Of a stretch of 38,430 nucleotides of DNA, positions 1 through 38,430 are shown piece by piece; the stretch's first letter is position 1; each line of letters begins with the position of its first letter. A model generated the notes under the pieces. That model was not told where the DNA came from. It ran no database searches and saw nothing but the letters and a program-made list of their open reading frames with translations. Made by a program: the position numbers and the translations under genes. Origin of the DNA: Methanooceanicella nereidis (GTDB lineage: Archaea; Halobacteriota; Methanocellia; Methanocellales; Methanocellaceae); assembly GCF_021023085.1 (NCBI RefSeq), contig NZ_PGCK01000015.1:1-38430 (forward strand), written 5' to 3'.

Positions 1-120
1 CTAAAAAAGACACCAAAACACAAAAAACACCAAACACCAAACAACAACACAAACAAAAAAACACACAAAAAACAAAAAAACACAACCCCTAACCAAACAA
101 CCACAAGCAAACCAACGGAA
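1..120 (-). repeat. A/C-rich low-complexity tract (G/T-rich on the minus strand)
   Basis: The first ~120 bases are almost entirely A and C, with runs such as CACCAAACACCAAACAACAA. Read on the minus strand, the inner part resembles the G/T-rich tract at the other end of the window: both contain a TTGTTTGG(T/A)TAGGGGTTGTG core. I see no gene. Its function is unknown. Confidence 0.6.
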
Positions 121-126
121 CTACTG

Positions 127-203
127 GGGGCACAATGGTACACAAATTTTTTAAATAGATATTATAACCTTCTAAAAAAGTCCTTTGTGTACCCTTGTGC
201 CCC
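127..203 (-). repeat. Short hairpin element, member of the second hairpin family
   Basis: GGGGCACAA-T-GGTACACAAA (127-146) pairs with TTTGTGTACC-C-TTGTGCCCC (184-203), giving 19 base pairs with one mismatch. The AT-rich centre (AAGGACTTTTTTAGAAGGTTATAATAT on the minus strand, in part) matches the centres of the loci at 6541, 21600 and 31948. This copy lacks the 43-base tandem units. Confidence 0.7.
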
Positions 204-212
204 TTTGAGCGC

Positions 213-287
213 TCCCATGAAAAACTTTTGATGGTCTCTGTAAAAATGGGCATATAACATCTGTTCTGATATCGATGCTCTGGCGTT
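213..287 (-). repeat. Outer module B of composite repeat copy 1
   Basis: On the minus strand this reads ...AGAACATCGAT-like sequence, then a TTATATGC-type stretch, ACAGAGACC, and ends AAAAGTTTTTCATGGGA. The same module follows the core at 29902-29977 and 38176-38248, both on the plus strand. Copy 1 is therefore inverted relative to those two. Confidence 0.75.
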
Positions 288-825
288 GTTCCTGTCGGAT
301 GGCAGGTGGACACATAACCTCACAGAAACACGGAAACACAAAAATTTTTATATGATTTTTTAAGGTCACGAAAACCCTAAGATTCACTCGCAAAAACCAC
401 GAAGGGCTCTAGTATCACCGTCAACGCGCCAAGGTCTCAAATGCCCGGTTTAATGCTCGAAATGCTCTAATACACTAACGCTAAAACAAAACCCGAACAT
501 TCTCCAAAAACACAAAAATTTAATATCCCGGTTTGTGTACCCCTGATCCCATCAACATGAATATCGATCGTGAAACGTCAACCGTGCAGTTAAACCTTCG
601 TGCTCTTGGAGAATGTTCGGGCCTTGTTTTAGCGTTGGTGAATTAGAGAAGTTTGTGCGTTGAGCCGAGCGTTAGGGATATTAGAGCATTGACAGTGATA
701 CTAGAGCCCTTCGTGATTTAGTGAGTAAGATTTTGGGGTCTTTGAGCCCTTAAAAAATCATAAAAAAATTTTTGTGTTTCCGTGTTTCTGTGAAATTACG
801 TGTCTACCTGCCATCCGACAGGAAC
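288..825 (-). repeat. Long inverted repeat element, copy 1 (core)
   Basis: The left arm (288-507) and right arm (606-825) are each about 220 bases and are near complements. Both ends carry GTTCCTGTCGGATGGCAGG, and both inner edges carry CCCGAACATTCTCCAA or its close complement. By eye the arms are roughly 80-85% complementary. The centre (508-605) contains CCCGGTTTGTGT on one side and CGTCAACCGTGCAGTTAAA on the other. The same two centre motifs occur in reverse order in copy 2, so this copy is in the opposite orientation. No open reading frame of plausible coding character spans it. Confidence 0.9.
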
Positions 826-920
826 AAACATAAAAAACTTCATCTCAAAGACCGGGTAAGTACAACACGTTCTTTCATTCTTAAAACCTGAGCGATACCC
901 CGCTCATCAAAGATTTCGTG
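826..920 (-). repeat. Outer module A of composite repeat copy 1
   Basis: On the minus strand it reads CACGAAATCTTTGATGAG, CGGGG, CTCAGGTTTTAAGAATGAAA, then TTTTTATG. It matches 38061-38147 and, more loosely, 29281-29371. Together with the core and module B it makes a composite repeat spanning 213-920. Confidence 0.75.
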
Positions 921-925
921 GTAGA

Positions 926-1040
926 AACTAGTGGTACTTGTTCGCCTTTGTGCGCTTTGTGGTAAAAATGGTCGACCTTCGAGCCCTTCGAGCCCTTCGT
1001 GGTGAAAATTAGCGTTCCCTGGTTACCTTTGTGGTGGACT
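926..1040 (-). repeat. Degenerate CACGAAG-type repeat units
   Basis: This stretch holds units such as CGCCTTTGTGCGCTTTGTGG and tandem CTTCGAGCCC/CTTCGTGG words, related to the 43-base units at 32114-32275. The rest of 1041-1145 is the AT-rich 3' side of purC and holds no gene that I can see. Confidence 0.6.
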
Positions 1041-1145
1041 TGATTAAAGATGAAACACCATTTATTAAAGAAATTGCGAGACAGAGTACTTAGAGCAAGA
1101 AAAAATTATAAATTTGCATCGGATTCACCCGATGCATAAAATGAG

Positions 1146-1862
1146 TTACTTAAAGATTTCCGGCACGATAAGGCGTGCAGCCTCTTCGTATGCCGCGAGC
1201 AGGTCGCCCTTGTCGAACCTGAATACGTCCTTGTCCAGGCTCTGTCCGGTGCCCTTCTTCCAGAGGCGCATCGTATCGCAGGATATCTCGTCGGCGACCA
1301 CGATCTTCTTATCGATCTTGCCGAACTCGAGCTTGAAGTCTGGCAGTACAAGGCCCCTTTCGTCAAAGTACTCCTGAAGGACCTCGTTAACCCTGAGAGC
1401 TATCTTTCTTATCTTACGCAGTTCTTTTTCAGTGACAAGCCCCAGCGTAATGGCTATGTCATCGTTTAACATTGGGTCGTGGGCCGCGTCGTTCTTGTAG
1501 TCCATGACTATTATCGGGTTTTCGAACTTTTCACCCTCTTTGAACGGGTATTTCTTAGTAATAGAGCCCGCCGCGATGTTCCTCGGTATGACCTCTATCT
1601 TGATCATGTCGCAGGCGTGGACCAGCATCTCGTCCTCGGAGACCATCTTTATGAAGTGAGTGCTGATGCCATTATCGGCCAGAACCTTGAACAGCTTTGC
1701 GGATATCTGGGCGTTGTAATATCCCTTACCCTTTAAGTTGGCCTTCTTGACCGCGTCGAAAGCCGTGATGTCATCCCTGAATTTTACAATGTAGCGCTTC
1801 GGGTCCGATGTTGCGTAGACGGTCTTTGCCTTTCCACCGTAGAGTGCCTCGCCTTTAATCAT
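1146..1862 (-). CDS. purC: Phosphoribosylaminoimidazole-succinocarboxamide synthase (SAICAR synthetase)
   Basis: This enzyme joins aspartate to carboxyaminoimidazole ribonucleotide using ATP, in cytoplasmic de novo purine synthesis. The 238-residue length is normal for a monofunctional PurC. Visible family motifs are the N-terminal GKAKTVYAT glycine/lysine loop, [11 protein letters not shown], the RNIAAGS substrate loop, and [11 protein letters not shown] near the C-terminus. An in-frame extension to 1889 exists, but the ATG at 1862 has a GGTGG ribosome site nine bases upstream and gives the usual N-terminus ([13 protein letters not shown]). It stands alone on the minus strand, with a probable TATA element around 1951-1966. 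purP at 8595 serves a later step of the same pathway. Confidence 0.95.
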
Positions 1863-1950
1863 ATGCTGATACCACCTTTTAATAACCACAATAACTTACG
1901 ATCTATGTCTCGGTAATGTTATTACAAATTGTGGAGACTTGATTATCGTC

Positions 1951-1966
1951 TATAAGTATATACTTG
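1951..1966 (-). promoter_or_regulatory. Probable TATA element of purC
   Basis: The minus strand reads CAAGTATATACTTATA, the best archaeal TATA-like sequence in the gap between cofH and purC. It would place the transcript start near 1931 and give a leader of about 70 bases. A weak hairpin (TCAGG...CCTGA, near 2039-2055) lies just upstream and could end the cofH transcript. Confidence 0.4.
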
Positions 1967-2128
1967 TTGTCTTAAGTCCTTTTGTTGTTTTATGGACAGG
2001 GCTTGAGATATATCTTTTCATTGGTCAATGATCAAAGTCAGGTGTAATACGCCTGAACCAGGTTTCCAGCGACAGTGACTCGACTGCAACTACTCTGATT
2101 CTCCCGCATAGAAAAAAGATGAGGATGT

Positions 2129-3175
2129 TCACAAGTACTGGTATACCGTGCTCCTCTCTCTGGGTATGCGCCCCATCTGGCCTATGATCCTTCTCATGTC
2201 ATCCTTTGAGAGGTATTCGCCATGATCTGCGCCGCCCGCTACCGTTATCTTATCCTCCATCATGGTGCCCCCCATGTCGTTGGCCCCGCAACAGAGGACT
2301 ATCTGAGAGAGCTTTACTCCCATCTTTGGCCATGACGCCTGTATGTTAGGAATGTCCCTGCCGAAGATGATCCTCGCCAGAGCGTGCAGCTTAAGGTCGT
2401 CCATGCCGCTGACACCTATCGAATCTCCCGATAAAGCGTTGTTCTTATGCATGAAAGTGAGTGGTACGAACTCCGTGAAGCCGCCCGTTTCCCTCTGTAT
2501 GTCCCTTAAAATGAGCATGTGATCGATACGGTCTTCCCATGACTCGATGGTGCCGTACATGATCGTCGAAGTGGTCTTGAACCCCACATTGTGGGCGTCC
2601 TTGATAATATCTATCCATTCCGCTGTCTTTATCTTGTTAGGGCATATTTTAGCTCGGATCTCATCCACAAGTATCTCTGCGGCGGCGCCTGTCAGCGTGT
2701 CGAGGCCTGCATCCTTGAAAGCCTTCAACGCTTCCTTCGGGGTGACGCCCGATGCTTTTGCCGCATGGTATACTTCCATTGGAGAAAGGCAGTGCAAGGA
2801 GACATTATAGGATGATTTTATGGCCTTGAAAAGATCGCAGTAAAAGTCTACGTCCATGTATGGCATGATACCGCTTATAAGGCATACTTCGGTAGCCTCG
2901 ACCTTCTTTGCCTCGCCTACGCTTTTCAATATCTCTTCCATGTTCATCTGATACCCTATATGGTTCCTGAATGAGCAGAACTTACAGCCTATCATGCACC
3001 TGTCAGTGATATTGACGAGCCTGTTGGCGACAAAAGTAACTATGTCGCCCGAGATCTCTTTACGCAGTTCGTCTGCCAGCCTGAAAAGTTCAAACGGGTT
3101 TTCATCTAAAAGGCGAAGAGCATCCTCTTTTGAGATATCCCCTGCCAGCGATCTTTCATATATGCCCTCTAACAT
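2129..3175 (-). CDS. Divergent CofH-type radical SAM enzyme (second FO synthase subunit 2 paralogue)
   Basis: A 348-residue radical SAM protein of the CofH family, which joins tyrosine-derived 4-hydroxybenzyl to aminoribitylaminouracil in F420 (FO) synthesis. The cluster motif CxxxCxxC is intact (C60, C64, C67). It is clearly paralogous to the next gene upstream, but several strongly conserved CofH stretches differ: CIQGG is [13 protein letters not shown] is [17 protein letters not shown] is DTLTGAAAE, and TIMYGH is TIMYGT. These are seen in the sequence; altered substrate or partner use is inference. ATG at 3175 with a GAGGG site upstream. It lies 124 bases downstream of the canonical cofH, probably in the same operon. 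Confidence 0.85.
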   Translation of the reverse strand: MLEGIYERSLAGDISKEDALRLLDENPFELFRLADELRKEISGDIVTFVANRLVNITDRCMIGCKFCSFRNHIGYQMNMEEILKSVGEAKKVEATEVCLISGIMPYMDVDFYCDLFKAIKSSYNVSLHCLSPMEVYHAAKASGVTPKEALKAFKDAGLDTLTGAAAEILVDEIRAKICPNKIKTAEWIDIIKDAHNVGFKTTSTIMYGTIESWEDRIDHMLILRDIQRETGGFTEFVPLTFMHKNNALSGDSIGVSGMDDLKLHALARIIFGRDIPNIQASWPKMGVKLSQIVLCCGANDMGGTMMEDKITVAGGADHGEYLSKDDMRRIIGQMGRIPRERSTVYQYL

Positions 3176-3299
3176 CGTCAGCCCTCAAAGAATAGCCTAA
3201 TTAACAGAGCTTATACATAATAAAATATCCTGTCGTAACATCACTTAAAAAAACATACAGGAAAAAGTAAAAAAGATATAAGAAAGCGGTGATAGCCGG

Positions 3300-4349
3300 C
3301 TAATCCAGATATTTATAAAGCGTCGTCCTTTGTTTCGGCACTCTTCCGGCGCTTCGTATGATCGCCTGCAGCTCTTTCTTCGACAGGTACTCTCCCGATG
3401 TAGCGCCCGCAGACTTTGATATCCGCTCTTCCATCAGCGTACCGCCCAGGTCATTGGCGCCGCAGTTTAACGCCACCTGCGCCAGCTTAACGCCTAATTT
3501 CACCCATGAGGCCTGAATGTTCTTGATGTCCTTCCCGAAGATTATACGGGAAATCGCATACATCCTGAGGTCGTCCATTCCGCTGGCTCCCGGAGAGTTA
3601 TTGCCGAGGACGTTGTTCCTGTTCATAAAGGTCAAAGGCACGAACTCGGTTATGCCGCCAGTATTTCTCTGTATGTCCCGGACGATGAAAAGGTGATCTA
3701 TCCTGTGCTTCCACTCGTCGATATGGCCGTACATGATAGTCGCTGTGGTGGGTATTCCGGCCCTGTGCGCTTTAGTGACTACGTCCACCCATTCGGCGGT
3801 CTTTAACTTACCCGGGCAGATGATCGACCTGATACTGTCATCCAGGATCTCGGCAGCCGTTCCGGGCATCGATCCAAGTCCCGCCTCTTTTAAGGCTTTA
3901 AGTGAATGTTCTACAGATACCCCCGACAACTTGCTCATGTGGTAAACTTCCATCGGAGAAAATGCATGCATGTGGATGTCGAACTTTGTATTTATGGCCC
4001 TGACCATGTCCACATAGTCATCCAGGAACATATCATTCAATAGCCCGCCCTGAATACAGACCTCTGTGGCACCCAGTTTTTTAGCCTCTTCCACCTTGGC
4101 AAGTATCTCGTCCGTAGTCATCATGTAGCCTATCATGTTCCTGAACGAGCAGAACTTGCAATCCCCTATGCAAATATCGGTAAAATTGATGTTCCTGTTG
4201 ACGATATAGGACACTACGTCGCCTACCAGTTCTTCCCTCAGCTTATCAGCGGTGTCGAAAACCTCGAATGGGTTCTCTTTTAGAAGCCTAAAAGCGTCGT
4301 CTTTCGTTATTTCTCCCGCGAGCGATCGCTCATATATGTCTTTCAGCAC
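3300..4349 (-). CDS. cofH: FO synthase subunit 2 (5-amino-6-ribitylaminouracil-tyrosine 4-hydroxyphenyl transferase)
   Basis: CofH is a radical SAM enzyme that, with CofG, makes the deazaflavin FO, the chromophore of coenzyme F420. The 349-residue length is typical. The cluster motif is C60, C64, C67, followed by CSFRNMIGY. The canonical CofH stretches [40 protein letters not shown] and [11 protein letters not shown] are all present. The start is GTG at 4349, preceded by a strong GAGGAAGG ribosome site. It overlaps the end of cofG by 20 bases, indicating translational coupling in a cofG > cofH > cofH-like operon read on the minus strand. Confidence 0.94.
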
Positions 4350-5328
4350 GGTAACCTTCCTCGTCCGAATAGAATTTTATCAGGTCCTTTATCCTGTCAC
4401 CATACCATCCTTTCTTTATATACTTTGGATAGATGGGAAGCCTTTCACGCAGGTTCAGCCCCATAGACCTTAATTCGTCCAGCGTGGGCCACCTGCATTC
4501 AGGATTGATATAATCAAGAGTCACGGGGGATATTCCGCCGATGTCCTCGGCGCCCGCCGCAAGGAACTCATTTAAGTGAGATGTGAGATTAGGAGGCGCC
4601 TGCAGCGATATGTCCTCGGGCAGGATGTCCCTTGCCATTTTTAGCACTTTTATCATTTCCTCGACTGATGGGGGCTCAACCTTACCCATCCGGGTATATG
4701 ATTTCGGGACGAAGTTCTGGACGATGACCTCCTGGATATGGTCATACTTTTTATGGAGGCCGGCGATGACCTCCAGAGCTTCTTTCCTGTCAGCCCACGT
4801 CTCGCCTATGCCGACCAGTATTCCCGTGGTGAAAGGTATTTTAAACCGGCCTGCGTCCTCTATGAACCCGATCCTCTTCGCAGGGTCTTTCAACGGGCTC
4901 AACGCATGCGCTTCGAGATCTGCCGTCGTCTCCAGCATCAGCCCCATGCTGGAGTTCACTTCGCCCAGCATTTTTAGATCATCGCGGGGTATTACGCCGC
5001 CATTGGTATGAGGAAGGAGCCCTAGCTCGATCGCGTCCAGGCAAAGGTCGTATACATATTTTGAAAGAGATCCATAGCCGAACTCTTTTATCCGGTCTCC
5101 GAATAGTTCATCATCGGGAGCGTCCCCATATGTGAACAGAGCCTCAACGCAGCCAGCTTCCGCCGCCTTTCTCAAGGTCTCCCTGACGGACTCCGGCGTC
5201 ATTATGTATGCCTCGCCGCTGCCGATGTCTCTTCTAAAGCCGCAATATGCGCAATTATTGCGGCACATGTTCGTCACAGGTATGAAAACGTTCCTTGTAA
5301 AAGTTATTATGCCATCATTCTCGGACAT
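4330..5328 (-). CDS. cofG: FO synthase subunit 1 (7,8-didemethyl-8-hydroxy-5-deazariboflavin synthase)
   Basis: CofG is the second radical SAM subunit of FO synthase and closes the deazaflavin ring in F420 biosynthesis. From the ATG at 5328 the protein has 332 residues, with the cluster motif C22, C26, C29 (CRNNCAYC) close to the N-terminus. Further family signatures are [38 protein letters not shown] and VIVQNFVPK. The frame stays open to a TTG at 5406, but the extra 26 residues are basic and not family-like, and a GGGG stretch precedes the ATG. It is the first gene of the cof operon, divergent from the gene at 5502. Confidence 0.94.
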
Positions 5329-5454
5329 TTTTTCCCCGGCCGTTTGCTTTATTTCATTTATACGGCTCGCTTCATATTTATGAGTATTCTTGTGCTTGAC
5401 GCGCAAAGTTTAAAATCTTGTCCTTATACGACGTACCCTAGCAGGAACAGTAAA

Positions 5455-5462
5455 TTTTTATA
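5455..5462 (+). promoter_or_regulatory. TATA box for the secreted protein at 5502
   Basis: TTTTTATA sits about 40 bases upstream of the ATG, predicting a start of transcription near 5485. An AAGG ribosome site lies just before the ATG, consistent with a short leader. It is in the divergent gap with cofG. Confidence 0.55.
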
Positions 5463-5501
5463 CAATAGTGTAAAAAGGCCCCTATAGGCCAAGGTATACT
5501 T

Positions 5502-6422
5502 ATGAGATACTCGATACCCCTAGCTTTCATGATCATGCTCTCCTTCTCCCTTACCGCTTTTGCGGCAGACTATAATACCCCGGGGAACGATAGCATGACT
5601 GCCATAAGCGATTTTCAAAACGCGACCGTCTATGTCCCCGTTGACGGGCAGGACGGCCTCATAAACATAGGGGAATTCTATAATGCGACGGTTTACGTGG
5701 GCGGCGGCGCCAACGGGACCATCTCGGAGGGCGGGCTGAACGTATTCATCGGCTGCGCGAAAGAGATGGGCTATAAAGACCTTTACCTTTACTGCTATGT
5801 GCCTTATGGATTTGACCGCGCTTCTTTCGATTACGAGCTTTACACCGGTAATAAATCGAACATACTACTGATAGAGCTGATGGGCTCAAAGCCGAACGTC
5901 ACCGTGTCGAAATCAAGCCTGATAGACGACGCGGCCTTCGGCATCGGAGTGTGGTCATACATACATGAGCAGATAGGCGGGCTGAATTACTTCCCTCAGG
6001 GAAAGCATCATGTAGAGATAATAACGGCCGGCGACGGGCTTATACTTTCAGTCGACGGCAAATGCCTTGCGACGTCCGATCATAAACAGCACAGCTATCT
6101 CGTGATACATTTAATGACAGGTGACGGGGACAGCTTTATCAGAGGCACGATCACAAACCTGAGCGTTAGTGCGACAGCGCTCCCCTTATCTGATCCCGAA
6201 AAAAATAAAACAGGGCAGCAGATCATCACGCCATGCCCTGCGCCCGGTAAAGTAAGCCCTTCTGCCGCCGCGCCTATACTGAACCAGGATAATGATGATA
6301 ACAGCACCGGTAAAGGGGCAACGAACCAGCTATCAGGTATCGGATTATGGCTGGCGGTAGCTGCGGGCGCCGGGTTTTTAATAGCATGGGCATTCATCTA
6401 TTTCAAGTACCTCAAGGATTAG
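5502..6422 (+). CDS. Exported, membrane-anchored protein of unknown function
   Basis: I do not recognise the family. The 306-residue protein begins with a clear signal peptide (basic start, hydrophobic core, cleavage probably after AFAA near residue 22). It ends with one hydrophobic helix (about residues 280-302, GLWLAVAAGAGFLIAWAF) and a short basic tail, so the body should face outside the cell. The middle (about 40-225) is rich in beta-prone stretches and possible N-glycosylation sequons. A segment near GKHHVEIITAGDGLILSVDG resembles a LamG/concanavalin-like sandwich, but this is only a visual impression. A Ser/Pro/Asn-rich linker (about 225-275) precedes the helix. ATG at 5502 with AAGG seven bases upstream. 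It appears to be monocistronic. Confidence 0.8.
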   Translation: MRYSIPLAFMIMLSFSLTAFAADYNTPGNDSMTAISDFQNATVYVPVDGQDGLINIGEFYNATVYVGGGANGTISEGGLNVFIGCAKEMGYKDLYLYCYVPYGFDRASFDYELYTGNKSNILLIELMGSKPNVTVSKSSLIDDAAFGIGVWSYIHEQIGGLNYFPQGKHHVEIITAGDGLILSVDGKCLATSDHKQHSYLVIHLMTGDGDSFIRGTITNLSVSATALPLSDPEKNKTGQQIITPCPAPGKVSPSAAAPILNQDNDDNSTGKGATNQLSGIGLWLAVAAGAGFLIAWAFIYFKYLKD

Positions 6423-6540
6423 CCGGAGATAAATGTCCTGTACATTTAATTCATTGTTTTTAAATCCGGAGGAATGAGGAAGCATCAGAAGCTTATAAGG
6501 CAGCCGCGTATACAAAGGGAAGACTGAACACCATTCTTCA
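6423..6540. other. Intergenic stretch without a recognisable gene
   Basis: The gap from 6423 to 6827 totals 405 bases. This first part is unremarkable AT-rich sequence. The remainder is accounted for by a hairpin repeat (6541-6693), a terminator-like hairpin (6721-6770) and the cofC promoter (6796). Confidence 0.6.
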
Positions 6541-6693
6541 CCACAAAGCGCACAAAGGCGAACAAGCACACGGCTTCCAACCACAAAGCGCACAAAGGCA
6601 AACAAGGAACACAAAGGACTTCTTTTAAAAAATTAGTATATCTTAAAAAAATTTTTTTGTTCCTTGTTCGCCTTCGTACGCTTAGTGGTTAAC
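6541..6693. repeat. CACAAAGCGCACAAAGG-unit hairpin element
   Basis: Two direct units (starting at 6541 and 6581, 40 bases apart) read CCACAAAGCGCACAAAGGC. They are followed by the shared centre AAAGGACTTCTTTTAAAA...ATTTTTTT and then an inverted unit (TCCTTGTTCGCCTTCGTACGC, in part), ending GTGGTTAAC. Its arrangement matches the loci at 21600 and 31948. No coding potential was seen. Confidence 0.8.
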
Positions 6694-6720
6694 AAATACA
6701 ATCCTTCGTATATCGAATGA

Positions 6721-6770
6721 CCGGGATTGTACTATCATAAAGACTATGATATCAACACCCGGAGTTTTTT
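6721..6770 (+). terminator. Hairpin followed by a T run
   Basis: CCGGG (6721-6725) pairs with CCCGG (6758-6762), and an inner ATCATA/TATGAT pair makes a two-part stem. It is followed by GAG and six T residues. It has the form of an intrinsic terminator and would isolate cofC from upstream transcription. Archaeal terminators depend mainly on the T run, so the role of the stem is inferred. Confidence 0.45.
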
Positions 6771-6795
6771 ACTATTGCTCTGCGTTCAGCTAAAG

Positions 6796-6803
6796 TATTT
6801 AAA
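6796..6803 (+). promoter_or_regulatory. TATA box of cofC
   Basis: TATTTAAA is centred about 28 bases before the ATG at 6828. The message would therefore start at or next to the start codon, making cofC leaderless. This agrees with the lack of a ribosome binding site. Confidence 0.6.
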
Positions 6804-6827
6804 TTTTAAATGCTTTTGTATATCTCA

Positions 6828-7499
6828 ATGAAGGCAATTGTCCCGTTCAAGGTGATAAATGCAAAATCGAGGCTATCATCTTTACTTACGGTAGAGGAAC
6901 GCACTATTCTCGCCAGGCTTATGCTTCAGGACATCACCAGGACACTGAAGGATTCGGGGCTCAAGGTGACGCTGCTGACCACAATGCCTTTCGAATGGGA
7001 TGCCGAGATCATAGTGAGCGAGAAAGACCTGAACTCGGCCCTTAACGACTTTTTATGCGTACAGGACGAGCCGGTCATGATCGTCATGGCTGACGTCCCG
7101 CTCATATCGCACAAGAATGTAGCCGACATGCTGAACAGCCCTGCCGAGATCGTGATCTCCCCCGGCCGCGGAGGCGGCACCAACGTGCAGTTCATCAGGC
7201 ATCCGAAGAAGTATCACGTTGACTATTACGGTGCGAGCTTTTTGGACCACGTGAGGATAGCGGCAGATAACGGCCTTAGCGTAGAGGTCTTCGATTCGTT
7301 CAACACCTCAAGCGACATTGACGAGGTCGGCGACCTTGTGGAGCTATATATCCACGGCAAAGGCGATGCTTCAAGATATCTGCGTTCCATAACCAAACTG
7401 GATACGAGCAAAGGAAGAGTTAAAGTTGTCCGCGGCGGCGAAGAAGGCCCGGTCACAGTAGCTCATGCGCCGGCAAAGAAATATGCGGCCACCGAGTAA
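6828..7499 (+). CDS. cofC: 2-phospho-L-lactate guanylyltransferase
   Basis: CofC activates 2-phospholactate (or a related three-carbon phosphate) with GTP to make the donor that CofD attaches to FO in F420 synthesis. The 223-residue length and the N-terminus [20 protein letters not shown] match the family. This is the nucleotide-binding loop of a MobA-like Rossmann fold, followed by VMADVPLIS (metal/nucleotide site) and SPGRGGGTN. An upstream in-frame ATG at 6810 would add six residues, but 6828 fits both homology and the TATA spacing (leaderless). It lies apart from cofG/cofH but in the same neighbourhood. Confidence 0.93.
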
Positions 7500-7530
7500 A
7501 ACCAGTTTTATCATAAATTGAGTACGTTAG

Positions 7531-7540
7531 GTTTATATTT
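7531..7540 (+). promoter_or_regulatory. TATA box of thi4
   Basis: GTTTATATTT is centred 26 bases before about 7561, giving a very short leader before the ATG at 7570. The upstream ATG at 7555 would precede the predicted transcript start, which supports the later start. Confidence 0.5.
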
Positions 7541-7569
7541 AATTTCACCATACTATGCCATGTGATAAC

Positions 7570-8352
7570 ATGGAGCTTAGTGAAGTAACGATATCTAAGG
7601 CTATCATCGATGATTTTTCAAAGACCTTTCTGGACTATACTGAGATAGATGCGGGCATAGTGGGAGCAGGGCCTTCGGGCCTGGTATGCGCGGCATATCT
7701 GGCGAGGTCCGGAGCTAAAGTCGCCGTATTCGAGAGGAAGCTATCGGTAGGCGGAGGCATGTGGGGAGGAGGTATGATGTACCCCCGTATAGTTGTTCAA
7801 AAGGAGGCTCTCAGGATCCTCGATGATTTCAATATAAGGTATCGTGAGTACGTGCCGGGCTATTATCTTGCCAACTCCATAGAGGCTGTCGGAAAGCTTG
7901 CCGCGGCCGCTGTAGATTCAGGCGCGGAAATATTTAACCTGATGAGCGTCGAGGACGTCATGATCAGGCAGGACGACACAATAACAGGCCTGGTGATAAA
8001 CTGGACTGCTGTGGAAATGGCAGGCCTGCACGTGGACCCGCTATCGATAAGCTCAAAGGTAGTTATTGACGCGACGGGACATGATGCGGACGTATGCCGT
8101 ATAGTGCAGAGAAAAGTATCTGCCGAAAGACTGAACGAAGGCCGCGGAGTGGTAGGGGAAAAGTCCATGTGGGCGGATGTTGGCGAGAAAGTACTGCTAT
8201 CCACGACAAAAGAAGTATACCCCGGGCTTATTGTCGCGGGAATGGCCGCGAACGCAGTGTCCGGCGGCCACAGGATGGGGCCGATATTCGGGGGAATGCT
8301 ACTTTCAGGCGAGCTCGCGGCCAAAAAGGCGAAAGAATATCTGAAATTGTAA
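7570..8352 (+). CDS. thi4: Archaeal Thi4: sulfide-dependent thiazole synthase
   Basis: Thi4 converts NAD and glycine to the ADP-thiazole precursor of thiamine. The 260-residue protein has an N-terminal FAD/NAD Rossmann loop (GAGPSG, residues 32-37), VFERKLSVGGGMWGGG, and a C-terminal GMAANAVSGGHRMGPIFGGM. In yeast-type enzymes a cysteine donates its own sulfur and is consumed. Here the corresponding motif is AGLHVDP with histidine (H154), as in the methanogen enzymes known to use free sulfide catalytically. ATG at 7570 gives the standard MELSEVTISKAI start. It appears to be a single-gene unit. Confidence 0.93.
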   Translation: MELSEVTISKAIIDDFSKTFLDYTEIDAGIVGAGPSGLVCAAYLARSGAKVAVFERKLSVGGGMWGGGMMYPRIVVQKEALRILDDFNIRYREYVPGYYLANSIEAVGKLAAAAVDSGAEIFNLMSVEDVMIRQDDTITGLVINWTAVEMAGLHVDPLSISSKVVIDATGHDADVCRIVQRKVSAERLNEGRGVVGEKSMWADVGEKVLLSTTKEVYPGLIVAGMAANAVSGGHRMGPIFGGMLLSGELAAKKAKEYLKL

Positions 8353-8417
8353 AACAAAAAATTTAATTACTTTAATTTTTATACTTTTTATAAAATAACA
8401 CCAAATTTATTCATAAA

Positions 8418-8482
8418 ATAGGACAGGAATATCATAATTATTTATGATATTATTAGAAAATATTTTTTAATCATTGTCCTAT
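8418..8482. repeat. Nested inverted repeats upstream of purP
   Basis: An outer perfect pair ATAGGACA (8418-8425) / TGTCCTAT (8475-8482) encloses an inner perfect pair AATATCATAA (8428-8437) / TTATGATATT (8442-8451). The latter has a 4-base spacer. The block lies in the AT-rich thi4-purP gap, about 60 bases upstream of the purP TATA box. It could be the thi4 3' hairpin or a protein-binding site. Confidence 0.6.
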
Positions 8483-8538
8483 CAGCGCCTCCATATTTTA
8501 TTAGGCATACTGAATGACCATTTTTTCAGGAGAGCGAA

Positions 8539-8546
8539 TATAAAAC
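8539..8546 (+). promoter_or_regulatory. TATA box of purP
   Basis: ATATAAAA lies in the gap, predicting a transcript start near 8569. The GGTGAGG ribosome site at 8582-8588 would fall within the short leader. Confidence 0.5.
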
Positions 8547-8594
8547 AAAGGTATAAATGATAATCTAGCCAATAAATACTTGGTGAGGTCTTTG

Positions 8595-9680
8595 GTGATT
8601 TCAAAAGACGAGATCAAAGAGGTTCTGAAAAAGTATGATCCCAACAAAATAACGGTCTGTACGATAGCCAGCCACTCTTCATTACACGTATTCAGGGGGG
8701 CATATGACGAAGGTCTTCGCAGATGCGCCATATGTGCTAAAGGTAGAGAAGTCCCGTACCAGAGGTTCAGGTCAGCTGACGAGTATATAGTCGTTGATAA
8801 GTTTGCGGATGTCAACGATGAAAAGCTTCAGCAGAAACTCAGAGATATGAACGCGATCATTATCCCGCACGGCTCTTTTGTAGCATATGTCGGCCTTGAC
8901 AGGATCGAGAACGATTTCCTGGTGCCGATGCTGGGTAACCGTAATATCCTTAGATGGGAAGCGGAAAGAGACCGCGTTACAAAATTATTCGATGCCGCGA
9001 ACATACGGAAGCCGTTAAAGATCGACGGCCCTGACAAGATAGACAGGGCTTGCATGGTCAAGTTCCCGGGAGCAAGAGGTGGAAGAGGATACTTCGTCAC
9101 CGATTCTCCGGCGGGCTTCGATGAAAAGATGAAGCTCATGATAAACAAGGGATGGCTTGTCGAAGAGGACAGGGCCAAGGCCCACATAGAAGAATATGTC
9201 GCGGGCGACATCTACTGCATGCACTACTTCTACTCACAGCTTACGGGAGAGGTAGAGATGCTGGGTATGGACAGAAGGCATGAGGCAAACATCGACGGTC
9301 TTGTCAGGATACCTGCAAAAGACCAGATGGAAGCAGGCCTTCAGCCGACATACGTCGTCACAGGTAACTTCCCGGTCGTAGCAAGAGAATCGCTGCTTGA
9401 CCAGGCATTCGCCATGGGCGACAGGCTGGCAGAAGTTGCCGGAAAGATGGTCCCGCCAGGACTTCTTGGGGCGTTCTGTATCCAGACGATGTGCACAGAT
9501 AACCTTGAGTTCGTAGCGTTCGAGATCTCCGCAAGGCAGGACGGCGGTACAAATACCTTCATGAACGGCTCCGCGTACTCATACCTGAGGTATGGTCCGG
9601 GCATGAGCATGGGAAGACGCTACTGTCTCGAGATCAAAGAGGCAATAAAGCAGAACAGGCTCGAAGACATACTTACATAA
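8595..9680 (+). CDS. purP: Formate-dependent AICAR ligase (FAICAR synthetase)
   Basis: PurP formylates aminoimidazole carboxamide ribonucleotide using ATP and free formate. It replaces the folate-dependent PurH step in archaea that lack tetrahydrofolate. The 361-residue ATP-grasp protein shows [16 protein letters not shown] (substrate loop), [35 protein letters not shown] (in part; ATP-grasp) and [11 protein letters not shown]. The frame opens at a TTG at 8580. The GTG at 8595 gives the family N-terminus [11 protein letters not shown] and has GGTGAGG six bases upstream. A terminator-like hairpin follows directly. Confidence 0.95.
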
Positions 9681-9705
9681 AGAGGCTTTTCGCCTCTTTA
9701 TCTAT
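9679..9705 (+). terminator. Terminator hairpin after purP
   Basis: AAAGAGGC (9679-9686) pairs with GCCTCTTT (9692-9699) around a TTTTC loop, starting at the purP stop codon. T-rich sequence follows. Confidence 0.6.
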
Positions 9706-9863
9706 TTTATATTGTTAGATTTTATCTCCATTTTATAGTCCAATAATTTTTACTGAATTTTTCCTGAGATCTTTTTATTAAAAAAATAAAAATAATTATA
9801 CAGTAATAGTTTTTCACTTATCAAAAAAATTAAATACGGATACCTTTTAATTAAAAGTATTAA

Positions 9864-9884
9864 CATATTTAAAAAATTGTTAAC
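9864..9884 (+). promoter_or_regulatory. Probable promoter of the molybdate/tungstate operon
   Basis: TATTTAAA (9866-9873) would start transcription near 9896 and leave room for the GGGAGGA ribosome site. A GTTAAC palindrome (9879-9884) lies just downstream and could be part of an operator. A second TATA-like stretch at 9900-9907 is too close to the ATG for a leadered message. Confidence 0.35.
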
Positions 9885-9928
9885 TAATTTAGATTACAAT
9901 TTTTATATGTGATAAGTGGGAGGATAAT

Positions 9929-10696
9929 ATGCGTTCTGGTGGAAAATTTATACTTGTATCAGCTGTCTTGCTGATACTTGCAGCATCCATACTCATGGCA
10001 GGCTGCACAACTGAGCAGAAGAACTTAAACGTTTATGCCGGGGCAGGCTTGAAAAAGCCTATGGATACGGTCATAGCGAAATACAGCAAGGAAAAAGGTA
10101 TCAACATCACGCCGAACTACGGGCCTTCAGGCGGCCTGTACTCGCAGATCAAGGAAGGGCAGCCCTGTGATGTTTACGTTTCCGCAGACTGGCTATACAT
10201 AGAAAAACTTGAAAATGAAAGCATGCTTTCCGATTCACAAAAATTCCTGAATGAGAACGTAGTTCTCGTAGTATCGGAAACAGGCGAGAAGAAAGGCATC
10301 AAGACAGCCAGCGACCTGACAAAAGACAACATCGTGGTCGCCGTATGCGATCCTAATGCCCCTGTTGGAAAATACTCGGAGAACGTCCTGAAGAGCCTCG
10401 GGCTATGGGACCAGCTGAATGAGAAAGGCAACATAAAGGCGAGGCCGAGCACAGTTAACCAGGTCGGGCTTATGGTACAGAACGACGAGGTTGACGCAGG
10501 ATTCCTGTATGGCAGCACTGCACTTCTGTACAATCTTACGTATAAAGAAAAGTATCCAAACAGCTTAAGCGGCGAGATAATATTCGGCATAGGGTTAATA
10601 AAAGGAGATAAAGAGGACGTTTCCCGGGACTTCATGAATTATCTGATCGAGAATTCTGATGAGTTCACGAAATACGGCTGGGAAAAATATGCGTAA
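9929..10696 (+). CDS. modA: Molybdate/tungstate ABC transporter, substrate-binding lipoprotein
   Basis: This is the extracellular oxyanion-binding protein of a Mo/W importer; methanogens need these metals for formylmethanofuran dehydrogenase and formate dehydrogenase. The 255-residue sequence begins with a signal peptide and the lipobox LMAGC, which would anchor it in the membrane. The family signatures are NVYAGAGLKKP, YGPSGGLYSQI, CDVYVSADWLYI, DPNAPVGKYSENVLKSLGL and VDAGFLYGSTA. Length and motifs fit ModA better than the longer WtpA. ATG is preceded by GGGAGGA with ideal spacing. Its stop overlaps the next start by eight bases, so the three genes are translationally coupled. Confidence 0.9.
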   Translation: MRSGGKFILVSAVLLILAASILMAGCTTEQKNLNVYAGAGLKKPMDTVIAKYSKEKGINITPNYGPSGGLYSQIKEGQPCDVYVSADWLYIEKLENESMLSDSQKFLNENVVLVVSETGEKKGIKTASDLTKDNIVVAVCDPNAPVGKYSENVLKSLGLWDQLNEKGNIKARPSTVNQVGLMVQNDEVDAGFLYGSTALLYNLTYKEKYPNSLSGEIIFGIGLIKGDKEDVSRDFMNYLIENSDEFTKYGWEKYA

Positions 10697-11519
10697 GGTC
10701 AGCTTATTTGAGCTTTTATTTATCCCTCTTTTTTTACTTTTAATACTGTACCCCATCTTTGCGATAATAAACAATGTATCGGCAGATGGTATCAATAAGA
10801 CGTTAAGCGACCCGTTCTTTTGGAGCTGTACGCAAAACACGATCATTGCGGCAATATTTGCCGCGCTGTTAGGCGTATTTCTGGCGCTGGGTTTCGGGTA
10901 TTTTTACATCTTCCATAAAAACTCTATCATGTACAGGATAGCAGACTTCACCAACGATCTTCCGATAGCATTGCCGCATACAGTGGCAGGCCTTGCGCTC
11001 CTGCTGGCGTTCGGTAGAAAGTCTTTTGGGTTCGTTGGCCCGACAGGACTGGCATTCACGCTGCTGGCTGTGTCGCTTGCTATGTTTTTTGTATCTTACC
11101 CGCTCGCGGCACGTACCATATCGTCCACGATAGACGAAATAGAGAAGGAGACCATCGACGTGGCGAGAACTCTGGGGGACAGCCCTTCAAAAGCGTACAG
11201 AAGAGTTGTCATACCTATGCTCAGTGAAGCGATATTCTCCGCGTTCATACTCGCGTTCTCGAGGTCTTTGAGTGAGTTCGCAGCGGTCATCATGTTCGGA
11301 GGAAATGTCCCTGGCATGACACAAGTACTGGCTTCATATGTTTTCACAAAGGTCGAGGAAGGAGAGACAGGAATGGCTGTCACGGCTAGCGCATTCTGCG
11401 TGTTGATCTCGCTTGTGCTCGTATTGATACTCAGGCTGAGAGGAAAATGGGGCGCTTCGTTGATAAAAGAAGTATCGTCAAAGCTCAAATTGCCGGGCAG
11501 GAGTAAGAAAAATGCTTGA
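10689..11519 (+). CDS. modB: Molybdate/tungstate ABC transporter, permease
   Basis: This is the membrane channel subunit of the importer. The 276-residue protein has about six hydrophobic helices starting at residue ~5. Its cytoplasmic EAA-type loop (ETIDVARTLGDSPSKAYRRV, followed by VIP) contacts the ATPase. The motif LPHTVAGLALLLAFG is typical of ModB-type permeases. The open frame extends back to 10659, but the ATG at 10689 overlaps the modA stop (ATGCGTAA) and gives MRKVSLFELLF, so I take it as the start. It overlaps modC by eight bases in the same way. Confidence 0.92.
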   Translation: MRKVSLFELLFIPLFLLLILYPIFAIINNVSADGINKTLSDPFFWSCTQNTIIAAIFAALLGVFLALGFGYFYIFHKNSIMYRIADFTNDLPIALPHTVAGLALLLAFGRKSFGFVGPTGLAFTLLAVSLAMFFVSYPLAARTISSTIDEIEKETIDVARTLGDSPSKAYRRVVIPMLSEAIFSAFILAFSRSLSEFAAVIMFGGNVPGMTQVLASYVFTKVEEGETGMAVTASAFCVLISLVLVLILRLRGKWGASLIKEVSSKLKLPGRSKKNA

Positions 11520-12204
11520 GGTTTTTGATATATCAAAACGTTACGGGGAAAGGAAGGTCCTGGACAAAGCTTCCCTGTCAGTCAAAAAAGGCGATATACG
11601 TGTCATTATCGGCCTGAACGGAAGCGGAAAGTCCACTATCCTAAAAATAATAGCAGGGATAGTAGATAATGATGAAGGCGCTGTAAAGATCAATAAAAGA
11701 GACGTGACAAAACTGCCGCCGGAAGACAGGAAGATCGGGTATGTGCCTCAAAACTCGGCTCTGTTTAAACATATGAGCGTAGAGGATAATATAAAATATT
11801 GCCTAAAAAATAATCGGGGCATAAAAGAGGACCTTGCAAATGTCATAAGCCTGCTGGGCCTCGAAAAATACCTTGATAAAAAGCCGCAGGAATTGAGCGG
11901 AGGATATAAGTGCAGGGTAGCCCTGGCCAGGGCCCTTCTTTCAAAACCGGAGGTCATGCTTCTCGATGAGCCTCTTACAGAGGTCGACTACGCGAAGAAG
12001 CAACAATTACTCCCGGTATTCAAGAACATATTAAAAGAGTTTGACATACCCGTCATTTATATCACTCATGACCCGTGGGAAGCCGGGCTTATCGGAAACA
12101 CTTTTTCCATAATGGAAAAAGGAAAGCTGATATCTATCAACACTCCGGACGAGGCGTTCGAGATAATTAAAGGGCAGGCTATCAAGGACCTGTTTAAGAA
12201 CTGA
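11512..12204 (+). CDS. modC: Molybdate/tungstate ABC transporter, ATPase
   Basis: This is the ATP-hydrolysing subunit of the importer. The 230-residue domain has Walker A GLNGSGKST (34-42), the Q-loop (Q80), signature LSGGY (128-132), Walker B VMLLDEP (D152, E153) and the switch histidine (H186). Tyrosine replaces the usual glutamine in LSGGQ, a tolerated variation. The C-terminal TOBE/molybdate-sensing domain of many ModC proteins is absent, so feedback inhibition by that domain is not expected. It is last in the modABC operon and convergent with the MFS gene. Confidence 0.92.
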   Translation: MLEVFDISKRYGERKVLDKASLSVKKGDIRVIIGLNGSGKSTILKIIAGIVDNDEGAVKINKRDVTKLPPEDRKIGYVPQNSALFKHMSVEDNIKYCLKNNRGIKEDLANVISLLGLEKYLDKKPQELSGGYKCRVALARALLSKPEVMLLDEPLTEVDYAKKQQLLPVFKNILKEFDIPVIYITHDPWEAGLIGNTFSIMEKGKLISINTPDEAFEIIKGQAIKDLFKN

Positions 12205-12245
12205 TGCTCGGCCCTTTAATCTTTTTCTCCATAATAGATTATTCG

Positions 12246-13439
12246 TCACCCTTTACTTTTTCCGATCATTAGAAATACGGGAACAGATGCTAATTGTAGC
12301 CCTATTGAAAATAACACGAGATAGGATATGGAGAGGTCATACAATATTCCCATCAGCGCACTCCCTATAAACCAGAAAAGACCATAGCCGGTATTAAAAA
12401 TACCATATGCCGTTCCCCTTTTATCTGCGGATACTATCTCTGCGACGCCTGCCTTCATGATGGACTCCTGCGCACCCATACCGATACCCCAGAGCATCAT
12501 GCCTAAAATGGCGAAGTTAAAATCTCCCAGAAACACGAGCGGCGCAAAAAACGCCGATACGAGAGCGACGCCCGCCAGCACCCTGAATCCGATCCTGTCG
12601 AACATTCTGCCGAACACAAGGGCTGCGACCGCGTCCACACCCATGGCGATAGCATATAGCAGCGGGATCCACGTATCCGGGGCTATCGCCGTTTTTTCAA
12701 AATGGAACGCTATCAATGGAAAGTCGGCATATGCGGCTGCGATCAGGGCTACACCAGCGAGATATATCCAGAATGTCTTTTTGATCCCGGATGCCTCCAT
12801 CTTCGGCGTGATCTCCTCAAAGCTCTCCGGACGCGGGTAAAGATATCGCGCTGCCAGCAGTACTGCAGTCGCAAGAATGGCCGGGATCGCTAAGGCCAGA
12901 TAACCCGTTTGATAATCGCCCCTCAGGAATAAGATGACCGCAACTATGGTCGGGCCGAGCAAAGCCCCTAGCTGGTCCATCGCCTCAAGTATGCCGAATC
13001 CCCATCCGCGGCCCATTTCTTTAGTGGCGTGAGACAGCATAGCGTCCTTCGGCGGGCTCCTTATCGCCTTGCCCAGCCTTTCGGCCATCATAAGCAGGGC
13101 GGCGATCTCCCATCTCCCGGCCAGTGCCATGAACGGGACCGCAAAAACGTTAATACCGTAGCCGATGATAGTCATTGTCCAGTACTGGCGAGTCCTATCG
13201 CTGATATATCCGGACACCAGCCTGAGGCCATACCCGATAAGCTCGCCGAACCCCGCGACGAAGCCCACTGCCGTGGCGCTGGCGCCAAGAACGGCGATAT
13301 ACTGCCCGTTGATGCTACGGGCCCCTTCGTAAGTCATGTCAGAAAAAAGGCTGACCGTCCCCATCAATAATATGAATAATATGGCGGTCCTTTTTGAGAC
13401 CGGCAATGAACGCCCTAGTTTTTCCAGGAGCCCGTTCAT
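12246..13439 (-). CDS. Major facilitator superfamily permease
   Basis: A 397-residue protein with about 12 hydrophobic helices in two halves and the MFS loop motif SGYISDRTRQYW between helices 2 and 3. A related motif, FGRMFDRIG, follows helix 8. GKAIRSPPKDAMLSHAT is typical of a bacterial/archaeal subgroup of uncharacterised MFS exporters. The ATG at 13439 overlaps the DUF190 stop codon by four bases (ATGA); the frame upstream opens only at a TTG inside that gene. It ends an operon with two fluoride channel genes and DUF190, so a role in anion or drug export is possible. The substrate cannot be told. Confidence 0.88.
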   Translation of the reverse strand: MNGLLEKLGRSLPVSKRTAILFILLMGTVSLFSDMTYEGARSINGQYIAVLGASATAVGFVAGFGELIGYGLRLVSGYISDRTRQYWTMTIIGYGINVFAVPFMALAGRWEIAALLMMAERLGKAIRSPPKDAMLSHATKEMGRGWGFGILEAMDQLGALLGPTIVAVILFLRGDYQTGYLALAIPAILATAVLLAARYLYPRPESFEEITPKMEASGIKKTFWIYLAGVALIAAAYADFPLIAFHFEKTAIAPDTWIPLLYAIAMGVDAVAALVFGRMFDRIGFRVLAGVALVSAFFAPLVFLGDFNFAILGMMLWGIGMGAQESIMKAGVAEIVSADKRGTAYGIFNTGYGLFWFIGSALMGILYDLSISYLVLFSIGLQLASVPVFLMIGKSKG

Positions 13440-13774
13440 GGATATTTTCTCATCATGTTCACTTTCTGGGTTATCACAAGGCCGCAATGTATCATCTTTT
13501 CGACATCAGGGAGAACTTCGTTGATCCTTTCTTCAGTATCCACGACGTCGATAACTACGGGGAGATCGAGAGACAGGCGGAACACGTCAACTGTCCGGAT
13601 CTCCTTTTCATGGCCGAAACCCATCATCCCTCTAAAAACGGTGCATCCGGGAAACCCCCTATCCTTGAAAAACTCTACCAGGAACTTATGGGCAGGCCGG
13701 TCATTTATCTTCGCCGTCTCGGAGATATAGATGCGGAGAAGCATTCCCTCGGTAAACATTCCAGACAACTCCAT
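13436..13774 (-). CDS. DUF190 family protein (PII-like fold)
   Basis: A 112-residue cytoplasmic protein of the DUF190 family, ferredoxin-like/PII-like proteins very often encoded beside CrcB fluoride channels. Visible features are LLRIYISETAKI near the N-terminus, an RGFPGCTVFRGMMGFG turn, and LPVVIDVVDTEERI. The ATG at 13774 shares one base with the crcB stop (TGATG), showing coupling. A regulatory role towards the channel is inferred from context only. Confidence 0.85.
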   Translation of the reverse strand: MELSGMFTEGMLLRIYISETAKINDRPAHKFLVEFFKDRGFPGCTVFRGMMGFGHEKEIRTVDVFRLSLDLPVVIDVVDTEERINEVLPDVEKMIHCGLVITQKVNMMRKYP

Positions 13775-14118
13775 CAACTCAGTAACATATAACCTATGTA
13801 AATCCCCATTAAACTTCCCACGACATTCAATATAATGTTCGCCAGGGCCGTATAATGATCTTTATCCTCTATCATCCTGAAAGTCTCGAACCCGAACGAT
13901 GACATGGTGGTGAAACCGCCCAGCATGCCCGTGCATAAGAGTTCATAAATTCCCCCTGTAATACCGGAGAACGTTAAAAGAGACAGCATGAAGCTGCCGG
14001 TAACGTTCACTGCCAGCGTCCCGGAGGGAAGTCCCTGTACAGGGCTCATTCGCGAGAACGTGTACCTGAGCATCGAACCTATGGCGCCACCGATCCCTAC
14101 GAGTATTACCGCCTCCAT
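13774..14118 (-). CDS. crcB: Fluoride channel CrcB/Fluc, subunit 1
   Basis: Fluc proteins are small four-helix membrane proteins that form dimeric F- export channels. This 114-residue protein has the GGAIGSMLRY start, the conserved asparagine helix (AVNVTGSF) and the GGFTTMSSFGFET motif that lines the pore. It starts with ATG at 14118, directly abutting the stop of the second crcB gene. The two are separate homologues and may form a heterodimer, as in organisms with paired crcB genes. Confidence 0.93.
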   Translation of the reverse strand: MEAVILVGIGGAIGSMLRYTFSRMSPVQGLPSGTLAVNVTGSFMLSLLTFSGITGGIYELLCTGMLGGFTTMSSFGFETFRMIEDKDHYTALANIILNVVGSLMGIYIGYMLLS

Positions 14119-14484
14119 CTATCTCAACCCCGACAGCCTGATAGCGACGGACCTGCCCGCGAAAACGCAAAGTATCCCCAGCCCCACGTTCAGCATTACG
14201 TTAATAAATGCAGCTAATGGAGATGCAATATAAGTCTGATAGCTGAACGTCGAGAATGTCGTAAAGGCGCCTATGAACCCCACCCCATAGACCATGCGGG
14301 TATGCTGGCTAAAAGCCCCGATGTAGATCGACTCGTACATCAAGAACCCCAGCAGGAAGCAGCCCAGAAGATTCACGATAAGGATACCGGGCATATCAGG
14401 TATCAACCCGGAGACAACATACCGTGAGCAGGCGCCTGCGAACCCACCTGCGGACACAAGAAGATAAGGCTCCAGTCTTTTAAT
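14119..14484 (-). CDS. crcB: Fluoride channel CrcB/Fluc, subunit 2 (start uncertain)
   Basis: The second Fluc homologue has IVNLLGCF and GAFTTFSTFSYQT, the latter closer to the family consensus than subunit 1. The first conventional start, GTG at 14457, yields 112 residues but cuts into the first helix (SAGGFAGACSRY). Upstream, in frame, lie codons for KRLEPYLLV, which completes a normal Fluc N-terminus, before a stop at 14509-14511. That stretch has no ATG/GTG/TTG. An ATT at 14484 sits eight bases after a GGAG site and could be a rare start. I list that longer form; 14457 is the conservative alternative. Confidence 0.75.
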   Translation of the reverse strand: MKRLEPYLLVSAGGFAGACSRYVVSGLIPDMPGILIVNLLGCFLLGFLMYESIYIGAFSQHTRMVYGVGFIGAFTTFSTFSYQTYIASPLAAFINVMLNVGLGILCVFAGRSVAIRLSGLR

Positions 14485-14768
14485 GATAATAACTCCATTT
14501 GCCTGTTTTCAAGTCCAGAAAATACCTTTAAGTTTATTAGTGTTTTGGAAAATTTCGCCTTTGGCCGTTTTAAGATACTGCATTTATACGCACAGTATTT
14601 TCCACATGGTTTAATACAGGATATAATAGTTCACGATTCTCCAATACAGTATCAGTATCTCCCTTTTGGTTAATCACAGATACGATTGAACTAATTCTAT
14701 TTACCGGAATAACAAGCACCCCGTAAATTAAATAACTATTTAATAATATTATTTACATAATATTGTTC

Positions 14769-14963
14769 ATGGCGACGGTTAACATTTCAAGAGATGGGAC
14801 GGTCACCAGGCCGATGAGCTCCGGACTGGAAGTATGTGTCAACTGCGGCTATAAGCGGGGATTCCACGTGACGATAAATACCGGAACAGGAAAGCCTATG
14901 ATCATACTTGTATGCCCCGATTGTGGCACTAAGTATGACCTGGATTGGCCGGTAAACATATAG
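14769..14963 (+). CDS. Small zinc-ribbon protein of unknown function
   Basis: A 64-residue protein with two CxxC knuckles (C23/C26 and C49/C52), spaced to bind one zinc ion in a ribbon fold. The second reads CPDCGTKYDLDW. I do not recognise a named family. The ATG at 14769 is preferred over a TTG at 14763. No ribosome site is visible, and AT-rich TATA-like sequence lies about 25-30 bases upstream, so it may be leaderless. It stands alone before guaA. Confidence 0.75.
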   Translation: MATVNISRDGTVTRPMSSGLEVCVNCGYKRGFHVTINTGTGKPMIILVCPDCGTKYDLDWPVNI

Positions 14964-15006
14964 ATAAGATCCGGGGCAATACTATTTTTTAAAGAATTGA
15001 AAAACC

Positions 15007-15016
15007 TTTTATATTA
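15007..15016 (+). promoter_or_regulatory. TATA box of guaA subunit A
   Basis: TTTTATATTA is centred 26 bases before the ATG at 15038, predicting a leaderless message. No ribosome site precedes the ATG. Confidence 0.55.
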
Positions 15017-15037
15017 ATAATATTGAATCAAACAACC

Positions 15038-15607
15038 ATGGAGAAGCTCAAGATCCTTATTATCAATAATTATGGGCAAACATGCCACCTTATACACAGG
15101 TCGCTGCGCGACCTCGGCATGGACGCAAAATTAGTGCCCAATACGTCCTCAGTGGAGGACATTTTAAAGGCCGCCCCTGACGGCCTGGTATTCAGCGGAG
15201 GCCCGACCATGGACCGTGTCGGGAACGGCGAACAGCTGATCAGGATAGACCTGCCGATACTGGGCATCTGCCTGGGCCACCAGCTAATGGCGAAAACTTA
15301 CGGCGGTGAGATCAGGACAGGCCATCTCGGAGGGTTTGCGCGTATAGACATCGAAGTGCTGGAGGAAGACGACATACTGAAAGGCATGGCACCGAAGACC
15401 GTCGTATGGGCATCGCACCAGGACGAGGTGGCAAAATTACCGCCCGAATTCATACAGTTGGCCCGTTCGAACGTATGCGAGATAGAAGCGATGAAACATA
15501 AGACTAAGCCGTTATACGGTGTCCAGTGGCACCCGGAAGTCTCCCATACGGAAAAAGGAATAGACCTTTTGAAAAACTTCCTCGAAGTTTGTAGCAGTCA
15601 TAAATGA
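15038..15607 (+). CDS. guaAa: GMP synthase, glutamine amidotransferase subunit
   Basis: In many archaea GMP synthase is split. This subunit hydrolyses glutamine and passes ammonia to the separate ATP pyrophosphatase subunit, which converts XMP to GMP. The 189-residue class I amidotransferase has the nucleophile elbow GICLGHQ (C78) and the His/Glu pair in WHPE (H165, E167). The start at 15038 gives [14 protein letters not shown]; an in-frame TTG at 15023 lies before the predicted transcript start. It overlaps the next gene by four bases (ATGA). The partner subunit is not in this window. Confidence 0.95.
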
Positions 15608-16257
15608 ACGACAGGAGAATAACTCAGATATTAGGCGATCTGGAGAGCCGCATCGAAGAAGCCGGTTCTATCGATGCAGGTCATATCGCAATAAAGGTAA
15701 AAGAGACGGGTTTCGCGTGCAGGCAGTGCGCGGAATGCTGTAAAAACTCTTGCGGGGATAATACTGTAGCAGTGTTCCCGTTCGAGATCAGGAAGATAAT
15801 GGGCGAGACTGGCATGGACTGGCTGGATATCGTAAACCCTCCTGAGAGCGAAGACATAGATGATAACGGGCATATTCATACTTTTGAATGGGTACTGAGA
15901 AAAAAGCCTGACGGTGACTGTTTATTTTTAGACGGGGACGGCAAGTGTAAGATATACGAGATACGCCCATATATTTGCCGCACATATCCCATGAGGCTTG
16001 ATGAGGACGGCCTTGAAACATTCGTCTGTAAGGGATTAAAATGCGGCATGATCGATGATGTTGAGGCATTATCGATAGCTAAAACATTAAAGGACAGATA
16101 CATTACAGAGTTAAAGGAGACTTTCAGCCTGTTCGAAAAATATGACGGTTCGGCTTCTTCCGGGCCTGTCACCGAGGACAGGATATACGTTGTACATGAC
16201 AGCGAAGGCAGGCGAAAAGTGCGTATGTCCGAAGACGGCGGAACGTATTTCTTATGA
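15604..16257 (+). CDS. YkgJ-type cysteine-rich (putative metal-binding) protein
   Basis: A 217-residue cytoplasmic protein of the YkgJ/CxxCxxCC family, annotated as putative zinc- or iron-chelating or Fe-S proteins with no established function. The cluster C39, C42, C45, C46, C50 ([12 protein letters not shown]) is followed by [24 protein letters not shown] and CKGLKC, the standard second half of the site. Its start overlaps the guaA stop, so the two are cotranscribed and translationally coupled, although no functional link is known. A second, more distant family member lies at 16878. Confidence 0.85.
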
Positions 16258-16349
16258 ACAATATTTTTAATTCGTTAAAATAAGGATATATAGACATTCA
16301 TAGGAAATTGTTTTTTTTATTGGATTATTTTTTGTTTTAAAACTTCTTT

Positions 16350-16357
16350 TTTAAATA
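16350..16357 (+). promoter_or_regulatory. TATA box of the peroxiredoxin-like gene
   Basis: TTTAAATA predicts a transcript start near 16380, which fits a leaderless start at the second in-frame ATG (16381). Confidence 0.45.
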
Positions 16358-16371
16358 TTGGTTGAAAGTCT

Positions 16372-16875
16372 ATGTACAGGATGGAATATAAGACAAACGT
16401 AGGGGATATGGCTCCCGATTTTACTGTAAGGAGCACATCCGGTAAAAACGTAAGATTATATGACTGTAAGAACAAAAAAACTGTGCTATTATTCTTTTTC
16501 GACCATGAAAGAGCCAGATGCCTTGACATTATTTCAAAAATCGGCCTGGATCATGACAGATTTAAAAATATGGACGTTGCAGTCTTTCCGATCACCGGCA
16601 CAGATGTCGAGAAGGCTAAAACCCTAAAGGAAAAGCTTGAATTACCCTTCAATATCCTGTGTGACGAGGATCACGGCGTGATCAAGATGTACAAGACAGG
16701 ACAGTGCAGCACAACGGCTGCGCACGTATGTTTTGAAGTGATAACTAACGTGACGGAGCCGACGATATTTATCATCGACACGAGCGGAGTGATAAGATCG
16801 AAAATGCGGGTGACATCGTCTAATATACCAGATAACGAGACGCTATTGATGCGCTGTAAAGAAGCCGGTGAATGA
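16372..16875 (+). CDS. Peroxiredoxin/AhpC-TSA-like protein with an atypical active site
   Basis: A 167-residue thioredoxin-fold protein. VGDMAPDFTVRSTSGKNVRLYD is the usual N-terminal stretch of the AhpC/TSA family, and EPTIFIIDTSGVIR is the usual core strand. The expected PxxxTxxC peroxidatic motif is replaced by DHERARC (C50), without the proline and threonine. Peroxidase activity is therefore uncertain. Extra cysteines occur at C97, C112 and C120. Starts at 16372 and 16381 are both possible; the TATA spacing favours the second. It is flanked by two YkgJ-type genes and converges with the second. Confidence 0.8.
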   Translation: MYRMEYKTNVGDMAPDFTVRSTSGKNVRLYDCKNKKTVLLFFFDHERARCLDIISKIGLDHDRFKNMDVAVFPITGTDVEKAKTLKEKLELPFNILCDEDHGVIKMYKTGQCSTTAAHVCFEVITNVTEPTIFIIDTSGVIRSKMRVTSSNIPDNETLLMRCKEAGE

Positions 16876-16877
16876 CA

Positions 16878-17420
16878 CTAGACCATTTTCGGGAACTTCA
16901 TGCAAACTTCAGGCTTCGTGCCATGGATCCCGCAGGAGGATATGCCGTTATCCATATGATAGATACATCCTCCCTCACCGCTCTTTGGCAATACAAGGCA
17001 GCCGTCATCCCTGGATGCCGCGAATATCGCGAATGCGGCCTTAGCCATGAGGTCCCTGTCGCAGCCGGCTATATGGCCGGCCATCAACTCGACCATCTTG
17101 ATAGCCTGGGCCTTTATATTTGGAGCGGTTTCGTCCTCCTTTCTTCTGGGAACATATCGAAGATCGGCGAGTATATCAAACCTGCCTTCTCTGATCCACC
17201 TGAGCACGTCATACAGGGAAGCCTCTATTCTCCATGGCTTCCTGCAGCAATTGCCGCACCTGTAACACGCCTGGCTCGATATGCCCGATATGATATAACC
17301 CATTGATGCCGCTTTTGGACATATCAGGTATATCTCATAAGCAGAGTAAAGTTGCTCAGTCGTGATATCTTCTTTTACCCTCTGGCGGACTATTTTGAAG
17401 AAATCCTGTCTGCTCAACAT
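16878..17420 (-). CDS. YkgJ-type cysteine-rich protein, second copy
   Basis: A 180-residue protein with the CxxCxxCC signature (C52, C55, C58, C59 in CYRCGNCCRKPW), then CLVLPKSGEGGCIYHM and CGIHGTKPEVCMKFP, the family's C-terminal ligand set. It shares this architecture with the gene at 15604 but little else. ATG at 17420. It converges with the peroxiredoxin-like gene, two bases apart. The function is unknown; metal or Fe-S binding is the family expectation. Confidence 0.85.
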   Translation of the reverse strand: MLSRQDFFKIVRQRVKEDITTEQLYSAYEIYLICPKAASMGYIISGISSQACYRCGNCCRKPWRIEASLYDVLRWIREGRFDILADLRYVPRRKEDETAPNIKAQAIKMVELMAGHIAGCDRDLMAKAAFAIFAASRDDGCLVLPKSGEGGCIYHMDNGISSCGIHGTKPEVCMKFPKMV

Positions 17421-17640
17421 AAATAATTTCTATATAGATTTCTCCGATATTATAGTTATCATGATACACAAAATCACAATATAATAAAATTATATATTTT
17501 GATATAATAAAATAAACCTAATCATCCTTTTTTTCAATTCGTCATTATTTATACAGACAACAAACAATGACGTAATAAATAGAAGCTAATTAAACAATAT
17601 TATACAAAAATAAAGTGTTACAGAGGAGCTGGATAGAATA
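17421..17640. other. AT-rich gap with no gene seen
   Basis: Very AT-rich sequence between the YkgJ-type gene and the candidate RNA gene. It presumably holds the promoter of the gene at 17420. No open reading frame or strong repeat was found. Confidence 0.5.
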
Positions 17641-17644
17641 AGAC

Positions 17645-17654
17645 TATAAAAATA
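17645..17654 (+). promoter_or_regulatory. TATA box of the candidate RNA gene
   Basis: TATAAAAATA is centred about 26 bases before 17675, at the edge of the GC-rich island. Confidence 0.45.
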
Positions 17655-17671
17655 ATTAATATGTTCTACAT

Positions 17672-17853
17672 CAACTAAAGATATGAAACCCCCACAAGAA
17701 GAGCGCTGGGCTACGGAAGCTTGATCAGATGCTTGCCGGCTGAGGTCCTGACCTTTCGCACGAGATCCAAGTGCGAAAGATCATCCAGTGGACGTCTGTC
17801 GTGATCCGGGCGTCACAAGTGTCCGTACCCACCTATCTACCTCTAATTTTTTA
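17672..17853 (+). ncRNA. Candidate structured non-coding RNA (unknown class)
   Basis: A GC-rich block of about 145 bases sits in otherwise very AT-rich sequence, has no open reading frame and folds well by eye. A closing stem pairs GGG(c)TACGG (17708-17716) with CCGTACCC (17823-17830). Inside are AAGC/GCTT (17717-17720 / 17731-17734), a perfect 9-bp hairpin CTTTCGCAC/GTGCGAAAG (17753-17761 / 17771-17779) extended by GTCC/GGAC (17745-17748 / 17790-17793), and a short GTGA/TCAC stem (17801-17804 / 17813-17816). A TATA box precedes it and AATTTTTT follows it, favouring the plus strand. I find none of the conserved words of RNase P or SRP RNA, nor a tRNA. Confidence 0.5.
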
Positions 17854-17857
17854 AGTT

Positions 17858-18085
17858 TTAAAGATATATCGATAGGCTTATTATCGCATGTATTATCCCG
17901 ATAGCGATAGCGGCACCCGCTATCATCTGATGGGTTTTTATCGTTGTCCTGATCCATCCTTTCATGAGGCCGTAACCCACATATGCGGTTATCAGCAGAA
18001 GCGCGACGGTGAGCATACCCATCCAGCTTAACACCGGAAGCCCCAAAAACATCGTATAAGCAAATTCCTGTATTCCGCCTATCAT
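17858..18085 (-). CDS. Small two-helix membrane protein paired with a cupredoxin
   Basis: A 75-residue protein with two hydrophobic helices (about residues 18-40 and 54-74) and a short basic loop between (KGWIRTTIK). Histidines H52 and H66 lie at and within the second helix and could be metal or heme ligands; that is speculation. Its ATG overlaps the stop of the cupredoxin gene by four bases, so the two are translationally coupled and probably work together at the membrane. No family recognised. Confidence 0.75.
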   Translation of the reverse strand: MIGGIQEFAYTMFLGLPVLSWMGMLTVALLLITAYVGYGLMKGWIRTTIKTHQMIAGAAIAIGIIHAIISLSIYL

Positions 18086-18480
18086 ACGACTATCACCTTA
18101 CCTTTCATATACGGATGAATGCCGCAGATATAATCGAACGTGCCTGCGATCTCAAAACTCTTTGAATAAGACTCCCCTTTACCCAGCAAAGGAGATGTGC
18201 CGTCAGAGAACTTAATGTCATGTTTCGCGCTGTCCTCATTTGTCCAGGTCACTGTACCTCCTTTTGATATTGTCACTTCCGCGGGTAAAAACTCAAAATT
18301 TTTTATGGCAACACCGGCAGTTTCGGTTACTTCCACATTGTCAGGGGACGTATAACCTCTTGCCTGATACCCACTTTGATCGCCGGGAGAAGAAGTACAC
18401 CCTGAGACCAGAATGATCGTAAATATTATGGCCCCTACAATAGCCAATGTCATGCTATTCTTTGCCCTGATCTTCCTCAT
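18082..18480 (-). CDS. Cupredoxin-domain lipoprotein (plastocyanin-like)
   Basis: A 132-residue exported protein: basic N-terminus, hydrophobic helix, and lipobox LVSGC (C28), so it is likely lipid-anchored outside the cell. The type I copper set is complete: H87 (KHDIKF), C119, H122 and M125 (YICGIHPYMKGK). Such proteins carry electrons or bind copper, and are not common in strict methanogens. It is the first gene of a two-gene unit with the small membrane protein. Its physiological partner is unknown. Confidence 0.9.
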   Translation of the reverse strand: MRKIRAKNSMTLAIVGAIIFTIILVSGCTSSPGDQSGYQARGYTSPDNVEVTETAGVAIKNFEFLPAEVTISKGGTVTWTNEDSAKHDIKFSDGTSPLLGKGESYSKSFEIAGTFDYICGIHPYMKGKVIVV

Positions 18481-18572
18481 AATTAGAGATTCTTAAAATA
18501 AGGAGATAATTTTAATCATAGAATATATAACATAAATTTGGGCACCGGCGATGATTTAACGATAAAACGGCC

Positions 18573-20255
18573 CTAACAGTATTCAAAATACTCTATAAGT
18601 GCTCTGGCCACCTTTGGGTCGTCCATGGCAGCGATGAAATCTTCAGGACTATTAAAAGGCCTTGAGCGGATTATATTAGCGGCCCTGTTTTTACCTACAC
18701 CCGGAAGGCTTTCGATCACCCTGGACGGGGCATGATTGATGTCAAGCGGGTACGGAACGGCAGTGATAGACCTGAACCCGTGGCCTACGACCTTATAGTC
18801 ACCGATATTCCCGATAGGTGACTCCCGTGGGACACCGACAAGTATGGGATAGGTGGCTATTTGCCGGCCAAACGTCACGCCTTTCTCAAATAGCTCCATT
18901 CGGACATCCCTGAGAACGGTACCCTCCGGTACTACGCGCCGGAGCATCCCCATATCGATCTCCTCGCGGATCTTTTCCTTATACGAGTGAAAGACGCCTT
19001 TGTGCTTATTAACGAGCTTTTCACCAAACTCAGCCATCTCGGTGCCCTCGAAAGGCATTACCTGCCTTATGTTTATACGCCTTACCCAGAGATCCTCTTC
19101 CAGAAGCCTCTTAAGAAAATCATAATTAAGCCGGAACGTATTTTTCGTCTCGCCCATAAGCCCGTGGACGAAATTCAGCCCGGGCAGCAGTTCAGGCAGC
19201 CCATTCTGTCCCCGGGTCTTTCCGACCTCGTTGACGATACGTATCGCCTCCAGAACTTCTTCAGGCTGTGCCTTAAGGTCGTTTAGTTTTATCACCTGCG
19301 GGTCGGCGCTTTCCATACCGAATGCGGCTACATCCCCCGAAGTATGATATTTTACTATCGTTTTAAGTATAGCACGGCACTCTTCGGGATAGTGCGCGAT
19401 AGTGCCCGGATTGGCATTGTCCATGTGAAGCACTTTAAGGTCAGGTGCCGCCGTTCTTATCCCGCGGTATAACTTCTCTATGGCTTCAGGGTCAGGACGG
19501 GGAAACTCCCCGATCTCTTTTGACATATACGTCAGAATGTCGGGCTGCCTGCCCAGCCTGAAATGCCTTGCCCCTGCGCGATAAAGCGCCGATACCTCTT
19601 CCACTATGTCCTTCACAGGTCGGAAATCGGGCTTACCGTAGAACCTTTCCGTACAAAAAGAGCATGTGCCCCTGAAACAACCGCGATAGGTCTCCAGCTC
19701 GACCATAGTGTAAGGAAAGTCAGGATGTTGCGGCACTATTCTTGCCCCTCTGACAGCCCATTCCGAAATATCTCCCGAGTTACGTCTCAGCCCAGGATCA
19801 ACCGCCAGGCCCTCGCGAATAAACCCACTAACGACCGCCTCTATGTCGCCCGTAGCAATTATGTCGAAGCTCTGGCTGAACTTCATTTTTCGGGCCATTT
19901 TACCGCCTTCGCTGCCTGCGCCGAACATCGACACCGGCCCGCCGAGTATCTTTACAGGCTTACTCAGAGCGGACATATAGCGTTCAAGCTCCTGCAGCGA
20001 TGCGGGAGTGCCTCCCAGATACTTCCCGGGCACTGTGACACCCGATATCGCCACGACAAGGTCTGAAGCTTTCATCACGTCAAGAATGGAACGGTCCTTT
20101 CTGAGCTGGTCTATTGTATAGTAGCGCACTTCACAGTCCAGAGCTCCCGCTACATATCGGGGATATGGCGCCATGTATGGCGGAACCCCGAGGCATGCAG
20201 GCTCGTCCACATACCCGTCCAGTATTACGGCCCTGTTTGTTTCGGGTGCTGTCAT
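18573..20255 (-). CDS. Radical SAM protein with C-terminal helix-hairpin-helix (COG1031-like)
   Basis: A 560-residue protein of the radical SAM group that ends in a helix-hairpin-helix domain. The N-terminal ~190 residues resemble a B12-binding-type Rossmann domain (VVAISGVTVPGKYLGGTP, VKILGGPVSMFG) without a clear cobalamin histidine motif. The cluster cysteines C193, C198 and C201 (RGCFRGTCSFC) are spaced CX4CX2C instead of the standard CX3CX2C. The C-terminus (LPGVGKNRAANIIRSRPFNS) is a classical helix-hairpin-helix, suggesting nucleic-acid contact. ATG at 20255. The substrate is not known to me. Confidence 0.85.
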   Translation of the reverse strand: MTAPETNRAVILDGYVDEPACLGVPPYMAPYPRYVAGALDCEVRYYTIDQLRKDRSILDVMKASDLVVAISGVTVPGKYLGGTPASLQELERYMSALSKPVKILGGPVSMFGAGSEGGKMARKMKFSQSFDIIATGDIEAVVSGFIREGLAVDPGLRRNSGDISEWAVRGARIVPQHPDFPYTMVELETYRGCFRGTCSFCTERFYGKPDFRPVKDIVEEVSALYRAGARHFRLGRQPDILTYMSKEIGEFPRPDPEAIEKLYRGIRTAAPDLKVLHMDNANPGTIAHYPEECRAILKTIVKYHTSGDVAAFGMESADPQVIKLNDLKAQPEEVLEAIRIVNEVGKTRGQNGLPELLPGLNFVHGLMGETKNTFRLNYDFLKRLLEEDLWVRRINIRQVMPFEGTEMAEFGEKLVNKHKGVFHSYKEKIREEIDMGMLRRVVPEGTVLRDVRMELFEKGVTFGRQIATYPILVGVPRESPIGNIGDYKVVGHGFRSITAVPYPLDINHAPSRVIESLPGVGKNRAANIIRSRPFNSPEDFIAAMDDPKVARALIEYFEYC

Positions 20256-20386
20256 TCTCGCAGTAAATAAACCGTTATTTCTTAAAAAGTTAAGGGTAAT
20301 GATCAGGAAAAATGCTTAGATACAACGGCTAAAATTTCCAAGACTTATTTAAGTATATGATCGTAATATGAGTATAAGGTGTTAAT

Positions 20387-20884
20387 ATGGAAACAAAATA
20401 TCGGGAGGGTATCAAAGCAGGGATCATAGGCGGATCAATACTTGGCTCCGGGATCATCTTACGATTCCTGGCTGACGTGGCCGACTCATGGTATGATTTC
20501 CCCACCGGCATAGGCTCGTTCAAATGCTGCGTGTTCATTTTCATGATAATCGCTGCAGTGATCACCGGAGCGATCGCCGTATACATGGTTTCGAGGTCGC
20601 TGGCATCGCTCAACGACGCGATTAAAGTCTCAGCTGTGGCGGGAACTCTCGCAGGCCTGATCGCCGCTTTCGTAAGGATATTGACGTCCGTATTAAGCCC
20701 GTGGGTATCGGGGACGACATATTATGACGCCGTAGAAAGCCAGTTCATTTACAGCCTTGGATACTCGATCGAAGGCGCATCCTGGAATATTGTTTGCTGC
20801 GGCCCCATAATCCTGGCAGGATGTGTGCTGCTGGCGATACTCGGCGGAGCCATATACGCTATCGCGGTCCTGAAACTAAAATAA
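20387..20884 (+). CDS. Four-helix membrane protein of unknown function, paralogue 1
   Basis: A 165-residue integral membrane protein with four predicted helices, starting METKYREGIKAGIIGG and ending LAILGGAIYAIAVLKLK. The Gly-rich helix starts and paired cysteines (CC at about 47 and 146) are shared in part with the next gene. ATG with AAGGTG eight bases upstream. No named family was recognised. The two copies look like a tandem duplication. Confidence 0.8.
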   Translation: METKYREGIKAGIIGGSILGSGIILRFLADVADSWYDFPTGIGSFKCCVFIFMIIAAVITGAIAVYMVSRSLASLNDAIKVSAVAGTLAGLIAAFVRILTSVLSPWVSGTTYYDAVESQFIYSLGYSIEGASWNIVCCGPIILAGCVLLAILGGAIYAIAVLKLK

Positions 20885-20978
20885 AGTTTTTTTCACAGGT
20901 AAATCAACATTAAGGGAACCATAGGCCCTTAATGAATAATTTATTATATTTCATGAGATTATTACTATGGGTGGTTTA

Positions 20979-21455
20979 ATGGAAGTAAAATACATCCAGG
21001 GGATTAAAGCAGGGATCGCAGGCGGCATAGTACTTGCGCTATCACAGGTATTACAGTTCGTGACCGGCCTGGTAGCGGACTGGACCGACTTATGGGTACT
21101 GGTGACAGCGGCAGGGTGTCTTGTATTCTTACTATGGATAACGGTTTCCGCAGGGACGGGAGCTCTGTCAGTTCGAATGGCAGCACCGTACATGATGAAG
21201 CTTACCGATGCAGTTCTTATATCGGCCGTCGGAGGAGGCGTAGCGGGTATAGTCAATGCCGCGATGCAGGTGCTGATCGCGATCATGACACCGATATTCT
21301 CATTAAATACTTCAGACCTGGTCGGAGGCTTTGCGACCGGGGTGACCCAGGGCGGCTTAACATTATGCTGCGCACCGATAGGTATTATACTGTGCATAGT
21401 CCTGGCGATAATCGGCGGAGTGATATACGGTATAGCGGTGCTGAAACTTCAGTGA
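20979..21455 (+). CDS. Four-helix membrane protein of unknown function, paralogue 2
   Basis: A 158-residue paralogue of the preceding protein. Their ends align well (MEVKYIQGIKAGIAGG here, METKYREGIKAGIIGG there; LAIIGGVIYGIAVLKLQ here). An upstream ATG at 20967 adds four residues, but the alignment with paralogue 1 and the GGGTGG site before 20979 favour the shorter form. The CC pair in the last loop (LCCAPIG) is retained. Function unknown. Confidence 0.8.
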   Translation: MEVKYIQGIKAGIAGGIVLALSQVLQFVTGLVADWTDLWVLVTAAGCLVFLLWITVSAGTGALSVRMAAPYMMKLTDAVLISAVGGGVAGIVNAAMQVLIAIMTPIFSLNTSDLVGGFATGVTQGGLTLCCAPIGIILCIVLAIIGGVIYGIAVLKLQ

Positions 21456-21599
21456 TACTTCCGCCCGGTATGATTCCTGCTGACCGGTATCGTGCTATTA
21501 TTAATTAAAGTCAGACCGCACATAGTGGTCTGATCCCTATAATTTCCTTAAATGGATTCTTTGTTCAAGTCATCGCAAAGGCAAATAAGGACCACTAGC
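21456..21599. other. Gap leading into a repeat, no gene seen
   Basis: The gap between the membrane protein and mptE-like gene (21456-21911) holds this AT-rich stretch, the hairpin element at 21600-21798 and a further ~110 AT-rich bases. A short inverted pair, CAGACC/TGGTCTG near 21510-21533, may be the 3' hairpin of the membrane protein gene. Confidence 0.5.
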
Positions 21600-21798
21600 T
21601 TTCACTACAATGCGCACAAAGGCAACAAAGGGCACAGTTTCCAACCACAAAGCGCACAAAGGCGAACAAGGAACACTAAACTGCTAACCACAAAGCGCAC
21701 AAAGGCGAACAAGGAACACAAAGGACTTCTTTTAGAAGGTTATCATATATTTTAAAAAAATTTTTGTGTACCTTACTCGCCTTCGTGCGCTTCGTGGT
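21600..21798. repeat. 43-base-unit hairpin element
   Basis: Units begin at about 21600 (degenerate), 21643 and 21686, a 43-base period, with consensus AACCACAAAGCGCACAAAGG. The centre AAAGGACTTCTTTTAGAAGG and ATTTTAAAAAAATTTTTGTG follows, then an inverted unit (CGCCTTCGTGCGCTTCGTGG). The inverted arm covers only about one unit here. Confidence 0.85.
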
Positions 21799-21911
21799 GA
21801 AAGAGAATACATAATAGGATTAGGAATTAACAGAGTACAATACAAATTTTCATCATATATGCAAATTCTTAGAAAACAGACTTCTATTGGATAAATCGGA
21901 GAGCTTCTGTC

Positions 21912-22544
21912 TTATAATTTTATGCCCAGTACGCCGAGCAGCTTTCTTGCCCATTTTAGCTTTTTAAGCTTTTTTGGGGTGACATTGGTGTCATCGAGGT
22001 TGAAGCCGATTATAGTGATGCTTTTAGCCCCGAACTCTTTTGCCAGGAAAACACACCTGTCGCCGTCAGAGAAACCTCCGAAGTTAAAGACGTTCTCCAT
22101 AGGCCCTGCCTGAGTGGTACCGATGACGTTCTTCAGTTTTGGTACCATCTTTTTTACGCTGTCGATATTATCGGCATGCGCATGAGCGAGTATAATAGAG
22201 CCTTCCGAATTAGCTTTCAAAAGGTCATCGTGGCTGCCGTCAAGGTCTGAAACGATAATGTCCGGCACGATGCCATTCCTTAAAAGTATGGAGGTGGAGC
22301 CATCTGCAGCTATAACAGTATATCCGGACGGATCGATCTTTAGAAGGTCGCCTGCCAGTCCGGGCGCCTTGCCGCAAACCAGGACGTCCCTGCCCTCAAT
22401 AAGTTCCCTGATCTTTTTCAATACAGGGGAAGGGTCGGGAAGCATTGGCGAGATAAGCCTCGCCGCCGCTTCGTCGCCCTCCGGCGTCCATCCGAAATCT
22501 TCCAGTATGGCCTTATAATATGGCTCCCACTCTTCGTACTTCAT
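21912..22544 (-). CDS. mptE: 6-hydroxymethyl-7,8-dihydropterin diphosphokinase, archaeal MptE-like
   Basis: MptE activates hydroxymethyl-dihydropterin with pyrophosphate from ATP, a step towards tetrahydromethanopterin, the C1 carrier of methanogenesis. The 210-residue sequence shows the family's motifs: [40 protein letters not shown] (in part), [16 protein letters not shown] and [15 protein letters not shown]. The DUF115-type fold is unrelated to bacterial FolK. The ATG at 22544 overlaps the ileS stop by four bases, so it is read from the ileS transcript. Confidence 0.9.
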
Positions 22545-25500
22545 ACCTTTTCTATCCCTATCTTCATCGGGATGCCTTCGACGTCCCAGTCCTTTACCAG
22601 GCTGCCCGAGACGCTGCCATCCGGCTTGAATTCGAACGAGTTCGCGCGGACCTCGTTCATCGTATATTCCCTCATAGAGTCGACGAGGCCGCGGACTTTG
22701 TCATCCTCGACCTTGATATCCACTTTTATGCGGTCGTCGACATTGAGCTTGATCTCTTTTCTCATGTCCTGGATACGCCTGATAACTTCTCTGGTGTATC
22801 CTTCCGCCTCAAGCTCAGGCGTCAGTTCCACGTCGACGTATACGTTCCCTCCGGTGAACTCCGCCAGTGCGAGATGCTCGGGTATTATCTCGCGGAAGCT
22901 GACCATGTCAGGCGTGACCTCGACCTCGCCCGCCGCGGTCTCCAGCAAGTATCTGCCCTCTTTCTCTATGGCTGATTTCAGCTTGCGGCCGTCTACCCCT
23001 TTAAGGGCTGCCATGACCTGTCCGGCAGCGCCTTTGAAAGCCGGCCCCAGCACCTTCGGGTTCGGGACGACCTCTACTCCCAGCTCGGCATATTCCTCGC
23101 CGGGTGCCAGGGGTATCACGGACTTAGAGTTGGTCTGCTCCATGATCACGCCGATAAGATCCTTAACGGCTGTCACCACGTCGGGAGTTTCCGCAGACAC
23201 TACAACCTTCTTGACAGGCCACCTGAGCTTCCTCTTGGCTTTCTGCCTGGCGTTCGAGCAGGCCTCGACTATCTTTCTGGCTATCTCCATATCCTTGTTA
23301 AGCTGCTCGTCCAGCAGGGAAGCGTCCACTGCCGGCCAGTCACACATATGGACCGATTCCGGCGCGGACGAGTCGGAGCACCTTACCAGGTTCTGGTACA
23401 TACGCTCCGCCATGAACGGTGCGAAAGGCGCTATAAGCTTTACCGTCGTGGAAAGCACGTCATAGAGCACCCTGTATGCCGCGAGCTTATCCGGGTCATG
23501 GGCCTCCACCCAGGTCCTTTCCCTCACGAGCTGGACGTACCATCTCGAAAGGTCTTCGAGTATGAATGTGGTTATTGCCCTTGTAGCCCTGTGAAGCTCA
23601 TATACCGCCATGTGGGTGTCTACCGTCTTTATAACAGCCTGCAGGCTCGAAAGTATCCAGCGGTCCTCGACCCTGAGATGGTCCTTTACCGAATCAAATG
23701 TCACCTTTGCCGGATCGAACTTATCCAGTACCATGTACGGAAGCGGGAACCTGTAAACGTTCCAGAATATGTTCAGGGTACGATGGACGTTGCCGCATTC
23801 TTCCCAGGAGAAGCTAAGGTCTTCCCAGGGCGCGTTCTGTGAAAGCACGTACAGCCTCAAGGTGTCCGCGCCAAACTTATCCACGACCTCTTCAGGAGCG
23901 ACGACGTTTCCGAGGCTCTTTGACATCTTACGGCCCTTTTCGTCCAGCGTGAAACCGTGCATGCAGACCCCGTTATAAGGCGCCTTTCCGAAGCCCACCA
24001 TTCCGGCGCCAAGCTGCGAATAGAACCATCCTCTGGTCTGGTCATGGCCTTCTACTATGAAGTCGGCTGGCCACCAGTCCATGAGGTCTTTCCTCTCGGG
24101 GAACCTGAGAGTCGCCCAGGACGCCACGGCGGAGTCGAACCACACGTCGAATATGTCCTCTACGCGGCGCATCTTTCCGCCGCACTCGCATTCAAGCGAT
24201 ATCTCGTCCACGAACGGACGGTGAAGGTCCGGCACGGACTTACCCGAGATATGCTCGAGCTCCTCTTTTGTCCCGATAACATCTAAATGGCCGCAGTTCT
24301 CGCACTTCCATATGGGTATGGGTATGCCCCAGTAGCGCTGCCTTGAAACGCACCAGTCCCTGGCGCCGCTCACCCAGTCGTAGAACCTTGCGGAGCCGGC
24401 CCAGTCAGGGTACCACTTTACGCGTTTTACCTCGGACAGCATTTCCTCTTTTATCTTGCTGACGCCTATGAACCACTGGTCAGTGGTCACATAGATGATA
24501 GGCGTCTTGCATCTCCAGCAGTGGCCGTACCTGTGAGAGATCTTCGTCGCGCCCAGAAGCAGCTTTCTTTCACGCAGGTCATCTATTACTCTCGGGTTCA
24601 CGTCCCTGACGTTGAGCCCGGAATATGCTCCAACGTCCTTCGTGTACTCTCCGTTCTGCTTTACAGGGCAGAACGCAGGTATGCCTTTCTTCAGGCCGAG
24701 CTCGAAGTCATCATAACCGTGGCCGGGAGCTACGTGTACCAGGCCCGTATTCTCAGCCACAACGAAGTCTGCAAGGTAGACCTTGTGCGCGACATCCTTA
24801 TGGTAAGGGATGAGATCGACAAGCGGATGCACGTACTCCGTGCCCTCAAGCTCTTCGCCGCTCATTTCCTTGATGATGTGATAGTCAGCGTACCTTCCGA
24901 GCTTCATCACACCTTCGATGAGGTCTTTCATCATGATGAGCTTATCACCGTGCTCGTCATACAGCTCGCCCAGTCTTGCGTCGCCTATCGCCTGCTTCAT
25001 CCTGGCGACCTTGTCCGAATACCTCATCGGCTTTGGCGTGCCGTCGGAATGCTTGTCCATCAATGTCTCGGGATCAAGTCCCGCTTCCTTTGAAGCTTTC
25101 TCGAGCGCCGGAGCCGGAAGGGCGTGCACGAACGCATAGTTAAAGTCCTTGTGTGCCGCGACTGCCATGTTAGACGGTATAGTCCAGGGGGTCGTCGTCC
25201 ATATGACGAGGTAGCCGCTTCCGTCCTTAAGCGGGAATTTTACGTAGATAGAGTCGTCATCCTTATCAGCGTATTCGACCTCTGAGTCGGCTATCGCGGT
25301 CTCGCATCTCGGGCACCAGTTGACGTTCCTCAGGCCGCGCTCCAGAAGCTTCTTCTGGTGCGCCTGCTTTATCGTCCACCAGGCTGCCTCGATGTACTCA
25401 TTCTTGAGTGTCATGTACGGGTCGTCCCAGTTCATCCATACGCCAAGGCGCTTGAACTGCGTCGTCATCTCATGCATGTTGTTGATGGCGAACTTTTTAC

Positions 25501-25858
25501 ATTCCTCGGTAAAGCGGGCGACACCGAACTCTTCGATGTCCTTCTTATTTTTAAAGCCAAGGATGCTCTCCACCTTGACCTCGATCGGAAGACCGTGCAT
25601 ATCCCATCCGGGGCGGTCCATCAGGTCGTAGCCGTTCATGCTCCTGTACCTGAGGACAGCGTCCTTTATGGTCTTGTTCCATGCCGTGCCTAGATGGATG
25701 CGGCCCGTAGTGTACGGCGGGCCGTCTACGAAGAAGAACCTTTTATTGCCCTTCCTCAGGGCTCTGGTCTTGTTATAAGCATCAGCCGACTGCCAGAACT
25801 CCTCTATACCGGCCTCGATCTGCTTGCTGTTATACTGTTCCTTCTCTTCCTGTATCAC
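22541..25858 (-). CDS. ileS: Isoleucyl-tRNA synthetase
   Basis: This enzyme charges tRNA-Ile. The 1105-residue protein is of the larger archaeal/eukaryotic-type length. It carries the class I HIGH-type motif ([15 protein letters not shown], around residues 47-61), the KMSKS loop ([10 protein letters not shown], around residue 642), the editing domain insert ([15 protein letters not shown]) and paired Cys zinc knuckles (CPRC, CWRC, CENCGH, CECGG). The frame opens at a TTG at 25873. I prefer the GTG at 25858, seven bases after GAGG, giving [10 protein letters not shown]. The mptE-like gene is coupled downstream. Confidence 0.96.
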
Positions 25859-26024
25859 TTCAATTCCTCGCAAGATGGTATCTACCCGTCAATGAGAACG
25901 AATATAGAGAATACCATTCGTAAAATTTAAAAACATTGTGCATTCTGCAGTCCGGGATAACGTAATCACAAAATAAGGCCCTGGCGGCCAATAAAGCAAT
26001 CCCACGCTGACATTTCTAAAGCAC
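25859..26024. other. Upstream region of ileS
   Basis: AT-rich leader and promoter region for ileS on the minus strand. I cannot pick a single TATA box with confidence, and I see no gene. Confidence 0.4.
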
Positions 26025-26054
26025 CGTATCTAAATGATACGTACTATATTTAAA
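26025..26054 (+). promoter_or_regulatory. Palindrome plus strong TATA box, plus-strand transcription unit
   Basis: The perfect inverted repeat CGTATC-TAAAT-GATACG (26025-26041) directly precedes CTATATTTAAA (26044-26054). This looks like a regulated plus-strand promoter that starts near 26076, although no annotated-size gene follows on that strand. Confidence 0.45.
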
Positions 26055-26177
26055 GGTTATGTATAAAGGGGAGCGAGAACAAGGAGGGGATATCGCCTAA
26101 GAAAGCGGGCAGCATAGATGGTCTCTCAGAGCGGCGTGACTTTAGTTTGATGATCTATATTAAAATTGAATGATATT

Positions 26178-26270
26178 ATGATGCAAATATACCCGGACGC
26201 TGCTGACGGCAGATACACGGTAAAAATAAACGGCATGACCGCGACGCTTCTCGTAGAGCATGTCAGTTGA
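26178..26270 (+). CDS. Possible 30-residue small protein
   Basis: A short frame, MMQIYPDAADGRYTVKINGM followed by TATLLVEHVS, lies between the TATA box at 26044 and a terminator hairpin at 26272. The residue composition and GC-rich third codon positions look protein-like. No ribosome site is clear before either ATG (26178, 26181). It may be a genuine small protein, a gene relic, or chance sequence within a small RNA. Confidence 0.3.
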   Translation: MMQIYPDAADGRYTVKINGMTATLLVEHVS

Positions 26271-26271
26271 C

Positions 26272-26293
26272 GGGGGCCGTCAGCCCCCTCTTT
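26272..26293 (+). terminator. GC hairpin terminator between convergent units
   Basis: GGGGGC (26272-26277) pairs with GCCCCC (26283-26288), followed by TCTTT. It lies right after the small frame on the plus strand and just past the stop of the gene at 26301 on the minus strand, so it could serve both. Confidence 0.6.
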
Positions 26294-26300
26294 AGCCCGG

Positions 26301-27461
26301 TCATGTGCTGACAGAAACTTCGACAATGTCCCCGGTAAAGAACATTCCGGCATCCTGTGCAACCCTGGTGATACTTTCATAAAGCCCGGCGACCTCGGGG
26401 TATCCGTCGAACAGGTCTATCACGCATTCATGGCCCCACTTCTCTTTTCTTAGCTGCCATGTACCCCAAACGGTGCCGTTTATGAGTATGGCGTTGATCG
26501 ACTCCCCGAACTTCGTCAGGACTTTGTCCCGGTATCCTTCCGGAACGAACCTTTCTCGATTATAATATGCTTTAACGTACGGGTCGTCCATAGGGACCAG
26601 GATGACAGACACACCATGGCTCCTGTGCGCCGATATCAATGCCTCTTCCGAAGCGTCGATATAATGGTCTCCGGCAGAACCTTCGACCCTTACGGTTTTC
26701 AGGCCGTCCATACCTTCAAGCGCGGAGGCTGCCTCATTCGCAGTTATCCCGCACCACCATGCCGCATCTTCAGCGCTCACAGGCCCGTATCCGCTGACGT
26801 ATCTCCTGACCAGCATATTTAAAGCGTCTTTACGGTCCATCCTGAGCTTTAAGTCCTTAAAACGGTCAGCAAAAACAGAATATCTTCCGGGGTCCATGCC
26901 GGGTTCCCTGCCTATGCCGCCTCTCAGAAGCATCCACCGGTCCCACATAGCGGTAGCCACAACGGCCACGTTGGTAGAACGTTCCTTTGCCCGGCCCTTT
27001 CTCAGGTCAATATCCCGGGAGACTTCCGCAGGGATGCCGTTCTTGATCTGCGGAAGGGTCTTCTCCTTATTGCCCAGCGTCGATAGGATCTCCTTTTTAA
27101 CTTCGACGTACTCTTCTTTTTTGACGCCCCATTTTTCCAGCGATTTACCTATGGCGTCCTCCCGGTCATGCTCGGTTAACGAATATACTGCCGGAAGCAA
27201 ATCTTTGGGTATCACCTGCACGGTACTTTTCAGTCCCTTGACCCTTGCTATCCTGTTACTTTTATACAGCGCTTTCTCGAACATGTTGACGTCAAACTCT
27301 TTAACCCTCAGATAGAGGCTAAAATACGTATTTAGAAGACTGTTAGAATCGACCAGCACAAGGCTTCTCAGAGCTTCGACCGGGTCATCGCTCCTGGACC
27401 CTGGCGACAGGCGGCTCTTAGCCAGAATATAGTCGTTTACATTCTCTTTTTTCAGAATCAT
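26301..27461 (-). CDS. Winged-helix DNA-binding protein, YcaQ/AlkZ-like (DUF1006)
   Basis: A 386-residue protein of the HTH_42 family, which includes the DNA glycosylases AlkZ and YcaQ that remove bulky or crosslinked bases. The N-terminal helices (LSPGSRSDDPVEALRSLVLV) and the segment TNVAVVATAMWDRWMLLRGG lead into winged-helix repeats (RRYVSGYGPVSAEDAAWWCG). The C-terminus contains ILINGTVWGTWQLRKEKWG, a family hallmark. I could not confirm the QxQ/QxD catalytic signature, so glycosylase activity is inferred from family only. ATG at 27461. It is divergent from the HMG-CoA reductase gene. Confidence 0.8.
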   Translation of the reverse strand: MILKKENVNDYILAKSRLSPGSRSDDPVEALRSLVLVDSNSLLNTYFSLYLRVKEFDVNMFEKALYKSNRIARVKGLKSTVQVIPKDLLPAVYSLTEHDREDAIGKSLEKWGVKKEEYVEVKKEILSTLGNKEKTLPQIKNGIPAEVSRDIDLRKGRAKERSTNVAVVATAMWDRWMLLRGGIGREPGMDPGRYSVFADRFKDLKLRMDRKDALNMLVRRYVSGYGPVSAEDAAWWCGITANEAASALEGMDGLKTVRVEGSAGDHYIDASEEALISAHRSHGVSVILVPMDDPYVKAYYNRERFVPEGYRDKVLTKFGESINAILINGTVWGTWQLRKEKWGHECVIDLFDGYPEVAGLYESITRVAQDAGMFFTGDIVEVSVST

Positions 27462-27608
27462 GATACACTTCCGCTACATATAGTGATTATCGCTGTGCGC
27501 CCATATTTTAGTTGTCCCCGGTATGGCCGGGATAGTGCCCGGGCTAACAAGTAAATTATTAATCCTATAAGTACATGCATGATATACTATACCATAGGAG
27601 ACCCATAG

Positions 27609-28883
27609 ATGGAAAAGACCTCTAAGATATCAGGATTTTACAAGATACCGCCTCTTGAAAGGCTTAACATCGTTAAAGAATATGCGGGGCTCTCGGACGA
27701 GGACGTCGCGAACATAAGCGCAACAGGCGCGTTAAAGTATGATCAGCTCGACCGCATGGTCGAGAACGTCATAGGCACAATAGAAGTGCCGGTGGGCGTA
27801 GCTGTAAACTTTTTAATTAATGATAAGGACTACCTCATCCCGATGGCAACCGAGGAGCCCTCGGTCATCGCAGCGGCTTCCAACGCGGCAAAGATGGTGC
27901 GCGATAACGGAGGCTTTACCACCAGCAGTACAGGGCCGGTCATGAGAGGTCTAATACAGGTGACCAATGTAAAGGACCCGTATGGAGCAAGGTTCGCCGT
28001 GCTATCGGAGAAAGAGAAGATAATGGAAATGGCTAACGCTGTCGACCCGATCCTCGTAAAGTTCGGCGGAGGCTGCAAGGACGTAGAGGCATACGTCAGG
28101 CAGGCGCCGTCCGAGGACATACTTGTCGTCCACCTCATAGTTGACTGCCGCGACGCCATGGGAGCGAACGCGGTCAACACGATGGCAGAGACTGTCGGGC
28201 CATACATAGAAAAGATAACCGGCGGAAAAGTCTACCTCAGGATCATATCGAACCTTGCCGACAAGAGGCTTATGAGGGCCAAGGCGGTCTTCACGAAAGA
28301 AAGCATCGGCGGCGAGGACGTAGTGGACGGAGTCATCAAGGCATTTGAATTCGCGCTGGCGGACCCGTACAGGACGGCCACCCACAACAAAGGCATAATG
28401 AACGGCATCACAGCGGTCACTCTTGCGACCGGCAACGACACCCGCGCCATCGAGGCCGGAGCCCACGCATATGCGGCGATAACGGGCACATACAGGCCGC
28501 TTACAAGGTATGAGAAGAACGCGAACGGCGACCTGGTAGCAACGATCGAGCTCCCGCTTGCCGTAGGTCTTGTAGGAGGCGCCACGGCATCGCACCCGAC
28601 CGCAAGGGCTAACGTAAAGATCACCGGCGTCAAGACCGCTACTGAGCTCGGGGAGATAATGGCGGCAGTAGGCCTTGCGCAGAACTTCGCGGCAATGAGG
28701 GCGCTCGCGACCGAAGGCATACAGCGCGGCCACATGCAGCTCCACTCGAGGAACGTAGCAATACAGGCCGGAGCGACCGGAGACCTCGTAGACAAAGTGG
28801 CAGAGGCGATGGTCAGGGAAAAGAAGGTAAGGGCCGACCGCGCCAAAGAGCTTCTCGAAGAGTTCAAGGCCGGAAAACAGTAA
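27609..28883 (+). CDS. hmgA: Hydroxymethylglutaryl-CoA reductase, class II
   Basis: This enzyme makes mevalonate, the committed precursor of archaeal isoprenoid lipids. The 424-residue sequence matches the soluble class II (bacterial, Pseudomonas mevalonii-type) enzyme throughout: GTIEVPVGVAVNF, ATEEPSVIAAAS, NGGFTTSSTGPVM, DAMGANAVNTMAETV, PYRTATHNKGIMNG, EGIQRGHMQLHSRN. The catalytic set is present: E83, K261, D277, H379. Class II enzymes often prefer NADH. Many methanogens use class I instead, so this gene may be an old transfer. ATG with GGAG ten bases upstream. Confidence 0.95.
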   Translation: MEKTSKISGFYKIPPLERLNIVKEYAGLSDEDVANISATGALKYDQLDRMVENVIGTIEVPVGVAVNFLINDKDYLIPMATEEPSVIAAASNAAKMVRDNGGFTTSSTGPVMRGLIQVTNVKDPYGARFAVLSEKEKIMEMANAVDPILVKFGGGCKDVEAYVRQAPSEDILVVHLIVDCRDAMGANAVNTMAETVGPYIEKITGGKVYLRIISNLADKRLMRAKAVFTKESIGGEDVVDGVIKAFEFALADPYRTATHNKGIMNGITAVTLATGNDTRAIEAGAHAYAAITGTYRPLTRYEKNANGDLVATIELPLAVGLVGGATASHPTARANVKITGVKTATELGEIMAAVGLAQNFAAMRALATEGIQRGHMQLHSRNVAIQAGATGDLVDKVAEAMVREKKVRADRAKELLEEFKAGKQ

Positions 28884-28962
28884 ATTGAGCGGTATGTGAT
28901 AAAACACATACCATCAAACCTTTTTTCATAATTTTTTGATAAAGACAATAGATCGTATTTGG

Positions 28963-29038
28963 GGCACGAAGAACTAAAGAACCCTTTAAGGAGGATAAAT
29001 CTAGGTATTTTTTATCGGTCCTGTCAGATCTTCGTGCC
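28963..29038. repeat. Inverted repeat downstream of HMG-CoA reductase
   Basis: GGCACGAAGA (28963-28972) pairs perfectly with TCTTCGTGCC (29029-29038) around a 56-base loop. The words resemble the CACGAAG repeats elsewhere. It may be a 3' hairpin of the reductase message or a solitary repeat remnant. From 29039 to 29280 I see no gene, only an imperfect palindrome, GTACGTACAT/ATGTATGTAC, near 29200-29221. Confidence 0.6.
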
Positions 29039-29280
29039 TTTGACATTCAAATTTTTTGTATCATCTTTAACAGCATGTACATATTAAGCAGCAGGACATG
29101 GATATCGACCTTCTTCTATACATACCATACCAGGCGCTTTTTCTTGCTGTTCAACCACTAATCTTTGAGCTATGGATTATTAAATATTTTTTGGACATGG
29201 TACGTACATTATGTATGTACTTATGATGAACATCTTATCAGGCATTTTCAAGTTTTTGCGCCATTGTCGATTTTAATACT

Positions 29281-29371
29281 AGATCTTTGATGAGCGGGTT
29301 CTCGCTCAGGTTTTAAGGATTAAAAAACTTTATGGTTACTCCCTGATCTCCGGGATATCGTTTTTATGGTT
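29281..29371 (+). repeat. Outer module A of composite repeat copy 2
   Basis: AGATCTTTGATGAGCGGGTT, CTCGCTCAGGTTTTAAGGAT and a terminal TTTTTATGGTT match module A at 38061-38147 and, inverted, at 826-920. The middle is more divergent than between the other two. Confidence 0.7.
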
Positions 29372-29901
29372 GTTCCTGTCGGATGGCAGGCAGACACATA
29401 ACCTCACAGAAACACAGAACCACAAAAATTTTTATATGATATTTTAAGGTCACAAAAATCACCAAAATTTACTCACCAAACCACAAAGGCTCTAGCATCA
29501 CCGTCAATGCTCTAACACCTCTAACGCTCGGCTCAACGCACCAACCTCTATAAGTCACTAACGCTAAAACAAGGCCCGAACATTCTCCAAAAACACGAAA
29601 TCTTAACTGCACGGTTGACGTTTAAAAGACTATTATATCTGTTATAGGTCAGGCGAACACAAACCGGGATATTAAACTTTAGTGCCTTGGAGAACGTTCG
29701 GGATTTGTTTTAGCGTTAGTGACTTAGAGCACTTTGAGTTATGAGCCGTGCGTTAGGGCTGTTTGTGCATGGACGGTGATACTGGAGACCTTAGAGATTT
29801 TGTGAGTACATCTTTGAGATTTCGTGCCATTAAATTCTAAAAAAAATTTGTGTTTCTGTGTTTCTGTGAGGTTATGTGTCTGCCTGCCATCCGACAGGAA
29901 C
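29372..29901 (+). repeat. Long inverted repeat element, copy 2 (core)
   Basis: The left arm (29372-29590) and right arm (29687-29901) are near complements. Both termini are GTTCCTGTCGGATGGCAGG, and the inner edges are CCCGAACATTCTCCAA and TTGGAGAACGTTCGGG. The ~96-base centre contains TTAACTGCACGGTTGACG on the left and ACAAACCGGGATATTAAA on the right, the reverse order of copy 1. There is no convincing reading frame. Confidence 0.9.
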
Positions 29902-29977
29902 ATTGCAAGAACATCGATCTCGGAACGAATGTTATATGCTCATTTTTGTCAAGATCATCTAAAAGTTTTTCATGGGA
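29902..29977 (+). repeat. Outer module B of composite repeat copy 2
   Basis: AGAACATCGATC, GAATGTTATATGCTCATTTT and AAAAGTTTTTCATGGGA match the B modules at 213-287 (inverted) and 38176-38248. Confidence 0.75.
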
Positions 29978-30087
29978 ATAAAAATCTTGATTTTTAATTC
30001 GGAGCCGGGATATACTTTATGAGACAACCGGCAATTTTCAAAAGTGTTTTATATCAAAGGGTCGTATAGTTTTAGCCGAAAATATCG

Positions 30088-30095
30088 TTTATAAA
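30088..30095 (+). promoter_or_regulatory. TATA box of the mmp11 operon
   Basis: TTTATAAA lies about 20-26 bases before the ATG codons at 30108 and 30114, predicting a leaderless message. Confidence 0.55.
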
Positions 30096-30107
30096 TTTCA
30101 ATACGTG

Positions 30108-31094
30108 ATGTACATGATATTAAATCCAGAACAGGTCAAGGAAAAGTTCGGAACGCTGTTCTCCCAGAAGCTTCTTACGATGGTAGACACTGCCAGGAAC
30201 ACTGCGGAGATAATGGAGACTTGCGCCGTGCGCGGCACCATCGAGTGGGACGCCGTCAACAGGTGCAGGGCCGGCGGGCTGATCCAGTGGTGCACTGTCG
30301 AAGGCACCACGATGACCATGAGAGCAAGGATAGGTGAATCCCGCGCCAATTTCGGCCCCACGGACGCAGAATACGGAGGCCAGGCACTTGAGGCCGTCAT
30401 AGTCGACGGGGATACGATCAGGACAAGATGGGCAGGAATAGGAGGAGCCGGCCTGGGAATAGCTGCATGCCTGACACAGGCTCCCGGAGTATTATACTCA
30501 TCTTACCCAACAGAAGATGACCTTAAGATAGGCGGGGCCAGGGCAAACAGGGTAGAGATAGTCACGCCCAGATATGAGAAGGTCACGATAGGCATTGACG
30601 ACACCGACAACAAGGAAGGTGGCGCCACATGGGTGCTCGCTCTGAAAGCCAGCAAGATAGCCTCGTCCATCGACGGCGTACACTCCCTGAACCTCAGGCT
30701 CATCCAGCTTTGCCCGAAATCGCCCAACAAGACCACTAACTGCGTCTCATCGGCGGTGACTTTCGCGGTCAGGCCCGATACTGTGGACACACTGATAAAG
30801 AGCATAACAGAGACCGTAAGGAAAGAGACTAAGTCTACCAAGACAGGCATTGCGATATATCGCGGCATAGGCATCCCAGCATCGTTAAATGAATGCGGAT
30901 GGGAGATCAAGAAGAGGCTCGTATCCCTTGAAGAGGTCAACGTATGGGCCGCGGAGAACGGAATAGAGTTCATAGAACTTTTTGAGAAACATGAAGGAAG
31001 GATAGGCGCCCTGGCAGCGATCGCCCTCTCGGAAGAAGGCTCGAACGCAGCAGCGCTATACAACGATAAGGCGCTCAACCTGATAAGGAAGTGA
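30108..31094 (+). CDS. mmp11: Methanogenesis marker protein 11
   Basis: A 328-residue protein of the methanogenesis marker 11 family, found essentially only in methanogens and relatives and without an established function. Recognisable stretches are NPEQVKEKFGTLFSQKLLTM, TIEWDAVNRCRAGGLIQWCT and RWAGIGGAGLGIA. IGIDDTDNKEGGATW (DDTD at 164-167) resembles the N-terminal kinase-like motif of TiaS tRNA-modifying enzymes. The GTG at 30105 and ATG at 30108 or 30114 are all in frame; the TATA distance best fits the last. It is followed seven bases later by mtxX, forming a two-gene operon. Confidence 0.88.
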   Translation: MYMILNPEQVKEKFGTLFSQKLLTMVDTARNTAEIMETCAVRGTIEWDAVNRCRAGGLIQWCTVEGTTMTMRARIGESRANFGPTDAEYGGQALEAVIVDGDTIRTRWAGIGGAGLGIAACLTQAPGVLYSSYPTEDDLKIGGARANRVEIVTPRYEKVTIGIDDTDNKEGGATWVLALKASKIASSIDGVHSLNLRLIQLCPKSPNKTTNCVSSAVTFAVRPDTVDTLIKSITETVRKETKSTKTGIAIYRGIGIPASLNECGWEIKKRLVSLEEVNVWAAENGIEFIELFEKHEGRIGALAAIALSEEGSNAAALYNDKALNLIRK

Positions 31095-31101
31095 ACAGAA
31101 A

Positions 31102-31902
31102 ATGCTGTGGGATACTATCGTCAAAAGCGCACAGGCGAACAAAGCAAGGATAGCCGTGGGCGTAGGCGAGCAGTATATGGACAAGACCATTCAGGGAGCC
31201 GAACAGGCAGCCGAAAAAGGATACGCTTCAGTCATTCTTGTAGGTCCAAAAAGGATGGATACCATCCTTCCCACGGTAGTGTCTGAGAATCCCGAAGCGG
31301 AGCTGATAAAGCTGGCCAGGGACGGCAAGGTCGACGGCGTTGTCCGCGGCTCGCTGGGAGCTAACACGACGCTAAAATGCCTGAAGGAGATCATGGGCAT
31401 AAAAAGAGTGCTGAGAGTATCATTGCTGAAGACGCCGTCGGGCAGGTTCTTTTTCTTCGCCCCTGTCGGCGTGGACGAGGGCTGGACCGTGGAGGATAAG
31501 GTCGAGCTTGGAGAGCTTGGTGCCGGGCTTATGCGCAGGTTCGGGGTTGAGCCGAACATTGGTGTGTTATCAGGCGGAAGGCTTGGCGACAGGGGAAGAT
31601 CGGAGCGTGTCGACAGGACGCTGGACGATGCGGAAGCTGTAGCCAGGATACTCACAGAGAAGGGTATAAAGGCTAAACATGCCGAGATCCTCATCGAGGA
31701 CGCCGTTAACGAGTATAACTATATCATAGCCCCGGACGGCATCAGCGGCAATCTTATTTTCAGGGCGTTATGCCTGGTGGGCGGCGGAGAAGGATATGGG
31801 GCGCCGCTAGTGGGTGCGGACATCGTTTATGTGGATACTTCAAGGGCGGGGACTGGATACGAAAATGCAATATGCCTGGCGAGTGCACTTGTCCTCCATT
31901 AA
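31102..31902 (+). CDS. mtxX: Methanogenesis marker protein 4 / MtxX (methyltransferase-related)
   Basis: A 266-residue cytoplasmic protein of the MtxX family, distantly similar in fold to phosphate acyltransferases. It has been named for a proposed link to methyltransfer, but its activity is unproven. Visible motifs are ARIAVGVGEQ, GVVRGSLGANTTLKCLKEIM, RRFGVEPNIGVLSGGRLGDR and GGEGYGAPLVGADIVYVDTS. ATG at 31102, seven bases after mmp11, so the two markers are cotranscribed. The 43-base-unit repeat locus begins about 45 bases downstream. Confidence 0.9.
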   Translation: MLWDTIVKSAQANKARIAVGVGEQYMDKTIQGAEQAAEKGYASVILVGPKRMDTILPTVVSENPEAELIKLARDGKVDGVVRGSLGANTTLKCLKEIMGIKRVLRVSLLKTPSGRFFFFAPVGVDEGWTVEDKVELGELGAGLMRRFGVEPNIGVLSGGRLGDRGRSERVDRTLDDAEAVARILTEKGIKAKHAEILIEDAVNEYNYIIAPDGISGNLIFRALCLVGGGEGYGAPLVGADIVYVDTSRAGTGYENAICLASALVLH

Positions 31903-31947
31903 TGAAAAATAATCTCGACGAAGGGCTCAAAGGAACACTAATTTTTT

Positions 31948-32275
31948 AACCACGAAGCGCACAAAGGGCTCGAAGGTGCACGAAACTGCTAACCACAAAG
32001 CGCACGAAGGCGAACAAGGAACACTAAACTGCTAACCACAAAGCGCACAAAGGCGAACAAGGAACACAAAGGACTTTTTTAGAAGATTACCATATTTTTT
32101 TAAAAAAAATTTTGTGTACCTTACTCGCCTTCGTGCACTTCGTGGTTAACAGTCTAGTGTACCTTACTCGCCTTCGTGCGCTTCGTGGTTAACAGTCTAG
32201 TGTACCTTACTCGCCTTCGTGCGCTTCGTGGTTAACAGTCTAGTGTACCTTACTCGCCTTCGTGCGCTTCGTGGT
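31948..32275. repeat. Large 43-base-unit hairpin locus
   Basis: Three direct units on the left start at 31948, 31991 and 32034 (AACCACAAAGCGCACGAAGG type), exactly 43 bases apart. The centre follows (AAAGGACTTTTTTAGAAG, then an A/T stretch). Four inverted units on the right start at 32114, 32157, 32200 and 32243 (GTGTACCTTACTCGCCTTCG type), also 43 bases apart and nearly identical. Together they could form a stem of well over 100 base pairs. This fills most of the 31903-32305 gap, and no gene is seen. Confidence 0.92.
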
Positions 32276-32305
32276 AAAAAAGAACAATATAAGAATTATT
32301 TTCCT

Positions 32306-33331
32306 TCAAGCGATCATTTTGATTTCAGGATCTAATTCGCCGTCAAATCCAAGATCCTTTAACTCTTTCACCTGTGTCATGCAGTCGACTTCATAAGCTT
32401 CGTTAAACACATGATAATCAGCCATTTTCAAGAATGCCGCATCTGCGGAGACTGCAGAATCCGAAGCGAATACTCCAATGTCCCCCATTACTTTCCTTCC
32501 GGGGCCCGGAAGGCAGTCGCAAAACTGCGTGATGTCCTTCGCGAAGCTTACATATGAGACCTTCTCTTTCTTGAAGGTGGAAAGCACGCCGTATGTCGCG
32601 GACGCCAGGGCTTTTGACAGGTTCTCTTTATCCGCGAGCGTTATAGCTCCCGTCGGGCATGCTTCCATGCATACTGGACATCTCATACACTTTGGCGATA
32701 CGTTGACCGCTTTTTCCCCCAGTATCTCCGGAAGTCCCAGTTCGCATACCTCTCTACACAGCCCGCATCCTGTGCACAGCGACTCGTCGATCTCCAGGCC
32801 GACTGTCCTGTGCTGCCTTAATTTTCCGGCACTGGTGCAGCAGCCCATGGCTATGTTCTTTATTGCCCCTCCGAAGCCGGTAAGGGCATGGCCTTTATCG
32901 TGGGAAACGACTATCATCGCGTCAGCCTCTACGATCGCGCCGGCGACCTCTATCTCATCGAGGATACCTTTTGTCTTTACCTTGCGCTCATTCTCGCTCC
33001 TTAGACCGTCAGCCACTATGAAAGGGGCAAAATTGAAGCCGTTAATGACCGCGGTCTCATGATGGTCCCACGCGTTGTGGCGCTTAACGAGATAATACGT
33101 GTTGGTATCAGTCAGAAAAGGCTTACCACCGGCCTCTTTGACTTTTTGTACGATCTGGTGCACGAAAAACGGCTGGACATAATAAGGATTGCCAAGCTCG
33201 CCCACATGAAGCTTGATGGCGACAAGGTCGCCTTTTTCCACACAGTCGAAAGTGCCTGCGGAATCGTACAGCTTACCGGTACTTTTTAAAAGATCTTTAC
33301 TGGTATCCCAGGGAACAAAATGAACGGTCAT
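32306..33331 (-). CDS. DUF362 protein with two 4Fe-4S ferredoxin motifs
   Basis: A 341-residue protein of the DUF362 family, common in methanogens and anaerobes. The N-terminal two-thirds is the DUF362 domain (DLVAIKLHVGELGNPYYVQP, PFLTDTNTYY, ALTGFGGAIKNIAMGCC). The C-terminal part holds two clusters, CTGCGLCREVC and CMRCPVCMEACPTGAI. It may be an electron carrier or redox enzyme; no reaction is established. ATG at 33331. It is divergent from the nucleotidyltransferase pair. Confidence 0.88.
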   Translation of the reverse strand: MTVHFVPWDTSKDLLKSTGKLYDSAGTFDCVEKGDLVAIKLHVGELGNPYYVQPFFVHQIVQKVKEAGGKPFLTDTNTYYLVKRHNAWDHHETAVINGFNFAPFIVADGLRSENERKVKTKGILDEIEVAGAIVEADAMIVVSHDKGHALTGFGGAIKNIAMGCCTSAGKLRQHRTVGLEIDESLCTGCGLCREVCELGLPEILGEKAVNVSPKCMRCPVCMEACPTGAITLADKENLSKALASATYGVLSTFKKEKVSYVSFAKDITQFCDCLPGPGRKVMGDIGVFASDSAVSADAAFLKMADYHVFNEAYEVDCMTQVKELKDLGFDGELDPEIKMIA

Positions 33332-33501
33332 CCTATTTATTTTAAAAATTTAATACCTTAAATCTTATCAAACCTATATGTTTCAGAATAGCATCATAAA
33401 ACCCTTTCTTCGCGAAACCGGCGCATACTTATCCGTGATTTGAATCAAGCAGGGATATAACCCGGTAAAAGCTATACTCAATATATATATTTCCGAAAAA
33501 G

Positions 33502-33547
33502 TTTTTAAATATTAGAAGCTAGCTAGTTAACAGTTAAATCAGTTAAC
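33502..33547 (+). promoter_or_regulatory. Promoter with three AGTTAA(C/A) repeats
   Basis: TTTTTAAATA (33502-33511) predicts a transcript start near 33533. Three heptamers AGTTAAC, AGTTAAA and AGTTAAC (33525, 33532, 33541) cover that start, a position where a repressor would block transcription. Confidence 0.4.
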
Positions 33548-33573
33548 ATTTAAAAAACATACAGGGTGATCCC

Positions 33574-34572
33574 ATGATCGGCATGATCCTTTGCGGCGGA
33601 TATGGCAAGAGGCTAAAGCCCTATACCGATACCATACCGGCCCCTCTTATCGAGATCAAAGATAATTACACCATACTTGATAAACAGCTATTCGACTTTG
33701 CGGCGGCAGGCATAGACGAGGTCGTCCTGCTGACAGGCTATAAAAGCGAAATGATAAAGGCCCGCTACGGAAAAGAGTTCAAGGGCGTCAGGATATCTTA
33801 TCATGAAGAGGACAGGCCCATGGGGACGCTGAACGCTATCAAGGCAGGGCTGGAAATGGTCGGCGGCGAAACTGACATACTCGTGCGTAACGGGGATGTC
33901 GTCGCGGATGTCAACCTAAAAAAGATGGTCCTGAGGCATGTTAACAGCCCGTATCCCGCTACTGTGTTCGTGACCAGGATGCGCAGCCCGTACGGGATAG
34001 TCGAGCTGGGCGACGACAAGATAAAATCGTTCCGCGAAAAACCCTTTATTGATTATCATATTAACGGAGGCATATACTGCCTGAGCAAAAACCTTCCTTT
34101 CCAGCAATTCGACGGCGGCAACCTCGAGCAGACCATGTTCCCGATGCTTGCGGAGAACGGCGGTCTCGGATACTATAAGGAAGATGGTGTATTCTGGGCC
34201 ACTGTGGACACTGTCAGGGAGCTCGATGAAGTGCGGAAGGAATACGGCAATAAGACCGATAAGCCTTGGGGATATGAAAAAGTGCTGATCAGTACGGACA
34301 AATACCTCACAAAAGAGCTGTTCATAAGGTCGGGATATCAGACATCGTTCCACAAGCACCCGCGCAAAGACGAGACCATGTACATCATGAAGGGTGTGGG
34401 CTATATCGAGTTCGAGGACCATAAGGAGTTCTTCCAGATGGGCGACACCATCAGGATAGAGCCGAACGTGCCTCATACGATAGTTGCCACCGAGAACACA
34501 GTGCTGCATGAAGTATCCACTCCTTTCCTGGAAGATACTGTCAGGATCAAGGACTATTATAGCGTAAGATGA
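33574..34572 (+). CDS. Sugar-phosphate nucleotidyltransferase fused to a cupin domain
   Basis: A 332-residue fusion protein. Residues 1 to about 225 form a nucleotidyltransferase fold ([44 protein letters not shown]). Residues about 230-332 form a cupin of the mannose-6-phosphate isomerase type ([44 protein letters not shown]) with the metal-binding histidines. It likely makes or handles a nucleotide sugar, such as GDP-mannose, for surface polymers; the exact sugar is unknown. The usual PKP after the glycine-rich loop is PAP here, losing a lysine that is catalytic in related enzymes. ATG with GGTGAT just upstream. Confidence 0.82.
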
Positions 34573-34585
34573 AGAGGCCTGTTAC

Positions 34586-35281
34586 ATGAAAGCGTTCATA
34601 CTTTGCGGGGGAAGAGGGGAGAGGCTCAAGCCCATTACCGATAATGTCCCTAAACCTATGGTCCCGGTAGCAGGAAAACCCATACTGGAATACCAGATCG
34701 ACCTTTTAAAGAAACACGGTGTCGACGAGGCCGTACTGCTGGTAGGCTGGCATGGCGAGGCGATAGAGAATTACTTCGGCGACGGCAGCAAGTTCGGCAT
34801 GCATATCGAGTACTCTTATGAAGACCCGAATAACAGGCTGGGCACCGCCGGCCCGATAAAGGCCGCTAAGGATAAGATAGACGGGACTTTCATTGTGATG
34901 AACGGGGACATTATCTCCGACATGAACATCAGCGGCATCATAGCGTTCCATGTTGGAATGGATTCCTGGGGCACTATAAGCATGATAAACATGCCTTCAC
35001 CGTACGGCATCATTGACCTGGACGGGACGAGGATTACAAAATTCAGGGAGAAGCCTGTGCTCCCGTATAAGATGAATGCCGGGCTTTATGTCCTGGAGCC
35101 GGAAGTGACGGAGTTCTTGCCGGACGTGGGATCCATCGAGACGGAGGTATTCCCGAAGCTTGCCGATCTCGGTAAATTACACGGCTTTGACTCCACGGGA
35201 ATATACTGGAGCGACGTGGGCACCCATAAAGACCTTGATAAGGTAAATAAGGATGTGCTTTCCGGCGTGTTTAAGATCTGA
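34586..35281 (+). CDS. Sugar-phosphate nucleotidyltransferase
   Basis: A 231-residue single-domain nucleotidyltransferase: ILCGGRGERLKPITDNVPKP (intact glycine loop and PKP lysine), YEDPNNRLGTAGPIKAAKD, FIVMNGDIISDMN and KFREKPVLPYKMNAGLY. It follows the fusion gene by 13 bases and is probably cotranscribed. It shares the same overall fold and could supply activity that the upstream enzyme may lack. Glucose-1-phosphate or mannose-1-phosphate are both plausible substrates. Confidence 0.88.
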   Translation: MKAFILCGGRGERLKPITDNVPKPMVPVAGKPILEYQIDLLKKHGVDEAVLLVGWHGEAIENYFGDGSKFGMHIEYSYEDPNNRLGTAGPIKAAKDKIDGTFIVMNGDIISDMNISGIIAFHVGMDSWGTISMINMPSPYGIIDLDGTRITKFREKPVLPYKMNAGLYVLEPEVTEFLPDVGSIETEVFPKLADLGKLHGFDSTGIYWSDVGTHKDLDKVNKDVLSGVFKI

Positions 35282-35339
35282 AAATTTATTCTTTTTTAAG
35301 TCCTTTTGTGTTTTTAGGAAGATATTAATTATGCCTTTC

Positions 35340-35866
35340 CGGATGGCAGGTAGACTACTAACCTCACAGAAACACGGAAACACAAAAAAATTTTTATAAG
35401 ATATTTTAAGGGCTCAAAAGCACCAAAAACTTACTCACTAAACCACAAAGGCTCCAGTATCACTGTCAACGCACTAACGTCTCAAACGCTCGACTCAACG
35501 CACCAAATTCTCTAATACACTAACGCTAAAACAAATCCCGAACCTCTCCAAACCACGAAAGTTTAATGGCCCGGTTTCCGTTTAACACTACTGAACAAAC
35601 CGGATATGAAGATGATCAATAAGGCTTAGCACAAACCGCGATTTAAACTTCGTGGTTTGGAGAGGTTCGGGATTTGTTTTAGCGTTAGTGGTTTTGTGGA
35701 CTTTAAGCGTTGAGTTGAGCGTTTGAGACGTTTGAGCGTTGACAGTGATACTGGAGCCTTTGTGGTTTAGTGAGTAAATTCTTAGAGACTTCGTGCTCTT
35801 AAAAAATCATAAAAAAATTTTTTGTGTTTCCGTGTTTCTGTGAGGTTTGTATCTACCTGCCATCCG
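35340..35866. repeat. Long inverted repeat element, copy 3 (core only)
   Basis: The left arm (35340-35567) and right arm (35642-35866) are near complements, ending CGGATGGCAGG / CCTGCCATCCG, with a centre of about 74 bases. The outermost GTTCCTGT and modules A and B are missing. The inner edge reads CCCGAACCTCTCCAAACCAC on the left and GTGGTTTGGAGAGGTTCGGG on the right. It thus differs from copies 1 and 2 in both arms in a matching way. Confidence 0.9.
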
Positions 35867-36182
35867 AAAATAATAACCTGAAAAATCCAAAAATACAGAA
35901 GAACCTCTTTTTAATAACAACTATTTTTCTTCCATAAACTAATTGTAATATTACTTTTAATGTCTTATTATATTTCGATGACTATCCTATCGATGTTTGC
36001 TCAAATACTTACTATCTGGACATAAGGGTATAGAGGAACGCGATTATATAACAAAGTATTGAGGCAAAAGCGGATGTTGACTAAGCCCAAAACAGACATA
36101 TCGAAGAACAATGCCGTCGGAGGCCGCCGGCCGCGGATAACAGGAAAATCATATTTGTACATTAATAGGGCTATATTGATGA
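35867..36182. other. Gap upstream of MarC, no gene seen
   Basis: AT-rich sequence, except for a GC-rich self-complementary patch (GGAGGCCGCCGGCCGCGG, near 36119-36136) about 50 bases before the MarC start. The patch could form a hairpin in the leader or block upstream transcription. Confidence 0.4.
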
Positions 36183-36833
36183 ATGCGGGGGTGGACTGGT
36201 CTGGATCCTACGGGTAACATTCTTGAATTTTTTCTGGTAGCTATGGCCTCGATCATCGCCATCATGAACCCGGCCAGCACAGCGGCAGTATATGCCGTGC
36301 TGACGAACGGGATGACGGAAAAAGAAAAGGCGAAAGTGGCCCACCAATCGATGAAGATAGGCGCTCTTGTGCTTTTATTCTTCGCTATCACGGGCCAGCT
36401 TGTCTTTGCGATCTTCGGGTTCGATATTCCCGCGTTCAGGATCGCCGGCGGAATACTTCTGATCACGGTGGCTCTCGGCATGCTTTTCCCGAAGAACAAC
36501 GAGTTCAAGGATAAAGACATGGAGAATATCTCGATAGTCCCGCTGGCATTCCCGATGACGTGCGGCCCGGGGACGATCACTACGGTCATACTGCTTGCCG
36601 CAGAGGCCACTAACGTATTTCAGACTTTAATAGTGTTCATAGCGATATTCATCGGAGTCTTCCTATCATATGTGGGGATGAAATATTCGCCGCAGATATT
36701 TAATGTCATAGGAGAGGAGGGGTTCAAGGTGATACCAAAGCTCATGGCCATCATAGTCCTTGCCATAGCCGTACAGTTCATTATCAACGGTATCATCGAA
36801 GTGATGCCTCAGATCCTGCATATACCGGGCTAG
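36183..36833 (+). CDS. MarC family integral membrane protein
   Basis: A 216-residue membrane protein with six predicted helices, of the MarC/UPF0056 family. This family is widespread but of unclear function; an early link to antibiotic resistance was not upheld. Family marks are MNPASTAAVYAVLTNGMTEKE (in part), the AFRIAGGILL helix and VPLAFPMTCGPGTITTVIL. ATG at 36183 without a clear ribosome site; TATA-like sequence lies about 25 bases upstream. It is convergent with the EamA gene. Confidence 0.87.
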   Translation: MRGWTGLDPTGNILEFFLVAMASIIAIMNPASTAAVYAVLTNGMTEKEKAKVAHQSMKIGALVLLFFAITGQLVFAIFGFDIPAFRIAGGILLITVALGMLFPKNNEFKDKDMENISIVPLAFPMTCGPGTITTVILLAAEATNVFQTLIVFIAIFIGVFLSYVGMKYSPQIFNVIGEEGFKVIPKLMAIIVLAIAVQFIINGIIEVMPQILHIPG

Positions 36834-36851
36834 GGCAATTGCCCTCCCGCA

Positions 36852-37832
36852 CTATTTTTCTGTCTTATCCTCATCGTGTTCGTGCTTATGATAGATATCG
36901 CCCGGCAAATGACAGTGGTCGTGTATGATATCAGCATGCGCATGCGTATGCCTGTGCTCTTCTCCGAACAGTAGCATCGCTCCGATGATCATTACCGGCA
37001 GGGCGACCAGGAACTGTATGTTAATAGACTCTTTGAATATCAGGAAAGATAATACGACCCCTGCAAACGGAGCTATGGCGAACCATGCGCTTGTTCTTGA
37101 TGCCCCGAGCCCCCTCATGGCTGTCAGGAACAGGGCTATGCTCAGGCCATAGCTGATGCTCCCTATAAACAGCGCACCCAGAAGTATGGGCAGCGAAGGG
37201 AACGGATTATTAAGGGATATCGCGAGTATCAGAGAGAACGTGCCGGCACAAAGTCCTTTGATCATGCCCAGGTCCGCGGCGTCTTTATTGCATATGTTCC
37301 TCATCAGGTTATTGTCGATACCCCAGAAGATACAGGCTAATAGGACTCCGGCCGCCCCTATGGAGATACCATACTGGCTGCCAGGATCCGCAGACAGCAC
37401 TATGCCGGCCGTAGTGATCAATAATATTGCTCCCAGTATGCGCCTTTCCAGTATCTCCCCGAAAGCGATCATAGCTATCGTGGTGGTGGCGACGCACTCG
37501 AAGTTCAGAAGCAGGGACGCGGTAGATGCCGGCGTGATGCGGAGGCTGAACATTAATATTATGGGTGCGGCAATGCCGCCGGCAAGTATAGCCCCCGCAA
37601 GCCAGGGAATATCGCCCCGGGATATTATTTGCTCTTTAATGACATCATTAAAAACTAAGCTCTTGAGCATCTTATAAAGGAATAGCCCTATGCCGCTGCC
37701 AAGATATAGAAAGGACGCTAATAACACAGGCTCTATCTCACCCAGTAAAAGTTTAGATAACGGCGGGCTGGCGCCGAATAGAGCGGCACCCGCTATCGCC
37801 AGCAGAGTGGAATAGACGACATCCTTATCCAA
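36852..37832 (-). CDS. EamA/DMT-family permease with a histidine-rich tail
   Basis: A 326-residue protein with ten predicted helices in two EamA repeats (drug/metabolite transporter superfamily). After the last helix (about residue 285) comes a soluble tail of about 35 residues with ten histidines (EEHRHTHAHADIIHDHCH, then HKHEHDED). Such tails bind Ni, Zn or Co in metal transporters and chaperones, so a metal-related substrate or sensing is plausible but unproven. The start is TTG at 37832, preceded by GGGAG nine bases away; no ATG or GTG is suitable. Confidence 0.85.
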   Translation of the reverse strand: MDKDVVYSTLLAIAGAALFGASPPLSKLLLGEIEPVLLASFLYLGSGIGLFLYKMLKSLVFNDVIKEQIISRGDIPWLAGAILAGGIAAPIILMFSLRITPASTASLLLNFECVATTTIAMIAFGEILERRILGAILLITTAGIVLSADPGSQYGISIGAAGVLLACIFWGIDNNLMRNICNKDAADLGMIKGLCAGTFSLILAISLNNPFPSLPILLGALFIGSISYGLSIALFLTAMRGLGASRTSAWFAIAPFAGVVLSFLIFKESINIQFLVALPVMIIGAMLLFGEEHRHTHAHADIIHDHCHLPGDIYHKHEHDEDKTEK

Positions 37833-37980
37833 TTATTTGATCTCCCTGAATCTCTGAGTTTTTAGGTTATAAACAAATTAGAAACATGATGGATATATAT
37901 TAAATCATTTTAAGCTACAGCAATGCCATATTTTTAGGCGTGGTAGTGAGTTTACTTTATTCTGGATTTTATCTTTAAGT

Positions 37981-38060
37981 ATGACCACGAAGGCGATAAA
38001 GGACACTAGCTTTCACCATAAAGCGCTCAACGGGCTCGAAGGTCCACCATTTTTCCCCAC
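37981..38060. repeat. Degenerate CACGAAG-type repeat units
   Basis: ACCACGAAGGCGATAAAGGA and a second unit (AAAGCGCTCAACGGGCTCGA) precede module A. The same kind of units flank module A in copy 1. The stretch 37833-37980 is AT-rich upstream sequence of the EamA gene. Confidence 0.6.
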
Positions 38061-38248
38061 GAAATCTTTGATGAGCGGGGTCTTGCTCAGGTTTTAAGAA
38101 TGAAATAACGTGTCTTACCTATTGGTCTTTGAGATGAAGTTTTTATGGTTGTGCCTGCCATCCGACAAGCACAACGGCAGAACATCGATCCCATAATGAA
38201 TGTTACATGCACGTCTTTACAGAGACCTTCAAAAAGTTTTTCATGGGA
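38061..38248 (+). repeat. Collapsed composite repeat (copy 4): modules A and B without the core
   Basis: Module A (38061-38147) and module B (38176-38248) are separated by only 28 bases (38148-38175), GTTGTGC...CTGCCATCCGACAA...GCACAAC, instead of the ~530-base core. The 28 bases contain one terminal repeat of the core (CTGCCATCCGACA) and are themselves closed by a 7-bp inverted pair. Confidence 0.8.
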
Positions 38249-38304
38249 GCGCACGAAGGCGAACAGGGTACACCAATTTCCACCACGAAGGGCGCTAAGG
38301 GCTC

Positions 38305-38430
38305 CAGTAGTTGTGATGGTGTTTAGTTGGTTGTTTGGATAGGGGTTGTGGTTGTTTTCTTTTTCTTAATATTTTGTTGGTGTTTTGATTAATCGATTGT
38401 TTTTGTTGATTAATGGTTTGAGAAGCTGTG
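38305..38430 (+). repeat. G/T-rich tract at the right end
   Basis: Starting after CTCCAGTAGTT, the plus strand is nearly free of C (TTGGTTGTTTGGATAGGGGT and beyond). The inner part matches the minus strand of 1-130. No gene is seen. Confidence 0.6.

Follow-up and report, generated by a model that had tools for sequence, protein, structure and literature searches.

The locus considered here, a GC-rich block in an AT-rich intergenic region, raises the question of whether it is the gene of a structured RNA, as the original prediction had proposed, or a feature of another kind. We find it to be a real structured block, of moderate significance, and we hypothesize that it is a gene: on balance the analyses lean somewhat toward a candidate gene, on the + strand, for a lineage-specific intergenic small RNA (sRNA) of ~150–180 nt. 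Throughout the text the window is the whole stretch of DNA that was analysed, 38,430 nt long, from a genome of 3.19 Mb in 41 contigs that belongs to a relative of Methanocella.

Composition and boundaries of the block

The block occupies part of an intergenic region of 437 nt, and the genes on either side are all on the − strand; its core stops short of the convergent membrane-protein ORF at 17858-18085. With 56.5% GC in the core, against 22.5% in the left 276 nt of the intergenic region (17421-17696) and 5.9% at the right edge (17844-17860), the block is indeed the GC island within AT-rich DNA that had been described, and it is the clearest non-coding one within the window. The remaining GC islands are a small ORF (14770-14964), a stretch at ~26194-26293 overlapping with an ORF of 84 aa whose status is uncertain, and an array of repeats (32123-32262). 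Between 17700 and 17830 the core also contains four GATC words (TGATCA, AGATCC, AGATCA, TGATCC), a number above the expectation based on composition. The coordinates of the individual features are listed in Table 1.

Table 1. Features of the block and of its surroundings, in window coordinates.
Feature	Position	Strand	Description or basis
AT-rich flank	17421..17671	.	~22% GC
TATA-like box CTATAAAA	17644..17651	+	sequence; ~25 nt upstream of 17672
Putative unstructured 5' part with ACCCCCAC	17672..17696	+	unpaired in MFE and centroid
Structured core	17697..17843	+	50-pair single rod; shuffles, GC
Closing stem, 5' arm	17707..17717	+	partner 17822-17831; C17711 bulged
Apical hairpin	17749..17783	+	perfect 9 bp + UGA/UCA, loop GAGAUCCAA
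Closing stem, 3' arm	17822..17831	+	partner 17707-17717
Mostly unpaired pyrimidine-rich 3' part CACCUAUCUACCUCUAA	17830..17846	+	sequence and fold
U6 and U4 tracts, candidate archaeal terminator	17847..17859	+	sequence; U-tract termination, PMC8716108

Both boundary signals of the original prediction are present. The TATA-like box has the spacing that would be expected of an archaeal TATA box for a start near 17674, while 0.25 copies of the word [CT]TATAAAA are expected by chance in 276 nt of the + strand. The T-run at the other end consists of TTTTTT (17847-17852) followed by TTTT (17856-17859); in archaeal termination as studied in Methanococcus maripaludis, U-tracts are the binding sites of aCPSF1, and the most efficient terminators were those with two U4 tracts (PMC8716108). 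Both signals are weak evidence, because DNA so rich in AT makes TATA-like and T-rich words common.

Predicted fold and coding potential

The MFE fold of the core on the + strand is one unbranched rod of 50 pairs (28 GC, 17 AU, 5 GU) with an energy of −60.3 kcal/mol, which is matched by 8 of 6000 dinucleotide shuffles (p ~0.0013; z-score −3.7 to −3.9, with −3.93 for the core); a fold consisting of one hairpin with 50 or more pairs is seen in only 0.1% of the shuffles. When ~23 intergenic regions and both strands are allowed for, the p-value rises to ~0.06, for a region that was itself chosen because it looked structured; this level is suggestive and short of proof. When 638 windows of 182 nt were scanned, the top z-scores belonged to dispersed palindromic repeats, and some nearby windows, several of which lie in dispersed repeats, have z-scores similar to or better than that of the block. 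The − strand likewise gives a rod, at −53.0 kcal/mol; the + strand is thus favored by 7.3 kcal/mol, a gap reached by 1.6% of the shuffles. Since it derives from G-U pairs, this asymmetry between the strands favors an RNA over a DNA feature.

The long-range closing stem that had been predicted is part of the rod (UGGG-UACGGA with UCCGUA-CCCA, one C being bulged), and so is the perfect 9-bp hairpin formed by CUUUCGCAC and GUGCGAAAG (17753-17761 and 17771-17779), with its UGA/UCA extension and its loop of 9 nt. The smaller stems of the original prediction exist as pairings, not as separate stems: in the unbranched MFE fold they are segments of the rod. In the 3' part the words CACCU and ACCUC resemble anti-Shine-Dalgarno words and may function as such.

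The block had been called non-coding, and this agrees with every measure that we applied. All six frames of the core are interrupted by stops, the best codon score is −0.05 bits/codon as compared with 0.26 ± 0.14 in true genes, and the ATG frame from 17684 has just 13 codons. The open stretches tested in the block gave zero matches to Pfam and PHROGs; together with the codon score, this result led us to reject a phage gene fragment or a coding gene.

Homologues and synteny

Conservation in related genomes had been set as a test of the gene, and on this point the outcome is negative, as no homologue was found in any genome searched. BLAST (E ≤ 0.01) against 60 relatives returned nothing beyond the window itself, and the top foreign hit among 393 genomes of the phylum was a piece of 24 nt (E 0.011); weak pieces of ~15–38 nt, with E above 0.01 per genome, were taken as chance. 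A covariance model (R1), built from the single sequence of the block, recovered in the family only the place of the block and its own reverse strand, and in 295 genomes of the phylum only the place of the block. No homologue was present in the phages, plasmids and viral contigs searched, and no second copy was found in the genome itself. As a positive control, a search with a slice of RNase P RNA of equal length succeeded in all three family members, at 84–86% identity. Since the slice was recovered and the block was not, a strongly conserved RNA is excluded; there is still room for a fast-evolving one, since a 147-nt stretch adjoining RNase P likewise gave no match. These searches refer to a set of genomes with no second species of the host's own genus, in which the family members G001 and G002 are contigs of 3,179,916 and 2,957,635 bp; a search of contigs with the neighbouring radical-SAM protein led to one Methanocella MAG (G003) and to distant loci, mostly of Methanoperedens, with no closer relative among them.

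The order of the neighbouring genes (radical-SAM protein, cupredoxin, membrane protein of 72–75 aa, ykgJ-like protein) is kept in all three relatives. The gap between membrane protein and ykgJ, which in the window spans the 437 nt with the block inside, is of only 39 nt in G002, and is filled by a further cupredoxin gene in G001 and G003. The block is therefore lineage-specific, being missing at the syntenic place in the relatives; it is an insertion or an innovation of the host lineage, or else a loss in the others.

Other features of the window

A dispersed near-palindromic repeat of ~520 bp occurs at 297-816, 29381-29892 and 35341-35865. Its two halves are able to pair over most of their extent (self-fold −250 to −322 kcal/mol), and several copies end in CCTGTCGGATGGCAGG/CCTGCCATCCGACAGG. 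The host genome holds ~40 near-full copies (80 matches on both strands), and in one relative there are only short partial matches. It is possibly a foldback or MITE-like element, with no gene recognised inside, and may merit more attention. A second repeat family consists of tandem units of ~43 nt (AACCACAAAGCGCACAAAGGCGAACAAGGAACACTAAACTGCT) that face inverted copies, giving long intergenic hairpins at 31918-32281 and also at 6521-6692, 21585-21801 and 37996-38276. The unlisted ORF at 14770-14964 (+ strand, ~64 aa, two CxxC motifs, MATVNISRDGTVTRPMSSGLEVCVNCGYKRG...), read by eye, would encode a small zinc-ribbon-like protein. Two neighbouring ORFs at 13774-14457 were likewise assigned by eye as CrcB-like (fluoride channel), and the Rfam fluoride riboswitch had no match there.

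Interpretation of the block

Structure, composition, non-coding character, strand preference and boundary signals all fit the structured RNA gene of the original prediction, but the conservation that it had named as a check is absent from every genome searched. The main rival to the sRNA gene is a leftover of inserted DNA: a palindromic or foldback fragment would have displaced or replaced the third cupredoxin gene or the spacer of the relatives, and its palindromy would be a DNA feature or due to chance. We consider this unlikely, yet it deserves serious attention, as the neighbourhood is kept in relatives that uniformly lack the block, long palindromic repeats such as the 520-bp one abound in the genome, and the corrected p-value of the fold is modest. 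Against it speak the G-U-based asymmetry of the strands, the single-copy status of the block, and the absence of any match between the block and the dispersed repeats of the window, which also led us to reject a copy of such a repeat. There are, moreover, no clear terminal repeats: the only direct repeat that flanks the block, the 9-nt TAAAGATAT (at 17676 and 17859), is of a kind that arises easily in AT-rich DNA.

With all flanking genes on the − strand, and with these genes next to one another in the relatives, the block might instead belong to a − strand transcript, either as a structured 3' terminus of the cupredoxin-membrane protein operon or as an intercistronic or leader element ahead of ykgJ. 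That strand has a rod of its own, but an ordinary one, equalled by 315 of 6000 shuffles; ~275 nt of AT-rich DNA separate the block from ykgJ, and that gene may have its own TATA-like box on the − strand, near its start in the closest part of the flank; and no riboswitch or leader family matches the block. We thus regard this origin as quite improbable. The GC content resembles that of coding DNA, as it would if a protein gene (the third cupredoxin, for example) had decayed here or if the block were a short coding gene, and two relatives do have a cupredoxin gene at the syntenic place; however, tblastn with the cupredoxins of the relatives left no trace in the block, and the stops, codon score, database results and 13-codon ATG frame described above make this the least credible of the explanations.

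If the block is an sRNA gene, it is best read as genus- or species-specific, known so far in one genome only. Transcription would start ~25 nt past the TATA-like box, proceed through the rod and, by analogy with known archaeal termination, stop at the U6/U4 tracts. The rod may shield the RNA and give it stability, and the unpaired C-rich ends (ACCCCCAC and CACCUAUCUACCUC) could pair with the ribosome-binding sites of mRNAs encoded elsewhere, lowering their translation; a comparable concept is the anti-RBS action proposed for loop 2 of Methanosarcina mazei sRNA154 (PMC5867862). That the block encodes a new lineage-restricted RNA with all of these properties, a 50-pair rod with anti-Shine-Dalgarno-like ends that acts on several mRNAs in trans and arose at a site occupied in relatives by a cupredoxin gene or a short spacer, is a doubtful proposition, which we offer only tentatively. 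By itself the block would be one among many unconserved archaeal sRNAs. Should it be transcribed, the Methanocella family, for which a limited literature search found no paper devoted to sRNAs, would gain an sRNA candidate, and the block would clearly exemplify a structured RNA gene arising at a site that in close relatives holds a protein gene or a short spacer.

Comparison with known systems

The Rfam 15 scan suggested in the original prediction gave no match of the block above the gathering threshold (scores in a permissive scan were at chance level), and ARAGORN found neither tRNA nor tmRNA; the block fits no Rfam family, nor tRNA, RNase P or SRP RNA, in keeping with the original prediction, which had seen in it none of the conserved words of the common archaeal RNAs. 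RNase P RNA (RF00373) and SRP RNA (RF01857) are, like the block, structured and GC-rich archaeal RNA genes; neither matches the block, and the genome has its own copies of both elsewhere, above cut-off (C3:294694-294996 and C1:77132-77444, respectively). Integron attC sites are imperfect single-hairpin palindromes of ~120 nt with unpaired bases, an architecture that the block shares; an attC site was rejected, as neither GTT nor AAC occurs in the core, and the defining RYYYAAC and GTTRRRY boxes are therefore missing.

The closest likeness is with archaeal intergenic sRNAs, as the block lies between genes and is non-coding. With sRNA154 and sRNA162 of M. mazei it has in common the intergenic location, the size class, a stable predicted structure and unpaired segments with the potential to mask ribosome-binding sites (PMC5867862), whereas sRNA154 consists of two stem-loops and the block of one rod. 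The block has no sequence homologue in the phylum sample; such low conservation is usual for the class, since in Methanosarcina no more than 21% of intergenic sRNAs are common to three species (PMC5867862).
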